64,000 nt of DNA, taken from NCBI GenBank assembly GCA_024280115.1, contig JAJRQT010000098.1:1-64000 (forward strand). Direction: 5' to 3'. The position numbers and the translations under genes are program-made. Positions 1 to 64,000 of this stretch are shown here, piece by piece. The stretch comes from Bacteroidota bacterium (lineage in GTDB: Bacteria; Bacteroidota; Bacteroidia; Cytophagales; Cyclobacteriaceae). Position 1 is the stretch's first letter. Every line of letters begins with the position of its first letter. The notes beneath the pieces are model-generated. The model was not told the DNA's origin and made no database searches. It was given only the letters and a program-made list of their open reading frames with translations.

Positions 1-74
1 AGCCTGTTTCCGTTTAGTCTGACATTGCAAAGCTAAAGAAGATTTTAAAATATGATTATTTTTAGAAAAATAAC

Positions 75-131
75 AGCCTCCTTTTTGTCCACTTGAACCA
101 ATCGACTCTAAAATAGCCTACTTTTTGTCCA
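75..131. repeat. Two direct copies of a 17-bp motif 40 bp apart
   Basis: The motif AGCCTcCTTTTTGTCCA (75-91) recurs as AGCCTaCTTTTTGTCCA (115-131) with one mismatch. Nothing else in 1-214 looks coding. The pair lies downstream of the 3' end of the minus-strand permease, so it belongs to whatever lies to the left of the window. It may be an operator pair or a degenerate repeat; function unknown. Confidence 0.4.
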
Positions 132-214
132 TTATACCGAAAATTTTATAATAGACCCTTCGTTTTTAAACAGGTCTAAATTACTTGGATTGAATGAAGA
201 CAAAAAAACTAATG

Positions 215-1999
215 TTAAAACAAGATTTCTCTATACCTGTATATTATTACGCACATTGCGACAGACAAATAAATCAGATTCACAGGTAATCCAATTCTTA
301 AAAAGTCCTTGAATTTATACCCCCCCGGTCCATAAATTATTAAATTAGTTTGATAGCTGATAGGTGTCAGGAATGCCGCTGAAGCCGCATATGCTATGGT
401 CAGAAAAAACGGATAACCATCGATCCCTAAGTTATTACTTATGGCATAGGCCAGTGGAAAAGAAATAGAAACAGCTCCTACATTTCCAATAAATGATGCC
501 AACAAATTAGTGATGACTAATAATCCTATTAAAATGGAGATATATCCATAAGGTTCTAGCAGAGTTATTATATTCATGGCAACTAAATTGCCAGCATCTG
601 TTTTAATAATTGCCTCTCCAACCGCCAAGGAGAATACCAGTATAATGATCATGTTCAAATCAAGTTCCCTCTTGACATCCCGGGCAGTTATCAGGTTAAA
701 ACCAATCATAATTGTTAAAATGATCATCAAGGCTGGAAATAAGGTTATCTTGCTAAATATCAATAGTATGACTGCACAAATAGCCATAAGCCCCAGCGCA
801 TAATACTTTTTATTCCCTGGTTTTACAATATCACGGAGCTTTGAAACCACAAAAAGATCTCTATATATTTCTACCCTGTCTCGAAAATCTGATCCTGTAT
901 ATAGCAGAAGTAAATCCCCTGCCTGCAATACAATATCACCGATTCTTCCACTAACCTTTTTTCCATTTCTATGTATCGCAATGATGGCCGCATTATACCT
1001 GTTCCTGAAATCGCTCTGTTTAACAGTTTCTCCGATCAAACTGGAAAAATTATTTAATACCGCTTCAACAATTTCAGCATTATCACTATCATATGATCTT
1101 GCTGTTGTTGGCAATCCAATCCCCGAATCAGAATTGATAAGATCCACAATATCTTTCGTATTGCCGGCAAAAAATAATGTGTCTCCCTCCGCCAAAATTT
1201 CTTCGGGCCCAACAGGAGAAATCATCCTGGAATCCCGAAGAATTTCAACAAGGTAAACGCCTTTCAGGTTCCTCATCCCAGCTTCAATTAAATTCTTCCC
1301 TATCAGTCTTGAATTTTTTAATAACCTGGTCTCTGCTATATATTCTCTTTTATTCTCAGAATAAGTTTTTAGAATATCCTTATGATCTGGAAGTAATTTG
1401 TGACCAACCAGTATTATGAACAATATACCGGATATCGTGACTGAGATTCCTATGATAAATAAATCTTCAAAAAGTAATGAAGGGTGGTTATTATCCTGCA
1501 AAAAACCATTGAGAACAAGAGTTGTTGATGTACCAATCAGTGTAATCATTCCTCCCATTATGGTGGCAAATGACAAAGGGATTAAAAGTTTTGACGGTGC
1601 TATATTATGTCTTTTACCCCAGTCCACCACATATGGGGTCATCAATGCCACCACAGGTGTATTATTAATAATAGAGCTCAAAACCGCAACCTGACTCATC
1701 ATTCTGAAAAGAAACCCCCTATAGGTATTGGCTTTCTTGAATACCGCATCAAATAAATTTTCCAATTGAAAATTTTTTCTCAATCCAGTTGTTATTAAAA
1801 TCAGCATTAATATACTCGCTATAGATTCGTTGGAGAAACCAGATAAAACCTCTGAGGGAGTAAGAATACCTGTTATAGAAAAGAGTAAAACAGCCAATAA
1901 AAAGCTTACAGATGCCTTTAAATATTCCTTGTAAATAAGTAAGAAAAGTAAAAAAACAACGAGAAGGACAAACCAGGGCTGAAAGTTTTCAGCAATCAT
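215..1999 (-). CDS. SLC13-type permease with two RCK_C (TrkA-C) domains
   Basis: A 594-residue inner-membrane transporter of the SLC13/DASS family (Na+- or H+-coupled uptake of sulfate, phosphate or dicarboxylates). Hydrophobic helices fill about residues 8-205 and 395-594. Between them lie two soluble TrkA-C-like domains (about 220-290 and 313-378), the arrangement known from SLC13 permeases with regulatory RCK_C domains. Conserved family turns are visible: NNTPVVALMTP near residue 112 and GNVGAVSISFP in the second half. The start is ATG at 1999. It stands alone, back to back with the small nuclease-domain gene at 2117. The substrate cannot be told from the sequence; sulfate is a common guess for this architecture. 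Confidence 0.85.
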   Translation of the reverse strand: MIAENFQPWFVLLVVFLLFLLIYKEYLKASVSFLLAVLLFSITGILTPSEVLSGFSNESIASILMLILITTGLRKNFQLENLFDAVFKKANTYRGFLFRMMSQVAVLSSIINNTPVVALMTPYVVDWGKRHNIAPSKLLIPLSFATIMGGMITLIGTSTTLVLNGFLQDNNHPSLLFEDLFIIGISVTISGILFIILVGHKLLPDHKDILKTYSENKREYIAETRLLKNSRLIGKNLIEAGMRNLKGVYLVEILRDSRMISPVGPEEILAEGDTLFFAGNTKDIVDLINSDSGIGLPTTARSYDSDNAEIVEAVLNNFSSLIGETVKQSDFRNRYNAAIIAIHRNGKKVSGRIGDIVLQAGDLLLLYTGSDFRDRVEIYRDLFVVSKLRDIVKPGNKKYYALGLMAICAVILLIFSKITLFPALMIILTIMIGFNLITARDVKRELDLNMIIILVFSLAVGEAIIKTDAGNLVAMNIITLLEPYGYISILIGLLVITNLLASFIGNVGAVSISFPLAYAISNNLGIDGYPFFLTIAYAASAAFLTPISYQTNLIIYGPGGYKFKDFLRIGLPVNLIYLSVAMCVIIYRYREILF

Positions 2000-2116
2000 A
2001 AGCTATAATTCTAAAAATACATTTCAAATAAATACATTTGAAGTTCAAGAATCAATATTTTTAAGTTTTAAATGATTCACACGAGATTGGTTTCTCACGA
2101 TTATTCATAAAATTTT

Positions 2117-2560
2117 ATGGAAGAATTAGTATTTCCTCCTTTTAATTACAAGCTCAGGAAGGAAAATGGGAAAGTTGCCATTTTTGATATCATAAGAAAA
2201 AAATATATAATCCTTGCCCCTGAAGAATGGGTTCGGCAGCATTTAATACATTTCTTCATCAATCAGCTTAACTATCCTAAATCATTGATTTCAGTTGAAG
2301 ATGGATTGAAAGTAAATAAAATGAAAAAGAGAAGCGATGTCCTTGTTTACGACCGACAGGGGAAAATATTTATGGTCGTTGAATGTAAATCTGCAAAGGT
2401 TAAATTAAACCAAAATGCCATGATTCAGCTCTCTACTTATAATCAAAAATATAATTCTGAATATATCGCACTTACAAATGGTTTACAGGTTTATGTCTGT
2501 AAGATGGACTATGAAAATAAAATGGTTGACTACCTGGAGCAGTTTCCTCTGCTCAAATAA
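2117..2560 (+). CDS. Stand-alone HsdR_N-like nuclease domain protein
   Basis: 147 residues matching the N-terminal nuclease domain of type I restriction R subunits (HSDR_N_2 type) without the helicase motor. A PD-(D/E)XK-like core is visible: the D of KRSDVLVYD (about residue 74) followed by VVECKSAK (about residue 88-95), that is D-x13-E-x-K, so the catalytic residues look intact. No HsdM or HsdS gene is adjacent, so this is not part of a restriction system here; small proteins of this kind are widespread in Bacteroidota and their role is not established. ATG start after an AT-rich leader; it ends one base before a strong hairpin shared with the convergent gene. Confidence 0.75.
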   Translation: MEELVFPPFNYKLRKENGKVAIFDIIRKKYIILAPEEWVRQHLIHFFINQLNYPKSLISVEDGLKVNKMKKRSDVLVYDRQGKIFMVVECKSAKVKLNQNAMIQLSTYNQKYNSEYIALTNGLQVYVCKMDYENKMVDYLEQFPLLK

Positions 2561-2586
2561 AAAAGGCCGGAAAACCGGCCCTTTTA
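2561..2586. terminator. Bidirectional hairpin terminator
   Basis: GGCCGG-AAAA-CCGGCC (2565-2580) flanked by A4 on the left and T4 on the right, so a U tract follows the stem on either strand. It sits between the convergent nuclease-domain gene (ends 2560) and the decarboxylase operon (ends 2610). Confidence 0.85.
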
Positions 2587-2609
2587 AATACACTTTTTAA
2601 CCTTCTATG

Positions 2610-3950
2610 CTAAGCAAGAAAACTCAGTAATATACCCGCAGCAACCGCCGATCCTATTACACCGGCAACATTTGGCGCCATAGCGTGCATGAGCAGGTGG
2701 TTGGTTGGGTCCGCTTTTAAACCCTCATTTTGAACCACGCGCGCGCTATCAGGAACAGCAGATACCCCTGCAGCACCAACCAATGGATTAATTTTTTTCC
2801 CTTCGCTTAAGAATAAATTCATCACTTTAGCAAAAATAAGTCCTCCCGCTGTGGCAATCATAAATGAAATTGCACCCAAAATAAATATCAGCATCGACTC
2901 TGAGGTCAGAAAAACATCTGCCTGAGTGGAAGCTCCTACAGTGAGGCCAAGAAGTATGGTCACAATGTCGATCAAGGAATTTCTTGCGGTATTGGCCAGC
3001 CTCTCTGTGACTCCGGATTCCTTCAAAATATTACCAAAAAACAACATACCTAACAGTGGTAATGCACTTGGTGATATAAATGTTGTCAATAGCAACCCTA
3101 TAATAGGAAACATGATCTTTTCAAGCTTAGAAACTGCTCTTGGCGGCCTCATCCTTATTTTCCTTTCCCTTTCAGAGGTTAGGAGTTTCATAATTGGAGG
3201 TTGAATCACAGGTACCAAAGCCATATAAGAATAAGCAGCAATTGCAATCGGGCCAATCAGGTTTTTCACTGTTGTTCCATCTGCCAATATATTTATTCCA
3301 TTAGCTAATTTGGATGATAGAAAAATGGCCGTAGGTCCATCTGCACCACCAATAATCCCTATTGCCCCGGCCTCAGGTGAACTAAAACCCAGCGCAAGCG
3401 CACCTAAAAATGTGAGAAATATGCCTATCTGTGCAGCAGCACCAAGTAATACCAGTCGCGGATTACTGATCAATGACGAAAAATCTGTCATGGCTCCAAT
3501 ACCGAGAAAGATCAGTGGAGGATATACACCTTTCACCACTCCCATATACAAATAGCTCAACACGCTGCCATTCTCATAAATACCAACCTGTAATCCTGCA
3601 TTGAGTAAAAATGGAATATTACCAATTAATACACCGGTACCAATAGGCACCAGCAATAGCGGTTCATAGTCATATTTTATTGCCAGAAAAATAAAAAGAA
3701 GCCCGACAAAAATCATGGCCACATGACCAATAGTGACATTTTTAAATCCTGTATATTTCAAAAAAGTTTCAATTCCACGAACGACTCCACTTTTCTCCTG
3801 AGCTAACTCTGTGGAATGATTGACTGATTCTACCTTCGTGATTTCATTTGACAAATTCACAGAATGTTCTTCTGAGTTACCATTCATGAAGAAGGAGAAT
3901 AGTATGGAAAGAATCGCTATGATTCCTATTACTGTTATTAATCTTTTCAT
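2610..3950 (-). CDS. Na+-translocating decarboxylase beta subunit (OadB/MmdB family)
   Basis: A 446-residue polytopic membrane protein, the ion-pumping subunit that decarboxylates carboxybiotin and exports Na+. The family motif GGADGPTAIFLSSKLA (about residue 202-217) and the C-terminal NHLLMHAMAPNVAGVIG segment are clear. Relative to the usual family core it carries an N-terminal extension of about 60 residues containing its own hydrophobic helix (residues 3-23) and a polar linker. It is the last gene of the operon, 7 bp downstream of the biotin-carrier gene, with a shared terminator after it. Oxaloacetate, methylmalonyl-CoA and glutaconyl-CoA decarboxylases share this subunit; the neighbouring epimerase favours methylmalonyl-CoA. 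Confidence 0.9.
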   Translation of the reverse strand: MKRLITVIGIIAILSILFSFFMNGNSEEHSVNLSNEITKVESVNHSTELAQEKSGVVRGIETFLKYTGFKNVTIGHVAMIFVGLLFIFLAIKYDYEPLLLVPIGTGVLIGNIPFLLNAGLQVGIYENGSVLSYLYMGVVKGVYPPLIFLGIGAMTDFSSLISNPRLVLLGAAAQIGIFLTFLGALALGFSSPEAGAIGIIGGADGPTAIFLSSKLANGINILADGTTVKNLIGPIAIAAYSYMALVPVIQPPIMKLLTSERERKIRMRPPRAVSKLEKIMFPIIGLLLTTFISPSALPLLGMLFFGNILKESGVTERLANTARNSLIDIVTILLGLTVGASTQADVFLTSESMLIFILGAISFMIATAGGLIFAKVMNLFLSEGKKINPLVGAAGVSAVPDSARVVQNEGLKADPTNHLLMHAMAPNVAGVIGSAVAAGILLSFLA

Positions 3951-3957
3951 GAGTAAA

Positions 3958-4374
3958 TTATTCGATTTCTGCTAATATATCGCCCTGCAAAACTGAATCA
4001 CCTTCAGAGACGAGAACTTTATTTACTACGCCGTCCTTTTCAGCTAAAATGTTGTTTTCCATCTTCATTGCTTCCAGGATAAGAATTGCCTGTCCTTTTT
4101 TTACTTCATCTCCCTCTTTCACAATAAGTTTAAAAATAGTCCCAGGAAGTGGCGCCACTACCTTACTCAAGCCCGAGGCAGGTTTTGGTTTTTCCTCCTT
4201 GGTTTGAACTGGCTTAGATCTGATCAATTTTGGGGTTTTAGTTGTCTTTACTTCCGCTTCGAGCTCCACCTGATAGATTGAGCCGTTAACATCAATTTCT
4301 GCAATATTATCCTCAAACGAATTTATTTGTACTTCATATTCGTTTCCCCGAATAGTGAATTTGAACTTTTTCAT
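3958..4374 (-). CDS. Biotin carrier protein of the Na+-pumping decarboxylase
   Basis: 138 residues. The C-terminal 70 form a biotinyl domain with the biotinylation motif LEAMKMENN (lysine about residue 105). The N-terminal half (1-70) is a small beta-rich domain followed by a Pro/Lys/Thr-rich linker (about 47-68), the build of a swinging-arm carrier such as MmdC. It should shuttle carboxyl groups from the soluble carboxyltransferase to the membrane beta subunit. Only 2 bp separate it from the upstream gamma subunit gene, so the two are co-transcribed and probably translationally coupled. Confidence 0.9.
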   Translation of the reverse strand: MKKFKFTIRGNEYEVQINSFEDNIAEIDVNGSIYQVELEAEVKTTKTPKLIRSKPVQTKEEKPKPASGLSKVVAPLPGTIFKLIVKEGDEVKKGQAILILEAMKMENNILAEKDGVVNKVLVSEGDSVLQGDILAEIE

Positions 4375-4376
4375 AT

Positions 4377-4763
4377 TTAAAATCTTCTATTAAGACCTTT
4401 TGTTACATTATATATTTTTGAACTCCATGGTGAATATCTTTTAGATATTTTTCTGATGGTAAGTACTGTTTTCTCATCATCATGCATTTCATTAAAAAAC
4501 AAATGCAATGCCGTGCTAATGGCCGCACTCACCTCCCCTGTAATTGTTATATCATCGATTACTTCTTCCCGCAAACCTTGCCTTTTTAACTTTCGTTTTA
4601 ATTCCCTCTTAGTTATATAAGTTAATAACATCGGGATATACTGAAAAACAAAATAGAGTGCAATAAGCGCTACAAAAACAATCACGTAACCTACAAAGGC
4701 GAGTGTGGTAAATTCCGATGTTATCCTTGATAAATCGAAAACTACTTCTCCTAATAAACTCAT
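4377..4763 (-). CDS. OadG-family decarboxylase gamma subunit
   Basis: 128 residues with one strong transmembrane helix (about 20-45) and a basic cytoplasmic tail ending SPWSSKIYNVTKGLNRRF. Its size, single helix and position between carboxyltransferase and biotin carrier fit the gamma subunit (OadG/MmdD-like) that anchors and assembles the complex. The sequence itself is poorly conserved in this family, so the call leans on context. Homologues in Bacteroidota commonly carry the same tryptophan/lysine-rich tail. ATG start at 4763, 11 bp after the stop of the carboxyltransferase gene. Confidence 0.75.
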   Translation of the reverse strand: MSLLGEVVFDLSRITSEFTTLAFVGYVIVFVALIALYFVFQYIPMLLTYITKRELKRKLKRQGLREEVIDDITITGEVSAAISTALHLFFNEMHDDEKTVLTIRKISKRYSPWSSKIYNVTKGLNRRF

Positions 4764-4774
4764 CTTGTTTAGAT

Positions 4775-6334
4775 TTATAATGGAATATTCGAGTGTTTCT
4801 TAGGAGGATTATAATCCTTCTTCGTCGCCAGTGTTTGTAAAGCTCTTATGATCCTGAACCTTGTATTTCTGGGTTCAATAATATCATCAATGAATCCATA
4901 TTTCGCTGCCTGATATGGGTTTGCAAACCTTTCCTCATATTCAGATTCTTTCTCCTGGATGAATTTAGATCTTTCCCCCGCATCTTCAATTTTACTAATC
5001 TTTCTGCCTTCCAATACTTCGACAGCTCCCTTTGCCCCCATTACGGCAATTTCTGCTGTTGGCCAAGCATAATTGATATCTCCTCTGAGTTGTTTACAAC
5101 TCATTACATCGTGTGCCCCACCATATGACTTCCTAAGCGTGATTGTCACTTTTGGTACGGTAGCCTCGCCATAAGCAAAAAGCAACTTCGCTCCATGAAT
5201 GATGATTCCACCAAGCTCTTGACTACTACCCGGTAAGAATCCGGGAACGTCCACAAGTGTTACAATCGGAATATTAAATGAATCGCAAAACCTCACAAAA
5301 CGCGCCGCTTTCCTGGAAGCGTTGATATCCAGGACGCCCGCCAAATAGTTGGGTTGATTGGCCACAATGCCTGCCGGAGCGCCATTGAACCTTGCAAATC
5401 CTATTACAATGTTTTTGGCAAAATTTCGCTGAACCTCAAAAAATTCATTTTCATCAGCAATCGTATGGATAACATCTGTCACATCATAAGGCTTGTTAGG
5501 ATTCTCAGGAATAATCTCATTTAAATCATCTTCAAGCCTGTCTATAGGATCATTGTTTTCTATAATAGGAGGTTCTTCCAGGTTATTAGAAGGTAAATAA
5601 CTCAATAATTTTCTAATGAGCATCATTCCTTCTTCTTCATCATTTACAAGAAAATGTGAAATTCCAGACTTTGTGGAATGCACATTGGCACCACCGAGTT
5701 CTTCAGTGGTAATTTCTTCTCCCGTAACTGTTTTTACAACCTTAGGACCAGTCACAAACATATAACTTGACTTATCGCTCATCAAGATGAAATCTGTTAA
5801 AGCTGGTGAATAAACAGCTCCTCCGGCACAGGGGCCATAAATGGCGGAAATCTGGGGGATCACACCACTCGCCATAATATTTCGCTGAAAAATCTCAGCA
5901 TAACCCGCTAAACTTCTAACACCTTCCTGGATTCTTGCACCTCCACTATCATTCAAACCGATGACCGGGACCCCAACCTTCATGGCCTGATCCATAATTT
6001 TACAAATTTTATTTGCAAAAGTTTCTGAAAGGGACCCACCGAAAACCGTGAAATCCTGAGCAAAAACATAAACTACACGACCATCAATTGTTCCATGGCC
6101 AGTTACTACCCCATCAGAAAGAAACTGCTGTTTGTCCATTCCGAATGATTTCGTCCTATGGGTCACAAACATATCAAACTCCTCAAAGCTATCTTCATCG
6201 AGCAGCATATCAATTCGTTCCCTGGCAGTAAACTTTCCTTTTTTGTGTTGAGAATCAATCCTTTTCTCTCCACCTCCGAGGCGTGCCTGCCCTCTTTTTT
6301 CTATGAGTTCATTAACTCTATCTTGATTTTTCAT
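4775..6334 (-). CDS. Acyl-CoA carboxylase/decarboxylase carboxyltransferase subunit (MmdA/PccB-like)
   Basis: 519 residues, normal length for the carboxyltransferase that moves CO2 between an acyl-CoA and biotin. Two crotonase-like halves are seen: the N half has [11 protein letters not shown] (about 126-136) and [15 protein letters not shown] (about 167-181), the oxyanion-hole and acyl-CoA site; the C half has [24 protein letters not shown] and [11 protein letters not shown], the biotin side. Because OadB- and OadG-like subunits are encoded just downstream and no biotin carboxylase is present, it most likely works as the alpha subunit of a Na+-pumping decarboxylase rather than as propionyl-CoA carboxylase. 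Second gene of the operon, 20 bp after the epimerase. Confidence 0.9.
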
Positions 6335-6354
6335 ATCTAACCTATTGGTTATTT

Positions 6355-6765
6355 TTATTTTTCTGGATTCTCACATAATTCAGTCAAAACACCATGTGTT
6401 GACTTTGGATGCAGGAAGGCAATATTAAGCCCTTCTGCGCCCCTTCTTGGTTGTTCGTCTATCAACCTCACTCCTTTGTCTTTTACTTCATCAAGCGCTT
6501 CCTGCAACCCTTCTACTGCAAAGGCCATATGGTGTATTCCCTGTCCCTTTTTTTCAATAAATTTTCCTATCGGACCATCGGGTGATGTTGATTCAAGTAA
6601 TTCAATTTTAGTCTGCCCTACCTTGAAAAATGCTGTTTTTACTTTCTGATCCTTTACTTCTTCAATCGAATAACACTTAAAACCCAACACTTTTTCATAA
6701 TATTTGATCGACTCTTCGAGATTTACTACTGCAATTCCTAGATGCTCAATGTGCGTTGCTTTCAT
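6355..6765 (-). CDS. mce: Methylmalonyl-CoA epimerase
   Basis: 136 residues from ATG at 6765; the frame is open to 6882 but the extra N-terminal 39 residues do not resemble the family. It is a vicinal-oxygen-chelate protein that interconverts the R and S forms of methylmalonyl-CoA. Metal ligands are visible in HIEHLGIAV (N-terminus), HHMAFAV (about residue 83-89) and LTELCE at the C-terminus. As first gene of the decarboxylase operon it supplies the stereoisomer needed by mutase or decarboxylase and is the best clue to the complex's substrate. No mutase gene lies in this window. Confidence 0.9.
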
Positions 6766-6950
6766 AATAAAATGTAATTGATATTTGTCCCAAATTCGGG
6801 AGTGCAAAATTCCTGAAACAGGGAATATTATAAAATGATTATAGTCACTTTTCAGCATGATAATAATTTGCTTTTGTAACAATTATCACTTGTCTGAAAT
6901 TCTCGAATTTATTATTGAATTTATTATTGGCATCATTTTTTAGTTGGTTA

Positions 6951-6980
6951 CAAAAATAGTGCAAGAATCTTTCTACCAAA
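6951..6980 (-). promoter_or_regulatory. Candidate Bacteroidota-type promoter for the mce-decarboxylase operon
   Basis: On the minus strand TTTG (6977-6980) lies 18 bp before TATTTTTG (6951-6958), matching the -33 TTG / -7 TAnnTTTG pattern of the Bacteroidota housekeeping sigma factor. It would give a leader of about 180 nt before the mce start. The rest of the 439-bp gap 6766-7204 shows nothing recognisable. Pattern match only. Confidence 0.35.
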
Positions 6981-7204
6981 ATCTCAAAACCATTCTCACC
7001 TCAACAGTCGTACCCTCAAATATAATGAGCATAATTTGGATAAAATCATAGGTTTTGTTCTGCCCAAGACAAAAATATGACCGTTAAAATAAACATACTG
7101 CCAATGATATGCGTCTAATGTATTGCCAGACAAAGTAAAAACCGACTTAATAATTAAATATAATCTTACTACATTTATACTCAGCAAGCTTAACAATATA
7201 ATAT

Positions 7205-7885
7205 ATGAACAATCAGAGCAACATTTGGTATTTTGAAGATATAGACCTTTACAATATACTTTGCCCACACAAAGTGCCTTCCATGCAGGAAAAGCACGCC
7301 TTTCATAAATATAAAAAAGATGCATTTATCTATTTTGAAGATGAGCAATCAGATTATATTTATCTGATTGCCGAAGGGCGCGTAAAAATTGGCAGCTATA
7401 TGGAAGACGGTCACGAAGTGACTAAAGCAATATTGTCGGCTGGAGAATTATTTGGAGAACTCGCTCTTATAAGCCAGGAAAAACGAGCAGATTTCGCCCA
7501 AGCCATGGATGACAACACACAAATTTGTCCCATGAATATTAATGAAATGAAAGAATTAATGGCTCAAAACAAAGCCCTTAATCTTAAAATCTACAAACTT
7601 TTAGGGCTTAGATTTAAAAAGCTTGAAAGGAAAGTAGAATCCTTGGTCTTTAAAGATTCCAGAACGAGAATTGTAGAATTCCTTAGAGACTGGGCGAATG
7701 AAAAAGGCAAAAAGGTGGGTTTTGAGACAATGATGAAAAACTATCTGACGCATAAAGACATTGCTTCACTCACAGGAACAAGCCGCCAGACGGTCACTAC
7801 CATTTTGAATGAACTCAAAGAAAAAAATATCATTAATTTCGACCGTCGCAGAATCTTGGTAAGGGATATGGAAAAGCTAGTTTAG
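7205..7885 (+). CDS. Crp/Fnr-family transcriptional regulator
   Basis: 226 residues: a cyclic-nucleotide-binding-like beta barrel (about 30-140, with the turn GELFGELALI near residue 82) and a C-terminal winged helix (about 155-222) whose recognition helix is in LTGTSRQTVTTILNELK. The N-terminus has one cysteine (LCPHK) but not the four-cysteine set of an iron-sulfur Fnr, so the signal is unknown. It is divergent from the mce-decarboxylase operon and ends tail to tail with the next gene, overlapping it by 4 bp. Local control of the divergent operon is possible but no operator was identified. Confidence 0.85.
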   Translation: MNNQSNIWYFEDIDLYNILCPHKVPSMQEKHAFHKYKKDAFIYFEDEQSDYIYLIAEGRVKIGSYMEDGHEVTKAILSAGELFGELALISQEKRADFAQAMDDNTQICPMNINEMKELMAQNKALNLKIYKLLGLRFKKLERKVESLVFKDSRTRIVEFLRDWANEKGKKVGFETMMKNYLTHKDIASLTGTSRQTVTTILNELKEKNIINFDRRRILVRDMEKLV

Positions 7886-8490
7886 GACAATAGGTAGTCT
7901 CGGGCTTTCCCCTTTATATCATCTATTACATCGATATCATTGAGTTCAGTGAGCAATGCATAAGAAAGATTTAGTCTTTTTATGTCATTGATTGTATCTG
8001 ATAAAACTTCAGAAGAGCTCCATTTCTTATTTTGAAACAATTCTAAATTTGCAGATTTCATCCCAATAAGATAATATCCTCCATCCTGCGAAGGGCCTAT
8101 TACGAGATCATGATTATCCAATAATTTGAAGGCATTGAGAATAATACCTTTTGTCAAATCATATATATCAGACCCAATCAAACAAACTTTGCTATGTGAT
8201 CCTTGGAGAGCATCTTGAATTGCATAGTGCATACGTTGACCGAGATCATCGCCCTTTTGCACGGTCTTGATGTAGGCATCATTATCCCAAATATCGTCCC
8301 CCTCCACATCATCTGAATAACAAACTTGCTTGCCCATTTTTAAGTCTTTAATTTCCCTGTTTAATCTCTCCTGAAGTTTCATGTACACAGACAGTGCTTT
8401 TGGCGCGCCTATAGATTGGGCTAATCTGGATTTTACTTTCCCCAATATCGGATTCTTAACAAAAATGATAAGCACCTCTTTTTCTCTCAT
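7882..8490 (-). CDS. TIGR04282-type glycosyltransferase-like protein (DUF2064)
   Basis: 202 residues from the ATG at 8490 (a TTG two codons upstream is less likely). A compact GT-A-like nucleotidyl/glycosyl transferase with the N-terminal FVKNPILGKVKSRLA signature, a DDVEGDD acidic patch, LIGSDIYDL (about residue 104) and GPSQDGGYYLIG (about 134-145). These are hallmarks of the DUF2064/TIGR04282 family, some members of which are linked to arsenosugar synthesis. No arsenic or radical SAM partner is next door, so the substrate is open. It converges on the Crp/Fnr gene with a 4-bp overlap of 3' ends. Confidence 0.75.
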   Translation of the reverse strand: MREKEVLIIFVKNPILGKVKSRLAQSIGAPKALSVYMKLQERLNREIKDLKMGKQVCYSDDVEGDDIWDNDAYIKTVQKGDDLGQRMHYAIQDALQGSHSKVCLIGSDIYDLTKGIILNAFKLLDNHDLVIGPSQDGGYYLIGMKSANLELFQNKKWSSSEVLSDTINDIKRLNLSYALLTELNDIDVIDDIKGKARDYLLS

Positions 8491-8687
8491 ATACAAATAA
8501 GGATTGTCGTTAGAATGACCGGTTGCTATTTATTTCCATTTAAACTAAATTTAATAACATCTATTTAAAAAATTATCTAAACAATGTAATTAACTTTACG
8601 TTTAATTAATTACTAATCATAAATCGAAGATCTTAAAATTGGCTTGATTATTGTGCTTAATTAATTGAAAAATTAGCGTATGGAATA

Positions 8688-9062
8688 ATGAAATTATACT
8701 TAACCATTCTTACCATTCTATTTTTTACTCAACTTTCTTTCGGTCAGGAAAGATCCATCCAAAACGATAATAGAGACTTACCGAAATTAAGTACCGAGAG
8801 CTTACAGATAGAAACAGGTGTGGAATTGTATCCAAATCCCACAAGTGATTTTCTGAATATCACATTGAAAAATTCTATATTAAAAGATGTTAAGTTTGAA
8901 ATGTACAATATCATTGGAAATAAAATGGATATAGATCTGGATGTTGTAAATTCCAAAAATTATAAAATCAACGTTAAAGAGTTTCACTCAGGGTATTATT
9001 TGTTGATCATAACTGATCCTATTACCCGTTTTAACAAAGCATTCAAATTCCGAATTCAGTAA
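8688..9062 (+). CDS. Minimal secreted protein consisting mostly of a T9SS (Por) sorting domain
   Basis: 124 residues: a Sec signal peptide (1-19, cut likely after SFGQ), about 27 polar residues, then a complete type-A Por secretion tail from about residue 49 to the end (VELYPNPTSDFLNIT, YNIIGNKM, FHSGYYLLIITD). The family motif order for T9SS substrates is intact, but there is almost no passenger domain. The gene is monocistronic, preceded by about 190 bp of AT-rich DNA with no visible ribosome-binding site. It may be a small secreted peptide, a surface-anchored stub, or the 3' remnant of a larger T9SS substrate that regained a signal peptide. Confidence 0.8.
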   Translation: MKLYLTILTILFFTQLSFGQERSIQNDNRDLPKLSTESLQIETGVELYPNPTSDFLNITLKNSILKDVKFEMYNIIGNKMDIDLDVVNSKNYKINVKEFHSGYYLLIITDPITRFNKAFKFRIQ

Positions 9063-9077
9063 GAATCATTCCGCTTT

Positions 9078-10523
9078 CTAAAATTCCGCATTCCCCGGAG
9101 TCCTTGGGAATGGAATTACATCCCTTATATTTTTCATCCCTGTCACAAAAATCATAAGCCTTTCAAAACCAAGACCAAAACCACTGTGAGGAGCGGTGCC
9201 GAATTTTCTTGTTTCAAGGTACCACCACAGACTTTCCTCCGGAATTTCCAACTCATCGATTCTTGCTTTCAGCACATCATAACGTTCTTCCCGCTGAGAT
9301 CCGCCAACGATCTCTCCAATGCCCGGGAATAAGATGTCCATAGCCCGTACTGTACTATCTTCCTCATTTTGACGCATATAGAACGCTTTAATATTTTTTG
9401 GATAATTGTACAATATAACCGGTTTTTTGAAATGCTTCTCAACCAAAAATCGCTCGTGTTCCGATTGCAAATCTATCCCCCAATCATCGATCAGGAATTT
9501 AAATCTTTTCTTTTTATTTGGTTTTGAATTTCTCAAAATCCGTATGGCATCGGTGTATGTCAAGCGCTCAAAATCATTGTCGATGACAAATTGAAGTCTT
9601 TCTACTAAAGAAAGTTCACTCCGTTCTTCTTGTTTTAAATTCTTTTCTTCATCAAGAGCCCTCTTATTAAGAAATTCAAGATCCTCGTTGCAATTTTCGA
9701 GCACATATTTAGCCAAATACTTGAGAAATTCTTCTGCAAGATCCATGTTATCATTCAGATCATAGAAAGCCATCTCCGGTTCTATCATCCAAAACTCAGC
9801 GAGGTGCCTGGAAGTATTGGAATTTTCAGCCCTGAAAGTTGGCCCAAATGTATATATATCCGAAAGGGCAAGAGCTCCCAATTCTCCCTCAAGCTGACCC
9901 GAGACCGTAAGACCTGTTTCGTGACCAAAAAAATCCTTCGAAAAATCGACTCCCCCATCCTTAGTTTTTGGAGGGTTTAAAGGATCCAATGTTGATACCC
10001 TGAACATTTCTCCTGCGCCTTCAGCATCCGAACCCGTTATAATCGGTGTATGCAGATTGTAAAATCCTTTGTCATTAAAAAATTTATGTACGGCAAAAAT
10101 CATGGCATGACGGACTCTGAGTACTGCCCCGAAGGTATTTGTCCTTGGCCGTAAATGAGCTATTTCTCGTAAGAATTCAAGCGAATGCTTTTTTGGTTGC
10201 AAAGGATATTCTTCAGGGTTTGCCACGCCAAGCACTTCTATGTCCACAGCCTGTAATTCTAAAGATTGTCCCTTTCCCTGTGATTCTACAAGTTGTCCGT
10301 TAACAGAAATGCAAGCCCCGGTAGTGACCAGCCTCATCACTTCCTCATCCATCACTGCATTATCAGCAACGACCTGTAAGTTATTAATTGTGGATCCATC
10401 ATTCATAGCGATAAAAGCTACGTTTTTATTCCCTCTCTTAGTTCTTACCCAACCTTTCACATTTGTTTCCATACCGACCTTAGCATTGGCCAGCAAATAC
10501 TTGATTCTCGCTCGTTTTGCCAT
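9078..10523 (-). CDS. asnS: Asparaginyl-tRNA synthetase
   Basis: 481 residues, normal for bacterial AsnRS, a class IIb enzyme that charges tRNA-Asn in the cytoplasm. The N-terminal OB-fold anticodon-binding domain covers about 15-110 ([22 protein letters not shown]). The catalytic domain shows motif 2 ([22 protein letters not shown], about residue 229-250) and motif 3 ([12 protein letters not shown] near residue 453), with [12 protein letters not shown] earlier. Start ATG at 10523. It converges with the T9SS-tail gene at only 15 bp and is divergent from rpoN. Confidence 0.97.
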
Positions 10524-10691
10524 TTTCCTTATAATTGTTGTTAATTTTTAAAACGAAGCGCAAATTTAATAAAAGAAATGAACCTTAGAGGATAATAAAA
10601 GTTTTATTGATTGGGAATTAGACTCACAAAAAACTTTGTTTAAAGAATCGAGGAATTGTATTAAATTTGGCAGGAATTTGAGAAACCTTCA

Positions 10692-12140
10692 ATGCAAAAA
10701 CTAGGATTATTTCAGACATTAAGTCAAAAACTGTCTCCACAACAGATACAGTTTATCAAATTGCTGCAGGTTCCGACCATTGAGTTAGAAACAAGGATAG
10801 AGGAAGAGTTGGAAACCAATCCGGCTCTTGAAGAAGGTATTGAAGAGCCCGATGAACAGGCTGAACAAGCTGAGGAATTCGAAGAAAAAACTGAATCAAA
10901 TGAAGAGGAAATAAGCTTTGAAGATTATCTACATGATGATTACAGTGGATATAAGATGCAGGGAGATGGCAATAACCCCGATGAAGAAGACAAAGAAATA
11001 CCTATTGCTACAGCTACAACATTAAATGATCAGCTTATAAATCAACTCGGATTTCTTGGCTTGGATGAAAGGCAGGAAAAAATCGGTGAACAATTGATTG
11101 GAAGCATTGAAAATGATGGATATATCAGAAGGGAGCTGGAAGCTATAATCAATGATCTGGCGTTTAGCATGAATATTGAAACGGACATCGATGAGTTAGA
11201 GGAGATTCTGAGAAAAATTCAATTATTTGACCCACCTGGTATCGCTGCAAGGAACCTTCAAGAATGCTTGTTGCTCCAGTTAGAAAGAAAATTAGATCAA
11301 ACTCCAGAGGTAAAATTGGCCATTGAGATCATTGAATACTGTTTTGTTGATTTCACAAAAAAACACTACGAAAAAATATTGAAAAAGCTCAACATTGAGC
11401 ATGAAGAAAATCTAAAGGCAGCGATTGATCTAATCACAAAATTAAATCCCAAACCCGGTGGGTCATCTTCGGGAGATATGGTCAAAACTCAATATTTGAT
11501 CCCGGATTATCTATTGACAAATAATAACGGGAAATTAGAACTTACCCTAAATTCCAGAAATGCTCCCGAATTAAAGATTTCCAGATCTTACTCTGAAATG
11601 ATGGAGACCTATGATAAAACCAAGAAAAAAGATAAAAAGCTCCGGGAAACCGCAACTTTCGTAAAGCAAAAACTCGATGCCGCCAAATGGTTTATCGATG
11701 CCATCAAACAAAGGCAGCAGACATTGCTCAATACTATGCGATCCATTATCAAATATCAATACGATTTTTTTCTAACAGGCGATGAGAGTAAACTCCGGCC
11801 TATGATATTAAAGGATATTGCCAATGAAATAAATATGGATATCTCAACAGTTTCAAGGGTAGCAAACAGCAAATCCATCCAAACAGAATTCGGTATATAC
11901 CCATTGAAATATTTCTTTTCTGAAGGCATTGCCACAGAATCAGGCGATGATGTAAGCAGTAGAGAGGTAAAACATCACCTCAAAGAACTGATAGACAAGG
12001 AAGATAAGAAAAAACCACTTTCAGACGATAAGCTGGAAAAATCACTAAAACAAAAAGGATACAATATAGCTCGCAGGACAGTTGCCAAATACAGGGAACA
12101 GCTAAACATTCCAGTGGCCAGATTAAGAAAAGAACTGTAG
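10692..12140 (+). CDS. rpoN: RNA polymerase sigma-54 factor
   Basis: 482 residues. The N-terminal activator-interacting region (QTLSQKLSPQQIQFIKLLQ, then LETNPALEEG) is canonical, followed by an acidic linker rich in Glu (about 55-105), the core-binding domain, a helix-turn-helix (NEINMDISTVSRVANSKSIQT near residue 378) and the RpoN box ARRTVAKYRE close to the C-terminus (about residue 461-470). It directs transcription of activator-dependent -24/-12 promoters. No sigma-54 activator (AAA+ NtrC-type) is encoded in this window. Its stop codon overlaps the GTG start of the next gene, indicating an operon. Confidence 0.97.
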   Translation: MQKLGLFQTLSQKLSPQQIQFIKLLQVPTIELETRIEEELETNPALEEGIEEPDEQAEQAEEFEEKTESNEEEISFEDYLHDDYSGYKMQGDGNNPDEEDKEIPIATATTLNDQLINQLGFLGLDERQEKIGEQLIGSIENDGYIRRELEAIINDLAFSMNIETDIDELEEILRKIQLFDPPGIAARNLQECLLLQLERKLDQTPEVKLAIEIIEYCFVDFTKKHYEKILKKLNIEHEENLKAAIDLITKLNPKPGGSSSGDMVKTQYLIPDYLLTNNNGKLELTLNSRNAPELKISRSYSEMMETYDKTKKKDKKLRETATFVKQKLDAAKWFIDAIKQRQQTLLNTMRSIIKYQYDFFLTGDESKLRPMILKDIANEINMDISTVSRVANSKSIQTEFGIYPLKYFFSEGIATESGDDVSSREVKHHLKELIDKEDKKKPLSDDKLEKSLKQKGYNIARRTVAKYREQLNIPVARLRKEL

Positions 12141-12829
12141 TGAGAGATAAATTCGCATACATTATATCATTGGTATTCCATCCACTTTTAATGCCCTCCT
12201 ACCTGTTTTTATTCGTTATGATATTCGCAGCCCCGTTGCTGCAACCATTGCCACAGGAATCTTTATTCCAGGCTTTAATAATAATAGTTATTGTTTCCTT
12301 TATAATTCCCGCGATCAGCATCGGCACATTGCGGTTGTCGAAATTTATTTCTGACCTACAGCTTGCCAATGCAAGGCAACGCATAACACCTTTCTTATTT
12401 GTGGCTTGTTTTTATGGGATCACAACATACATGTTTTATACAAAACTCAATATCAACAATATACTTTTTCTAGTTTTCGCCATCACAACAGTGCTTCTTT
12501 TTGTACTTACAGTCATTACGTATTTTTGGAAAATCAGCGTACATGGTGCCGCGATAGGAGGAGTATTAGGGTTCATTTTCGCGTTGAGAACAGCATATCC
12601 TGTTCCTCACTTTGACAAAATATTGGCGACACTCGTCGTTATTTCCGGATTAGTGATATATTCAAGATTGTCATTAAATGCACATACGCCATCACAGGTG
12701 TATGCCGGAACAATTTTAGGATTTATAAGCTTTTATTTTCGTTATTTCTTTTCCTTTAAAAAAGAGCCATTGACAGGCCAAATGTCATTGGGTACATGGT
12801 TGTTCCCAAAGGTCCCTTATCCTTATTGA
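12140..12829 (+). CDS. PAP2-like integral membrane protein
   Basis: 229 residues with six or seven hydrophobic helices and a C-terminal RLSLNAHTPSQVYAGTILG (about residue 176-194) that resembles the distal histidine motif of PAP2-type lipid phosphatases. The first PAP2 motif is not evident, so catalytic activity is doubtful. The start is GTG at 12140, overlapping the rpoN stop by one base (TAGTG), which points to translational coupling with rpoN; this pairing is common in Bacteroidota. The last 74 bp overlap, in the opposite orientation, the 3' end of the barrel-protein gene. Confidence 0.7.
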   Translation: MRDKFAYIISLVFHPLLMPSYLFLFVMIFAAPLLQPLPQESLFQALIIIVIVSFIIPAISIGTLRLSKFISDLQLANARQRITPFLFVACFYGITTYMFYTKLNINNILFLVFAITTVLLFVLTVITYFWKISVHGAAIGGVLGFIFALRTAYPVPHFDKILATLVVISGLVIYSRLSLNAHTPSQVYAGTILGFISFYFRYFFSFKKEPLTGQMSLGTWLFPKVPYPY

Positions 12830-13544
12830 ATAATTCTGATAGACTGTAGTAATAATAGGCGCTGAAAGCGCCATACCCTATCTTACCATAAACCCCATAT
12901 CTTAACTGGCTCAATTCAAACTTTTCTTTCTGCTTGGTCTTTTTAGTTTCACCGTCTTCAGAGTATTTCACTTTTGTTTTACTATCAAACAATACTCCAA
13001 TCTTCCCACCAAGAGTTATTGTCAGCGATCTCTTTGGGTCGTATTTCCTTGATATCCAGCGCAACTCTAATGGAATATCAATATAATTGACATTGAATTG
13101 AGATTTACTATAAGAAATACCATCACCATAAATGCTATCCAAAGGAACAAATTGAACTTCTTTGTTCCCGAGGCTATCCAGGCCATATCCCAGGGTTATA
13201 TTTTTGTCGAAAGCATATTTTTCTGTGCCTACACCAATGCCGGGATGAAATGAAAAGGCAGATTCGCCAATATTCATATCATATAAATAGTAAGCATTGA
13301 ACGTTCTGCTACTCATGGTCTTAAAACCGTATCCCGGAGGATTCTCCTGAGCCCAATTGAATCCGAATTCAATCATCAAATCACCTGGAATATCCGGACG
13401 ACCAGCTTTCTCCTGAATAAGTTTACTTGTGCGGTTTGCCTTGTTATTCTTTGGCGTTGCCTCCTGCCCAAAAGCAATACTGGAAGAAAAAACTATTGCC
13501 AAAATTGAAACAGCGTATTTTATACTTTTAATAGATGATATCAT
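12756..13544 (-). CDS. PorT-like outer-membrane beta-barrel protein
   Basis: 262 residues with a Sec signal peptide (1-26, cut after IAFGQ) and alternating amphipathic strands ending in an aromatic C-terminal residue (MALF), as expected for a small Bacteroidota outer-membrane barrel of the porin-family/PorT-like type. Strand-like segments YGVYGKIGYGAFSAYYYYSLSEL and FGLSMALF close the barrel. No function can be assigned. Its 3' end overlaps the convergent PAP2-like gene by 74 bp, within the region coding its last strands, so neither end can change freely. Confidence 0.7.
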   Translation of the reverse strand: MISSIKSIKYAVSILAIVFSSSIAFGQEATPKNNKANRTSKLIQEKAGRPDIPGDLMIEFGFNWAQENPPGYGFKTMSSRTFNAYYLYDMNIGESAFSFHPGIGVGTEKYAFDKNITLGYGLDSLGNKEVQFVPLDSIYGDGISYSKSQFNVNYIDIPLELRWISRKYDPKRSLTITLGGKIGVLFDSKTKVKYSEDGETKKTKQKEKFELSQLRYGVYGKIGYGAFSAYYYYSLSELFNKDKGPLGTTMYPMTFGLSMALF

Positions 13545-13670
13545 ATAGAAAAATTTAATGCGGCAAAGATAATATTTTTTAGATGATCATAAACAAGAAT
13601 TTCTTTTATAACGGTATTTAATTACCTAAATTTGCATCCGTTTACAAAAATTAACATTTTTTAACAGTTC

Positions 13671-13744
13671 GGACCTGTAGCATAACTGGATAGTGCCCCT
13701 GATTACGGATCAGGAGGTTGGGGGTTCGAATCCCTCCAGGTTCA
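13671..13744 (+). tRNA. tRNA-Arg (anticodon ACG)
   Basis: A 74-nt cloverleaf: acceptor GGACCTG pairs with CAGGTTC (one G-U), D arm GCAT...GTGC, anticodon stem CCTGA/TCAGG around loop TTACGGA giving anticodon ACG, T arm GGGGG-TTCGAAT-CCCTC, discriminator A. The genomic sequence continues CAA, so CCA is added enzymatically. A34 would be edited to inosine to read CGN arginine codons. The accessory island with RHS and phage-like remnants begins just downstream. Confidence 0.95.
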
Positions 13745-13823
13745 CAATAATAGGCTTATACGCTGCGTATAGGCCATTTTTGTTATTTTTAACCCGAATA
13801 TGTAACCGATTTTTCAAAAGATC

Positions 13824-14078
13824 ATGAGGTACCTACAAGACAACGCCGAAATTATAGTTGATGATTCTGGTTTGGATAACACGAAACTGATTATTCCAGT
13901 AGAATTTGCGCTCATTCTACAGATAGATGATGTTATAGTTTTCGAAACGATAGCTGAAGATCAACCAACTTGGTTAATAGAATCTAAGAACTACAACAAA
14001 GTTGTCGGTAAAGCGATTAAAATAAGAGAGCGGGTGATAATTTCAAATAGCATTCGCTTCTTTGCATCACTTGTCTAA
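13824..14078 (+). CDS. Small protein of unknown function
   Basis: 84 residues, acidic N-terminal half with two IIxVD/IIPVEF strands and a C-terminal VIISNSIRFFASLV. No family recognised. ATG start at 13824 after a short AT-rich leader, 80 bp downstream of tRNA-Arg, in the position where integrated elements often begin. No signal peptide, no membrane helix. It reads as a plausible intact gene by composition, but coding status is unproven. Confidence 0.45.
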   Translation: MRYLQDNAEIIVDDSGLDNTKLIIPVEFALILQIDDVIVFETIAEDQPTWLIESKNYNKVVGKAIKIRERVIISNSIRFFASLV

Positions 14079-14278
14079 CCAAATAAGGAAACCGGAAAAT
14101 CTTAAATCTCATGAAATTTAACTGAAAGTTCTGATCACCTAACTGATCTATATCGATTGATCAAAAACAAGTGATTTTTCATTATCACTCAAAAAAACGC
14201 CCTTCATAGATGGCTTGTAGTCAACGATCTAATGACCGGTAATGGTTTAGGACCTTGGGGTTTTGGCTATTTTGGCCA

Positions 14279-14305
14279 ATAAAAAAAGCTGCCATTTCTG
14301 GCAGC
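14279..14305 (-). terminator. Intrinsic terminator on the minus strand
   Basis: GCTGCCA-TTTC-TGGCAGC (14288-14305) followed, on the minus strand, by TTTTTTTAT. It ends the transcript of the 75-residue gene whose stop is at 14350. Confidence 0.8.
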
Positions 14306-14349
14306 CTCATGGAAAAAACGGAGACGTATTTATTTTTGCAATTTCTGTT

Positions 14350-14577
14350 TCAATTTAATGAGCTTACCGGGAGATGACCCGGGGGCTGCTTTCCTGTCTT
14401 TAAGTAGTAATCGATTCTTGACCGGACTTCATTTATAGCTGCCTTTACAGATAGATAAACTATTTGAGACAGTACTCCTTCCACGGTTTCGCCTGGAAGG
14501 TAACTGCAGTAACTTTTTATCCTATCGTAGTCTTTCTTATCGATCCCAATCTCAATTTTTATTTTCTCGTTTGCCAT
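14350..14577 (-). CDS. Small basic/acidic protein, possibly from a prophage remnant
   Basis: 75 residues starting MANEKIKIEIGIDKKDYDRI, with helices predicted around an SQIVYLSVKAAINEVRSRIDYYL stretch and a Pro/Gly-rich tail. No family recognised; the length and the strand-helix-helix look recall ribbon-helix-helix or phage accessory proteins, but this is a weak resemblance. Its ATG shares a base with the stop of an upstream truncated frame (TAATG at 14575-14579), so it was once the downstream partner of that gene. A good terminator follows it. Confidence 0.5.
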   Translation of the reverse strand: MANEKIKIEIGIDKKDYDRIKSYCSYLPGETVEGVLSQIVYLSVKAAINEVRSRIDYYLKTGKQPPGHLPVSSLN

Positions 14578-14671
14578 TATCCAAACCCTAACCTTTGTTC
14601 AACTTGTTTCAAAATATAATGAATATCTTCTCCGCGCTGTATGCCTTCGACGGTGACATTCACATTAGTAC
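14577..14671 (-). pseudogene. Truncated 3' end of a gene (phage-like), cut by the leader repeat
   Basis: The frame reading TNVNVTVEGIQRGEDIHYI... and ending ...QRLGFG runs into the minus-strand stop at 14577-14579. It is open only for about 30 codons before the junction with the repeat unit at 14671, so the rest of the gene is missing. The short tail has the NVxVxG plus helix pattern seen at the ends of some phage tail or tape-measure proteins; that identification is a guess. The deletion end point coincides with the repeat boundary. Confidence 0.4.
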
Positions 14672-14843
14672 CCACTCGTCCTCGTTTGAGCGATAGCGGA
14701 AACGAGGATGTAATGGATAGAGAGCATTTGTAATGCGGTGTATAAGTGAGGAGAATAAATATGAATTGGAGAAATTGTCTGAACTATGATTTATGGGATT
14801 AACATGATTTTTTAAAGAAGAAAGGATGTATAGTAAGGCGGCA
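14671..14843 (+). repeat. Leader repeat copy A with REP-like hairpin and RHS start codon
   Basis: The unit begins CCCACTCG, contains a hairpin with arms CCTCGTTT (14680-14687) and AAACGAGG (14700-14707) around GAGCGATAGCGG, extendable to about 11 pairs, then about 100 bp of conserved leader and the start ATGTATAGTAAGGCGGC (14826 on). Almost the same sequence recurs as copies B (16516-16696) and C (16792-16972). In this copy the start codon opens a 44-codon frame with a signal peptide. Confidence 0.8.
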
Positions 14844-14960
14844 CCCATCCCGGCAGGCGGGTATGTATTGGTTTTTATATTGTTTATGGTTTTCTGCCAG
14901 GCGTATGCCCAGGAAGTAGAAACTACCAAGCCAGTGCCGGATATTTGTATATTTACGTAA
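14826..14960 (+). pseudogene. Signal-peptide stub of an RHS-type protein
   Basis: A 44-residue frame beginning MYSKAAPIPAGGYVL, with a hydrophobic signal core and a cut site after AYAQE, then stopping at TAA 14958-14960. This looks like the 5' end of a Bacteroidota RHS protein. The RHS tail that follows overlaps it in a different frame (offset by two bases), so the several-kilobase middle of the gene is missing and the joint is out of frame. Either an inactive fusion, or a parked 5' end that can be repaired by recombination. Confidence 0.6.
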
Positions 14961-15901
14961 GCAACGAAAGCACTTTGGGTGTGAATGTTTATTTTGACGA
15001 TCTGAAAATCACGCATAGCAGCAACTTGTCGATAGTGAGTGCTGACGATTACTATCCCTTTGGGCTGACCTTTAACTCCAGTGAGAGAAGTGGGTTTACT
15101 ACTAACAAGTTCCTCTATAATCAAGGGACTGGTGATAAGCAATTCAAAACGGAAAGAGTTACTGAGCTAGGTTTAGATCTTGATATGACCAAATTCAGAA
15201 TGTATGATCCTGCATTAGGTAGGTTCTGGCAAATAGATCCAATGGCAGACCAAGCAGGTCAGGAAAGTTGGACTCCTTATCAATATGCTTTCAATAACCC
15301 AATTCGATACAATGATCCTTTGGGAGATTGTCCTCCTGGTGTTGATTGTGACGACGTTGTGAAAAACCCAAGAATACGAGCAACTCCAAATAGTGGAATC
15401 ACGGGGGGTAGATTTGGAAATACCAGAGGAAGATTTCATAATGGAATTGATGTTTTGGCCTCAAAAGGGACTTCTTTGAAAAGTATGCATAAAGGTTCTG
15501 TTTTTGCTGCAGCAGAACATCCTAAATTGGGTCATTATGTCATTATAAAGTCTGAGTCTGAAAACGAAACCTTTTATACTACTTATGCCCATTTGAATGA
15601 ATCAAGTACTGCATCAGGAGATGTAGAAATGGGAGATGAAATTGGAAAATCTGGAAAAAGTGGAAACGCTAAAGATATGCCTAAGGATCAAGAGCATGTT
15701 CATATAAGTGTTAAATCTGGAGAAAAAGGAACGTCATATTCAGAAGCGTCATTCGTTAACCCAGAGGATTATATGAAAACTCAATTTGATTCTGAAGGTA
15801 ATCCTGATCCTAATAAATTATCTGCTGGGCAAGTTCAAGCAATCGTAGATTTTATTAATGATGCCATTGAGAAAAAAAACACTGAAGAAGATAAAAACTA
15901 A
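14945..15901 (+). CDS. Orphan RHS core tail fused to an M23-peptidase C-terminal toxin domain
   Basis: 318 codons from a TTG, but the true 5' part is missing. Residues 1-128 are the end of an RHS cage: YIYVSNES, DDYYPFGLTF, the RHS-core motif RMYDPALGRFWQIDPMAD (about 85-102) and YAFNNPIRYNDPLGD. After this boundary residues 129-318 change to an M23/LytM-type fold with FHNGIDV (HxxxD, about 164-170), YAHLNES and HVHIS (HxH, about residue 250), the zinc ligands of peptidoglycan endopeptidases. This is the build of a polymorphic toxin tip. No complete RHS gene is in the window, so it is a displaced or silent tip. The candidate immunity gene starts 2 bp after its stop. Confidence 0.75.
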   Translation: MYIYVSNESTLGVNVYFDDLKITHSSNLSIVSADDYYPFGLTFNSSERSGFTTNKFLYNQGTGDKQFKTERVTELGLDLDMTKFRMYDPALGRFWQIDPMADQAGQESWTPYQYAFNNPIRYNDPLGDCPPGVDCDDVVKNPRIRATPNSGITGGRFGNTRGRFHNGIDVLASKGTSLKSMHKGSVFAAAEHPKLGHYVIIKSESENETFYTTYAHLNESSTASGDVEMGDEIGKSGKSGNAKDMPKDQEHVHISVKSGEKGTSYSEASFVNPEDYMKTQFDSEGNPDPNKLSAGQVQAIVDFINDAIEKKNTEEDKN

Positions 15902-15902
15902 G

Positions 15903-16379
15903 ATGATCAAATTATTATTTCTGCTAACAGCTTTTGCATGTAATGCACAAAAAGATAGATTAAATGCAATTGATAGGAATGATGTGGTAGTTTCTTCCTA
16001 TAATTTGGGAGACTCAATTTCTAAGGATGAAATCGATTCTCTTAAGATAAACTTTGATCCAATAATTGATCAAGACACTTTATTTTATTACTATTTTGGC
16101 AATTCATATTTTGAAGTATTAAACGACAAAATAATAGGATTTAAATTGCTGGATAACAATCTCAAAATTGAGTTTTCAAAATTAAAGATTGGAGATTCAA
16201 CAGAGGCATTGAAAAAAGAATATCCTCAGTCGTTTTCAAGTAAATATAAACCTTCTGAAGATCCATCAGAGATCGTTCGTATCAGTGTTGCAAATGGAGG
16301 TCAATTAACAGATTCATTTATTCATTTTGAATTTGTTAACGGAATAATAACGAGCATCTATTATTGGGAAGATTATTGA
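15903..16379 (+). CDS. Putative lipoprotein immunity protein for the M23 toxin tip
   Basis: 158 residues from the ATG at 15903, one base after the toxin stop codon; an upstream in-frame ATG at 15858 would overlap the toxin and spoil the signal peptide. The N-terminus MIKLLFLLTAFACNAQ is a short signal sequence with a cysteine at 13, a plausible though imperfect lipobox, so the protein would sit in the periplasm where an M23 hydrolase acts. The body is acidic with alternating strands and a KIGDSTEALKKEYPQ helix. No family recognised; the immunity role is inferred from position, size and location. Confidence 0.55.
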   Translation: MIKLLFLLTAFACNAQKDRLNAIDRNDVVVSSYNLGDSISKDEIDSLKINFDPIIDQDTLFYYYFGNSYFEVLNDKIIGFKLLDNNLKIEFSKLKIGDSTEALKKEYPQSFSSKYKPSEDPSEIVRISVANGGQLTDSFIHFEFVNGIITSIYYWEDY

Positions 16380-16515
16380 GATCTGGAAACCTCTGCTGTT
16401 TGGAGTCTTAAAGACTTCAAACTATGAATGAGGAGCAGGATCTGTGATCCGGTAAGTGAGGGAGAACATATGAAATGAAGAAAGAGAAGTCAGCGACTTT
16501 CTGCGAGAGGTATGG

Positions 16516-16696
16516 CCCCCACTCGACCTCGTTTGAGCGATAGCGGAAACGAGGATGAAATGGGGGAGCAATTGTATTGCGGTATAGAAGTGAGGATATC
16601 AAATATAGATTGGAGAAATTGTCTGCACTATGATTTTTATGATTATGGGATTAACATGATTCTTTAAAGAAGAAGCGATGAATAGTAAGGCGGCGC
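16516..16696 (+). repeat. Leader repeat copy B with REP-like hairpin
   Basis: The most divergent of the three copies. Hairpin arms CCTCGTTT (16527-16534) and AAACGAGG (16547-16554) are perfect. The leader carries several substitutions and ends ATGAATAGTAAGGCGGC (ATG 16678), which is directly joined to a fragment of an ssb-like gene read on the minus strand. The stretch 16380-16515 before it shows no gene. Confidence 0.75.
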
Positions 16697-16790
16697 GCCC
16701 AGGATGGTGACTGTAGCTCCTTTGGCGAGTTTATCAATGAATTTCTCATTGACATTCTTTACAAACTTCTTACAATCATGCCAGGTAGTA
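16697..16790 (-). pseudogene. Duplicated internal fragment of an ssb-like gene
   Basis: About 94 bp nearly identical to 16973-17068 (mismatches at a few positions), encoding the segment TTWHDCKKFVKNVNEKFIDKLAKGATVTILG of a single-stranded DNA-binding protein on the minus strand. It is bounded by copy B of the leader repeat on one side and copy C on the other, with no start or stop of its own. Confidence 0.7.
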
Positions 16791-16791
16791 A

Positions 16792-16972
16792 CCCACTCGT
16801 CCTCGTTTGAGCAATAGCGGAAACGAAGATGTGATGGATAGAGAGCATTTGTAATGCGGTGTATAAGTGAGGAGAATAAATATGAATTGGAGAAATTGTC
16901 TGAACTATGATTTATATGATTTTGGGATTAACATGATTTTTTAAAGAAGAAAGGATGTATAGTAAGGCGGCA
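16792..16972 (+). repeat. Leader repeat copy C with decayed hairpin
   Basis: Nearly identical to copy A apart from a short tandem insertion (ATATGATTTT region near 16916). Hairpin arm CCTCGTTT (16801-16808) faces AAACGAAG (16821-16828), so one pair is lost. It ends with ATGTATAGTAAGGCGGC (ATG 16955), again fused directly to an ssb-like fragment instead of an RHS gene. Confidence 0.8.
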
Positions 16973-17207
16973 CACCCAGGATGGTGACGGTAGCTCCTTT
17001 GGCGAGCTTATCAATGAATTTCTCATTGACATTCTTTACAAACTTCTTACAATCATGCCAGGTAGTAAGCTGGATTTGCTCACTATTTCTGTTTGTAAAA
17101 TAGTTGTTTGTGGCAATGGAGAAGGTGATTACTACATTTCCATTTTCGAAGTTGATTGCCTTGGCATAGTTACCGAGATTCCCGCTTGTGAATACTTTTG
17201 CTTCCAT
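16973..17207 (-). pseudogene. Truncated ssb-like gene (single-stranded DNA-binding protein)
   Basis: From ATG 17207 the frame reads MEAKVFTSGNLGNYAKAINF, then VVITFSIATNNYF and QLTTWHDCKKFV, an OB-fold of the SSB type covering about 77 residues up to TVTILG. It then runs into leader repeat C and picks up a short foreign tail. A normal SSB continues with further OB strands and an acidic C-terminal tip, both lost here. Part of the same gene is duplicated at 16697-16790. Probably a phage or plasmid-type ssb carried by the remnant island. Confidence 0.65.
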
Positions 17208-17287
17208 ATTCTTATGCCACAACTCTTGTTTGAATCATAGAAATCCGGTAGAAAAATATTCCTCCTAAAATACAAGCATGACCAATA

Positions 17288-20092
17288 TTAAAAATGAATT
17301 TGTACGTTCAGTCCGTCATTTTCAAGCAACACGATTTCCTCAAATTTTAATGATAAAATTCCCGCTTTTCCCAAACCGAACTCTTTATCAATTTCTCTAT
17401 CATTAATTTTTAAGCTGACTTTTTTAGGATTTTTCCCTTTATCAAGAGTTATGGAAAATTGTTGCAAAGCCAACTGACCTGAGGCAATTTGAATATTTCC
17501 CGTTTGCGATTTTTCTGATTGCTTTTGAGTGAAAGTTCCCCATCCTTCAGCTGCAATAAAGCCTGACTGAAAGTTTTCGGGGTGAATTTTTGGAGCAAAT
17601 TTTATCTTTTTTTTCGGCCCATGATATTCAAATCCGCAGGCGGCGATGTAAACACTATAACTTGCCATGGCTCTTGCGTAATGATCGCTACACTCAACTT
17701 CATTATATGGATTTCGCTTACTTGAATTGTAACGATCATGAATGGCACGTGTAATTGCTAATCCTTCCAAAGTTTTCCCTTCCCAAATCATATGACCTGC
17801 GGCTTCATATTCAAAACCTGTCATACATTCATTAAAATATCCAAATTGCCAATGTTTTTCCCACCCCCCTTTTTTACCACCTTTCGGCCATGTACACATC
17901 ACCAATCCAGATTCATCATCAATTGCATAAGGACGGCCAGCTAATTTTTCAGGTAAAGATTTCCTGAAATCACCCATATTAGGGACAAAATTATATTTCC
18001 ATAGAGCATCCAGGGAGTTTTGAATCATCTCTTTATTATACAAACGTCCCAATCCTAATTGAAAAGCCCAACTTTGTCCGAATACCTGGTCGATGTAACA
18101 GCCCGTTCCAATGCCTATTGCATCCTTATGTTTTGGATCTTCAGTTTGAATGAAATATTCACCATTAAACAAAGACTCGATATTCTTTTGTCCTTTCTTT
18201 AAAATGCCGCTGCACATATCTGAGAAATTAGTGTCATTCATTTCTATTGCCATTTCTTTGCCGGCTGCAAGAGCCGCCAGGTACAGTGAAATAATAACAG
18301 GAATATTTCCGTACCATTCAGCATCTAAAGTGTTATGCTGTTCTCCGAATATCATACCATTGGCTTTCCCGTCTTCTTCATCCATATTTATCAAATACTG
18401 CAATGCAGCCTTAATATGCTTCCAGTTCGCACTAAGAAACTTTGTGTCAGGAGTCATTTGATGCTCACGATACGAACGCAAGACAACTCCCGCCTGACCG
18501 TCGGCAGCATCTCTATTAGCCCTTCCTCCTCTAAAATCGATTTTCCCGTTTTTCTCAATTACAATAAAATCGGTACGCTCTCTTAAATTTCGTTCCAATT
18601 CCGGAAAAACCCGCCCCACAGCCTGGGCGTAATGCCAAACATGGGTACAAGTACCGGTACAGCATCCAATACCTTCCCAGGCCCAAAAGCGACCATCCTC
18701 CAACAAATAGCAGGTTTCTGTGGCTAAAGTTGATGTGTTGGAAAAAGTCCGGTTTAAAAACCAATAGGGCAATGTTGATTTATTGTAAAATGTATCGGTA
18801 AACAAAAGTGTTTTCTTGTGCAGTCGTTCAAAATTTAAAGAAATTTCTTCTGCTACATCAAATGAATTTCTAAAGCGTTGGCTATAAGAACGGCCTTTAA
18901 ACCGGTTACCATCTGCACTTAGATTAGGGAAGCACCAGCTTATTACAAATGAAATTTCTTTGATTTCCCCAGGGAGCAACATAACTGTTTTACTTATACC
19001 GCCTCGTAAACTAATGCCAAAGTCTTCAATAGCTGATTCTGAATATTCATGTTCACCTGGGAACAGCAACTCCGAATAGTTGTCTTCTTGTGAGATTGCC
19101 TTTGCAGACTTATCCGCGTTAAGTAAAGTCAGACTTATATCGCCATAGTCTCTTTGCTTGTCGAATTGAAAATCTAATTCAGAGCCGTTTTCATCTACAA
19201 TGGCCTCGCAAAGTAAGGTCGAATGATTACCTTTATTTATTATCGTATTTTTCAACTGTACCTCTGACGCAGCACCGGAAATATGCAATACGGGATTTTC
19301 TAACCAACCTGACAACTCACAAGTTACCTCTTTGCTACTTGTATTTTTCACCTTATATTTCATTATCGTCGCCGGGTAATTTGAGGATGAAACTTCTAAT
19401 GGTATAAAAGGTGAGAAAGCTTTTAGGTAAACTTCAATTGGAACATTTTCTTCTTTATAGGAAACTTCCCCAACCGGATATTGCCCTTTAAAAGTGATAT
19501 TTTTAAAGCCTTTATAATCTAATCTTTTAGTCCATTCAGAATCTTCTTGTTGAATTTTAATTGCGAATCCCTGATCAAAAGGATATTCCTGGGTGACGGG
19601 CACAACATAATTACTGCCATCTCTAGGTCTTACAGTTCGCCCATTTAACTCATGCGTAACACCAACGATTCCTTCTTTGGTATCATTAAAAATATCCCAT
19701 AACCATAATTTGCCATCACCTCCCAGATATACTTGCCCAGCGCAGATACCTCCTACCGGCATTCCAATATATACCAGGTCTTTCCCAGTATATACTTCCG
19801 GGGCTCCTCTTTCATATAACGATTTTACCCATTCAGGATTTAAATTTTTATTTACCGGAATCTGGTATCCATCTTGTAAGAGTGCTGCTCTTGCAGGATC
19901 ATTTATTCCAAGGGTCAATCCACCAATCCCGACCCCCATTAATTTTATAAAATCTCTTCGCTGTATCTCACCGGTTTTTGGAACTATAGCTTGTTTTTTA
20001 GAAGTTGAGTTACAACATCCGCTACTTGGATCGCAACAACCTGCATTAGATTTACTGTTGTTCTTCAGATTGTTAATTAGTTTTCTATCCAT
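17288..20092 (-). CDS. GH116-family glycosidase with Tat signal and N-terminal Cys cluster
   Basis: 934 residues. After a twin-arginine signal (QRRDFIKLMGVGIGG, about 44-58) comes an N-terminal beta-sandwich (about 75-420, glucosylceramidase GBA2_N type) and an (alpha/alpha)6 catalytic domain of the DUF608 type (about 440-850) with CTHVWHYAQAVGRVFPELE and GEQHNTLDAEWYG, the latter holding the likely acid/base Asp. Family members are beta-glucosidases, beta-xylosidases or N-acetylglucosaminidases. Unusually, the region before the Tat motif contains GCCDPSSGCCNS, four cysteines in two pairs. Stand-alone gene; it is followed by the repeat island and preceded by two palindromes. Exact substrate unknown. 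Confidence 0.85.
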   Translation of the reverse strand: MDRKLINNLKNNSKSNAGCCDPSSGCCNSTSKKQAIVPKTGEIQRRDFIKLMGVGIGGLTLGINDPARAALLQDGYQIPVNKNLNPEWVKSLYERGAPEVYTGKDLVYIGMPVGGICAGQVYLGGDGKLWLWDIFNDTKEGIVGVTHELNGRTVRPRDGSNYVVPVTQEYPFDQGFAIKIQQEDSEWTKRLDYKGFKNITFKGQYPVGEVSYKEENVPIEVYLKAFSPFIPLEVSSSNYPATIMKYKVKNTSSKEVTCELSGWLENPVLHISGAASEVQLKNTIINKGNHSTLLCEAIVDENGSELDFQFDKQRDYGDISLTLLNADKSAKAISQEDNYSELLFPGEHEYSESAIEDFGISLRGGISKTVMLLPGEIKEISFVISWCFPNLSADGNRFKGRSYSQRFRNSFDVAEEISLNFERLHKKTLLFTDTFYNKSTLPYWFLNRTFSNTSTLATETCYLLEDGRFWAWEGIGCCTGTCTHVWHYAQAVGRVFPELERNLRERTDFIVIEKNGKIDFRGGRANRDAADGQAGVVLRSYREHQMTPDTKFLSANWKHIKAALQYLINMDEEDGKANGMIFGEQHNTLDAEWYGNIPVIISLYLAALAAGKEMAIEMNDTNFSDMCSGILKKGQKNIESLFNGEYFIQTEDPKHKDAIGIGTGCYIDQVFGQSWAFQLGLGRLYNKEMIQNSLDALWKYNFVPNMGDFRKSLPEKLAGRPYAIDDESGLVMCTWPKGGKKGGWEKHWQFGYFNECMTGFEYEAAGHMIWEGKTLEGLAITRAIHDRYNSSKRNPYNEVECSDHYARAMASYSVYIAACGFEYHGPKKKIKFAPKIHPENFQSGFIAAEGWGTFTQKQSEKSQTGNIQIASGQLALQQFSITLDKGKNPKKVSLKINDREIDKEFGLGKAGILSLKFEEIVLLENDGLNVQIHF

Positions 20093-20197
20093 ATTAGAAT
20101 TCGGATTAATTATTAAGGTTTTACAACGAATTTAATAGATTATTTTTGAAAGGACAGCCCAGGGCATTTGGGTTTAGAAAAATTTAACATTTCGTAC

Positions 20198-20222
20198 TTC
20201 GGTCTGTGGCCCACAGACCGAA
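20198..20222. repeat. Palindrome 1: 12-bp arms around one base
   Basis: TTCGGTCTGTGG-C-CCACAGACCGAA, a perfect inverted repeat. It shares the core GGTCTGTG/CACAGACC with palindrome 2, 16 bp further on. It lies about 110 bp upstream of the GH116 start on the minus strand. It could be an operator or a cruciform/REP-type element. Confidence 0.75.
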
Positions 20223-20237
20223 AATATTGATTGTTAA

Positions 20238-20260
20238 ATGGTCTGTGAGCCACAGACCAT
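20238..20260. repeat. Palindrome 2: 10-bp arms around three bases
   Basis: ATGGTCTGTG-AGC-CACAGACCAT, with the same core as palindrome 1. Centre-to-centre distance is about 39 bp. The flanks differ from those of palindrome 1 while both arms remain complementary, so the pairing appears to be preserved. Confidence 0.75.
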
Positions 20261-20614
20261 GGTATTTTTTATCAATTTGCTTTAAACCCGATTGCCCTAA
20301 CAGCCAACTTTCAATTGCCAGACAAAGTTATTTCTCATGGACGTTAATTTCAAATAATAGGCTATGGACGTTTCGAAACCAATACATCTGGCAATGCACG
20401 ACTTATTGAGCGGGAGAACCAATCATTTATTGCCGTTTTCTTACGCTTTCTGCTATTAAGTATGGATATTGCGGTTTCAAAATATTTAAAGTGAGAATAT
20501 TTTGATGATTTTAAACAGGTTCCTCCTGTAAATTTCAAATTCGGATATCTCATTAATTAAACATTTGATGAATTTTGAATTATAATTTCTGGATTAGTTT
20601 TAAAAGAATAAAAT

Positions 20615-22126
20615 ATGAAAGTTTTTTTAGCATTTGTAAGAGATGAAGATTACTATCACATACTCCCGGAAAAACTTAATAAAAACAAGGGTGATGGCCG
20701 TTTAAAAGCGATGGCTTTCCCTCCACTTGGAATTCAGACATTGGCGCCGGTACTGCGTAAACACGGTCATGAGGTGCACATGTTTGATACTTGTCACCCG
20801 GAAATGAAACAGCAACATTTAGCGCAGGCTGTTAAAAATGAGCGGCCTGATGTTATTGCCCTTTCATTTCTTTCGACTACTTCATACCGGTTATTAAAAA
20901 GTATGGCCAAGCGCTTGAAAACTGAAGATCCGGATATACCTATTGTTGTTGGAGGACCGTTTACAACCGAAAACTCTACGCACATAATGAAAGATTGCCA
21001 GTACATCGATTGTGTCGGACCTGGAGAGGGAGAGGAATTGTTACCTGATTTATTGGATAATTTAAACGACTTAAGTGTTGTAAAAGGCCTTATATGGAGA
21101 AAAGGTGACGAAATTGTGAATAATCCTCCCAGACCCATGATTCGGGATCTCGATCAGTTTCCGTATCCAGACCGTCAGAGTCTTCCAATTGATTATATAG
21201 AATCCCTTCCTCTGGATATACCGGCAGTACTATCAATGGATAAGTTTTGCACAATACAAACCTCCCGCGGATGCCCTTATAAGTGTATATATTGTGATAT
21301 TCCAAACCTAAACCAGGGTAAATGGAGATTTAGATCACCAAAACATGTACTCGGTGAAATGCAGGAACTCAGTGATCAGGGCTTCAAATCAATTTATTTG
21401 ACCGACGATCATTTTCTATTAAAAAATAAAAGGATTCAGGAAATATGCGAAGGGATCATAGAAAGAGATCTGAAATTTAAATGGGGCTGCGAAGGAAGGG
21501 TTGACTCTGTGGGCATAGCAATGCTACCAATATTAGCTAAAGCCAATTGCAACTTTTTAGCTTTTGGAGTTGAATCCGGTTCTCAGAAAGTACTTGATCG
21601 TTTGGTAAAGGATCAAACTCTGGAACAAATAAAATTTGCGATTGACGAAGCTAAAAGACAGGGAATTGAAAAGGTTCATGGCTTTTTTGTTGTAGGAAGC
21701 CCTGATGAAACAGAAGAAGAAATTCTTGATAGTTTTCGTTTTGCATCTACCTTGAAGCTGGATTCATTTGGCTTTAACCGACTATGTGTTTATCGAGGCA
21801 CACCACTTTGGGAAGAATATTTACAGCGAGGTTTAATCGATGATGAAAAGGATTGGGACAAGTGGTTTAGGTGTTCTGAAGTGGATCCCACGGTTCTACC
21901 TGCTGATGTGGTGCACAATGCGAGAAAAAAAGGATACAAACTTTTATTCAAACATCTTATATTTCACCATCCGATCCGCACGTTCAAGTTGGTGAGAGGA
22001 TTTAGCAGATTTATGCGATTTAGTGATGTAATGAAACTGATTCTTAGCCCGTTCCGTAAAATTGATCATTCTGCTACGCAAAAAATGACGGATGAGGAAT
22101 TGGAATTGGAGACTGAGTATTCCTAG
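20615..22126 (+). CDS. B12-binding-domain radical SAM protein
   Basis: 503 residues. An N-terminal cobalamin-binding Rossmann-like domain (about 30-150: PPLGIQTLAPVLRKHGHEVHMFD, VGGPFTTENS, VGPGEGEELLPDLL) precedes a radical SAM barrel (about 205-410) with the [4Fe-4S] motif SRGCPYKCIYCD (about 218-229), CxxxCxxC. The AFGVESGSQKVLDRL and VGSPDETEEEI turns are typical of the class that includes methyltransferases and BchE/hopanoid-type enzymes. The classic DxHxxG cobalamin histidine is not evident. Single gene; reaction unknown. A C-terminal basic helical tail (about 440-500) is a frequent membrane-associated extension. Confidence 0.88.
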   Translation: MKVFLAFVRDEDYYHILPEKLNKNKGDGRLKAMAFPPLGIQTLAPVLRKHGHEVHMFDTCHPEMKQQHLAQAVKNERPDVIALSFLSTTSYRLLKSMAKRLKTEDPDIPIVVGGPFTTENSTHIMKDCQYIDCVGPGEGEELLPDLLDNLNDLSVVKGLIWRKGDEIVNNPPRPMIRDLDQFPYPDRQSLPIDYIESLPLDIPAVLSMDKFCTIQTSRGCPYKCIYCDIPNLNQGKWRFRSPKHVLGEMQELSDQGFKSIYLTDDHFLLKNKRIQEICEGIIERDLKFKWGCEGRVDSVGIAMLPILAKANCNFLAFGVESGSQKVLDRLVKDQTLEQIKFAIDEAKRQGIEKVHGFFVVGSPDETEEEILDSFRFASTLKLDSFGFNRLCVYRGTPLWEEYLQRGLIDDEKDWDKWFRCSEVDPTVLPADVVHNARKKGYKLLFKHLIFHHPIRTFKLVRGFSRFMRFSDVMKLILSPFRKIDHSATQKMTDEELELETEYS

Positions 22127-22512
22127 TATTTCCCACAATGGCGACATTTTTTGATGAAAAAGAATTATTCTATTTCACGATAGCAGGTTCGCGAAATACT
22201 GTATTTACGTTTTCGTATGGTTTAAACGCTTTTTATAACTCGAAAAATTCATAATTTTTTATTACCCGCTAACACCATTGAAAATGCTTGGCAAGCAGGT
22301 GGTCTATGAGTCAACAAAAGTTTTTACTCTTCTCATAGCCGTATTTCAAAGTAAATACATAAACCCCAACTTCTTCAGATATGGGGAACGAGCAATAGTA
22401 TTGATAAAGGTTATAGCGATATTTATTATTCTGTATTACAATAACATACAATTTATCCCTGGGCTATTATCTAAAATCTCAGTGAATGAATCGGGTAAAG
22501 TGATTATCTTCT
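22127..22512. other. 386-bp gap between convergent genes; no gene seen
   Basis: Lies between the radical SAM gene and the DUF5107 gene, both ending here. A plus-strand frame 22278-22601 runs across it into the DUF5107 gene but shows no family and mixed composition, so it is treated as chance. No clear terminator was found. Confidence 0.5.
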
Positions 22513-24183
22513 TTAGCGTTCATCAAATTCCCGATAGGCTCCGAATTGCGCCAAATCATCTTCGCCAAGATTTTCCGGATACGGCTCATTGTCCATATTG
22601 AATTTTTCACACAACTTTTTCCAAAGCTTTTTCCGTGTATATCGCTGATGGATCTTCTGAAATTTTGTTGCCTTCAAAATATCAATGGCTGCTTCGTATT
22701 TTTCCATGTCAATCAAAAGAGCAATGCGCCTTTCGATGATTATTTCATCCTCTAAGGCATTTAGTTTATCCAGCCATGACAACCTCTCTTGCAATGTTTC
22801 ACTCCCAAGTGCAGCCAATGCTTTATCTCTTTCCACCATAATCTGAGGGTGTAAAATAAAGGTTTCGTCTTTCATGCCACGATATGATATCACGGCATCA
22901 TGCAACTTATCCTGATAGAAAAAAACCCTGCCAAGTATGGCTTTGGAAATATCCAAATCAGATGTTGATAAAACTGAAACTGCTTCATTGGTTTTACCTC
23001 TTCCCAGCAACCATACCCCAAAATATAATTTCCAATAATTAGATTTACTATGGTGTTTGATGGCCCACCGAAAAGCAATTTCCAGATTGCACATTCCGCT
23101 TGGTGGCCAACATACTTCTTCCGGAGAAGGCGGTTCCTGAAGTTCCTTGACATTGTTGTTTTCATAGGCTTTTAACAATTGAAACCAAACATCGACATCA
23201 CCACCTCTGGCATATGAATAAAATGGAATTTCTTCCAGTTGCCTGAGTGCAACTTTAGGGAGGTCTATTTCTTCAATATTGAGAGGCTGATCACTAGGAA
23301 TCCAGAATTCTGTTCGCCAAAGTGTTTCGCCAATTCCAAGCTCATTTTTTATTGATTGATCAACAATAGGACCCGCCTGAATTTCAAGAAAAGGCTGTTT
23401 ATTGAGCGAAGATAGATATGACCATTCTTTGTCCCGGTCAGTTCCATAACTCCAAAGTTTTATACCTTTTACTTTGTCAAGATCCGCCACATGATAAAGT
23501 CCGGTTCCGGTAGAAGGTGTATAACATCCAAAGGCATTGCAATGAGGCTGAAGCCAGAAATATCCGGACATCTTTTTTATATCAGAATTTTTCCGCGGTC
23601 CATCTTTTTCCCAGTCAATCGAAAAAATCGTATCCTCATGTGCCAGAACCGGCCCCTTGGGAAAATGAAATTTAGTGTCTTCATAGGCCGGAATTGCGGC
23701 ATTTGACCACGACATCCAGGGATGAGGCTGATTTGTAGGATTTTTAAAAACTGTGCGTTGGGTTAGGAAATTATCCCTTTCTCCAAGTGAATATTCAATT
23801 GTCCATTGCATGCCATAACGCAACTCCGTTTCGCCTACAGTAACATAAATTCTTTCCTCAATCCTGCAAATGTCATACAACACAGTTTCACTTTGAGAGG
23901 GTGTGTGGGAAATCGGGAAGCTCATTTCTATACCACCGGCAACAAAACTAAAGCGTGGAAGTATTCGTATCGGGCGAATTACATTGGGAACGTAAAGTAC
24001 TTCTTTTCCCGATATTTTATGGATAATTGAATATACTTTCCCTCCAAGGTCAGGATATATTAGTACGCTTATAAAACTATTCTCAAGCCTGATGAAATTA
24101 TAGCTCTTTATTACCGGTCTTTCAGAAGTCTCACAATAGCTTTGATATGGATACACTCCATCTGGATCAAATACTGTAGGCAA
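22513..24183 (-). CDS. DUF5107-domain protein, short form with no ATG start
   Basis: 556 residues in the open frame. The N-terminal two thirds form the DUF5107 aldose-epimerase-like sandwich (YPDLGGKVYSIIHKISGKEVLY, SFPISHTPS, HPWMSWSNAAIPA, FGCYTPSTGTGLYHVAD), and the last 200 residues contain TPR-like helices (WKLYFGVWLLGRGKTNEAVSVL and following). DUF5107 proteins are usually much longer, with more TPR repeats. The frame has no ATG near the proper beginning: it starts at TTG 24183 and an upstream stop lies about 16 codons earlier; some 20-30 residues expected before DPDGVYPY appear to be missing. It may use TTG, or be a 5'-damaged gene. Likely carbohydrate-related, by family. Confidence 0.75.
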   Translation of the reverse strand: MPTVFDPDGVYPYQSYCETSERPVIKSYNFIRLENSFISVLIYPDLGGKVYSIIHKISGKEVLYVPNVIRPIRILPRFSFVAGGIEMSFPISHTPSQSETVLYDICRIEERIYVTVGETELRYGMQWTIEYSLGERDNFLTQRTVFKNPTNQPHPWMSWSNAAIPAYEDTKFHFPKGPVLAHEDTIFSIDWEKDGPRKNSDIKKMSGYFWLQPHCNAFGCYTPSTGTGLYHVADLDKVKGIKLWSYGTDRDKEWSYLSSLNKQPFLEIQAGPIVDQSIKNELGIGETLWRTEFWIPSDQPLNIEEIDLPKVALRQLEEIPFYSYARGGDVDVWFQLLKAYENNNVKELQEPPSPEEVCWPPSGMCNLEIAFRWAIKHHSKSNYWKLYFGVWLLGRGKTNEAVSVLSTSDLDISKAILGRVFFYQDKLHDAVISYRGMKDETFILHPQIMVERDKALAALGSETLQERLSWLDKLNALEDEIIIERRIALLIDMEKYEAAIDILKATKFQKIHQRYTRKKLWKKLCEKFNMDNEPYPENLGEDDLAQFGAYREFDER

Positions 24184-24454
24184 AGGGCCGACCGGCGTCA
24201 GTAAATGTGTAAGTATCTTTTTCTTTATTTAAGCAACCTTAATCATAGAAAATCATTGTGGTTCTTTGTGAAATATAATAGGTTCAGAGATAGAAAAAAA
24301 AATCTCAAATAAAATAACCCGTCTGAAATGAGTTACAATTTTTAAGGCTGTAATAATAATTAAATTATTTTGAGTGTTTTGTGCTCAATGGTTTGAATTG
24401 AAATAAGGCTACGCTTCCAATTATTCAAACTTAAATACGCATGAAAATCGAATT

Positions 24455-25078
24455 TTATTTCAACGCCAAAGATTTAGATGCAAAATAAATGGAGGTCCCA
24501 AAAGATGCTTTTATTCTTTTTACATGGAGAAAATGGCCTTTTAGCTCATTAGTGAAATTAGCTTTAAAATGGTGATAGTCACTTTTCTCAAGGAATTCTA
24601 AAAACCGGGCAAAAGCCGGGGTAGGACCATAATAGTCATTGACTACTATATAATGCTTTGAAATCCGTTTCATTTCACCCAGAATAATTTTTCGCTTTTC
24701 TTCCTTTACTCCATGCAGCACAAATGAAGCCGTGACAATGTCAAAGGACTCATCATCAAATTCAGAAAGATTCTCAGCGTCACCAATACTAAAGGAAATC
24801 TCCGGGGCGTATCTTTCATTTGCCCTATCAATCATCTTTTGTGCAAAATCAACTCCATGCACCTGCGATGCACCGTACTCCTTGAACAGAGCTGCCCATG
24901 CACCGGGCCCTGTACCGATATCCAATACACTTTTCCCTGTTAGGTCCAACTCTTCCTTTACATTATGTATAGCCCGGCGAAAACCCTTCTTCACATAACC
25001 GTCCAATGCACTATAGATTGGCGCAATTAAATTAAATATACTCTTAGCCCGTTTGTGCGGGTTTTTACTAAAAATCAT
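24455..25078 (-). CDS. Class I SAM-dependent methyltransferase
   Basis: 207 residues with a Rossmann-type methyltransferase fold: motif I VLDIGTGPGAWAALF (about 50-64), the acidic end of strand 2 in VHGVDFAQKMIDRA, motif IV FDIVTASFVLHGV (about 112-124) and a following MKRISKHYIVVNDYYGP. It resembles ubiquinone/menaquinone-type (Methyltransf_11/25) enzymes but is shorter and lacks any specific partner. ATG at 25078. The substrate is unknown. Preceded by a 560-bp gap with a hairpin, and followed at some distance by the DUF5107 gene on the same strand. Confidence 0.8.
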   Translation of the reverse strand: MIFSKNPHKRAKSIFNLIAPIYSALDGYVKKGFRRAIHNVKEELDLTGKSVLDIGTGPGAWAALFKEYGASQVHGVDFAQKMIDRANERYAPEISFSIGDAENLSEFDDESFDIVTASFVLHGVKEEKRKIILGEMKRISKHYIVVNDYYGPTPAFARFLEFLEKSDYHHFKANFTNELKGHFLHVKRIKASFGTSIYFASKSLALK

Positions 25079-25190
25079 GTTTCACAAGTCATTTTGTGAC
25101 AAACTTAAAGATTGTATAAAACATCTATGTGCTACAGCATACAAAACTGAAATTGGATCATCTTGACGGTCGTTTTTCGTAAATCTTATA

Positions 25191-25226
25191 AAAAAATAAA
25201 GGTGAGCTTGGCGGCTCACCTTTATT
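25191..25226. terminator. Hairpin with A/T flanks, probably the clpB-side terminator
   Basis: GGTGAGC-TTGGCG-GCTCACC (25201-25220), with an A-rich tract before it and TTTATT after it. On the minus strand the stem is followed by a long T-rich run, which suits termination of transcripts arriving from clpB. On the plus strand it sits just before a leader-like sequence and the 14-codon frame. Confidence 0.6.
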
Positions 25227-25246
25227 CAACCTAAACACCCAAAATT

Positions 25247-25291
25247 ATGAAAAAACTACTAAGACAATTCTCTTTTAAATCTGCTGGGTAA
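25247..25291 (+). other. 14-codon frame after a SusC-like leader
   Basis: The sequence CCTAAACACCCAAAATT-ATG resembles leaders seen before many Bacteroidota export genes, and the frame starts MKKLLRQFSFKSAG then stops. It could be the stub of a lost secreted or TonB-dependent protein, or a leader peptide. Coding is unproven. Confidence 0.25.
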
Positions 25292-25640
25292 AACTAATTC
25301 GCTACCCGACATATGACTCTTAAATCATTAACGACTTATAAATCTTTTTATTGTTTTTGAATTATTATCTAATCCTCATTGCAAAGATACGTGAATTACT
25401 ATGAAAAGGTTTCAATAAAAACTAAAATAATTATTACGTACCTCATTTTATTTATATTAAATTATGATTTTTTAAATTAACGTGTGCATAATTGATTTTC
25501 ATTTTAAAATTTTCATCGATTGATTAAATAATTATAAATAATTCAAAATTGGTGCTATTTCCATTAATAATTTAATAATATCTCATGCCTAAAAATCCAT
25601 TAAAGTTAACTACCCGAATAAACCTTACTCTAATTTCATT

Positions 25641-28253
25641 TTATATCTCCACCTCATCCAGATTTATAAATTCAATTTTATGATCATCACTCAGCGTAAT
25701 GCCAACGATTGAATCTGCAGAAATTTTTCCTTCAAGAATTTTTTTCGACAATTCGTTGAGGATATATTTTTGTAATACCCTTTTCAGTGGCCTCGCGCCA
25801 AGTTGTGGGTCAAATCCTATCTCGCCAAGAAAATCTAGTGCTTTATCGTCTGCTTCGAGCCTGATATTATTTTCAGCCAATCTTTCTTTTATGATATTAA
25901 ACTGAATTTCAACAACCTTCCTGATATCTTTTTGAGACAATGGTTGAAACATAATAATTTCATCCACCCTGTTTAAAAACTCCGGTCGCACAGCTTTTTT
26001 CAGCAAGTCCATGACCTGGTTTTTTGTACGTTCGATAATTTCATCTTTATTTCCATCATTAAAGTGAGCAAAGTTATCCTGTATCAGATGAGACCCCATA
26101 TTTGTTGTCATGATGATGATGGAATTTTTGAAATTTGCCACACGACCTTTATTATCCGTCAGTCTTCCATCATCGAGCACCTGTAATAAAATGTTAAAAA
26201 CATCCGGGTGTGCCTTTTCAATTTCATCCAACAGGATCACAGAATAAGGCTTTCTTCTCACAGCCTCAGTGAGCTGGCCGCCTTCATCGTAACCAATATA
26301 TCCCGGAGGTGCACCAATAAGCCTGCTGACCGAATGACGCTCCTGGAATTCAGACATATCGATGCGAACCATATTATTCTCATCATCGAATAGGAATTCT
26401 GCCAAACTTTTTGCCAGTTCGGTTTTCCCGACACCGGTTGTTCCGAAAAATATAAATGACCCAATTGGTCTTTTGGGGTCCTGGAGCCCTGCTCTACTGC
26501 GACGTACTGCATCAGAAACAGCTTCTATTGCCTCTTCCTGGCCTGCTACACGGTTACCCAGCTCTGCTTCCAGGTGCATTAGTTTTTCTTTTTCTGTCTG
26601 AATCATTTTTGAAACAGGAATGCTTGTCCATTTAGCTACTACCTCAGCTATATCTTCACTATCTACTTCCTCCTTGAGTAAGGTATCTTCATTTTGCATG
26701 TCCTTAATCTGGTTTTGAAGCATATCCAATTTCTGCTGACTCTCAACAATTAATCCATACCTGATTTCAGCTACCCTTCCAAAATCACCGGCCCGCTCTG
26801 CTTTTTCTGCTTCCAGTTTCAGCTTTTCAATATTTTCTTTCTCTTTCTGAATACTCTGTATGAAGTTTTTCTCATTTTCCCATTGAGCTTTCAGCTCATT
26901 TCTTTTGTCCGAAAGTTCAGCTATGGCTTTAGAAAGTATCTTTTCTTTCTCTTTGTCTTTTTCCCTGCGTATAGCCTCGCGTTCAATTTCCAATTGCATA
27001 ATCTTTCGCTGCAATTCATCTAGCTCTTCCGGCAATGAATCGATTTCAATTCTAAGTTTTGCGGCTGCCTCATCTATCAGGTCAATGGCTTTGTCCGGTA
27101 AATATCTATCAGAAATGTACCTGCTTGATAGCTCTACTGCGGCTATTACAGCATCATCTTTGATCCTTACTCCATGATGTAATTCATATTTTTCCTTAAT
27201 TCCTCTTAAAATAGAAATGGCGTCTGGTACATTTGGCTCATCTACCATGACACCCTGGAATCTACGCTCAAGGGCTTTATCTTTCTCAATATATTTCTGG
27301 TATTCCTGCAATGTTGTTGCCCCAATAGCGTGTAACTCACCTCGGGAAAGTGCGGGTTTTAGTAGATTTGCTGCATCCATAGCACTCTCACCTCCACCAC
27401 CGGCTCCGACAAGTGTATGAATCTCATCGATGAAAAGTATAATCTCTCCATCAGAATCTGTGACTTCCTTGATTACTGCTTTTAATCTTTCTTCAAACTC
27501 TCCTTTGTATTTCGCGCCTGCGATGAGCAATCCCATGTCAAGGGAAATAATTGTTTTTGATTTTAAGTTTTCAGGAACATCGCCATCGACAATACGCTGG
27601 GCCATTCCTTCAACAATCGCGGTTTTTCCAACACCAGGCTCACCGAGAAGCATTGGATTATTTTTAGTTCTCCTGGATAATATCTGAAGAACCCTTCTGA
27701 TTTCCTCATCCCTGCCAATAACCGGATCAATTTTTCCTTCCAGGGCCATTTTATTCAGATTTTTCGAATATCTGTCCAGCGACCTGTATTTCGATTCTGC
27801 ATTCTGGTCTTTTACTGTGTCCCCTCCTCTCAGCTCTTTAATGATCGTAATCAGATCTTTTTTATTAAATCCAAGACTTTTTAGCAAGCCGGCTGTCTTG
27901 TCTGAGCCATCAATTAATGCGAGCACCAAATGCTCAACGGCCACAAATTCATCACCAAACTCCTTGAGGAACCCCATGGCTTTTTGCAGAACGCTATTTG
28001 TGGCATTGGACAAATAGGGCTGTTGTCCAGAGCTTTTCGGATAAGTATTTATAATCTCATCCAGTTTTTCATCTAGCTGCAACCTGTTGACAGCAAGTTT
28101 TTTGAGTATGAATGCAACAACATTTTCATCTGATAAAAGCAGGGCCTTCATCAGATGGGCTGTCTCAATTGACAATTGCTGATTCCCATTGGCTATTTCG
28201 ATTGCCTTTTGAATAGCCTCCTGACTTTTTACAGTATAATTATTAAAGTTCAT
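25641..28253 (-). CDS. clpB: ATP-dependent disaggregase ClpB
   Basis: 870 residues, full length for the Hsp100 chaperone that rescues aggregated proteins with DnaK. The N-terminal Clp_N repeats cover 1-145. AAA+ module 1 has Walker [10 protein letters not shown] (about residue 205) and Walker [12 protein letters not shown]. The coiled-coil M domain spans about 400-530 ([22 protein letters not shown] onwards). AAA+ module 2 has [24 protein letters not shown], and sensor-2 [12 protein letters not shown] near the end. All key residues look intact. Monocistronic, ATG at 28253. It probably belongs to the heat-shock response, but no specific element was recognised upstream. Confidence 0.97.
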
Positions 28254-28724
28254 CTCATTACATTTTTAATTTCCACAAAGACCCATCAATTATTTAGCCA
28301 CAATAAAACTATGTTATAATCCGGCAATAATGACATATTAATTCACGGTAAAATGCCGTATTGCGTCATTTTGACACATTCCGATATAGATATATGTGAG
28401 AATTATTGTTGGAGAAAAAGGTTTTTTTTATGAAAGAAAAGGAAATTAAAAAAGACTAAAATTAAAATGCTTTCGAGGGTGAATAAGCTTTTTTACACAT
28501 GATTGAATAGTAATAATAGTATAATATCAGAGCATTCCCTGCACTGGGTACCGGGCTCTGAACCGGGAAACTAAATCAATTTGAATTTGAACTACTTGAC
28601 CGCATGAGTTAATGATCATGTGCCGTATTCTCTCCAAACATGGCTTGAAGATTTTTTCTGTGACTGAGAAATTAGAGCTTTTCAGCTTTTTCATAGCTCC
28701 AATCTATTTATACAAACCGTGTTT
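28254..28724. other. 471-bp gap before clpB; no gene seen
   Basis: Between the end of the glycogen synthase gene and the clpB start, both minus strand. It should contain the clpB promoter. Short inverted patches such as GGTACCGGGCTCTGAACCGGG (near 28550) occur, but no clear terminator, RNA gene or open frame. Confidence 0.5.
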
Positions 28725-30572
28725 TTAAACTCCTCGTTGGATAGAGAGCAAATAAGCCTTATCGTAATATTTTGTCAAAATATCCCAGTCGAAGCTCACA
28801 GAAGCGGCTTCAGATTTATTCCTCATTTCTACCCGCTCTCTTCTGCTTTGCTTAACGAATTTAAACAACTCATCTGCTAATTGCTGGGCTGATTCATCGA
28901 AAGTGCTTTTTACCTTATCGATAATAATTATTCCCTTTTCTTCCGGGTTACTGATGTTATGCTCTACAAAATCTCCAAACCCCGACAGATTACTCGTTAC
29001 GGCAGGGACACCGCGAGCTATACTTTCCAAAGGCGTATAACCCCATGGCTCATAATAACTTGGGAAAACTCCAAGGTTACACCCTCTTGTGAATTGGTCG
29101 TATTCTATTCCCCAAAGTGGGTTTGCAGGAACTATGAAATCCGGGTGATAGACAATTTTTACTTTGTCATATGGATTATTCACAAGGTTCGCGCTTCTCA
29201 AAAACATTAGTATCGGATCGTCAGTATCGTTTACCAGGTTATGAGTCACTACTGGAGGCAAACGATCAGATTTCCAGGATTGCAATGTTCTTCTGAATCT
29301 CAACCTCCAATAATCATCCACAAAATCACTTAACTGCGGCAATTTATTATCTGGAATACTTGCAGCCTTTTTAAATAATTGTGCCCCCACCCTCCTTTCG
29401 ATATTCTGGCATGTTTGCCTCAACTCTTCCATTACCGCCCTGCTTTGCAATACCTCGGGATTCATAGAATGATATGGCTGTTTTGTGATAAAAAACATCA
29501 CGACAGTCATATCAATATTTTCTTTTTGCATCATATAGTTGAGGCGCGCCAATGCTTCAAGGGAAAGGCCAAAGCCTTTATTTCTAAATTCAAATCTGCC
29601 TGACGTGAAAAAATACAAGGTTTTATCAAGGTCAAATGTATAGCTACTGAAAAAATGAGCCATGACGAATTGGTGGATTTTTTCTTTATATTTTTCATGC
29701 AAATTCTGAAATTCATGCAGCACATGAAACCGCTCTATATTTATCCCGTTTGGAGTTACGATATCAGGTTCTCTACCCAGAAGATACTGACATTCAATGG
29801 CTGTCACTTCACTTACTGTGGTAAATACATGTGATCCGTGAGCGGCGGCTCTCTCAATCTTAACCTGGGATTCTATATTGAAATTTTTTGATTCTTGCAA
29901 CCAATCAAAAAATGGAAGATGGTTGTAAAATTCCGGATCATTCATGGCCAGGTATCTTCCCAAAATAGTTGCATGAGTTGTAAATGTTATGGAAACAGGG
30001 AGATTTGCCTTTCTAATTTCAGGAATCGGTGTGGCAGCCATCCATTCATGGAAATGGGCTATATAATTTTGGCTTTTGGTCTTTTTCCCACATACAGTCT
30101 CAACAAATATATTTGTCAAAAATCCAAATGCTATCACCTGATCGACCAGGTCATCATCCGGTGTCTCAATGTGATGATGTTCCCATAATTGATATTTTAT
30201 ATCACCCAATCTATCAAATACGCTGAACGGATTTAATAATACAATCTTTGGTCTTCCCGTAACAAGCCATTTACCGTAATGCACATCAAATCCCATTTCG
30301 CGCATCTTTGCAGCAGCCCTGGAAAAAGGCCCTTCTATTTCTTTTATTTCTTCAAATTCGGTGGTGACATTTGGATTTACATACGGACCTACAAGACAAT
30401 AATTTCCGGCAAATTTCTCAACCATTGTAGGTACCTTACTTCGCAAGACTGTATATATCCCCCCTACCTGGTTGCAGGCTTCCCATGCTATTTCGGAAAG
30501 TAAGGTGTTTTCGATAATTTTTTTGGTTAATCTTCCTTTTATTGCTGTTTTATTTTTCTTCATCTGTACCAT
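28725..30572 (-). CDS. GT3-family glycogen synthase (eukaryotic-type)
   Basis: 615 residues, colinear with the animal/fungal-type (GT3) glycogen synthase that many Bacteroidota use in place of bacterial GlgA. N-terminal GT-B domain: SEIAWEACNQVGGIYTVLRSK (about 27-47), with the Gly-Gly loop binding the nucleotide sugar; HFHEWMAATPIPEIRK; FTTHATILGRYLA. C-terminal domain: SYYEPWGYTPLESIARG, the E-x7-E catalytic region (about 518-534). It builds alpha-1,4-glucan in the cytoplasm. The start is ATG 30572; ATG at codon 4 is also possible. No branching or debranching enzyme gene is adjacent. Divergent from the AsmA-like gene. Confidence 0.92.
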   Translation of the reverse strand: MVQMKKNKTAIKGRLTKKIIENTLLSEIAWEACNQVGGIYTVLRSKVPTMVEKFAGNYCLVGPYVNPNVTTEFEEIKEIEGPFSRAAAKMREMGFDVHYGKWLVTGRPKIVLLNPFSVFDRLGDIKYQLWEHHHIETPDDDLVDQVIAFGFLTNIFVETVCGKKTKSQNYIAHFHEWMAATPIPEIRKANLPVSITFTTHATILGRYLAMNDPEFYNHLPFFDWLQESKNFNIESQVKIERAAAHGSHVFTTVSEVTAIECQYLLGREPDIVTPNGINIERFHVLHEFQNLHEKYKEKIHQFVMAHFFSSYTFDLDKTLYFFTSGRFEFRNKGFGLSLEALARLNYMMQKENIDMTVVMFFITKQPYHSMNPEVLQSRAVMEELRQTCQNIERRVGAQLFKKAASIPDNKLPQLSDFVDDYWRLRFRRTLQSWKSDRLPPVVTHNLVNDTDDPILMFLRSANLVNNPYDKVKIVYHPDFIVPANPLWGIEYDQFTRGCNLGVFPSYYEPWGYTPLESIARGVPAVTSNLSGFGDFVEHNISNPEEKGIIIIDKVKSTFDESAQQLADELFKFVKQSRRERVEMRNKSEAASVSFDWDILTKYYDKAYLLSIQRGV

Positions 30573-30958
30573 AGCATTAAAAAATAAATATGAATTCTAA
30601 TTGGTTAAAAAGCCAACATTCTGGCCTCTAACCAAATATAATATTTACAATTGATTTCAAAAATTAATATCCAAAGTAACTGCCTTATTTACTTTTTTAA
30701 TACTCCGGCATTCTGTTATTCTTTCAATAATAAGTTAGAAGGCAGTGATAAAAAGGGGCGTTAAATCAATTATATATCATTAAAACCAATGATCGGTAAC
30801 GGTTCTATTGAACAACTTCAATCCGTTAATTTTTCTCATCCTCTCCATATTTTAGCGCAATCTTCAGCGAAATATCACACAAAAAGGAATTATTAAATAG
30901 GGCACCAAAAAGGGTCTCTAATAATTTTAAATTTGTCAAACAATATACCTCAATAATC
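30573..30958. other. 386-bp divergent promoter region; no gene seen
   Basis: AT-rich region between the divergent glycogen synthase and AsmA-like genes, so it must carry both promoters. No operator, RNA gene or stable hairpin stood out. Confidence 0.5.
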
Positions 30959-33900
30959 ATGAAGAAAATCATTATTGCTTTAGCTTCAATTGTTACATTG
31001 TTACTTCTCACAGCAATCATCCTCCCTTATGTTTTTAAGGATGATATACAACAGCAAATCAGATCGACACTCAGTGAATCACTTGATGCCCGGGTTTATT
31101 TTGAACCATCAAATTTTGGTCTCACACTTTTTAAAAGTTTCCCAAACATAACAGCATCTATTGAAGATTTTGGGATAACCGGGAAGGATCATTTTGAGGG
31201 AGATACACTCATAAGTATTGGGGACTTTAATATTACCATTGACCTTTTTAGTCTTTTCGGAGATCAAAACAGTGTTAAATCCATAAATCTTGTGAAACCA
31301 AAATTCAACATAATAGTACTAAAAGATGGTAGTGCAAATTATGAAATAATAAAGGAATCTGATTCAAGTGGAAATACTGAAGAGCCAGCCTCAGATTTTA
31401 ATCTATCCATAGAAAGTTGGAATATTACTGATGGAAGCATAAGCTATAAAGATAATTCAGCGAACACATCGATGGTTTTGATGGGGTTAAACCACAATGG
31501 CAAGGGTAATATTTCATCGGATATTTATGATCTAATAACCGTCACTACCATTAAAAAAACCATGATTTCCTACGATGGTATTAATTACTTGTCGGGACAG
31601 GAACTATTTGCAGATCTGACATTAAATATAAATGTGCCAGAAAATAAATTTACATTTAAAGACAATGAAATCAAGGTAAATGACTTTCCCTTATCCTTCA
31701 ATGGTTATTTCTCGCTGCCTGCGGAAAACATAGAAATGGATATTTCATTTACCTCTGAAAACAGCAGTATTAAAAGCCTTTATTCGTTGATCCTCGGCAC
31801 GTATACAGAGGATTATGAAGATATTAAGGCAGTGGGAGAAATGTCCTTTTCCGGGTACGTTAAGGGCATTTATAATGAAAAATCAATCCCTGCCTTTAAT
31901 ATAAAGCTAAAGGTATCGGACGGAATGATTACATATCCAGATCTGCCAACACCGATCAGTAGTATCGATATCGACATGCTTGTAGATTGCAAAGATGGAA
32001 TAATTGAAAACACGCTCATTGATATAAAAAAAATGCATATGGATATGGGCGGCAATCCGATGGACGGTTCATTGATTATACGAAACCTGAAGGATTATAG
32101 CATGAAAGCTGACTTCACTGCAAGAATAAAATTAGCTGAACTAAGTTCGATGTTTCCGATGGACGGCCTAGACATGAAGGGTTTGTTAGAAATGAACCTG
32201 AAAGCTGATGGAATTTATGATTCAATTCATAATGTGATACCATCGATCCTCGCAAACATCTCATTGGAAAACGGGTATATAAAATCTCCGGAATTTCCCA
32301 AGGCGGTGGAAAATATGTCTTTCAGGTCCGTTATCGAATGCGCTTCAGGCAACATGGAAGATGTAATTATAGAATTGAAAGATTTTACAATGGCCATGGA
32401 AGAAGAAGAGTTAACCGCAAATCTCATATTGAAAAATATGGTTGATTATCAATGGGATTTAGATGCGAAAGGGGGAATTGATCTGGAGGTAATTTCAGAA
32501 GTTTACCCAGTTGAAGGAATAAAATTTAGTGGGAACCTTATAGCAGATTTTGAAACGCAGGGAAGATATTCTGATGTTGAAGCAGGGCGTTACGATCGTT
32601 TTCCAACCAGGGGAACATTAGAATTGACAGATTTTGATTTCGTCAGTGATGATATCTCCCAAAAAGTGAAAATCTTAAATTCCAAAATCACTATGGATCC
32701 GCGCCAGCTCCATGTCGAATCATTTACAGGGTCAATCGGCAGAAGTGATCTGAAATTAAATGGTTTTATAACCAATTACATCGACTATATTTTTAAAGAA
32801 AAAGAATTACTAAGGGGAAAAATGAATCTAACCTCCGATGTACTCGATGTAAATGAATGGATGACTGATGAGTCTTCATCAGAAGAAAACGCAACTGCCG
32901 AAGACGAAACAGAAATGGAAGTGATTATCATCCCAGCTAATATTGATTTTGAATTTAATTCATCCATTAAAAACATTTATTACGATAATCTCAATCTTCA
33001 AAATGCCCAGGGATTACTTACTCTCAGAGATGGCATATTAGATATGAGCAATTTATCCTTTAACCTGTTGGGTGGTTCAATCGTTATGAATGGAAAGTAT
33101 GACACCCGTCAACCTGAAAATCCGGTGTTTGATTATAATCTTAAAATAAAATCCTTATCCATTCCTCAAGCCTTTACTAGTTTTGAAACAATTCAGACTT
33201 TTGCCCCAATGGCCAGGCATATGAGCGGTGATTTTTCTACTAATTTTAATATAACCGGCAGTTTAAAAAACGACCTTTCACCAGTCTATGAAAGCCTTAA
33301 TGGAAAAGGACTCATTCAGATTGGCAATGCTTCACTAAAGGATTCAAAGCTCGTCACCGGGATTTCCAAATTTGTGAAAACTGATGACAATTCAAATCAA
33401 TTGACAATAAAGGACGTGATTATGAAAGCAAGCCTGGAAAAAGGGAGGGCATATGTTGCTCCTTTTGATGTGAAATTGGCCGGACAAACAGCAAATATTT
33501 CAGGCAGCATCGGCGCTGATGGTTCGCTCGACTATTTTGTAATTACTGAAGTGGAGGCGGGCGCAGTGGGACAACAGGTTAATAAATTGCTTGCCGGATT
33601 GAAAGGTGATGATGCTTCAAAGGTAAATTCAAAAATAAAGCTTAATTTTAACGTTGGTGGTACTTATGAAAATCCAAAGATTGTTTTGGCAGGAACTACC
33701 AGTGCTGATGGAACAACTAATACAGTAAAAGAGCAGGTGAAACTGGAAGTTCAAGAAGAAGTTGAGGAAGTAAAAAAAGAAGCTGAAGAAATAATTGAAA
33801 ATGAAACTCAAAAACTGATGAAGAAGGGAGAAGAACAGCTTCAGCAACATGTGGACACGTTGAAAAAGAAGATCAGTGAAAACTTAAAAGATAATGCAGG

Positions 33901-33985
33901 TGAACTACTTGGTGAGGAATTGGATAGCACTGCAAATGAATTGAAAAAATCACTTCAGAATTTATTTAGAAAAAAAGAAAAATAA
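30959..33985 (+). CDS. Large AsmA-family membrane-anchored protein
   Basis: 1008 residues with an N-terminal membrane anchor (3-28) and a long periplasmic beta-rich body. N-terminal AsmA-like domain (about 28-250), repeated strand-turn units (LDMKGLLEMNLKADG, IKFSGNLIADFETQG), and the AsmA C-terminal-like region (about 680-905: GGSIVMNGKYDTR, MARHMSGDFSTNFNITGSL). The last 100 residues form a charged coiled coil (EVEEVKKEAEEIIENE and following). AsmA-like proteins belong with the bridge-like lipid-transfer proteins linking inner and outer membranes, so a role in phospholipid or outer-membrane homeostasis is likely. The ROK gene follows 8 bp downstream, suggesting co-transcription. Confidence 0.85.
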   Translation: MKKIIIALASIVTLLLLTAIILPYVFKDDIQQQIRSTLSESLDARVYFEPSNFGLTLFKSFPNITASIEDFGITGKDHFEGDTLISIGDFNITIDLFSLFGDQNSVKSINLVKPKFNIIVLKDGSANYEIIKESDSSGNTEEPASDFNLSIESWNITDGSISYKDNSANTSMVLMGLNHNGKGNISSDIYDLITVTTIKKTMISYDGINYLSGQELFADLTLNINVPENKFTFKDNEIKVNDFPLSFNGYFSLPAENIEMDISFTSENSSIKSLYSLILGTYTEDYEDIKAVGEMSFSGYVKGIYNEKSIPAFNIKLKVSDGMITYPDLPTPISSIDIDMLVDCKDGIIENTLIDIKKMHMDMGGNPMDGSLIIRNLKDYSMKADFTARIKLAELSSMFPMDGLDMKGLLEMNLKADGIYDSIHNVIPSILANISLENGYIKSPEFPKAVENMSFRSVIECASGNMEDVIIELKDFTMAMEEEELTANLILKNMVDYQWDLDAKGGIDLEVISEVYPVEGIKFSGNLIADFETQGRYSDVEAGRYDRFPTRGTLELTDFDFVSDDISQKVKILNSKITMDPRQLHVESFTGSIGRSDLKLNGFITNYIDYIFKEKELLRGKMNLTSDVLDVNEWMTDESSSEENATAEDETEMEVIIIPANIDFEFNSSIKNIYYDNLNLQNAQGLLTLRDGILDMSNLSFNLLGGSIVMNGKYDTRQPENPVFDYNLKIKSLSIPQAFTSFETIQTFAPMARHMSGDFSTNFNITGSLKNDLSPVYESLNGKGLIQIGNASLKDSKLVTGISKFVKTDDNSNQLTIKDVIMKASLEKGRAYVAPFDVKLAGQTANISGSIGADGSLDYFVITEVEAGAVGQQVNKLLAGLKGDDASKVNSKIKLNFNVGGTYENPKIVLAGTTSADGTTNTVKEQVKLEVQEEVEEVKKEAEEIIENETQKLMKKGEEQLQQHVDTLKKKISENLKDNAGELLGEELDSTANELKKSLQNLFRKKEK

Positions 33986-33993
33986 TTAAACCT

Positions 33994-34899
33994 ATGCTTT
34001 GGGGAATAGACCTTGGAGGCACCAAAATAGAAGGTGTCATTTTAAAATCAGTTGAAAATCCGGAAGTTCTCATCAGAAAACGAGTACCTACCGAACAGCA
34101 ATACGGATACAAACATATATTGAATCAGATCGACAAACTAATAGGACTGATGTCTGAGGAAACAGGTGCCACCCCAGAAATAATTGGCATCGGGACACCG
34201 GGAACACTGGATCCGAATACTCAGAGATTAAAAAACTCCAATACGACGGCCTTTAATGGAAAACCTTTTAAAGATGACCTTGAAGAAATATTAAAAATAC
34301 CAATTGTTATGGCCAATGACGCCAATTGTTTTGCTCTTGCTGAGACTAAAATGGGCGCGGTGAAATCTCATAATATCGATGCGGAGGTTGTCTTTGGTAT
34401 CATCATGGGGACAGGTGTTGGCGGTGGAGTGGTTGTGAACGGAAAAATTGTGAATGGAAGGCATGGCATTGGCGGTGAATGGGGGCACAACTATTTGGAT
34501 GATTCCGGGGGAGCGTGCTACTGCGGAAAAATCGGCTGTGTAGAAACTGTAATTTCAGGGCCATTTACCCAAAAGTATTATAAATCCATCAGTGGCCAGG
34601 AGAAACACTTAAAGGAAATCGTTGAATTTCACAGAGCTGGAACAGATCAAAGTGCAACCTCAACCATCAATCGGCTCACACATTTTTTTGGCAAGGCGAT
34701 CTCTGTAGTTATCGACATACTGGATCCGGATGTAATAGTAATCGGAGGCGGTGTTGGAAATATAGACGAACTCTATACTGATGGAGTACAATCTGCCAAG
34801 GAATTCGTATTTAACAATGGTCTGGAAACAATTTTCCTAAAACCAGAGTTGGGCGATAGCGCTGGAGTTTTTGGGGCTGCCATGTTGGTTGCTGATTAA
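33994..34899 (+). CDS. ROK-family sugar kinase
   Basis: 301 residues, a normal ROK kinase without the DNA-binding domain of repressor-type members. Phosphate-binding motif GIDLGGTKIEGV (4-15), catalytic Asp in VMANDANCFALAE (about 104-116), the glycine-rich GTGVGGGVVVNGK, and the zinc-binding CYCGKIGCVE (about 176-185). C-terminal adenosine motif DVIVIGGGVGN. It should phosphorylate glucose, fructose, or N-acetyl sugars with ATP; the sequence does not decide which. It follows the AsmA-like gene by 8 bp in the same direction. A long non-coding stretch begins after it. Confidence 0.9.
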   Translation: MLWGIDLGGTKIEGVILKSVENPEVLIRKRVPTEQQYGYKHILNQIDKLIGLMSEETGATPEIIGIGTPGTLDPNTQRLKNSNTTAFNGKPFKDDLEEILKIPIVMANDANCFALAETKMGAVKSHNIDAEVVFGIIMGTGVGGGVVVNGKIVNGRHGIGGEWGHNYLDDSGGACYCGKIGCVETVISGPFTQKYYKSISGQEKHLKEIVEFHRAGTDQSATSTINRLTHFFGKAISVVIDILDPDVIVIGGGVGNIDELYTDGVQSAKEFVFNNGLETIFLKPELGDSAGVFGAAMLVAD

Positions 34900-35851
34900 G
34901 ACCCTTTGAAGTCAGGCACCAATCTTTCGAGGATTTCCCCATATTCCCGAAATGCCCACTATTGAGCATTTGAATTAAGAATCTTTGATTCATCATAAAG
35001 TTATAGAGCTTATTCACGTAAAATAGGATTAGTCAGATATAAAATCTTCAATACTTCAGAGTAGTATTGCAAAATTGCAACAATTGTCCATATTGATTGG
35101 TTTTCCATTAATAAATACATTTGAGCTAATAATTTGTATTATTTTGCAAATGTGTACACGAATCAAATTATTTTTTTTAACAATTTTGATAAATATTAAA
35201 AGCCTCTTATACCGAAAACGGTGAAATAAAAGGCGTTTTAGGTATTCTATTCGCACATCAGCGATAAATATTTATCTTCAATCCGCCCTCATATTAACAT
35301 ATTTAATATAAAACTATGTAGGTGTCATTTTGCACCTTTAATCATTTCTTTCTATTGTTATAGTAAAATAATATGAAAGTATTGCACATGTAATAACATT
35401 AGACTATACGCACTTTATTAATATGCAATTTGCTCAGAAATAGTACTTTGTAAATAAAAATATACTTTAAAACAAGATCACTTTTCATCTTATCAATAAT
35501 AAATAGCACTTTATTGGCTTTCCTGAGATACTAACTAGGTGCAATAAAAGTTAATTTTTACCCCAAATACACCCTTTTATATTTATATAATTTTATGCTT
35601 ACATTTTTTAAATGAACAACCAAAAGATTTCAATCTTTGCATAGTAGAATTCAAAAAGATAAGATTTATTAGGTGTTCGCAGGTGTTGTTGTATGTGGAA
35701 TGTAAATTCCTACTCCCCCTAAATAAATAAAAATCTTAAACATTACTTTGAGAGGATAATCCGGGATTAAATCCAATCGCTGGGGATAAATAAGTAAATC
35801 CATTTTTGAATTAATAAAAAAAATTGAACCGTTTAACAAAATTTTATTTTT
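34900..35851. other. 952-bp AT-rich gap at the edge of the polysaccharide region
   Basis: No convincing gene on either strand; short minus-strand frames (35056-35256 for example) have random-looking content. Small stems occur at ACCGAAAACGGT (near 35210) and AGGTG/CACCT (35320-35337), neither followed by a good T run. It probably contains the promoter of the beta-helix gene and marks the boundary of the AT-rich segment. Confidence 0.5.
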
Positions 35852-37759
35852 ATGAAAAAGATTATGATTGGTTTATTAGTGATGCTTGCATTTCAATTGT
35901 GCACTAGTGAACTAAATGAAATTGATGAAGTGATAGGGAATCAAATTGAAGTAAGCAATAATTCTTCAAATTCCTTTTTAGCTCAATATTTTAAAAGTGA
36001 CGATCTCGAATCTTCCATTTCTTCTAGTATAGAAGATAAAATCAGTTATGACTTTAATAATTCGGAGTATTCTAGTTTAGAAAGCGATGAAATAAGTGCA
36101 AAATGGAATGGTGACGTATATTTCGAATCTGGCAATTATGAGTTTTCAGTGACCTCTGATAAGGGGATAAAAGTCCTGATTGATAACGAGGTGGTACTAT
36201 ATGATTGGGAAAATTCGACTGAAACCACCTACACGATCTATCAGCAACTGGATGGTGTTCATAAAGTGAATGTCGAATATAATATTGTAGATAAAAATCT
36301 CAATGATGATAGCAGAATTGCAATTACTAACGAATTATCAAATGAGGATATCTCAAGAATTACAGATAGTTCTGCAAACGCAAGTAGCACAACAAATGCA
36401 CGTACTACAAGTAGCAATTCCAGAGTTGCAGTAAGCTGGAAAAAATCTAAAAAAGTCACCTACTATAATAAGCTCTCTTCCTTACTGAGAAAACCAGGTA
36501 AAAATATTTATTTACAAGCAGCAATATATGTTGAAAGTAAACAAGTAGTAATTCCCGCCGGAAAATCTTTAATAGGAAAGGGCATGGGACAAACAATTAT
36601 CAAAGCCAATTCTTCATTGTATTATAATAGATATAATCGTAGCACAAAGGTGGATAAATTCCTCATAAAGATGAGTGGAAACAACTCAGCCATAAGTAAT
36701 TTAACTTTACAAGGGGATAACAAGAAGGCATGGGGCGGTTTGTACATTGCTAATTGTAATAATATAAAAGTACGCTCATTAAAATTTGATCGCTTCTACT
36801 TTATGGCAACATATATATTTAAGGTGAATAACTTGATTTTTGAACGCTCAGAATTGATAGAATCTTCAATGACCGGCAAAAATTGGGAAACTGCATATAT
36901 GACATTTAATTATCTTAAAAATTCTGAGATTCGCTATAACAAATTTAAAGGTACCAAAGGTGGTGGGATGAAGGTTAAATTTAATAGAAGAAAATACTAC
37001 CTTGAAAATCTAAAAATTCATCACAATGAGTTCAAATTAAGCGCTTTACATGCCTGGAAACTTCCTAACGGAAGACGTACAAGTAATTATGCATTTGAAG
37101 TACAACCTAATTACGTAGGTAAAAGAGTCGAATTTTATAGTAACAAATCAAATGTTGGGATATCTATTATAAAAAGAGACGGAAAAACAACATTCGATGA
37201 AATCTATATCCATGACAATAGGTTTGATTTAAGCAATGGTGCAACAAATGTATATGAGCTCCAGGGAGTCGATGCCGTTATAGAAAGAGACTATGTGAGA
37301 AATTCCAAATTCATTGTTGCGAACTTTGCCAGGGCAGGAAATTACCGAACGGGGAAAATAAAGATTAAAAACTGCGTATTTGATTTTCAGAATAAAGGGC
37401 AAGTTTTATTATACCAGGGAGCCACTCGTATGGATAGATTTGAAATGACTCAAAGTACAATTTATGTAGGCGGCTACTCAGGTTTAAACTATTTGTTAAC
37501 CAACAAGCCCCAAAGAAAAAATACATTAAGAAATGTATATATCAGCAACAATGTGTTTGTTAATAAGAGTAAAAGGACAATCCCTATAACATATGCGCCA
37601 ATTTCAAACTCTGGGATAGCCAATAACAAATTTGAAGGGAAATGGAAATTAGGTAAATTTACTAAAAATGAAAACAGGAAAAGGATTTTGCGGCAAAGTG
37701 GAGCAAAACCAATGCCTTACTTTAAATCAAACGTATCAAGGTTTGGCGCTTCCTTTTAG
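35852..37759 (+). CDS. PA14-like plus right-handed beta-helix exported protein
   Basis: 635 residues. The N-terminal hydrophobic segment ending in Cys (MIGLLVMLAFQLC, about residue 17) is a probable lipoprotein or Sec signal. Residues about 45-165 resemble a PA14 carbohydrate-binding domain (FLAQYF, ISAKWNGDVYFESGNYEFSV, SDKGIKVLIDNEVVLYDW). A Ser/Thr/Asn-rich linker (170-195) leads to a parallel beta-helix (about 215-600) with repeated short Asn-containing rungs (IANCNNIKVRSLKFDRF, LKIHHNEFKL, IYIHDNRFDLSNG), the fold of polysaccharide lyases and depolymerases. Catalytic residues cannot be assigned. It may process or bind the polysaccharide made by the genes downstream. Followed by a strong terminator. 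Confidence 0.65.
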   Translation: MKKIMIGLLVMLAFQLCTSELNEIDEVIGNQIEVSNNSSNSFLAQYFKSDDLESSISSSIEDKISYDFNNSEYSSLESDEISAKWNGDVYFESGNYEFSVTSDKGIKVLIDNEVVLYDWENSTETTYTIYQQLDGVHKVNVEYNIVDKNLNDDSRIAITNELSNEDISRITDSSANASSTTNARTTSSNSRVAVSWKKSKKVTYYNKLSSLLRKPGKNIYLQAAIYVESKQVVIPAGKSLIGKGMGQTIIKANSSLYYNRYNRSTKVDKFLIKMSGNNSAISNLTLQGDNKKAWGGLYIANCNNIKVRSLKFDRFYFMATYIFKVNNLIFERSELIESSMTGKNWETAYMTFNYLKNSEIRYNKFKGTKGGGMKVKFNRRKYYLENLKIHHNEFKLSALHAWKLPNGRRTSNYAFEVQPNYVGKRVEFYSNKSNVGISIIKRDGKTTFDEIYIHDNRFDLSNGATNVYELQGVDAVIERDYVRNSKFIVANFARAGNYRTGKIKIKNCVFDFQNKGQVLLYQGATRMDRFEMTQSTIYVGGYSGLNYLLTNKPQRKNTLRNVYISNNVFVNKSKRTIPITYAPISNSGIANNKFEGKWKLGKFTKNENRKRILRQSGAKPMPYFKSNVSRFGASF

Positions 37760-37828
37760 CAACATTATTAACTTTTATCGTATAATTCAGGTATATAATA
37801 ATTAAATAGTGATATTTGTTTAACCATT

Positions 37829-37860
37829 AAAGAACTCATTAATAATGAGTTCTTTTTTTT
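37829..37860 (+). terminator. Strong intrinsic terminator after the beta-helix gene
   Basis: A near-perfect stem of 13 pairs: AAAGAACTCATTA (37829-37841) against TAATGAGTTCTTT (37843-37855), running into a T8 tract. The next gene starts only 20 bp later, so either readthrough or a promoter inside the stem region must serve it. Confidence 0.9.
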
Positions 37861-37880
37861 GTTCTATTTAATAAAACCTG

Positions 37881-38636
37881 GTGAATCCATTAATCTCTAT
37901 TATAACTGTAACATACAATGCAGAAAGTTCTATTGAAAGAACCATCGAAAGTGTATTGCGTCAGGAATTTAAAAATTATGAATATATAATCGTTGATGGC
38001 GAATCACAGGATAGGACGTTGTCAATTATCGATAAATACAGAGAAGATATTTCAGAGGTATTAGTAGAAGGAGATAATGGCATTTACGATGCTATGAATA
38101 AGGGCTTAAAAATAGCAAAAGGCAATTTTGTTACCTTTCTGAATTCCGGTGATTATTATGTCAATAATCAAGTGCTTGATACAGTTTCCGAAAAACTAAA
38201 TAATAATTTCAAATTAGTTTATGGGGATTCGATATTATACTTGGAAAATAATTCCTATAAAGAGGAACTAAAAGCAAAAAAGATAAGCTCCAAATCAATA
38301 AAAAGAGATTTCCCGGTTTGTCACCAATCTATTTTTGCTAATAGAAGCATCGCCAAAATGTATGATTTAAGATATAAAATAAAAGGTGATTATAAATGGA
38401 TTGTTGATATACTTAACAATATAAAGGAAGAGGAAATTGGTAAAGTAGATATTCCAATTGTTAATTACAACAAAGATGGCATGTCGCATAAATACTATTT
38501 CCTAAATTTAAAAGAGTTGATCACTTTACATTATCGGGAGTTTGGAGCTACAAGGGTACTACTAAATATTGATGTTTATATTTATAGAACATTACGACAA
38601 TTTAAAGATGTTATTAAAGCGAAATTATCTTTGTAA
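37881..38636 (+). CDS. Family 2 glycosyltransferase
   Basis: 251 residues from a GTG at 37881. GT-A fold with PLISIITVTYNAESSIERTI at the start, the nucleotide-sugar-binding VDGESQDRT (about residue 39-47), EGDNGIYDAMNKGLKIAKG and the FLNSGDYY acidic motif (about 90-97), followed by GDYKWIVD. This is the WcaA/WbbD-like class that adds a sugar to a lipid-linked glycan on the cytoplasmic face. No ATG fits the conserved start, so GTG is preferred. It sits immediately after a strong terminator, which is odd for an expressed gene. Confidence 0.85.
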   Translation: MNPLISIITVTYNAESSIERTIESVLRQEFKNYEYIIVDGESQDRTLSIIDKYREDISEVLVEGDNGIYDAMNKGLKIAKGNFVTFLNSGDYYVNNQVLDTVSEKLNNNFKLVYGDSILYLENNSYKEELKAKKISSKSIKRDFPVCHQSIFANRSIAKMYDLRYKIKGDYKWIVDILNNIKEEEIGKVDIPIVNYNKDGMSHKYYFLNLKELITLHYREFGATRVLLNIDVYIYRTLRQFKDVIKAKLSL

Positions 38637-38714
38637 GTCTGTTGCGAAATATGAAGGCAAAGATTTAAATAAAATACACCCATTTTTCAGACAGCATTTT
38701 TAATTGACCTAATT

Positions 38715-39767
38715 TCACTGAGATAATAGTTTCTTGAATTTCTTTATCCAATGTCTATAATTAGATATAAAGCTATATTTAAATGATTTGTTTGGAATAT
38801 TGAAATATTTTCCGATTTCTAAATTTGAATCAAAAATAGATTTATCGTGATTTCTTTTTATTTTTTCAAAAAACGTATCAAATCCATACATTTTTTCATT
38901 CAACAGGTGCCATATAGCCAAATTCAAATCCGATTTTTGGGCATTATTTTCTTCAGTCCTTGTCCAAATCCTCTTAATATATTTATTTAAGATAAGTCTT
39001 TTGACACTTAAACAATTTAACACGTAATTCGAAATATACTCATCCCCATCTAACAGCGTATCTCCATTCGGGAAAAAATAATATTTCTCTTCTTTGATAT
39101 CAGATATAACCTTATTGAAACTCTTTTTTATATATCTATCCAAAACTTCAAATCCTTCAGGTTTAGCTCCTATAAATTCTCCACCATACCAAACAGGGTA
39201 TCTAACCGGATAATTTTCATCAAATTTTCTATAGACATCGCCCATATCCTTCATACTTATATCATGGGGATGCTTTTTAAATGGATCTCCTCCTCTGGCC
39301 TCCTTATACGGGTCATATAATAAATAGTCATATTCGTTAAAACACAGATTAAGCTCCTCAATTTTATTTACCCAAATGCAGTCGAGATCCATTAGTATTG
39401 AATTATGCATTTCATTTTTTAAAGCATGGATCACTTCAAATTTATAATAGGCGTTTTTAAAGGCCTTACTCAATTCTCCAAGAATATAATAGGTACTAAA
39501 AGGTAAATATCTGATCTCAACTCCTAATTTTTCAATTTCTTTTTGAAAATTAAATCCATCCAAAACAAAACTTTTGTCATCATTTGTGAATAATAGATGA
39601 TTGAATGTTGAATTAATCCTAATCGAATTATAAAAAAAAACATAAGCACACTTCCAATATATCGTACGCTTTTCTTGAAAAGATTTTTTTCCGATGAGTG
39701 GATACTTTACTCTGTCATCTTTTTGATAGTTATCCACTGATAAACTACTTACAATGTTACAATCCAT
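38715..39767 (-). CDS. Probable GT-A glycosyltransferase, opposite to its neighbours
   Basis: 350 residues from ATG 39767 (a TTG three codons earlier is also open). The segment NSILMDLDCIWVNKIEEL (about residue 138-155) has a DxD-type DLD metal motif after a hydrophobic strand, as in GT8-like or capsular transferases, and YPVWYGGEFIGAKPEGFEVLD recalls the acceptor side of such enzymes. No named family recognised with certainty. It is the only minus-strand gene among the glycosyltransferases, and its convergent placement with the GT2 gene and very low GC suggest separate acquisition. Confidence 0.5.
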   Translation of the reverse strand: MDCNIVSSLSVDNYQKDDRVKYPLIGKKSFQEKRTIYWKCAYVFFYNSIRINSTFNHLLFTNDDKSFVLDGFNFQKEIEKLGVEIRYLPFSTYYILGELSKAFKNAYYKFEVIHALKNEMHNSILMDLDCIWVNKIEELNLCFNEYDYLLYDPYKEARGGDPFKKHPHDISMKDMGDVYRKFDENYPVRYPVWYGGEFIGAKPEGFEVLDRYIKKSFNKVISDIKEEKYYFFPNGDTLLDGDEYISNYVLNCLSVKRLILNKYIKRIWTRTEENNAQKSDLNLAIWHLLNEKMYGFDTFFEKIKRNHDKSIFDSNLEIGKYFNIPNKSFKYSFISNYRHWIKKFKKLLSQ

Positions 39768-39813
39768 TAATATCAATATACTAGTTCCACTAAATACACA
39801 ACTAAATTTATCA

Positions 39814-39857
39814 TATTCTAAGATATTTAAATTATTTTTTAATTATTCTAAGATATT
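39814..39857. repeat. Two copies of TATTCTAAGATATT 30 bp apart
   Basis: Identical 14-mers at 39814-39827 and 39844-39857 in the AT-rich divergent region between the transferase on the minus strand and the GT2 gene at 39959. Possibly a regulatory repeat, possibly chance in very AT-rich DNA. Confidence 0.4.
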
Positions 39858-39958
39858 ATTTAATTTTGTTAATAATCTAATTAAATTTAAATTACATTTT
39901 TTGCATTATAATTTACCACATACAATTATTATAAGAAAAATCAGAAAAATAGCACATT

Positions 39959-40885
39959 ATGGATATTAATAAAATTTCTGCTCCATTAATTAGTGTTGGT
40001 ATTCCATCGTACAATAGAGCTCATAAAATAGGCGAAACAATTGATTCAATATTAAATCAGAAATGCTCTAATATCGAAATTTTAATTTCCAATAATGCCT
40101 CGACTGATGATACCAAGCAAGTTTGTGAAGAATATCAAAAAAAAGATAGTAGAATTAAATATTTTGAACAAAAAACCAATATTGGTGCATATGCAAATTA
40201 CGATTTTCTAAAAGAACAGGCCAAAGGCAAATATTTTATGTGGATTTGTGATGATGACCAATTAAATCCTAACGTGCTTAATAAATATATCGAATTCTTA
40301 GAACATAATCCTGATTATAATTTAGTATCGGGGCAAATTCAGAATTGGCGTAACGGCAGACTAAAATTTGTTGAAAAAAATTTAAGCGTGAATAAAAGCA
40401 GCGGATTATCAAGAGTGTTGGCATATTATTCAAAAGTACAGGAAGGCGCTATGATTTATGGATTGATCAGAAAAGAAGATTTAGAGAATATAATAATGTT
40501 AAAAAACAAGTTGGGCAGCGACTGGCATTTGGTTGCCCATTTAGCCTATAAGTCAAAAATTAAGCAGCTTGATTTTGTGGCTTATGAAAAGCAGCTTGAT
40601 GGTTTTTCGGGTGATTGGGAAAAATATGCAAAGACAGTTGGCGCCTCCAGGGCTGCTGGGAAATTTCCATTTTTTATCATGGGGCTTGATGCATTTAATG
40701 ACATATATAAAGGTTCTTCCATTTATCACAATGAAAGCAAACTAAAAAGACTGATTTTTGGATCAATGGCCTGTTTTATAATTTGGTTTAACTTCTACTG
40801 TAAAATTTATCCTAAAATAATTGGAGGCCGTGTAAAAAGATTTATCCTTAATTCAAAAGAAACCAAAGGGAAACCAGTTGGTTGA
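39959..40885 (+). CDS. Family 2 glycosyltransferase
   Basis: 308 residues with a typical GT2 N-terminal domain: SAPLISVGIPSYNRAHKIGETIDSI, LISNNASTDDTKQVCEE (about 43-59) and the metal-binding MWICDDDQLNPN (about 93-104). After residue 210 comes a longer C-terminal part with one hydrophobic stretch (MACFIIWFNFYCKIYP, about 270-285) that may anchor it to the membrane. Resembles O-antigen/capsule transferases; donor and acceptor unknown. It stands alone between two AT-rich gaps. Confidence 0.85.
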   Translation: MDINKISAPLISVGIPSYNRAHKIGETIDSILNQKCSNIEILISNNASTDDTKQVCEEYQKKDSRIKYFEQKTNIGAYANYDFLKEQAKGKYFMWICDDDQLNPNVLNKYIEFLEHNPDYNLVSGQIQNWRNGRLKFVEKNLSVNKSSGLSRVLAYYSKVQEGAMIYGLIRKEDLENIIMLKNKLGSDWHLVAHLAYKSKIKQLDFVAYEKQLDGFSGDWEKYAKTVGASRAAGKFPFFIMGLDAFNDIYKGSSIYHNESKLKRLIFGSMACFIIWFNFYCKIYPKIIGGRVKRFILNSKETKGKPVG

Positions 40886-41218
40886 GTTTTTTGTCTTAAT
40901 TGTTGTTACTTAATATGATTATAAATATAGTTGCTGCTTACAAAGCTCAATATAATCCTAACCAAATCATTGTGTGAGAAATACTATTTATAGTGTAACT
41001 ATAGTTCATAAACTTATTCATTTATCAAATAATACAAATCTTCTTTCTTCCCAAAAAGCTATAAAAAGCAATGCAATATTTTGAGTATAATTATTTTTAA
41101 TTAAATTTGTTGCATTCAATCAATAATAAATTGTATTTAATTTATATATTTGATCGAATTTTAATTTTTATCAAAGTATAGAAAATAATTTTTTATCACA
41201 CTTAACAGTTTTAAGATT
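40886..41218. other. 333-bp AT-rich gap before the nucleotide-sugar cassette
   Basis: No gene, no strong hairpin. It probably holds the promoter of the five-gene cassette starting at 41219. Confidence 0.5.
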
Positions 41219-42265
41219 ATGAAAATTCTTATTGTTGGCAACTTGGGTTATATTGGGCCAAGCGTAGTTAATCAGTTAAGGGAAACGTACCCAGACGGGG
41301 AATTAATAGGATTTGACATTGGTTATTTCGCTCACTGCCTCACAAATATAAATTATCTCCCAGAGATCAAACTCAACGGACAAATATTTGGTGATATCAG
41401 AACTTTCGAGGAAAAACATCTTCAAGGTGTCGATGCAATCGTTGACCTTGCAGCTATTTCAAACGATCCAATGAGTTTTAAATTTGAAAAAATCACCCTC
41501 GATATAAATTACCGAGCGGCGGTGCAGCTTGCCAAACTTGCAAAAGAAAACGGTGTCAAAAAATTTGTATATGCATCTAGTTGTAGTATGTACGGATTTG
41601 CGGCAGATGGGGAAAGAAAGGAAAGCGATAAGCTTAATCCTCTTACTGCCTACGCTCGCTCTAAAGTTCATGCTGAAGAAGAATTGGAACCATTAGCTGA
41701 TAATAATTTCACTGTAACATGCCATCGCTTTGCAACAGCTTGCGGGTGGTCTAACAGGTTACGTTTAGATTTGGTACTAAATGATTTTGTTGCAGGCGGA
41801 CTGACAAGCAATAAAATAGACATCTTAAGCGATGGTACTCCTTGGCGCCCGATGATCAATACAAAAGATATGGCCAGGGCAATTGATTGGGGAATTCAAC
41901 GTGAAGCTTCAAACGGCGGCAAATTTTTAGCTGTAAATACCGGAAGCAACAAATGGAATACGAAAATAATTGAATTGGCGGAGGCAATTGCTACTGTGAT
42001 ACCCGGTGTCGAAATAAAAATAAACAAGGATGCGCCACCAGATAAAAGATCATATCGGGCTAATTTTGATTTATTCAAAAAGCTCGCACCAAATCATCAA
42101 CCTCAGGAAGATTTAATCTCCACAGTAAGAGAAATAAAAGACAACCTTCTTGAGATGGGTTTTAATGATCCGAATTTCCGAGAATCACAATATATCCGAC
42201 TGAAGGTCCTTGACAGATTAAAAGAATTAAATCTTATTAATGACCAATTAGAATGGACTAAATAA
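41219..42265 (+). CDS. NAD-dependent nucleotide-sugar epimerase/dehydratase (extended SDR)
   Basis: 348 residues. Rossmann motif VGNLGYIGPSV (GxxGxxG, residues 5-15), a VDLAAISNDP segment, and the catalytic SSCSMYG (about 120-126) plus YARSK (YxxxK, about 143-147), so Tyr and Lys are present. This is an extended short-chain dehydrogenase acting on a nucleotide-linked hexose in the cytoplasm (4-epimerase, 4,6-dehydratase or reductase). First gene of a colinear set with an RmlC-like epimerase, a C-methyltransferase, a nucleotidyltransferase and a PIG-L deacetylase, which suggests synthesis of a modified sugar for the surface glycan. Exact step not deducible. Confidence 0.85.
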   Translation: MKILIVGNLGYIGPSVVNQLRETYPDGELIGFDIGYFAHCLTNINYLPEIKLNGQIFGDIRTFEEKHLQGVDAIVDLAAISNDPMSFKFEKITLDINYRAAVQLAKLAKENGVKKFVYASSCSMYGFAADGERKESDKLNPLTAYARSKVHAEEELEPLADNNFTVTCHRFATACGWSNRLRLDLVLNDFVAGGLTSNKIDILSDGTPWRPMINTKDMARAIDWGIQREASNGGKFLAVNTGSNKWNTKIIELAEAIATVIPGVEIKINKDAPPDKRSYRANFDLFKKLAPNHQPQEDLISTVREIKDNLLEMGFNDPNFRESQYIRLKVLDRLKELNLINDQLEWTK

Positions 42266-42400
42266 ATCGTGATCGTAATATAGATTGGAAGTTGATGGGT
42301 TTTGTTAAAGAGAATCATACATTTTTTATCTGGCATTCTGAATACTCGCCGATCTTAAGGTTTCATTCGGATTCAATTTTTTAATAATAACTAATTCATT

Positions 42401-42952
42401 ATGATATTTACGGAAACAATTTTAAATGGTGCTTTTAAAATTGAAATAGATAAAATCGGTGATGAACGAGGTTTTTTCGGTCGTTCATGGTGCGCAAAAG
42501 AGATGGAAGAAAATGGGTTAAATGCTAAAATTGCACAGATCAACACTTCTAGAAGCAAAGATAAAGGCACTTTAAGGGGAGCGCATTTTCAGGTGTCGCC
42601 TTATCGTGAATGTAAATTAGTACGCTGCACGAAAGGATCAGTATTTGATTTTATTATTGACTTGCGCCCCGATTCGAAAACATTTTTACAGTGGTATGGT
42701 ACTGAACTCTCACAAGATAATCATAACGCACTATTTAGCCCTGAAGGTTTTGCCCAAGGATTTATCACACTTGAAGACGAAACTGAAATAACCTATTTCA
42801 CTACAGAATTTTATGCTCCAGGATATGACTGGGGAGTTCGTTGGGATGATCCAAAGATTGGCATTAAACTGCCGGTAAAACCGGTAATAATTTCAGAGAA
42901 GGATAAAAACTGGCCCGATTTTAAGATAGAATTTTTAAAGAAACAAAACTGA
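42401..42952 (+). CDS. RmlC-like NDP-4-keto-sugar 3(,5)-epimerase
   Basis: 183 residues, the expected length of the RmlC cupin family. Visible landmarks: ERGFFGRSW (the Arg/Phe pair of the substrate pocket, about 24-32), QINTSRSKDKGTLRGAHFQ (catalytic His in RGAHFQ, about residue 63), VFDFIIDLRPDS, FSPEGFAQGFITLEDETEITYF (about 111-132). It epimerises C3 or C3/C5 of a 4-keto nucleotide sugar. Follows the SDR gene by 135 bp and precedes the C-methyltransferase by 15 bp. Confidence 0.88.
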   Translation: MIFTETILNGAFKIEIDKIGDERGFFGRSWCAKEMEENGLNAKIAQINTSRSKDKGTLRGAHFQVSPYRECKLVRCTKGSVFDFIIDLRPDSKTFLQWYGTELSQDNHNALFSPEGFAQGFITLEDETEITYFTTEFYAPGYDWGVRWDDPKIGIKLPVKPVIISEKDKNWPDFKIEFLKKQN

Positions 42953-42967
42953 TCAAAATAAAAAATC

Positions 42968-44137
42968 ATGGTACATACTAATTGTCCTAGCTGTGATAGC
43001 GAACATATTGAATCTTTTTTTACTATTAAAAATGCGCCTATATATAGCATAGTTACAGTTAAATCAAAGGAAGAAGCTCTTGCTGTTCCAAGAAAAGATA
43101 TAGAACTCGGATTTTGTCACGATTGTGGTTTCATTTTTAATCGTCTGTTCGATACAACTATTAATTACTTCACGGGTGGCTATGAAGACCAACAGGGCTT
43201 TTCTAATACATTTATGAATTACCTGACAGGAATCTCGGAGGAGCTTATTGAGAAATACGACCTCAAAGGCAAAACTGCTTTAGAAATTGGTTGCGGAAAA
43301 GGTGACTTTATAAATCTCCTTACTGAACTAACTGGAGGAAAAGGGATTGGAATTGATCCGGCCTACGTGGAAGGGCGACAAAACAATCCAAACCTGAAAT
43401 TCTATAAGGAGTTCTACGCTAAAAGACACGGTAGTTTGCCAGCAGATATTATATGTTGTCGGCATACGCTTGAACATATTCATGGAACTGAAGAATTTCT
43501 CAGATTATTAAGATCATCGCTTGGTAATAAAACTGAATCTGTGGTATTCTTTGAAATTCCACAAATTAAAAGAATATTGGAAATTCCGGCATTCTGGGAT
43601 ATTTATTACGAACATTGCACATATTTTAGCCCTGGATCTTTGGCACGTGTATTTCGAAAAACAGGTTTTGAAATTCTAGATTTAAAATTAGTTTATGATG
43701 ATCAATACGTATTAATAGAAGCCAAACCTTCCCTTACAAGATCTCATAGGAAATTCGAAATTGAAGAATCAGTAGAAGATCTTAAGGAACTTGTTGATAT
43801 ATTTACGGTTAAAATAACGGAGCAACTTGATGGTTGGAGACAAAAACTCAAGGCCTTGAAAAAAGCAGGCAAGAAGACAGTAGTTTGGGGGGGAGGTTCC
43901 AAATCCGTTGGATTTTTAACTAATTTTGCCGATTTGGAATTGATAGAATATGTTGTCGATATAAATCCGCATATGGAAGGTAATTTCATTCCGGGAATTG
44001 GGAAAATGTATGTTCAACCTAATTTTCTTACTGATTATCAACCAGATGCAGTAATCATTATGAATGGAATATACAAAGAAGAAATCACTAAAACATTGAA
44101 TGAAATGGGCGTTTATCCTGAGATATATGCTCTATAA
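42968..44137 (+). CDS. Sugar C-methyltransferase (Methyltransf_13/14 type)
   Basis: 389 residues in the three-part layout of NDP-hexose C-methyltransferases: an N-terminal zinc-binding domain with CPSCDSEH (6-13) and CHDCG (about 49-53), a SAM-binding domain with ALEIGCGKGDFINLL (about 101-115) and CRHTLEHIHG (about 160-169), and a C-terminal domain with VVWGGGSKSVGFLTNF (about 300-315). Relatives (TylC3/EvaC-like) methylate C3 of 4-keto-6-deoxy sugars, giving branched sugars. Together with the adjacent RmlC-like epimerase this implies a C-methylated sugar in the surface polysaccharide. Followed 18 bp later by the nucleotidyltransferase. Confidence 0.85.
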   Translation: MVHTNCPSCDSEHIESFFTIKNAPIYSIVTVKSKEEALAVPRKDIELGFCHDCGFIFNRLFDTTINYFTGGYEDQQGFSNTFMNYLTGISEELIEKYDLKGKTALEIGCGKGDFINLLTELTGGKGIGIDPAYVEGRQNNPNLKFYKEFYAKRHGSLPADIICCRHTLEHIHGTEEFLRLLRSSLGNKTESVVFFEIPQIKRILEIPAFWDIYYEHCTYFSPGSLARVFRKTGFEILDLKLVYDDQYVLIEAKPSLTRSHRKFEIEESVEDLKELVDIFTVKITEQLDGWRQKLKALKKAGKKTVVWGGGSKSVGFLTNFADLELIEYVVDINPHMEGNFIPGIGKMYVQPNFLTDYQPDAVIIMNGIYKEEITKTLNEMGVYPEIYAL

Positions 44138-44155
44138 CCAATAAACCATTAAATT

Positions 44156-44971
44156 ATGAAAGTAGTTCTTTTCTGCGGAGGTCTTGGAATGAGGCTTAGA
44201 GAATATTCTGATAAAATACCAAAGCCCATGGTTCCAATTGGCTATCGCCCTATATTATGGAATGTAATGAAATTTTATGCCAGCTATGGACATAAGGATT
44301 TTATACTTTGTTTGGGTCATCAAGCTGATGTAATAAAAAATTACTTTGTAAATTACGATGAAAAAATTTCAAATGATTTTGTTTACAAAAAAGGCGGAAA
44401 AGAAATCGAACTATTAAACTCAGACATTGACGATTGGAAAATAACCTTTGTTGATACCGGTATCAACTCAAATATCGGAATGCGACTCATGTCCGTAAAA
44501 GAACACCTTGAGGGAGACGAAATTTTCCTTGCAAATTACAGCGATGGCCTTTCAGACCTACATCTTCCTTCAATGATTGATTGGTTTGAACAACAGAACG
44601 ACATTACTGCATCATTTGTCGCTTATCAACCTACCCAAAGTTTTCATGTAGTTAGACGTAAAGATAACGGTCATGTCCAAAATATAAGTCATATTGGTGA
44701 TTCCGGATTATATATAAACACTGGATATTTTATCCTTCGTAAAGATATTTTCGACTATATGGAATGGGGTGATGAACTAGTTAATCAACCATTTCAAAGA
44801 CTTATATCTAAAGATCGTCTTTCCTCATGGGAACATAAAGGATTTTGGGCAAGTATGGATACCTATAAGGATAAACAAACTCTTGACGAGGCATATGCAA
44901 AAGGGAAAGCTCCATGGGAAATTTGGAATAAAAATGGTAATAAGAATGGAAATGGCAACTTACAATTATGA
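44156..44971 (+). CDS. Sugar-1-phosphate nucleotidyltransferase (RfbF-like cytidylyltransferase)
   Basis: 271 residues. N-terminal FCGGLGMRLREYSDKIPKPMVPIG carries the GG-x-G-x-R...KP nucleotide-binding signature (7-30), and FVDTGINSNIGMRL plus FLANYSDGLSDL (about 123-134) match glucose-1-phosphate cytidylyltransferases of the RfbF type. KGFWASMDTYKDKQTLDEAY closes the active site. It would activate a hexose-1-phosphate with CTP (less likely dTTP or UTP), starting the cassette's pathway. An asparagine/glycine-rich tail (NKNGNKNGNGN) is unusual. Its stop overlaps the next start by 4 bp (ATGA). Confidence 0.85.
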   Translation: MKVVLFCGGLGMRLREYSDKIPKPMVPIGYRPILWNVMKFYASYGHKDFILCLGHQADVIKNYFVNYDEKISNDFVYKKGGKEIELLNSDIDDWKITFVDTGINSNIGMRLMSVKEHLEGDEIFLANYSDGLSDLHLPSMIDWFEQQNDITASFVAYQPTQSFHVVRRKDNGHVQNISHIGDSGLYINTGYFILRKDIFDYMEWGDELVNQPFQRLISKDRLSSWEHKGFWASMDTYKDKQTLDEAYAKGKAPWEIWNKNGNKNGNGNLQL

Positions 44972-45612
44972 TGGGATTTAGATTTGCAAACGATAAGCCC
45001 TTGAATATATTATGTTTAGGGGCTCATTGCGATGATATAGAAATTGGAGCAGGTGGCACACTTCTTAGTATTTTTGAAAAATATGAATTAGAATCCGTTA
45101 AATGGGTGGTTTTTGCTTCAAACGACATCCGAAAAAAAGAAGCTATAGACAGCGCAAGCCAATTTCTTAAAAATATTGAAAAGACAGATATTGTTGTAAA
45201 TTCTTATCGCGATGGATTCTTGCCTTTTATGGCTTACGAAATTAAAGACTTTTTTGAAAGCCTCAAACATGATTTTATTCCCAATGTCATATTTACTCAT
45301 TTTCGTAACGATCGCCACCAGGATCATCGTCTTATAAGCGATCTGACATGGAATACATGGCGAAATCATCAAATACTCGAGTATGAAATCCCCAAGTACG
45401 ATGGTGATTTAGGAAACCCTAATTTTTATGTCCATCTTGATGAAAAAATATTAGAGAAAAAAAATAAAATTTTAATGGATGCATATAATTCTCAAAAGAC
45501 AAAACATTGGTTTGATGAAGATACTTTTTCAGCATTGCCAAGGCTAAGAGGCATGGAATCTGCGACAAAATATGCTGAGGCATTTTATGCAAGAAAATTT
45601 TTATTAGAATAA
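44968..45612 (+). CDS. PIG-L family deacetylase
   Basis: 214 residues of the LmbE/PIG-L zinc hydrolase fold. Zinc ligands are seen in LGAHCDDIEIGAGGTLL (AHxDD, about 17-33) and HFRNDRHQDHRLIS (HxxH, about 111-124). These enzymes de-N-acetylate amino sugars. The start at 44968 overlaps the previous stop (ATGA) and indicates translational coupling; a second ATG one codon later is equally possible. Its presence in the cassette suggests an acetamido sugar is deacetylated, either on the nucleotide or on the glycan. Confidence 0.85.
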   Translation: MMGFRFANDKPLNILCLGAHCDDIEIGAGGTLLSIFEKYELESVKWVVFASNDIRKKEAIDSASQFLKNIEKTDIVVNSYRDGFLPFMAYEIKDFFESLKHDFIPNVIFTHFRNDRHQDHRLISDLTWNTWRNHQILEYEIPKYDGDLGNPNFYVHLDEKILEKKNKILMDAYNSQKTKHWFDEDTFSALPRLRGMESATKYAEAFYARKFLLE

Positions 45613-45645
45613 TTTTATTTTTACCTACTTCAAATCTTATCATTT

Positions 45646-46629
45646 ATGAGAAGTAATAGTTTTGACACACCGGTTTTATTTATAGTTTTTAACAAACCGG
45701 AAAGTACAGAAAAAGTATTTAACCAGATAAGATCAATAAAACCAAAAAAGTTTTACATCGCCGGGGATGGCCCGCGCGGTCATATTGATGGTGAGAAAGA
45801 TTCATGTGAAAAAGTCAAAGACATTGTATCAAAAGTTGATTGGGAATGTGATTGCAAGACTTTATTTCAAGCTGAAAACCTCGGATGTGCATTAGGTGTT
45901 TCAAGCGCTATTGATTGGTTGTTTCAAAACGAAGAAGAGGGCATTATCATTGAAGATGATGTATTCCCTGATTTAAGTTTTTTTTATTATTGTCGAGAAT
46001 TACTGACAAAGTATAAAGATGATCAGAGAATTATGGGGATTGGTGGGACAAATTTTTTTAAATCAGAGGAAATAAATCAAGAATATTCCTATTATTTTTC
46101 TAATGAATCTCATATCTGGGGATGGGCAACATGGCGTAGAGCATGGAAATATTTCGACCTACATGCCGAAAATTATAAGCAGCTAATTCAATCAAAATAT
46201 TTCAAATACAATTTTTCAAATTATTATGAGTATGTCTATAAAAAATATGTTTTTGAACTGAATTTTGAGAACATGTCTGCCTGGAGTTATCAATGGCATT
46301 TAGCCCGTTTGTCTCAATCAGGCTTATTTATTGCTCCTAATACCAATATGATTATAAACCTCGGAATAGGAGATGAAAATGCCACCAACACTAAGAAGCA
46401 TAGTAAAATAGCACACAGACTTGAATCAAAACTAAAACTGAACAGCATTGATTTACCATTGAAACACCCCACAAATGTCATGTGGGATAGAGAGTTGGAC
46501 AGTAAGTTTTTCATTGAAAACTTTACGACAAAAAGTACTCGTGTTAAAAAGCAAATAAGGCGTTTAATACCTAAATCAATTTTTAATTTTTTGCTATATC
46601 CTGTTTATAAATTAATTAAGAATAATTAA
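45646..46629 (+). CDS. HlpA-like family 2 glycosyltransferase
   Basis: 327 residues. N-terminal TPVLFIVFNKPESTEKVFNQI (7-27), AGDGPRG (about 39-45) and the metal motif GIIIEDDVFPDLSFF (about 98-112) are typical of the GT2-like group often labelled hemolytic protein HlpA. WGWATWRRAWKYFDL (about 152-166) and WSYQWHLA (about 210-217) are conserved in that group. It most likely transfers a sugar in O-antigen or capsule assembly; the hemolysin label is historical. Last plus-strand gene of the cassette, 33 bp after the PIG-L gene. Confidence 0.8.
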   Translation: MRSNSFDTPVLFIVFNKPESTEKVFNQIRSIKPKKFYIAGDGPRGHIDGEKDSCEKVKDIVSKVDWECDCKTLFQAENLGCALGVSSAIDWLFQNEEEGIIIEDDVFPDLSFFYYCRELLTKYKDDQRIMGIGGTNFFKSEEINQEYSYYFSNESHIWGWATWRRAWKYFDLHAENYKQLIQSKYFKYNFSNYYEYVYKKYVFELNFENMSAWSYQWHLARLSQSGLFIAPNTNMIINLGIGDENATNTKKHSKIAHRLESKLKLNSIDLPLKHPTNVMWDRELDSKFFIENFTTKSTRVKKQIRRLIPKSIFNFLLYPVYKLIKNN

Positions 46630-46790
46630 GGCTTACCTACCTGAAATGACGAATCTTTTTCTCAATACTGGTGAAATCCCGACAAGACAAAAAAACGATA
46701 TAAAATTTTACTTCAACCCCAAAAGCACTCTCCCTGGAAAAAATAATCTTAATTAATATCTTATTATAGATGTAACCAAAACAGCATACT

Positions 46791-47591
46791 TTAAGTGCCT
46801 TTGTTGGTTAATTTATCGTACACATCATTTCTCACAAATAAATAATGAAATCTTGAAGAAATACCCGCAAGCTTATATCCAAATTTCATTAATTTTTTAA
46901 TTGCGATATAGGCTTTTTTCAAGGATTTATTTCCTGAATAATAAGAAACTGCATCAAACTGCACTATTATCGTTTTAATTTTGAGATCGTCTTCAATTAT
47001 TGAATCTATTACAGGGTATTCTGCCCCAGCTATTTCAAGTTTGAGTAAATCTAATTCATCGTGCCCATTCTTCTTCATTATATCCCTCAATCTTTCCACT
47101 TTTACCAATATATATTTGCTCGTATTCTGGTAATCCGTTAATGAATGCGAAATATTTTGAGGATCTTCGGGTTGAAAAAATTTCATTTCTGTAGATTCAT
47201 CAGATAATCCTATATCCTCAAAATGCAAATAATCTAAATTTTCTATTTTAATATCATAATGCTTGGAATTGTCATTATTGATTGGCATTTTCTCATTATT
47301 GCTGACCTTATCCTTTAATTCCTCAAAATGCATTTTTGATCTTGGTGTTGGGTCAAAAATATATGCTTGGCTCTGATATTTCTCAGCTATTCCCACGTCA
47401 AATGAAATGTCTTCTCCTGCACCTGCCAAATAACAAATTGAAGATTTATTCAAAAGATTATCTGGTATGGTCCAGCCTCCATATTGTGTTCCAATACTGA
47501 TCAGGTTATTAAAAGAATTTGGATTAAGTACCTTTTGAATTTTTAATCTCGATTTGTAATACTTCTTTTCTATGGTCGGATATAAAGACAT
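46791..47591 (-). CDS. FkbM-family methyltransferase
   Basis: 266 residues with a SAM-binding motif in CYLAGAGEDISFDVGIAEKY (about 52-71), FDPTPRSKMHFEEL after strand 2, and the FkbM-typical LRDIMKKNGHDELDLLKLEIAGAEYPVI (about 168-195). FkbM enzymes O-methylate sugars or small metabolites, so this one fits a late modification of the surface glycan. It is transcribed toward the cassette, convergent with the HlpA-like gene. Low GC like its neighbours. Confidence 0.8.
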   Translation of the reverse strand: MSLYPTIEKKYYKSRLKIQKVLNPNSFNNLISIGTQYGGWTIPDNLLNKSSICYLAGAGEDISFDVGIAEKYQSQAYIFDPTPRSKMHFEELKDKVSNNEKMPINNDNSKHYDIKIENLDYLHFEDIGLSDESTEMKFFQPEDPQNISHSLTDYQNTSKYILVKVERLRDIMKKNGHDELDLLKLEIAGAEYPVIDSIIEDDLKIKTIIVQFDAVSYYSGNKSLKKAYIAIKKLMKFGYKLAGISSRFHYLFVRNDVYDKLTNKGT

Positions 47592-47738
47592 TTCTAAGTT
47601 TATTTTGTTAATAAATTGGTCATTTTTGCCACTTCAATATTAAGCTTGACTTAATGAAACTAAAAGAAAGACAATCAGCAATATAATTAAAATTATTGAA
47701 AATATCAACATTTTAATTAGCCTTTTAACATAGTCACC

Positions 47739-48737
47739 TCAAGGAAACTTATCATTGATTTCTTGTTCCCTGGCTGCTCTCCGCTTCTTTCGCAGCTCCT
47801 GCTTTTCCCTTTCCCGCTCTTCTATCATCTCAGGAGTGGTTTTCCAACGTTCATGCATCCATACCCATTGCGTTGGATATTTTTTGATTTGTTTTTCAAC
47901 TGCTTTATGGAATTGTTCTGTATTCAATTGCAGTTCTTCTTTTCGATCACCTGTCCGGATTACTTCCATAGGCTCTCCGAAAATAAATTTATAATGATGC
48001 CCCTTAGCCCTCACGTAGGAAGCAACAAAAACTGAAGCATCAGAATCTAAGGCTAGCATGGCTGCTCCAATCGGCGTATAGGCTGGTTTTTCATAGAAAT
48101 CCACGAAAGCTCCTTTTACACTGGTATCTTGATCAATGAGCATTCCAAGACTATTATTTTGTTTCAGAAATTGCAAAATGGTTTTGTAGGTACTACCCCT
48201 GGCCAATATTTTAAATCCGTTAAACTCCCGGTTTTTCATTACCAGGTTATTCAGTCTTTCATTTTTCAATGGTTTGGCAACAGCGCCGGCCTTAAATCCC
48301 AACAAGGTATAGGCCTTTGAGGCTGCCTCCCAGCACCCAAGATGAGGAACAATATTTATAACCCCTTTGTTTCTTTGGAAAGCTTTTTCTGCATGTTCCA
48401 TTCCTATCACCTCCACATTACTGAAGTACTTATCCTTATCTGTCATCGTCAGCTTAATCGCGGTTTCTGCCGCTGATCTGCCGAGGTTTACAAATACCTC
48501 CTTAGCCATTTTTACTATTTCAGTTTCACTTTTCTCACTACCATAAGCGATTTTCAGATTATTGATTGTTTTTATCCGTTCTCTTTTAATTAAATAAAAA
48601 GCCAGTAAACCCAATCGCGAACAAAAATAACTTGTCCATCTCCAGGGCAAAATTTTCACTATAAACAAGATGACTTTTATAAGCCCTATTATTAATAAAT
48701 ATTTTATGGATTTTCTGAGCTTTTTTATTCGGCTCAT
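47739..48737 (-). CDS. LpxL/HtrB-like lipid A acyltransferase
   Basis: 332 residues from ATG 48737 (a TTG eight codons earlier is less likely). N-terminal membrane anchor (about 10-32), then the HxxxxE acyltransferase motif VPHLGCWEAASKAY (about 128-141), DQDTSVKGAFVDF (about 206-218) and WVWMHERWKT near the end. It transfers a secondary acyl chain onto lipid A at the inner membrane. A basic, Glu/Arg-rich helical tail (about 305-332) follows the domain. It lies between the polysaccharide genes and the NnrS-like operon, the latter ending just upstream on the same strand. Confidence 0.9.
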   Translation of the reverse strand: MSRIKKLRKSIKYLLIIGLIKVILFIVKILPWRWTSYFCSRLGLLAFYLIKRERIKTINNLKIAYGSEKSETEIVKMAKEVFVNLGRSAAETAIKLTMTDKDKYFSNVEVIGMEHAEKAFQRNKGVINIVPHLGCWEAASKAYTLLGFKAGAVAKPLKNERLNNLVMKNREFNGFKILARGSTYKTILQFLKQNNSLGMLIDQDTSVKGAFVDFYEKPAYTPIGAAMLALDSDASVFVASYVRAKGHHYKFIFGEPMEVIRTGDRKEELQLNTEQFHKAVEKQIKKYPTQWVWMHERWKTTPEMIEEREREKQELRKKRRAAREQEINDKFP

Positions 48738-48788
48738 ATTATGTGTGTTTATTTTTCGCAAAAATAAAGATTAAATATCACTACTCAG

Positions 48789-50042
48789 TCATGAGCTTCG
48801 CCTTTGTTTTATTACCCTGTTAGATACAATAAATGAATAAAAAAGCAACATGGCGATGCCAAAAAACAGCATAAGCGATTCGACAAATAGAGATATATTG
48901 AGGGACCTAAGTATCTCTAAATTTAATAATTGAGGGAAGGATTTTAGACCGATAGTCATTTCCATAAGTACAATCCCAACCAATATCAGTCCTAACCCAA
49001 TCTTTGAAATTGTACCGGAAGTTGAAAGAAAATTTTTAACAATAAAAAGGCCGATTAAAAAACAACTGGTAAATCCTAAAAATGAAAGATGCAAATAGGT
49101 CATGATGGCTTCACGGTTGAAATATGCAAACTCAGATATAAATGGCAGCGGCGATAAAAACTGCATCATAATTTTCAATAGCCAAGAGCATAAGGCAATT
49201 CCAAAAAACCATTTTACCCAACCATTGATCAATATCTTACCTATCTTAGCTTGCACAAATAATATTTTCAATAATATGAAACCTGCCCATAATTGAAGCA
49301 CTGCGCCGATAAATCCGATGATATAAACAACGCGGTGTGGTCCAAAGCTAAGTGTAGAAAGCGCATATGTGAGAATTATGGCAAATATTAAAAGTCTATA
49401 AATCATCTTTCCTTCTGATGCATTATAATTTATCCCATATTCGTCCAACATTTTAAACAACAACGCAAAAACAGCCATAGTAAACCAGCCATTATACTGA
49501 AAATGGAGGTAAAAATAAATAGCCATATTGTATAATGCAGAATCCTTCATATCCATCACAACGACAGGCCCAAGGGTTAGAGGTCCCAGTCCGGATATCA
49601 GCATAAAAACCAGCCCGGCTTTCATAAATTTTGAGGCTATATTTTTCTTGTCAGTATTCTTGAAAAATAATACCGCAAAAATCAAAGACAAGATCATTTG
49701 AAATGTCGAAAATATAATTGAAGGCGCTGCATAGCCCATAAATGGGAATGTCGCCAGCATTCCTAAAACAGCAATTTGCAGATATATGATCAATCTATAG
49801 CTTCTCCTGTTAATCCTCCTGCTTTTAGGCATTAGCATCCCAAAAGCTAAAGTTGCCAGTGCCATAAATACCCAACCTAAAAATCCGGTATGAGAATGCG
49901 CGTGTGTCCAATTGCGCACTGGAAAATCAGAAATTGGAAATACAGTATTATACCTTAGTAATACCCCAATGGCAGCCGTAACCAAAAAATTCGCTCTAGC
50001 GAAAAATAGTCCTGTACGAATTACTCTACCTTTTGAGATCAC
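48789..50042 (-). CDS. Heme-copper-oxidase-subunit-I-like membrane protein
   Basis: 417 residues with about twelve hydrophobic helices. Histidines fall in places that recall NorB/oxidase subunit I: NWTHAHSHTGFLGWVF (about 44-59), IYFYLHFQYNGWF (about 179-191), FGPHRVVY and MTYLHLSFLGF (about 313-323). It is smaller than real NorB and the full six-histidine set is not assured, so it may be a heme protein of uncharacterised type. The GTG start overlaps the NnrS-like stop by 4 bp (GTGA), so it is translated from the same transcript. The operon promoter carries the shared Fnr-like box, pointing to NO or low-oxygen physiology. Confidence 0.6.
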   Translation of the reverse strand: MISKGRVIRTGLFFARANFLVTAAIGVLLRYNTVFPISDFPVRNWTHAHSHTGFLGWVFMALATLAFGMLMPKSRRINRRSYRLIIYLQIAVLGMLATFPFMGYAAPSIIFSTFQMILSLIFAVLFFKNTDKKNIASKFMKAGLVFMLISGLGPLTLGPVVVMDMKDSALYNMAIYFYLHFQYNGWFTMAVFALLFKMLDEYGINYNASEGKMIYRLLIFAIILTYALSTLSFGPHRVVYIIGFIGAVLQLWAGFILLKILFVQAKIGKILINGWVKWFFGIALCSWLLKIMMQFLSPLPFISEFAYFNREAIMTYLHLSFLGFTSCFLIGLFIVKNFLSTSGTISKIGLGLILVGIVLMEMTIGLKSFPQLLNLEILRSLNISLFVESLMLFFGIAMLLFYSFIVSNRVIKQRRSS

Positions 50043-51091
50043 GCAACTTTTCTTTGTTTACTTATTATAATAATAACTAAGTTAATAAAAAAAAGTATGA
50101 TGATGACAGCATTTAACATTCCGGAAATGGTACGATATTGAGATTCCATCAATAATTCCGATATAATTCTAAAGGCAAGAGAAATTTGCAATAATATTGC
50201 CCAGATGTACAACGTATCATGAAAGGGTCTGATTGTTAATCCAGCAACTCCGGGAAATATGATTGGAGCATGGGCAAAAATCATCGAAAAGGTAAACCCG
50301 AGAAAAAATGCATGCAACATCGCATCATAATTATACAGTGTTTCAAAATCTACAATCATTAAAAACCCACAAACCATTAACCAGAAATACCCTGCTAAAA
50401 GCAAGGATCCCGTATAGCGATGCATACCCTGGGCTTTAACCGATTTTCTCGCAATGTCATATTTCAATAACCAAATTGCCATGAGAATCAATCCTGCACC
50501 GGAGATGAATTTTCCAATCGCATGATAAGGTAAGATGATCCCAACCATAAATACAGAAATTGCTATGATCATGGTAACCTTTTTTCGCCTTGTCTGAGGT
50601 AGAAACTTGCTAAGTTCAAGACGCTCTCCAAAAACTGTCAATAATATAAAGACGATCCACCATGGAGCAGCTTGAGGATAAAATGGAGTAACTATCATAA
50701 TGATATTACCCACAGCCCAACCAACAGCACCGACCATCATGACATAAAAGTAATATTCACCAAATCGATTTATGAGATCGATATAAATGTATATTAGACC
50801 AAGACTTCCAATAGTAAGTAAACTCATGGCAATAGCTTGCTTTCCCAATATGAAGAAAACCAAACTAAGTCCGGAGATCACTGGAATTACATATAGCCAC
50901 TTCTTCTTTAATGCAACGATTCGCTCAAGGACAATCAACGTTCCAAGAAAACTTCCGGTCATCAATGCGCCGTGTTCGCCAGCCACCTCTCCAATTGGAA
51001 TAGACCATCCTATTCTGAAAAGACCAGATAATATTCCGACAACCAAAGAGATCAGTACAAATGGAAGCACAAAAAATATCTTCTTATTCAT
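50039..51091 (-). CDS. NnrS-like membrane protein
   Basis: 350 residues with ten or more transmembrane helices. GEVAGEHGALMTGSFLGTLIVLER (about 34-57) and MLHAFFLGFTFSMIFAHAPIIFPG (about 256-279) match the histidine-bearing helices of the NnrS family, heme- and copper-containing membrane proteins tied to nitric-oxide stress tolerance. It is the middle gene of a three-gene unit: cupin 3 bp upstream, oxidase-like protein overlapping downstream. Substrate and mechanism of NnrS proteins remain unclear. Confidence 0.75.
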   Translation of the reverse strand: MNKKIFFVLPFVLISLVVGILSGLFRIGWSIPIGEVAGEHGALMTGSFLGTLIVLERIVALKKKWLYVIPVISGLSLVFFILGKQAIAMSLLTIGSLGLIYIYIDLINRFGEYYFYVMMVGAVGWAVGNIIMIVTPFYPQAAPWWIVFILLTVFGERLELSKFLPQTRRKKVTMIIAISVFMVGIILPYHAIGKFISGAGLILMAIWLLKYDIARKSVKAQGMHRYTGSLLLAGYFWLMVCGFLMIVDFETLYNYDAMLHAFFLGFTFSMIFAHAPIIFPGVAGLTIRPFHDTLYIWAILLQISLAFRIISELLMESQYRTISGMLNAVIIILFFINLVIIIISKQRKVA

Positions 51092-51094
51092 AAC

Positions 51095-51430
51095 TTAGTC
51101 TTTAAGCATAATCAGGCACATTTTAAAAGCTTCTCCAGCATGTAAGGCATGAGGAATATTTGCCGGCATAATGATTATTTCACCTTCACCGACATCGTAT
51201 TTTTTTCCGTCAATAGATACTTCAGCAATACCCTCTACAATCTGTACAATAGCATCAAAAGGAGCTGTATGCTCACTCAAACCCTCTCCTTTATCAAAAC
51301 CGAAAAAGGTAATATTACCACCTTTATTTTTTATAAACTGCTTTGAGACGATACCCCCTTCTGCGATACTAATGCTTTCTTTTAAGCTGTAAACCGTTGC
51401 CGGTTCGAAAGATTTCTTTTCCATATTCAT
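51095..51430 (-). CDS. Small cupin-domain protein
   Basis: 111 residues, a single cupin barrel: FGFDKGEGLSEHTAPFDAIVQIVEG (motif 1, His about 58, Glu about 70) and GEGEIIIMPANIPHALHAGE (motif 2, two His about 93-96). It can bind a metal; partners in nitrosative-stress operons include similar cupins of unknown function. First gene of the cupin / NnrS-like / oxidase-like unit. An Fnr-like box lies at 51490-51506 and a -7-like element at 51461-51468. Confidence 0.8.
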   Translation of the reverse strand: MNMEKKSFEPATVYSLKESISIAEGGIVSKQFIKNKGGNITFFGFDKGEGLSEHTAPFDAIVQIVEGIAEVSIDGKKYDVGEGEIIIMPANIPHALHAGEAFKMCLIMLKD

Positions 51431-51460
51431 AATTTTATTTAATGCTTATTTATAATGATT

Positions 51461-51506
51461 CTAATTTAGGGGTAAATATAAAATCCTTTTATGACTGAAA
51501 TCACAG
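51461..51506 (-). promoter_or_regulatory. Fnr-like box and -7 element of the cupin/NnrS operon
   Basis: TATGACTGAAATCACAG (51490-51506) matches the shared box; on the minus strand TAAATTAG (51461-51468) resembles TAnnTTTG. Box centre to -7 centre is 33.5 bp, close to an activator position near -41. The box lies about 60 bp upstream of the cupin start. Confidence 0.6.
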
Positions 51507-51533
51507 ACTTTATAAAATATTTTTTAATCCCGG

Positions 51534-51581
51534 AAAAAAAACGTGGTGGCTGAAGATCGAAAGTAACGGTTGCTATCCACC
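51534..51581 (-). terminator. Possible terminator at the end of the nos operon
   Basis: On the minus strand GGTGG (51577-51581) and CCACC (51545-51549) can pair across a long loop, followed by GT8 (51534-51541 reads A8 on the plus strand). A weak stem but a good U tract, placed 10 bp after the nosY stop. Confidence 0.4.
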
Positions 51582-51589
51582 CAAAACTA

Positions 51590-52372
51590 CTAAAAATCCT
51601 TCTTAAAGCTTTTTTTAAGAATTAGAAGTACAGGAACTACAGTCCAAATTGTTAAGGCTAAAAAAGAAATCAACATACCGGAATTATTGCCGAAAAATTT
51701 ACTGAAAACCGCTCCCGTATATCCCATCAAGGCTGAAATGTCCAATTTCAACATAATTAAAATGCGGCTTAAATCAATTGGATTGAATAGCGACATGGCA
51801 ATTGCAAACTTTTCTATTGGGTATTCCTGCAGGAGAAAGAGCGAGAGCAGAAAAATTCCATCATATATAAAAGCCATAAACAACCATACCAAAATGGCCA
51901 TACCAAAGCCCTTTAGCCTGTTTTCATTTACCAATGCTATGTAAAAAGCTAAAGCAGTGAAAATAAAGGTGAGAAATACGCCAGATGTTATTAAAATCAA
52001 CAGACTCATTACCTGACCGGATAAAAATAATCCATATATAATAAACGGCAAACTCATACCGAGTAGCAAACTCAATGAAAGCGATATGCTGATACCTAAA
52101 AACATACCGAGAAATATTCTTTTCCTCGGCACGGGCTGCGCTAGTAAAAGCTCTATAAATTCACGGGAATTATAGAAATTCATCACTCCGAAAATTGTCC
52201 CGATAAGAGGGGTAAGAATAAAAGTGATGTTCATTAAGCTGACGATGGCTTTGGATACATCATGGCTGAGGTATAGCAGCACCATTCCAGTAATAAAATA
52301 AAAAAGGAAGTAAATAATACTCCAACGGCTCCGGATCAGATCAAAAAAACTATATTTAAGAATTTTCAGCAT
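51590..52372 (-). CDS. nosY: NosY-type ABC transporter permease
   Basis: 260 residues with six transmembrane helices of the ABC-2 type (FFDLIRSRWSIIYFLFYFITG at the start; helices to about residue 255). It forms the membrane part of NosFY, which works with periplasmic NosD in delivering what NosZ needs for its copper-sulfide cluster. It overlaps nosF by 17 bp. Last gene of the nos unit. Confidence 0.88.
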   Translation of the reverse strand: MLKILKYSFFDLIRSRWSIIYFLFYFITGMVLLYLSHDVSKAIVSLMNITFILTPLIGTIFGVMNFYNSREFIELLLAQPVPRKRIFLGMFLGISISLSLSLLLGMSLPFIIYGLFLSGQVMSLLILITSGVFLTFIFTALAFYIALVNENRLKGFGMAILVWLFMAFIYDGIFLLSLFLLQEYPIEKFAIAMSLFNPIDLSRILIMLKLDISALMGYTGAVFSKFFGNNSGMLISFLALTIWTVVPVLLILKKSFKKDF

Positions 52373-53072
52373 ATTCTTTTTCTAAAATTTTCGCAATTGC
52401 CCGTTCTAGGTTTTCCTCTTGCTGCGCTTCCTTCATTTCACTATGAGTACCTCTAAAATAAACCTGACCCTCTAGTAAAAACATTAACTCATCAGCCAAT
52501 TCTTCAACGAGATTCATGATGTGTGTCGTCACTAAAAACGTGATTCCTTGCTCTTTCCTTTCCAGTATCAGGTCCTTAAATCTAATTAATGCGATGGGAT
52601 CCAGGCCTGTAGTTGGTTCATCTAATATATACACAGGACATTCAAACATGAAGGTCAGGACAATATTTACTTTTTGCCTGGTGCCTCCGGAAAGTTGCCT
52701 GAGTTTTTTATTTAAAAAACTATCAAGGCTGAAACGCTCTATTAATGGCTCAGAATTCCCTTTCTCTCCCCTTATATCTTCTATGAGTTTGAATAATTCT
52801 TTCACCTTGAGATTTTCTGGAAATTTCGCAATCTGTGGCAGATATCCAATTCTTCTTCTGTATTCCCAATCCTTGTAAATAGGTTTTCCATCAAAGAAAA
52901 TTTCACCGCCAGAAGGGATCACCAATCCAAGTATCGATTTGATTAATGTAGTTTTCCCGGAACCATTAGGCCCTAATACTGCTGTGATTTTTCCTTCAGA
53001 CAGTGAAAAATCAAATCCTTTCAGCACTTCCAGCCTTCCAAAACTTTTCCGAATCTCTTTTATTTCAATCAT
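52356..53072 (-). CDS. nosF: NosF-type ABC transporter ATPase
   Basis: 238 residues: Walker A GPNGSGKTTL (about 34-43), Q-loop region GYLPQIAKFPENL, signature LSGGTRQKV (about 125-133), Walker B CPVYILDEPTTGLDPIAL (about 144-161), and switch His in VTTHIMNLVEE. All catalytic residues are present. It powers NosY, overlapping its gene by 17 bp and nosD by 8 bp, so tight coupling is expected. Confidence 0.92.
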   Translation of the reverse strand: MIEIKEIRKSFGRLEVLKGFDFSLSEGKITAVLGPNGSGKTTLIKSILGLVIPSGGEIFFDGKPIYKDWEYRRRIGYLPQIAKFPENLKVKELFKLIEDIRGEKGNSEPLIERFSLDSFLNKKLRQLSGGTRQKVNIVLTFMFECPVYILDEPTTGLDPIALIRFKDLILERKEQGITFLVTTHIMNLVEELADELMFLLEGQVYFRGTHSEMKEAQQEENLERAIAKILEKEYAENS

Positions 53073-54312
53073 AAATATTCAACTTCATCCTGGGTCTTTC
53101 ATCAAGCAGTGATTGAGGAGTAAGTACCGGAGCCACCTTTTCTGCCATATTAATCATATCAATAAAAAAACTTCTTAAAAGTATAATGGCTTCGGGAATT
53201 TTACCAATAAGGTAGGAAAATAATCTCACAGGCCGGTAGGGCACGTCGCCGATGCCATCCTTGTCTAAATCATATCCGGCATATTGATCCCAATAGTTAT
53301 CGTGGTAATCGTTTCTATTGCGAGAACTGTTAGTCGTCAGGTCGAACGTGTTGGATATAAAATTGTTATAGGCAATCTCATTATCCATGCAGTTGCCAAA
53401 TATATTCATAGCCCATCCGTTGCTTCTAAATTCATTATTGATGATTTTAATTCTATTAGATCCGTCAGCAAAAATCGCAGTAGTATTATTTTGAAATTTA
53501 TTCCCAGATAGCTCCCCGTCATATATTTCCTTGAACAACAATCCATAATTTGCAGTACCCCAATTATCTACAAAATTATTATTTTTCATTAGTATAAACT
53601 CGGAATACATCACTGCCACACCCGTGCCATTGTTTTTAAAAGTATTCCCAATATAATCGTCATGATTGGAAAACATAAAATGCAAACCATATCTTAGATT
53701 GCCCTCGCTGATATTTTCGATAATCCTGCTTTTCTCCACAAATTCAAAATAAATCCCATCCCTATGACCCGTAATCTGATTTTTCTCAATCAATATATCC
53801 TCACAATACCATAGGTGAATACCATTTCCGGAATTTACTTCATTTTTCGCTACACTTTTTAAATAATTATTCCTTATAACTATATGATCACTTTTTTTGA
53901 GATATATTCCAAAATACGTGTCAAGCAAAATATTATCTTCGATAATGCAATAATCTCTGTTGTCAATCTTGATCCCGGCCCAGTCTTTTATATAGGAGAG
54001 CCCCACATTCTGAACCTGAAATCCTTTAAAAAGTACGCTGTCAGACATAATCGTGACAATCTCAGATTTATGATCCCCATCGATGACAGGATGATCAATT
54101 CCTATGATATAAAGTGGTTTATCAATCTGAATATCATATTCGACATAGCGACCTGGACTCACAACAATGGTATCAAATGGTTGCGCATTTTCGATGGCCA
54201 TTTTGATAGAGCTTAGCCTCCCATTCAGGCTCACGGTGATGGTTTTGGAAAAAGCGAAATGGCATACAAAAGCCAAAAACAAAACCAATATGTTTTTGAA
54301 ATTGCATGCCAT
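53065..54312 (-). CDS. nosD: NosD periplasmic copper-cluster assembly protein
   Basis: 415 residues from ATG 54312, chosen because it gives a clean signal peptide (MACNFKNILVLFLAFVCHFAFSK); the longer TTG start at 54357 would overlap nosL. The body is a right-handed parallel beta-helix (CASH domain) with many short rungs such as IVIRNNYLKSV, ILIEKNQITGHRDGIYFEFV and YIGNTFKNNGTGVAVMY. The C-terminal NRNDYHDNYWDQYAGYDLDKDGIGDVPYRP is the NosD signature. It partners NosFY in maturing the CuZ site of NosZ in the periplasm. Overlaps nosF by 8 bp. Confidence 0.92.
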   Translation of the reverse strand: MACNFKNILVLFLAFVCHFAFSKTITVSLNGRLSSIKMAIENAQPFDTIVVSPGRYVEYDIQIDKPLYIIGIDHPVIDGDHKSEIVTIMSDSVLFKGFQVQNVGLSYIKDWAGIKIDNRDYCIIEDNILLDTYFGIYLKKSDHIVIRNNYLKSVAKNEVNSGNGIHLWYCEDILIEKNQITGHRDGIYFEFVEKSRIIENISEGNLRYGLHFMFSNHDDYIGNTFKNNGTGVAVMYSEFILMKNNNFVDNWGTANYGLLFKEIYDGELSGNKFQNNTTAIFADGSNRIKIINNEFRSNGWAMNIFGNCMDNEIAYNNFISNTFDLTTNSSRNRNDYHDNYWDQYAGYDLDKDGIGDVPYRPVRLFSYLIGKIPEAIILLRSFFIDMINMAEKVAPVLTPQSLLDERPRMKLNIYD

Positions 54313-54340
54313 AGATACAACAATAATATTTCTTTTAAAC

Positions 54341-54799
54341 TTATTTATTTTTATCAAAATCTGCTCTCAGTTCTTCCCAACTCCATATCGATCCCGCATT
54401 TTGTTTCTGCTGACTGATCGCTTCTTCACGGTCTTTAAACGGATTTAGAAACATACCCATTGGGCTGGGCATATTTTCACTTTTTAAATAGAAACAATCC
54501 CTTACATTGATTAATTCACCAGGATGATCATAGGTATTGGTTAAGATAAGCTTCAGTTTTGTTTCATCCTCTACTCGCTTATCAATATAATTGACAAGGC
54601 ATTCAACAGCATCAAACTTATATACTTTTCCTTTTTGTGTTACGATTTCTCCACCAAACCTCTGATCTACAATCGACATCCTGCAAAAATCACATTTATC
54701 TTCTCCATAGAGAATTGGTTTACTCTCAGGATTGCAGGCATTCAGTAAATAAATGCCTGCCACTGCAAATACAAATATTAACTTCTGATTTATTCGCAT
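54341..54799 (-). CDS. nosL: NosL copper chaperone lipoprotein
   Basis: 152 residues. Lipobox LLNAC (cysteine about residue 22) directs it to the membrane. The copper-binding motif CDFCRMSI (about 37-44, CxxC-x-M) is followed by FDAVECLVNYI. NosL delivers Cu(I) to NosZ. It lies between the 192-residue membrane protein (8 bp upstream) and nosD. Confidence 0.92.
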   Translation of the reverse strand: MRINQKLIFVFAVAGIYLLNACNPESKPILYGEDKCDFCRMSIVDQRFGGEIVTQKGKVYKFDAVECLVNYIDKRVEDETKLKLILTNTYDHPGELINVRDCFYLKSENMPSPMGMFLNPFKDREEAISQQKQNAGSIWSWEELRADFDKNK

Positions 54800-54807
54800 A
54801 TTTTACT

Positions 54808-55386
54808 CTAATTAATGTCTTGTTTTCCTTTTAAAAAGGAAGCTACAAATGAAAGTATCAACGATAATCCTATAAAAATTGAGCCGTAATATGGATATGA
54901 TATCGCATTGAAATTCAATAGCATTTTTGAACCAAATAATGGGGGTTGATAAGCTTGACCCGGCACCTTGATGGCCGCCTCATCTGAGAGATTGTGCCCA
55001 TAATCATACTCCCACAGATAGAAATCATAGATGCCCAAAATACCTAAAATTATCATGATAATTCCCCATGTAATCCATAGTTTTTTATTGTTGATCAAGC
55101 CAAATATAACTCCCAGTAGTGCCATTCCAATAATGACTTTTGGGAAATATTTTAATTCCGGAATAGATTCAGGCTCGATCATTTTCATGCCCACATAGTG
55201 ATTTAATATATTGATATTCTGCAAAGTTCCGGGCTCATCCCCCCCCAACTTGTTGATCCAAATGTACATGGTGATTCCCTTAGGATACTGAGGCGCCTCC
55301 AAAGTAATTCTCCATATTGGAGATAAAAATGTCCCTAAAAGTAAAACAGAACCGAGAATGAATAAAATTTTGGGCAGAGATCGCAT
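54808..55386 (-). CDS. Uncharacterised membrane protein of the nos cluster
   Basis: 192 residues with an N-terminal helix (7-27), a conserved-looking periplasmic part (YPKGITMYIWINKLGGDEPG, INILNHYVGMK, IPELKYFP, about 33-82) and three further helices (about 85-100, 107-130, 167-188). The segment NHYVGM recalls Bacteroidota proteins usually found between nosZ and nosL but with no assigned role. His/Met-containing stretches (LNHYVGMKMIEP) could bind copper; that is inference. It starts 220 bp downstream of nosZ, beyond a terminator-like hairpin, and is 8 bp from nosL. Confidence 0.7.
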   Translation of the reverse strand: MRSLPKILFILGSVLLLGTFLSPIWRITLEAPQYPKGITMYIWINKLGGDEPGTLQNINILNHYVGMKMIEPESIPELKYFPKVIIGMALLGVIFGLINNKKLWITWGIIMIILGILGIYDFYLWEYDYGHNLSDEAAIKVPGQAYQPPLFGSKMLLNFNAISYPYYGSIFIGLSLILSFVASFLKGKQDIN

Positions 55387-55522
55387 TTCTAAAAATTTGA
55401 AGGTTATTAAATCATATGATACTAAAAAATAAAATTGATATTAAAGACTGGTAAAAACAAATCCTATCTATCTTGTTCTACTCTTTTACACCTTATATTT
55501 TTATCGAATCCTAAGTTATAAA

Positions 55523-55558
55523 TAAAACAGGCATCACTCCGAATTGAAGTGATGCCTG
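55523..55558 (-). terminator. Hairpin just after nosZ, partial terminator
   Basis: CAGGCATCACT (55528-55538) pairs perfectly with AGTGATGCCTG (55548-55558). On the minus strand it is followed by TTTTATTTAT. Located 50 bp beyond the nosZ stop and before the other nos genes, it would reduce transcription of the accessory genes relative to nosZ or stabilise the nosZ mRNA 3' end. Confidence 0.8.
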
Positions 55559-55607
55559 AAGATGGAAAATATCCATCACCAATAAATAAACAACACAATC
55601 AACTCAC

Positions 55608-57587
55608 TTATTCTCCAAAGGCCTCATCTCCGAGACGCCATTTCATTTTCGTATTGGCATTTTCAGCCGAAACTCTTATATATCCCTGCATTTCCTGATG
55701 AAGCGCTGAACAGAAATCTGTACAATAAAACGGATAGACTCCTTCTGCTTTTGGCTCCCAGACCAGGGTTTCTGTTTGACCAGGCATAATCAGCAATTCT
55801 GCATTGTTAGCTCCCATCACTGCCAATCCATGAGGCACATCCCAATCTTGCTCAAGGTTGGTAATATGCCAAAAGACCTTATCTCCTACTTTAATTCCCT
55901 CAATATTATCCGGTGCGAAATGGCTTCTTATCATAGTTCCGTAGATATGCACTTCCTTGCCTTTTCTAACTACCTTAGTATCTGCTTCTGTCAAGGCTTT
56001 GTACTTATGTTCGTTTTCTTCGAGCCGGAAGAATTTCACTTGTTTATCCATGATTTTGGAGGCGAGAATACCCTGCGCATAATGAGGTTCGCCCATCGTC
56101 GGAAAGTCCAGCAAAAGTTCCATTTTATCACCGGAGATATCATAAAGTTGAGCGGAATGTGCCAATTCAGGGCCTGTGGGTAAATACCTGTCTTTGGTGA
56201 TTTTGTTCATAGCAATTAAATATTTACCATTCTCCCAGGGTTTCATCGATCCTCCGCCAGGAATACTCAGGTGACCAATTGAATAGTAAGCTGGAATCCT
56301 GTCAACAACTTCGAATGTTTCAAGGCTCCACTTCACTACTTCAGATGATATAAAGAACGAAGTATATCCATGACCCCTGCCATCAAATTCCGTATGAAGT
56401 GGTCCTAAACCTCCCATCTCAACCGTACCCACGTGAACTGCATCATAGTTAAGAACCGGGATGCCATCAATTTCATCATCAAATTTTTTGGCTTCGATTG
56501 CCGCAAGCATTTTCTCAAATGAATGAACCGTTAAATCAGCTGACAATTTACCATTCCCTACAATATATTCTCCTGTAGGACTTACATCAACGCCGTGAGG
56601 TGACTTTGGTGTGGGTAAATAATATACCAATCCGGGACATTCCGATGGAATAAGGACTTTTACACCTTTCATTTTAGTGGAAGTACCAGTATGGGTTTTA
56701 TCGCTATAATAGTTATGATAATACTCTGAAGGCCACTCCTTAAACTTACCCTGGGCAATGTACTCTTCGGCTTTTTTCCAGTTTACGGCAGCAATATAAT
56801 CTTTATCATATTGTGAAGCATTCTTTTCTTTCAATGTATTTGCCTGTTCTACATTATAACTAGTGAAAAAAGTCCATCCATGAGAAACACCTTTACCACA
56901 ATGCGCAAGATCATAGTCATATCCAGGTGCTAATATCTGAAATGCGATATCCATCTCACCCGGTTCCTGCCCACCACTGATGAATGTAAAAGTACCTTTG
57001 AAGTTTTCTTTGTAACTGTCAATTGGTACATCTTTTTGTGGAATAGGAACACTAAATCTTGTAGCTGCCACCAGGTACTCAGTGTTTTGAGTCGGATATG
57101 GAGATGCGTGGCTCCCTCCTGAGTTTGGAATCTCAATGATCTCCGTTGTTTCAAATGTAGTAAGATCGATCCTTGCAATCCTTGGAGTGTTGTTAGCATT
57201 GATAAAAAGGAAATTTCCATCATGCACCCCCTCCGTTTGTGAAAGCTTTGGATGGTGAGAATCATCCCACGGCACAAAACCATAGGTAGTCATCAGCATA
57301 GGCTTGGTTTCTTCATTGAAACCATATCCTTTTTCACCATCTACACTAAAGACGGGTATTGTCTTTAGCAATCTGCCAGATGGCAACCCGTGAACAGTAA
57401 CCTGTCCGCTAAAACCCCCTGAGAAGAATTCATAATACTGGTCATACTCACCCGGAGCTACATAAACTTTTTCAGCAGCGCTTGAATGGCTCATAGCGCC
57501 ACCTGTGCTGTTACCATTACCACATCCAGAATAAATGAAGAGTGAGGCAGTGATTAATAAAGCAAAAATGAAAGTAGTTGATCTCAT
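55608..57587 (-). CDS. nosZ: Nitrous-oxide reductase, clade II (lipoprotein/Sec type)
   Basis: 659 residues. The N-terminus is a Sec lipoprotein signal (cysteine in YSGCG, about residue 22), not a Tat signal, which marks clade II NosZ. The seven-bladed propeller carries CuZ histidines in WDDSHHPKLS (about 107-116), VSHGWTFF, SPHGVDVS, GPLHTEFDGRGH, IGHLSIPGG and EPHYAQG. The C-terminal cupredoxin CuA domain has DVPHGL and FYCTDFCSALHQEMQGY (about 618-634), the complete C-x3-C-x3-H-x2-M set. It reduces N2O to N2 in the periplasm. All ligands are present, so it should be functional. Co-transcribed with the upstream c-type cytochrome (42 bp gap). Confidence 0.96.
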   Translation of the reverse strand: MRSTTFIFALLITASLFIYSGCGNGNSTGGAMSHSSAAEKVYVAPGEYDQYYEFFSGGFSGQVTVHGLPSGRLLKTIPVFSVDGEKGYGFNEETKPMLMTTYGFVPWDDSHHPKLSQTEGVHDGNFLFINANNTPRIARIDLTTFETTEIIEIPNSGGSHASPYPTQNTEYLVAATRFSVPIPQKDVPIDSYKENFKGTFTFISGGQEPGEMDIAFQILAPGYDYDLAHCGKGVSHGWTFFTSYNVEQANTLKEKNASQYDKDYIAAVNWKKAEEYIAQGKFKEWPSEYYHNYYSDKTHTGTSTKMKGVKVLIPSECPGLVYYLPTPKSPHGVDVSPTGEYIVGNGKLSADLTVHSFEKMLAAIEAKKFDDEIDGIPVLNYDAVHVGTVEMGGLGPLHTEFDGRGHGYTSFFISSEVVKWSLETFEVVDRIPAYYSIGHLSIPGGGSMKPWENGKYLIAMNKITKDRYLPTGPELAHSAQLYDISGDKMELLLDFPTMGEPHYAQGILASKIMDKQVKFFRLEENEHKYKALTEADTKVVRKGKEVHIYGTMIRSHFAPDNIEGIKVGDKVFWHITNLEQDWDVPHGLAVMGANNAELLIMPGQTETLVWEPKAEGVYPFYCTDFCSALHQEMQGYIRVSAENANTKMKWRLGDEAFGE

Positions 57588-57629
57588 GTTTCTATAGTTT
57601 TGTTAAAAAACGGTTTTTAAGTGTTCAAT

Positions 57630-58109
57630 TTATAATGTCCTGAAATATTCAAGAACTGCCCTCGCGTCGTCTTCCGTCAAACCCTGATTCGCCATCACAG
57701 TGTTATATTTCATCAACAATCCCCTTCCTATCGGGTCTTTCATAGCCATCTCTTCCGGGTTAAGAATCATATTCATAATCCATTCAGGAGTTCTTCTTTC
57801 AAAGATACCTGTTGGAGCCGGTCCTAATTTTTCCTTATCCGGAGCATGGCATGCAGTACATTTCAATACATAGATATCTTCTCCTTTCTTTGCCATTTCA
57901 GCATCGAGTTCCCCCAATTCCACTTTGGTTATCGGACCACGACCTTTTTGGTTTTTCCAGTCAGCCTGCGCCTCTTCGTATGTCATAGGTTTCGCCTTTG
58001 GCGGCGGAGCAAATTTGCCCTTCTTCTCCTTGTCGCCAGATCCACCACCACAAGCACTCATGAATGCTACAACCACTATGGCTAAAAATATTGCTCCTTT
58101 TGATTTCAT
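57630..58109 (-). CDS. c-type cytochrome lipoprotein, probable electron donor to NosZ
   Basis: 159 residues with a lipoprotein signal (AFMSACGGGSG, cysteine about residue 20), a Lys/Pro-rich linker (28-45) and one heme c domain: CTACHAPDKEKLGPAP (heme motif CxxCH about 84-88) with a distal Met in YNTVMANQGLTEDD. A membrane-anchored monoheme cytochrome directly upstream of a clade II nosZ is the usual arrangement (often called nosC1/C2) and should pass electrons from the quinol pool to NosZ. An Fnr-like box precedes it. Confidence 0.9.
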   Translation of the reverse strand: MKSKGAIFLAIVVVAFMSACGGGSGDKEKKGKFAPPPKAKPMTYEEAQADWKNQKGRGPITKVELGELDAEMAKKGEDIYVLKCTACHAPDKEKLGPAPTGIFERRTPEWIMNMILNPEEMAMKDPIGRGLLMKYNTVMANQGLTEDDARAVLEYFRTL

Positions 58110-58148
58110 ATTATTTTATTTTAATTAACTATTATTTCAATTTTAGTG

Positions 58149-58195
58149 CGAATTTATATGTCGTACCAGAGGTAGGTATATGATTTGAATCATAA
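58149..58195 (-). promoter_or_regulatory. Fnr-like box and -7 element of the cytochrome-nosZ operon
   Basis: TATGATTTGAATCATAA (58179-58195) is a near-perfect dyad of the Fnr type (TGAT-N4-ATCA). On the minus strand TAAATTCG (58149-58156) resembles TAnnTTTG. Box centre to -7 centre is 34.5 bp. The box lies about 70 bp upstream of the cytochrome ATG. Confidence 0.7.
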
Positions 58196-58254
58196 AGTAA
58201 TGTTAGAGGTCTATATCATCCATTAAACACAAATAAACTCTGTTTTCAGACATA

Positions 58255-58854
58255 TTATTTTAAATAAATTTTATGTTGCCGGATCTCCAACTTCCCATCT
58301 TTTTGCAGCTTTTTGACTGTCCGGATAACGGTTTCAACTCTCAATCCCGTCATGTCGGCAATTTGTTGCCTTGTAAATGGTACGTAAAACTGTGATTTCT
58401 CTTCTTCTGCAGAATTGTCCCGCAGGTAATTCAACAGGGTCATTATCACATGGTCAGGCCAATAAGAAGATATTTCCTTTAATAAAATTGACTTGTAACG
58501 TAGGCGGTTGGACAACAGGGAATTAAATTTCCATTGAATGGTGTGATTTTCCTTTAAAAGCTCAAAAAAAGCTTCCTTTGGTAATCTACATATTTCTGAT
58601 TTTTCCGTAGCTACCGCATTGTTCGGATACGAAAAATCTCCAAAAAGAGGCGGCTCGCCAAAACTTTGACCGGCTTTAAATATACCCTGAATAAATTCCT
58701 GGCCGTTTTCGCTGTAGCTAGACATTTTTACCGTACCACGAATCACCTGGAAATAGAATGATGCAGATTCATCTTCCAAAAAAATAAATTCATCTTTCTG
58801 GACCTCGAAAAAATATGCTTTCTTCTCGGCCAGCAATTCTCTAGGTATAATCAT
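58255..58854 (-). CDS. Crp/Fnr-family regulator next to the nos operon
   Basis: 199 residues: cyclic-nucleotide-binding-like domain (about 15-125; GQSFGEPPLFGDFSYPNNAVA near residue 67) and a winged helix (about 140-197) with recognition helix in MTGLRVETVIRTVKKLQK. No N-terminal cysteine set, so it is not an iron-sulfur Fnr; it resembles heme-type or ligand-type (DNR/NnrR-like) regulators in size, though no heme ligand can be named. It is encoded upstream of the cytochrome-nosZ unit in the same direction, and is the obvious candidate to bind the three shared boxes. Confidence 0.85.
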   Translation of the reverse strand: MIIPRELLAEKKAYFFEVQKDEFIFLEDESASFYFQVIRGTVKMSSYSENGQEFIQGIFKAGQSFGEPPLFGDFSYPNNAVATEKSEICRLPKEAFFELLKENHTIQWKFNSLLSNRLRYKSILLKEISSYWPDHVIMTLLNYLRDNSAEEEKSQFYVPFTRQQIADMTGLRVETVIRTVKKLQKDGKLEIRQHKIYLK

Positions 58855-58941
58855 GGAGTTGCACTTCTATAAACCGGCACTCAAATATTGACCATTTTTT
58901 TAAAAATGCCTACATATACTGATAAAAAAATACAAAGAACC

Positions 58942-59868
58942 CTAACGAGATCTAATGCTTTTAAGGGCGGTTACGACTTTGGCAAATAAGATATTATTTT
59001 CGAGGTGCATATGAAAATGCATATCATATTCAAATTTTTTAAGCTCTTTATAAAGGATTTTAAAACCCGGGCTGCTCTCTTTGGGGGCCACATAATTGTT
59101 GCAAAAATTACGCAATACCCTTAGGGAAGAACCCGTTAAAATATGATCTTCCTCCATCCAATCTATGGCATCATCAAAATCATTGATATCTTTCAATCCA
59201 CCTTTTCTTAACGCAATTTCCAGCTTTTTATATGAGGGGAAAACAATATTTTCTTCGTCCTTTAGATGATCTTCCAGTTCAACTTTAAACTCCGAAAATC
59301 TCTCCCTGATCATTGGCAACTGTGGATGAGTAGCAGCGTGTGCCACAACTAAATGATCAATAAGGTTTCCCAATTCCGGAATTTGTTGCTTTACAAAAGT
59401 ATGATGGTTATTTTCAATATAATCAATAGTGAAACTGATGGACCACCGGTCAGTTCTTAACGGATTAACTATAAGTTGTTTTGATGATTTTATTTCTTTG
59501 TATATGGATTGGGCTTCTTTATTTACATCACTCAACTTCATATCACCCAATTGATAATATGGTATTCCTTTTTCTTCAAGAATGTCAATGGCTAACGGAT
59601 ATTGTTTTAATATATCATTTATAGTAAGGTTAAGTGCTTCTGTCTTCTTTATGGAAATTCGCCATATTTCCGGTCCATTTTCCAAATCAGACCAATTAAA
59701 AAATCCCTCCTTTTCAATTTGAAAAAGCTTGCTGAGTGGAGCCAGGCTATGATCACTGATGAGTTCAAGTTTCTGTCCGTCATTAAGATCGTCAAAAAGA
59801 TTTAAAATTATTTTTATTCGAAATCTCTTATCTATCTCCCTAACATCCAATATTTTATTTCCACTCAT
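58942..59868 (-). CDS. RIC/YtfE-like di-iron repair protein with DUF2249 domain
   Basis: 308 residues in three parts: a DUF2249 domain (about 5-75; LDVREIDKRFRIKIILNLFD, GPEIWRISI), a short ScdA/DUF1858-like helix bundle (about 78-125) and a hemerythrin domain (about 145-300) with ligands in IENNHHTF, HAATHPQLPMIRE, EDHLKDEENIVFP, EEDHILTG and HFHMHLENNI. These proteins repair iron-sulfur clusters damaged by NO or oxidants, or release NO. Oddly, the usual cysteine pair of the ScdA N-terminal domain is missing (GIPYYQLGDMKL). The promoter carries a copy of the shared Fnr-like box. Confidence 0.8.
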   Translation of the reverse strand: MSGNKILDVREIDKRFRIKIILNLFDDLNDGQKLELISDHSLAPLSKLFQIEKEGFFNWSDLENGPEIWRISIKKTEALNLTINDILKQYPLAIDILEEKGIPYYQLGDMKLSDVNKEAQSIYKEIKSSKQLIVNPLRTDRWSISFTIDYIENNHHTFVKQQIPELGNLIDHLVVAHAATHPQLPMIRERFSEFKVELEDHLKDEENIVFPSYKKLEIALRKGGLKDINDFDDAIDWMEEDHILTGSSLRVLRNFCNNYVAPKESSPGFKILYKELKKFEYDMHFHMHLENNILFAKVVTALKSIRSR

Positions 59869-59891
59869 AATTTATTAATGAAAAATACCCA

Positions 59892-59937
59892 CAAATATAT
59901 TCACATCGTAAACCCAACTTTATGACTCACATCATAA
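59892..59937 (-). promoter_or_regulatory. Fnr-like box and -7 element of the RIC-like gene
   Basis: TATGACTCACATCATAA (59921-59937) matches the shared box. On the minus strand TATATTTG (59892-59899) is a perfect TAnnTTTG. Box centre to -7 centre is 33.5 bp. The box lies 53-69 bp upstream of the start codon. Confidence 0.7.
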
Positions 59938-60132
59938 TCTCAACTTTATTTTACAAAATCAACTTGCAGGCCTGTGCATTGATAAATAACTTCAAAATCA
60001 TCCGAATTCCATTTAAAATAGGAAAGCCCTTTTTTATCATCACAAATACTTTTTAAACTATCTTACTATCAAAGCATCATTTTTTGCGTATATAAAAAGT
60101 ACACTGATGTTTAACATAAAAATCAAATAACT

Positions 60133-60390
60133 ATGAAAAATGATGCATTTAAAATTCTCGCAGGTTTTATAATCGGCGCCACTGCCGGATTACTCGCCGG
60201 CCTGTTAGTTGCTCCTGAAAGTGGTAAAGGGACAAGAAAAAAAATCTCAGATACAGCCGACAAAATCAAACATGATCTCCATGACTTCGCCGAGGAGACT
60301 TTGGAAGCCACAAAGAAAAGTATTTCTGAAACTGTAGATGATTTGGTAAAAGGGCATAAAGAAAAAGACCAGGCAACCTTAAAAAACTAA
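60133..60390 (+). CDS. YtxH-domain protein
   Basis: 85 residues: an N-terminal glycine-rich membrane helix (GFIIGATAGLLAGLLVAPESGKGTRKKI, about 10-37) typical of YtxH, then a basic/acidic amphipathic helix. YtxH proteins are small general-stress membrane proteins of unknown mechanism. ATG at 60133, divergent from the RIC-like gene. A strong terminator follows about 70 bp after the stop. Confidence 0.85.
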   Translation: MKNDAFKILAGFIIGATAGLLAGLLVAPESGKGTRKKISDTADKIKHDLHDFAEETLEATKKSISETVDDLVKGHKEKDQATLKN

Positions 60391-60462
60391 TATTGACTTG
60401 TTGATTCTGACAACTTTATCAACTCATTTATAAGTCTTGTTTGAAATTAGAAGCTAATCATA

Positions 60463-60490
60463 CCCCAGGTGACGCCTGGGGATTTTTATT
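60463..60490 (+). terminator. Intrinsic terminator after the YtxH gene
   Basis: CCCCAGG-TGACG-CCTGGGG (60463-60481) followed by ATTTTTATTT. The remaining part of the gap 60391-60693 shows no gene. Confidence 0.9.
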
Positions 60491-60636
60491 TCCTTAATCC
60501 GTCAAGCTGAACGCCCATAGCAAGGTATCAACTTTAAATATTCTTCTCGAATTCAAATATCCCATGCATCAGAATACTTGAAAGAAGACTTTTGAACAGG
60601 AAGCAAATTATCATAGTCTTTCTATAAAATGGCTTT

Positions 60637-60673
60637 GAAGAGGTGGGCGAAAAATATTACTTGTCACCTCTTC
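60637..60673 (-). terminator. Possible terminator of the substrate-binding protein gene
   Basis: GAAGAGGTG (60637-60645) pairs with CACCTCTTC (60665-60673) across a 19-nt loop, 20 bp beyond the stop at 60694. No clear T run follows on the minus strand, so efficiency is doubtful. Confidence 0.35.
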
Positions 60674-60693
60674 TGATCAAATAATACTAAGGA

Positions 60694-61665
60694 TCATTCG
60701 CTCACGATTCTCGCTTTGCTCATTAGTATCGAATCGGGAAGGAAATGTATCTTATCAGCTAAACTGGTATTTAGCCAGACGACAGATTGTTGATTGCTGA
60801 TGACCTGGAAATCTTCAGGATTGGCCCCATTCAGAATCTTTTTCGCTGTTCTGGCTGCCCAAATGCCCTGTTCCTTTGCTACTTTTGTCAACCCAAACAA
60901 GGCATAGGGCATCATAAAGTCCTCGCAAGTAACTAACGGTACCTTTATATTCTGGCTTACAAAACTTACAGCTTCATCGTGCTCCCATCCTTTGATGCCT
61001 CCATTGGTAGGAATATAAATGATGTCATATAAATCATTCGCATCTTTGAATTCAGACTTCCACTGATCAAAATTATCCACTAATACGTTTGTTGCGTCAA
61101 CCCCGACACGATTGAATAGAGTATCAAGCAATTGTCTTTCTTTCCGAGAGGTGGTTGTATTTTCTGTGAGCACAAGCAACCTTTTCATGGATGGATAATA
61201 AGGTCGCAAAGTGAGCAATAAATCTGCAAGCGGTAATACCTCAAGCATGCCGGTAACCTTACTGGCTGGCAGGTTATATTCCTGATCAGACCAGTTTACT
61301 CCGCAAAATACCACGGGCATCGCAAGGTCTTTCAAATAAGGTTGAACAAGGTATTTCACTGCATTATCATCAGACACAATTAATATATCAGGCTGGGCAG
61401 CTTTAATGGAATCATATATCTGGGCTGCCCGGTTTTCTATAAATGTCTCTGAAGGATTTAGCTTGGTATCCATCAGATATGAGGTAATCCTAAAACTATC
61501 TGCTGGAAAATTTTCAATTACGCTTTCCATAATTTCATCACTTGAAGGATGGCCCTTATGGTAAGAATTAATATATACCACTTTCTTTTTTTCAATGTCT
61601 CTTTGCACGCAGGATTGAAAAAAAATCACTAAAAAAAATACGTTTATAAAAGGTCTAAATTTCAT
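60694..61665 (-). CDS. Orphan ABC-type substrate-binding lipoprotein (ABC_sub_bind family)
   Basis: 323 residues with a lipoprotein signal (FLVIFFQSC, cysteine about residue 19) and two Rossmann-like lobes: KKVVYINSYHKGHPSSDEIMESV (about 27-49), ILIVSDDNAVKYLVQPYL (about 95-112), PVVFCGVNWSD and the later VPLVTCEDFMMPYALFGLTK. It matches the PF04392 type of binding protein (TrpX-like and sensor-associated members). No permease or ATPase gene is near, so it may serve a transporter elsewhere or feed a signalling protein. It lies 87 bp downstream of the enolase-superfamily gene on the same strand, possibly in one unit. Confidence 0.75.
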   Translation of the reverse strand: MKFRPFINVFFLVIFFQSCVQRDIEKKKVVYINSYHKGHPSSDEIMESVIENFPADSFRITSYLMDTKLNPSETFIENRAAQIYDSIKAAQPDILIVSDDNAVKYLVQPYLKDLAMPVVFCGVNWSDQEYNLPASKVTGMLEVLPLADLLLTLRPYYPSMKRLLVLTENTTTSRKERQLLDTLFNRVGVDATNVLVDNFDQWKSEFKDANDLYDIIYIPTNGGIKGWEHDEAVSFVSQNIKVPLVTCEDFMMPYALFGLTKVAKEQGIWAARTAKKILNGANPEDFQVISNQQSVVWLNTSLADKIHFLPDSILMSKARIVSE

Positions 61666-61752
61666 ACAAGAAAAAATTTGCAGCTTAAAAATGCTTAATA
61701 ATCATACTTTAGTATTTTAGTATCAAAGAATCGAAATTTCAACACTTCCGCT

Positions 61753-63066
61753 TTACGGTCTGACCGGAGTCCCATCATTTTTTCTCAACTGTGTCCAGTT
61801 ATAGTTAAATGTGGGAAGCGGGTATTTGGCAGCTTTCTTTTCATCAATATCTACTCCAAGTCCGGGCTTTTCTACAATATGCATGTAGCCATCCTTCATG
61901 AACGGTGCATCCGGAAAAACTTCCCTTAAACGATCATTAAAATGAACCGCTTCCTGAATACCAAAATTCCAAACAGCCAGGTCAATATGGGCATTCGCTG
62001 CATGCCCAATTGGGGAAACGTCACCGGGACCATGCCAGGCAGTCCTCACATTGAACCATTCGCCAAGACGAGCGACCTTCATCGCGGGAGTTATGCCACC
62101 AATCTGGGAAATATGTATCCGGATAAAATCGAATTGCCGTTGAGCCATAGGATCGAGCCACTCATTCTGGTTGTTGTACAACTCACCCATAGCAATCGGT
62201 ACGGAAGTTTTCTGCCGGATGGTTTCAAGCCAATGTCGGTTCTCAGGAGAGATGGGATCTTCGATGAAGAAGGGCCTGTAATCTTCCAAATTACGCATCA
62301 TATGGATCACATTCATAGGCTGCACGCGCTCATGAACATCATGCAACAATTCTACTTTTTCTCCACATACTTTCCTTACGTGCTCAAACATGTCTATAGC
62401 CCCTTTGACATAGGCTTGTGGATTGATGGTGTTATCATCTGCTTGCCCAAAACCAACTTTTTTATAATCCGGAGTTTCTACTAAATGTGTAGAACCATAA
62501 CCTCCCAATTGAATGCGAACATGCCTGTATCCCTGCTCCATGAATTTGAGTACATTGTCTGCGACCTCTTCCTTCGTTTTTCCTGAAGCATGGGTATAGG
62601 TATCTACAGCAAACCTGCATTTACCTCCCAGCAACTGATAAACCGGCATGCCGGCCAGTTTGCCTTTAATATCCCACAAGGCCTGATCAAGACCGCTGAG
62701 GGCATTGTTCAACACAGGCCCATTTCGCCAATACGAACTGACATAGGCAGTTTGCCAGATATCTTCGATATTGTGCACGGATTTACCACGACAAAAATCA
62801 TCGAGATATTTATCAACAGCTATTACGACAGAATGGGCACGTTGTCTGAAGGTTGCACAACCCAGACCATATAAGCCCGGTTCGCTGGTTTCAACCTTTA
62901 CAATCACCAGCTCTATACCATTGGGTGCACTTGCAATGGCTTTAACCCTGGTGATTTTAACATCTGGTAGATTCGTAACTTTTGTAGTTGATTCGGAATG
63001 ACCATTTAGCGAAGTCAAGGCTAATGGTGAAAGCAATGCTCCTTTGAGAATATCTCTTCTTTTCAT
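61753..63066 (-). CDS. Enolase-superfamily dehydratase (ManD/RspA-like), exported
   Basis: 437 residues. The N-terminus (MKRRDILKGALLSPLALTS) is a Tat-like leader, unusual for this cytoplasmic family. The capping domain (about 30-150) and TIM barrel follow, with metal ligands in LLHDVHERVQP (Asp about residue 240), FFIEDPISPENRHW (Glu about 267) and AMGELYNNQNEW (Glu about 293), then TAWHGPGDVSPIGHAANAH (about 340-358) containing the catalytic His. These features fit D-mannonate dehydratase and related sugar-acid dehydratases. It is divergent from the aldo/keto reductase, which also has a Tat leader, suggesting a sugar-oxidation unit in the periplasm. Confidence 0.85.
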   Translation of the reverse strand: MKRRDILKGALLSPLALTSLNGHSESTTKVTNLPDVKITRVKAIASAPNGIELVIVKVETSEPGLYGLGCATFRQRAHSVVIAVDKYLDDFCRGKSVHNIEDIWQTAYVSSYWRNGPVLNNALSGLDQALWDIKGKLAGMPVYQLLGGKCRFAVDTYTHASGKTKEEVADNVLKFMEQGYRHVRIQLGGYGSTHLVETPDYKKVGFGQADDNTINPQAYVKGAIDMFEHVRKVCGEKVELLHDVHERVQPMNVIHMMRNLEDYRPFFIEDPISPENRHWLETIRQKTSVPIAMGELYNNQNEWLDPMAQRQFDFIRIHISQIGGITPAMKVARLGEWFNVRTAWHGPGDVSPIGHAANAHIDLAVWNFGIQEAVHFNDRLREVFPDAPFMKDGYMHIVEKPGLGVDIDEKKAAKYPLPTFNYNWTQLRKNDGTPVRP

Positions 63067-63362
63067 AATTATTAGAATGAGGTTTGTCGATTAATGAAAA
63101 TACACTATCCAAAGTTAACTATCAAGAAAGGAGTGGAAAAGCAAAGTGATACAATGATAATTGACTCGAATAAACAAACATCAAAATTAGTTTTCGCTAA
63201 TTATTATGAGAATATGTTTAAAACTCAGAGGAACGTCCTGTCTTCATATTCAAAAATTTGTATTTGTGTCGGAGCCAATGATTGATTAAATTTATGGAGG
63301 TTACAACCCAAACACTTTGGTTGGTTTATGGATAAATTATAATTTTCTGATCTACATAGAAT

Positions 63363-64000
63363 ATGGAATCACGACGCGATTTTCTTAAAAAAACAACAAC
63401 ACTCACAGCATTCAGTATCTTTTCCAGTTGGGCCTCCTCATCCGCCGCATCAGATGAGCTTGGTGAGACATTACCTTTACGTCAAATTACCAGAAGTGGG
63501 CAAAAATCTACTGCGTTTACGCTTGGCGGATATCACATGGGAATAACTGAGGATCCAAAAGAAGCAGAACGAATTATTGAACACGCTATTGAATTGGGTG
63601 TCCGGTTATTTGACAATGCCCGCGTTTATCACCGTGGGAGATCTGAGGAATATTATGGCCGTTTTCTCACTCCAAAATACCGCGAAAATATTTTCCTGAT
63701 GACCAAGAGCGCTTCCAGAAATGGAGCTGAAGTAAGAAAGGACCTCGATAAATCTCTGAAAGCGCTTAATACTGATTATCTGGATTTGTGGCAGATCCAT
63801 ACTTTTACGACAAAAGAAGATGTTGACAATCGTTTGAATGAAGGTGTCCTCGATGTTTTTCTCGAGGCAAAAGAACAAGGGAAAGCCAAGCACATCGGTT
63901 TTACAAGTCACCAGAATCCGTCCACAATACTGTATTTCCTGGATGTCCTTAAAGCGCGGGGGCTCGAAATGGACATATGCCAAATGCCTTTGAATGTCTG
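63363..64000 (+). CDS. Aldo/keto reductase with Tat leader (partial, cut by window end)
   Basis: About 212 codons from ATG 63363 to the window edge. The N-terminus MESRRDFLKKTTTLTAF is a twin-arginine signal. Then FTLGGYHMGIT, the catalytic pair LFDNARVYHRGRSEEYYG (Asp and Tyr, about residue 80-97), FLMTKSA (Lys about 114) and LDLWQIHTF (His about 142): the AKR tetrad Asp, Tyr, Lys, His is complete. Members of this exported group are annotated as oxidoreductases of unknown sugar or aldehyde substrate. The gap 63067-63362 holds a 63-codon frame (63094-63285) that I do not consider a gene. Confidence 0.88.
   Translation, partial: MESRRDFLKKTTTLTAFSIFSSWASSSAASDELGETLPLRQITRSGQKSTAFTLGGYHMGITEDPKEAERIIEHAIELGVRLFDNARVYHRGRSEEYYGRFLTPKYRENIFLMTKSASRNGAEVRKDLDKSLKALNTDYLDLWQIHTFTTKEDVDNRLNEGVLDVFLEAKEQGKAKHIGFTSHQNPSTILYFLDVLKARGLEMDICQMPLNV

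Follow-up and report, generated by a model that had tools for sequence, protein, structure and literature searches.

A Crp/Fnr-type box with fixed spacing to the -7 element precedes nos, RIC and cupin genes in a bacterium of the Cyclobacteriaceae

Three promoters in the nos region of a bacterium of the Cyclobacteriaceae carry the same type of 16-bp palindrome at a fixed distance from a -7-like element. The palindrome, its spacing, its recurrence at nos and RIC promoters and its over-representation both in this genome and across the class can be read from the sequences themselves. The three sites are probably class II Crp/Fnr-type operators on Bacteroidota sigma-A promoters, with a Crp-type protein encoded among them, which lacks the cysteines of FNR, as the main N-oxide regulator. 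Many bacteria with clade II nosZ are Bacteroidota, and promoters of Bacteroidota differ from the textbook -10/-35 type. Bacteria with clade II nosZ are considered important for limiting N2O, and detailed studies of this nosZ are few (PMC11539149). With a promoter grammar that is fixed and searchable, candidate regulons can be predicted from sequence. The grammar also names a candidate regulator, gives a general way into the anaerobic gene control of Bacteroidota and provides a testable account of how N2O-consuming members may switch on their respiration genes.

The nos region and its three boxes

The window (the whole 64,000-nt stretch of DNA analysed) carries a clade II (Sec-type) nos cluster, so assigned by a NosZ above the TIGR04246 cut-off together with NosL, NosD and ABC genes; these and the neighbouring genes all lie on the minus strand. 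The gene for the Sec-dependent nitrous-oxide reductase, nosZ (55608..57587; 907 bits against TIGR04246, cut-off 625), is preceded by a cytochrome c gene (57630..58109) and followed by genes (51590..55386) for a 192-aa protein, NosL (PF05573), NosD (profile match to TIGR04247, 422 bits vs. a cut-off of 300), an ABC ATPase (ABC_tran) and an ABC membrane protein (ABC2_membrane_2), the last two being named NosF and NosY from domain and gene order. Upstream lie a Crp/Fnr-family regulator gene (58255..58854; helix-turn-helix TRQQIADMTGLRVETVIRT) and a gene for a RIC/ScdA-type protein with DUF2249 and hemerythrin-like parts (58942..59868), which matches TIGR03652 with an E value of 1.8e-39, under the cut-off of that model. 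The RIC gene is probably the first in a RIC–Crp transcription unit with a gap of 87 bp. Downstream of the cluster are a small cupin gene (51095..51430) and genes for two membrane proteins, orf350 (50039..51091) and the 12-helix orf417 (48789..50042), both with models resembling heme-copper oxidases and nitric oxide reductases (NOR). The nosZ-bearing relatives found by searching are mostly Bacteroidota, and the gene order RIC–Crp–cytochrome c–nosZ, with boxes at RIC and cytochrome c, is also found in L024 and L060 (Imperialibacter).

An earlier note had pointed out three Fnr-like boxes before these genes; all three lie at the positions given there, and a 16-bp palindrome near TATGAY-N4-RTCATA, again on the minus strand, is the better description of each. 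The box upstream of cytochrome c–nosZ (TATGATTCAAATCATA, 58179..58194) and the one upstream of the RIC–Crp pair (TATGATGTGAGTCATA, 59921..59936) match this pattern fully, whereas that upstream of cupin–orf350–orf417 (TGTGATTTCAGTCATA, 51490..51505) has one mismatch. A perfect TAnnTTTG element follows the RIC box after 21 bp (TATATTTG, 59892..59899), and elements with one mismatch follow the cytochrome c–nosZ box after 22 bp (TAAATTCG, 58149..58156) and the cupin box after 21 bp (TAAATTAG, 51461..51468). The near edge of the box lies 60 (cupin), 70 (cytochrome c–nosZ) and 53 bp (RIC) from the start codon. Box and element are on the same strand at a fixed distance, as the earlier note held, but centre to centre this distance is 33 (cupin), 34 (cytochrome c–nosZ) and 33 bp (RIC) and not 33.5-34.5 bp, values that probably stem from the use of 17-mers.

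Spacing and genome scans

The distance from box to -7 element was compared over 34 promoter entries, drawn from the present genome and from nosZ-bearing relatives, with at most one mismatch allowed in the -7 element. The element begins 21 bp after the box in 24 of the 34 entries and 22 bp after it in five, against a shuffle expectation of about 0.36 per position and a maximum of four at any position in 1000 shuffles; the remaining five (C109 forward, L056, L102, L027 and L032) have no -7 element at either distance. The test measures spacing and not the presence of boxes, its 24 nos promoters being those of 80 loci in which a box with no more than one mismatch lies within 300 bp, with L058 dropped. 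Over the 80 nosZ loci, 20 composites of box, spacer and -7 element occur at the two right spacings and five at 28 other spacings.

In class II CRP/FNR-dependent promoters of Proteobacteria, the FNR box lies at -41.5. The promoters described here resemble them in a symmetric TGAY-N4-RTCA core at -41.5 that takes the place of the upstream core-promoter contact, and differ from them in having a TAnnTTTG -7 element and not -10/-35 elements, and in the outer base of the box, which is A (ATGAY) where theirs is T (TTGAT). The TAnnTTTG element of Bacteroidota spans -12 to -5 in the part of the source available (PMC9723704), so spacers of 21 and 22 bp would centre the box at -41.5 and -42.5, which is class II geometry. 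Given that span, 29 of the 34 entries fall at one of these positions relative to the predicted starts, and the class II geometry near -41 proposed in the earlier note is thus strongly supported by a spacing that holds across genomes.

In the 7.22-Mb genome, a strict form of the pattern has seven distinct sites, three of them within a span of 8.5 kb inside the window, and the reversed pattern has one, which is more than chance would give. Outside the window, the sites lie upstream of norC–norB, upstream of a gene for a fasciclin-domain protein, in the interval that separates a 122-aa gene from an antiporter gene, and inside a reading frame on C19, the last being set aside as a chance match. The C109 site (L003), scored in both directions, has a one-mismatch -7 element at 21 bp toward the 122-aa gene and a TonB receptor, but the GTG start would then have hardly any 5' UTR, and the site is listed only tentatively in that direction.

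The box by itself is a poor guide: this genome has eight exact matches to the 16-mer TATGAYN4RTCATA vs. five in the control, hardly an enrichment, and TATGAYTNNARTCATA with two mismatches gives 291 matches vs. 187, mostly noise. Signal is parted from noise only by adding the spacing and the -7 element, the composite giving seven matches vs. none for its reverse. When spacings of 10-39 bp are allowed, seven composites have one of the two right spacings, 10 have one of the 28 others, and the reversed pattern has five in total. Across 247 Bacteroidia genomes there are 383 exact composites, carried by 136 of the genomes, vs. 19 matches to the reversed pattern.

Promoters of nos, RIC and norC in other genomes

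Of 77 nosZ loci, 27 have the composite architecture before nos, compared with 10 of 1136 control windows; L058 (mis-cut region), L067 (contig end) and L092 (genome unsearched) are excluded from this count. The architecture is found in 14 of 18 nosZ genomes that carry an orthologue of the window's Crp protein, being absent from the other four, vs. 13 of 59 without one (Fisher p 3e-5, an optimistic value since the sequences compared share phylogeny). RIC matches were found in 97 of the 247 genomes, and 10 of the 30 best loci, this one included, have the architecture upstream of RIC when the start is placed by tblastn; the box is also present upstream of RIC in L024, L025 (Fulvivirga kasyanovii) and L060. 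Eight of these 10 RIC genes sit in genomes without the Crp orthologue, and in genomes with it the architecture is present at RIC in just two of eight. At norC, again with starts placed by tblastn, it is present in two of 12 promoters, and most norC promoters of other genomes lack it. In L024, the closest relative, the corresponding position has no cupin-side box.

The earlier note had joined N2O respiration, NO protection and the membrane proteins in one regulon. Such a regulon is only partly supported: central-carbon genes of this genome are also preceded by the architecture, genomes without the regulator carry it as well, and the cupin side of L024 and the low count at norC likewise speak against a closed regulon.

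The candidate regulator

As the earlier note held, the window's Crp-type protein lacks the cysteines of FNR: it has one Cys in 199 aa, and no Cys is conserved among 23 aligned sequences, which have zero or one in their first 30 residues and so not the N-terminal Cys cluster plus fourth Cys of FNR. This argues against an FNR Fe-S cluster. In the cyclic-nucleotide pocket of CRP, the motif GELGLF...RSA provides a phosphate-binding Arg-Ser after GE. The window protein has FGEPPLF...YPAxA at this place and reaches no NCBIfam equivalog cut-off, including that for CRP (NF008732, 56.2 bits vs. 266); the loss of the Arg-Ser argues against cAMP. The sensor part has no invariant His, Met or Cys in the 23-sequence alignment and hence no invariant axial ligand for a heme like that proposed to sense NO in DNR/NnrR, His135 being present in 13 of 23. 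As for the effector, our guess is NO, acting directly or via a cofactor, which best fits the linked genes.

At 22 of 27 loci, the orthologue of this protein has a nos, RIC, globin, fasciclin or orf417 gene beside it, vs. two of 54 loci of other Crp/Fnr genes, among which L107 and L114 overlap; the gene set was picked after the orthologue loci had been viewed, with the globin query taken from one of them (L122), and without globin 19 of the 27 are still linked to N-oxide genes. Composites occur somewhere within 20 of the 27 loci vs. 10 of the 54, and genomes with the orthologue (n=28) have 3.5 composite sites each vs. 1.3 in genomes without it (n=219). From this gene linkage, the co-occurrence with the nos architecture and the box before the RIC–Crp pair, the window's Crp-type protein is indirectly supported as the best candidate regulator of the three boxes. 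The box before the RIC–Crp pair also makes autoregulation possible.

In the preferred reading, a dimer of this protein, presumably made from its own RIC–Crp unit and hence autoregulated, would bind TATGAY-N4-RTCATA, whose centre is near -41.5 where the spacer is 21 bp and near -42.5 where it is 22 bp. It would replace the -33 contact and bring RNA polymerase to TAnnTTTG, and the box would activate rather than repress. The expected targets in this genome are cytochrome c–nosZ, RIC–Crp, cupin–orf350–orf417, norCB and the fasciclin-domain protein, and the cell's other Crp/Fnr paralogues probably use this grammar too, at additional promoters.

Alternative readings

Several paralogues might share or compete for the boxes and so integrate oxygen signals (through Fe-S, FNR-like proteins) with N-oxide signals (through the window's Crp protein). 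This account, which overlaps the preferred one, is possible if on the unlikely side, and is favoured by a box class that is the same in both contexts and by the presence of paralogues within one genome. A precedent is the nosZ of Paracoccus, which, unlike the one here, is of clade I and has proteobacterial promoters. It too is an N2O reductase gene under Crp/Fnr proteins, as FnrP and NNR both control it, with O2 and NO control, in the part of the source available (PMC3541799).

It is rather unlikely that the class II sites are real while nos, RIC and cupin are regulated by another paralogue, for instance an oxygen-sensing, Cys-containing FNR-like protein, leaving the window's Crp protein with other targets or the part of a modulator. 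The genome encodes 11 HTH_Crp_2 proteins above the family cut-off (10 besides the window's), several of which combine an N-terminal CxxC with a recognition helix of the same E-x-x-x-R type, and composites also lie in the loci of four of its paralogues (L104, L105, L107 and L113). The architecture at nos and RIC in genomes without the orthologue points the same way, as do, among 30 loci examined across the class, composites before general anaerobic or microaerobic genes, namely a COX1-family oxidase (L225), a tryptophanase-type lyase (L224), a universal stress protein (L220) and NqrA (L237). Six of 37 loci, one of which (L207) is that of the GAPDH gene, gave no downstream reading frame by script. 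Against a paralogue as the regulator of nos, RIC and cupin stand the N-oxide linkage, which is nearly confined to the orthologue group, and the greater frequency of the nos architecture where the orthologue is present.

A repressor operator overlapping the promoter is improbable. Polymerase might be blocked by a site that spans -49 to -34, and in Nitrosophilus labii, which like this bacterium combines a clade II nosZ with Crp/Fnr regulators, a negative Crp/Fnr effect on nosZ has been inferred; that organism belongs to the Campylobacterota, and the available part of the report gives no promoter grammar (PMC11539149). The repressor reading was rejected mainly on spacing, since a near-invariant 21/22 bp is what contact with sigma and alpha requires and mere occlusion needs no such constancy. 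Chance, or shared ancestry of functionless promoter DNA, is hardly credible: the genomes are related and the pattern was partly derived from the three sites themselves, but the spacing scans of this genome and of the nosZ loci and the 383 vs. 19 composites before many genes across the class decide against it.

Related regulators and companion genes

The consensus of the DNR regulon of Pseudomonas and beta-proteobacteria is CTTGATnnnnATCAAG, with nor and nos as targets, in the available part of the source, where no nos promoter of Bacteroidota is named (PMC1274295). DNR resembles the present case in its FNR-like activator family, its nor/nos targets, and the core and half-site spacing of its box; the outer base differs, with TTGAT-N4-ATCAA for DNR/NnrR and ATGAY-N4-RTCAT here. 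HcpR/HcpR2 of Bacteroides and Porphyromonas likewise belong to Bacteroidota, to the Crp/Fnr family and to nitrosative stress, but their box is GTAACnnnnGTTAC (PMC1274295; PMC12750200); in the part of the latter source available, the predicted HcpR2 regulon of most Bacteroides consists of hcp alone, and Met68 and His149 are proposed as heme ligands, unlike the window's Crp protein, whose sensor part has no invariant His, Met or Cys. In the open-licence library searched, with the terms used, no title or abstract opening was found to describe the present box or its spacing at nos promoters of Bacteroidota.

The grammar also points to companion genes, namely orf417, the fasciclin-domain protein and globin, which to our knowledge are not counted with N2O respiration. 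By structure comparison, orf417 has the 12-helix fold of the heme-copper oxidase/NOR superfamily (Z 36.1, rmsd 3.3 over 410 aligned residues with a cbb3 subunit; Z 34.2, rmsd 3.1 over 394 with NOR), while it matches no Pfam family above cut-off and aligns with NorB over just 60 columns by hhalign. For orf350, without a Pfam match, the assignment to this fold is less sure: a model built from three sequences (pLDDT 78) resembles it with a VIA-align Z of 24.7, and Foldseek alone gave a weak match (E 0.03). A broader picture, in which Crp/Fnr paralogues with different sensors use one Bacteroidota grammar and the Cys-less, non-cAMP branch is dedicated to N-oxides, with the conserved pair orf417 and orf350 as the regulator's NO/O2-sensing or NO-handling partner, is doubtful as a whole. 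A homologue of orf417 adjoins 14 of the 27 Crp orthologues. The heme-copper oxidase/NOR superfamily has six metal-ligand histidines. With helices assigned by order only, helix 7 of orf417 has no invariant His pair, and among its histidines H49, H51, H180 and H318 are invariant and H47 is nearly so.

A shared box at a fixed distance from the -7 element

The three boxes that the earlier note had located are all present in the sequence, on the minus strand, as 16-bp palindromes of the form TATGAY-N4-RTCATA: TATGATTCAAATCATA upstream of cytochrome c–nosZ (58179..58194), TATGATGTGAGTCATA upstream of RIC (59921..59936) and, with one mismatch, TGTGATTTCAGTCATA upstream of the cupin gene (51490..51505). 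At cytochrome c–nosZ, the -7-like element TAAATTCG lies 22 bp past the box (34 bp centre to centre), and 70 bp separate the near box edge from the start codon. The RIC and cupin promoters carry TATATTTG and TAAATTAG, each 21 bp past the box (33 bp centre to centre), with near-edge distances of 53 and 60 bp, respectively. The boxes stand in a Sec-type (clade II) nos cluster with NosZ (TIGR04246, 907 bits), NosD, NosL and ABC-type genes; the RIC-like DUF2249–hemerythrin gene (58942..59868) is followed after an 87-bp gap by the Crp/Fnr gene (58255..58854), and the cupin gene by two membrane protein genes.

The spacing was examined in 34 entries: three RIC promoters, own-genome sites (the site on contig C109 in both directions) and 24 nosZ loci picked by a box (one mismatch or none) no more than 300 bp upstream of the cytochrome–nosZ unit. 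TAnnTTTG (at most one mismatch) begins 21 bp after the box in 24 entries and 22 bp after it in 5, versus about 0.36 per position in shuffled sequences, where no position exceeded 4 in 1000 rounds. Among the best 80 nosZ loci from named genomes (flanks up to 10 kb), taken raw, exact cores with exact -7 elements occur 20 times at the two right spacings and 5 times at the other 28. The exact composite (box, spacer and -7 element) occurs 383 times in 247 Bacteroidia genomes, being found in 136 of them, versus 19 times for the reversed pattern.

Class II activation by FNR and CRP is well established, with the box centred near -41.5. The sigma-A -7 box of Flavobacterium, TAnnTTTG, spans -12 to -5 (PMC9723704). 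With the element so placed, a 21-bp spacer puts the box at -49 to -34 (centre -41.5) and a 22-bp spacer puts its centre at -42.5. The class II geometry near -41 read in the earlier note thus agrees with the predicted centres and with a 21/22-bp spacer in 29/34 entries. Crp/Fnr control of nos is already described (PMC1274295, PMC3541799, PMC11539149), and the box here differs from the HcpR2 box GTAACnnnnGTTAC and from the DNR box CTTGATnnnnATCAAG as it appears in the first of these (PMC1274295). Searches of a library of open-licence papers found no description of this box–spacing–minus-7 grammar.

Sites in the own genome

In the whole-genome scan proposed by the earlier note, its strict pattern stood out, with 7 distinct places in 7.22 Mb (8 rows, one palindrome being counted twice) versus 1 for the reversed pattern, whereas the loosened box alone stayed near background (8 versus 5; 291 versus 187 at two mismatches). 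This background was removed because the spacing and the -7 element were added: ATGAYN4RTCA-N23/24-TANNTTTG has 7 matches versus 0 for the reversed pattern. Over spacings of 10–39, 7 matches fall at 23/24 and 10 over the other 28; the reversed pattern gives 5. Besides those in the window, one strict site stands ahead of norC–norB (gene names assigned by reading, with Pfam matches to cytochrome c and COX1) and one ahead of a fasciclin-domain protein gene; another lies in the interval separating an antiporter gene from a 122-aa gene that a TonB receptor follows, and one falls inside a reading frame.

The genes behind the 7 composites encode RIC, the fasciclin protein, pyruvate:ferredoxin oxidoreductase, a methylmalonyl-CoA mutase subunit, PEP carboxykinase, GAPDH (Pfam) and a small His-rich protein; the architecture therefore serves central carbon genes too. 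The GAPDH, oxidoreductase, mutase and carboxykinase promoters (loci L207, L208, L210 and L213) are, judged from sequence, an anaerobic carbon branch of the same grammar. The promoter of the secreted fasciclin-domain protein gene is an exact composite (L211; G000:C163:5315-5360), fasciclin genes adjoin 6/27 Crp orthologues, and the gene is likely an unrecognised member of the N-oxide set. At the C109 site, the 122-aa protein has spaced cysteines and lies beside the TonB receptor gene (L003:1102-1467 and 3-935), with the strict box between this protein's gene and the antiporter gene; the pair may perhaps take up metal for NosZ.

Conservation of the composite

With up to two mismatches in the box, one in the -7 element and a 21/22-bp spacer, the composite lies upstream of nos in 27/77 loci versus 10/1136 windows ahead of the other reading frames of these loci, and at RIC in 10/30 loci, the window's own counted. 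Two near relatives (L024 and L060) share the RIC–Crp–cytochrome c–nosZ order and keep the boxes of both RIC and cytochrome c. Of the three sites in the earlier note, those at nos and RIC thus recur, but the cupin box is absent in L024, where the interval between NosY and cupin holds no such box; the cupin-side site is thus either confined to a lineage or less certain. The composite occurs at norC in only 2/12 cases, which means that the norC site of this genome does not hold generally.

One composite locus was fetched from each of 30 genomes across the class. Downstream frames include cytochromes like that before nosZ (L226, L227, L239), DUF2249–ScdA_N–hemerythrin proteins (L214, L230), a COX1-family oxidase (L225), a beta-eliminating (tryptophanase-type) lyase (L224), a universal stress protein (L220), NqrA (L237), a di-heme peroxidase (L222) and a cytochrome c assembly protein (L235). 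These genes look like a general anaerobic/microaerobic set with nos and RIC among its members.

The Crp-type candidate regulator

The protein encoded at 58255..58854 (minus strand) combines a cyclic-nucleotide-binding-type domain with a Crp HTH. As the earlier note held, it lacks the Fnr cysteines: it has one Cys, and among 23 aligned sequences no Cys is conserved and no His or Met of the sensor part is invariant. CRP has an Arg-Ser phosphate site, at whose place these sequences carry FGEPPLF...YPAxA; the HTH, TRQx(I/L)A...LRVETVIR, is nearly invariant. These residues speak against both an Fe-S cluster and cAMP as effector.

Clear orthologues occur in 28/247 class genomes (E 1.1e-45 or lower; next match 8.8e-35) and in 18/79 nosZ genomes searched (gap between 140 and 132 bits). 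Within 1.5 kb either side of 27 orthologues, the window's own left out, at least one of nosZ, its cytochrome, RIC, truncated globin, fasciclin or orf417 was present in 22/27 loci versus 2/54 loci of other Crp/Fnr paralogues, a gene set picked after the orthologue loci had been seen, with the globin query taken from L122 (19/27 without globin). Composite sites were present in 20/27 versus 10/54 of these loci. Genomes with an orthologue have the nos composite more often (14/18 versus 13/59 without; Fisher p 3e-5) and class genomes with one have more composites (3.5 versus 1.3 per genome). Because the genomes compared in all of these tests are related, the p values are optimistic.

The box, its spacing and its recurrence are established at the sequence level. 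Under low oxygen with N-oxides, a Crp-type dimer would bind the box at -41.5 and contact polymerase, activating TAnnTTTG promoters; putative targets are cytochrome c–nosZ, RIC–Crp (autoregulation), cupin–orf350–orf417, norCB and the fasciclin gene. Three counts speak against an exclusive role for the window Crp: the nos composite is present in the 13 genomes lacking its orthologue, 8/10 composite RIC promoters belong to such genomes, and only 2/8 genomes with the orthologue have the composite at RIC. Receiver–Crp fusions (L034) and Cys-bearing paralogues share its type of recognition helix, and the most economical reading is therefore one promoter grammar used by several Crp/Fnr proteins. The single N2O/NO regulon of the earlier note is supported only in part, the composite also standing at central carbon genes and occurring in genomes that lack this regulator.

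The 352-aa receiver-domain/Crp fusion (L034:2435-3490) adjoins a nos cluster, its stop codon being directly followed by a palindromic box; many Crp matches among class genomes are frames of about this length. In two family mates (L119 in G014, L120 in G215), the Crp orthologue and a gene read as pyruvate:ferredoxin oxidoreductase are divergently oriented, and these loci hold no box with at most one mismatch. At L121 and L122 (1465-1480), a box lies 3' of the orthologue, just upstream of genes for a small membrane protein (L121) and bacterial globins.

Membrane proteins orf417 and orf350

The adjoining orf417 (48789-50042) and orf350 (50039-51091) have no Pfam family above cut-off, and their models have a heme-copper oxidase/NOR fold. 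The orf417 model (pLDDT 91.6) matches heme-copper oxidases (NOR 4xyd, E 1.9e-7, TM 0.77), with Z 36.1 to cbb3 and 34.2 to NOR; that of orf350, built from only 3 sequences and with pLDDT 78, reaches Z 24.7 against cbb3. The oxidase-like label in the earlier note was thus right at the level of fold. In orf417, H49, H51, H180 and H318 are invariant and H47 nearly so. By helix order only, these His would fall in helices 2, 6 and 10 and no invariant His pair remains in helix 7, which makes a full binuclear centre doubtful. Homologues of orf417 number 43 reading frames of nosZ and Crp loci and lie beside 14/27 Crp orthologues.
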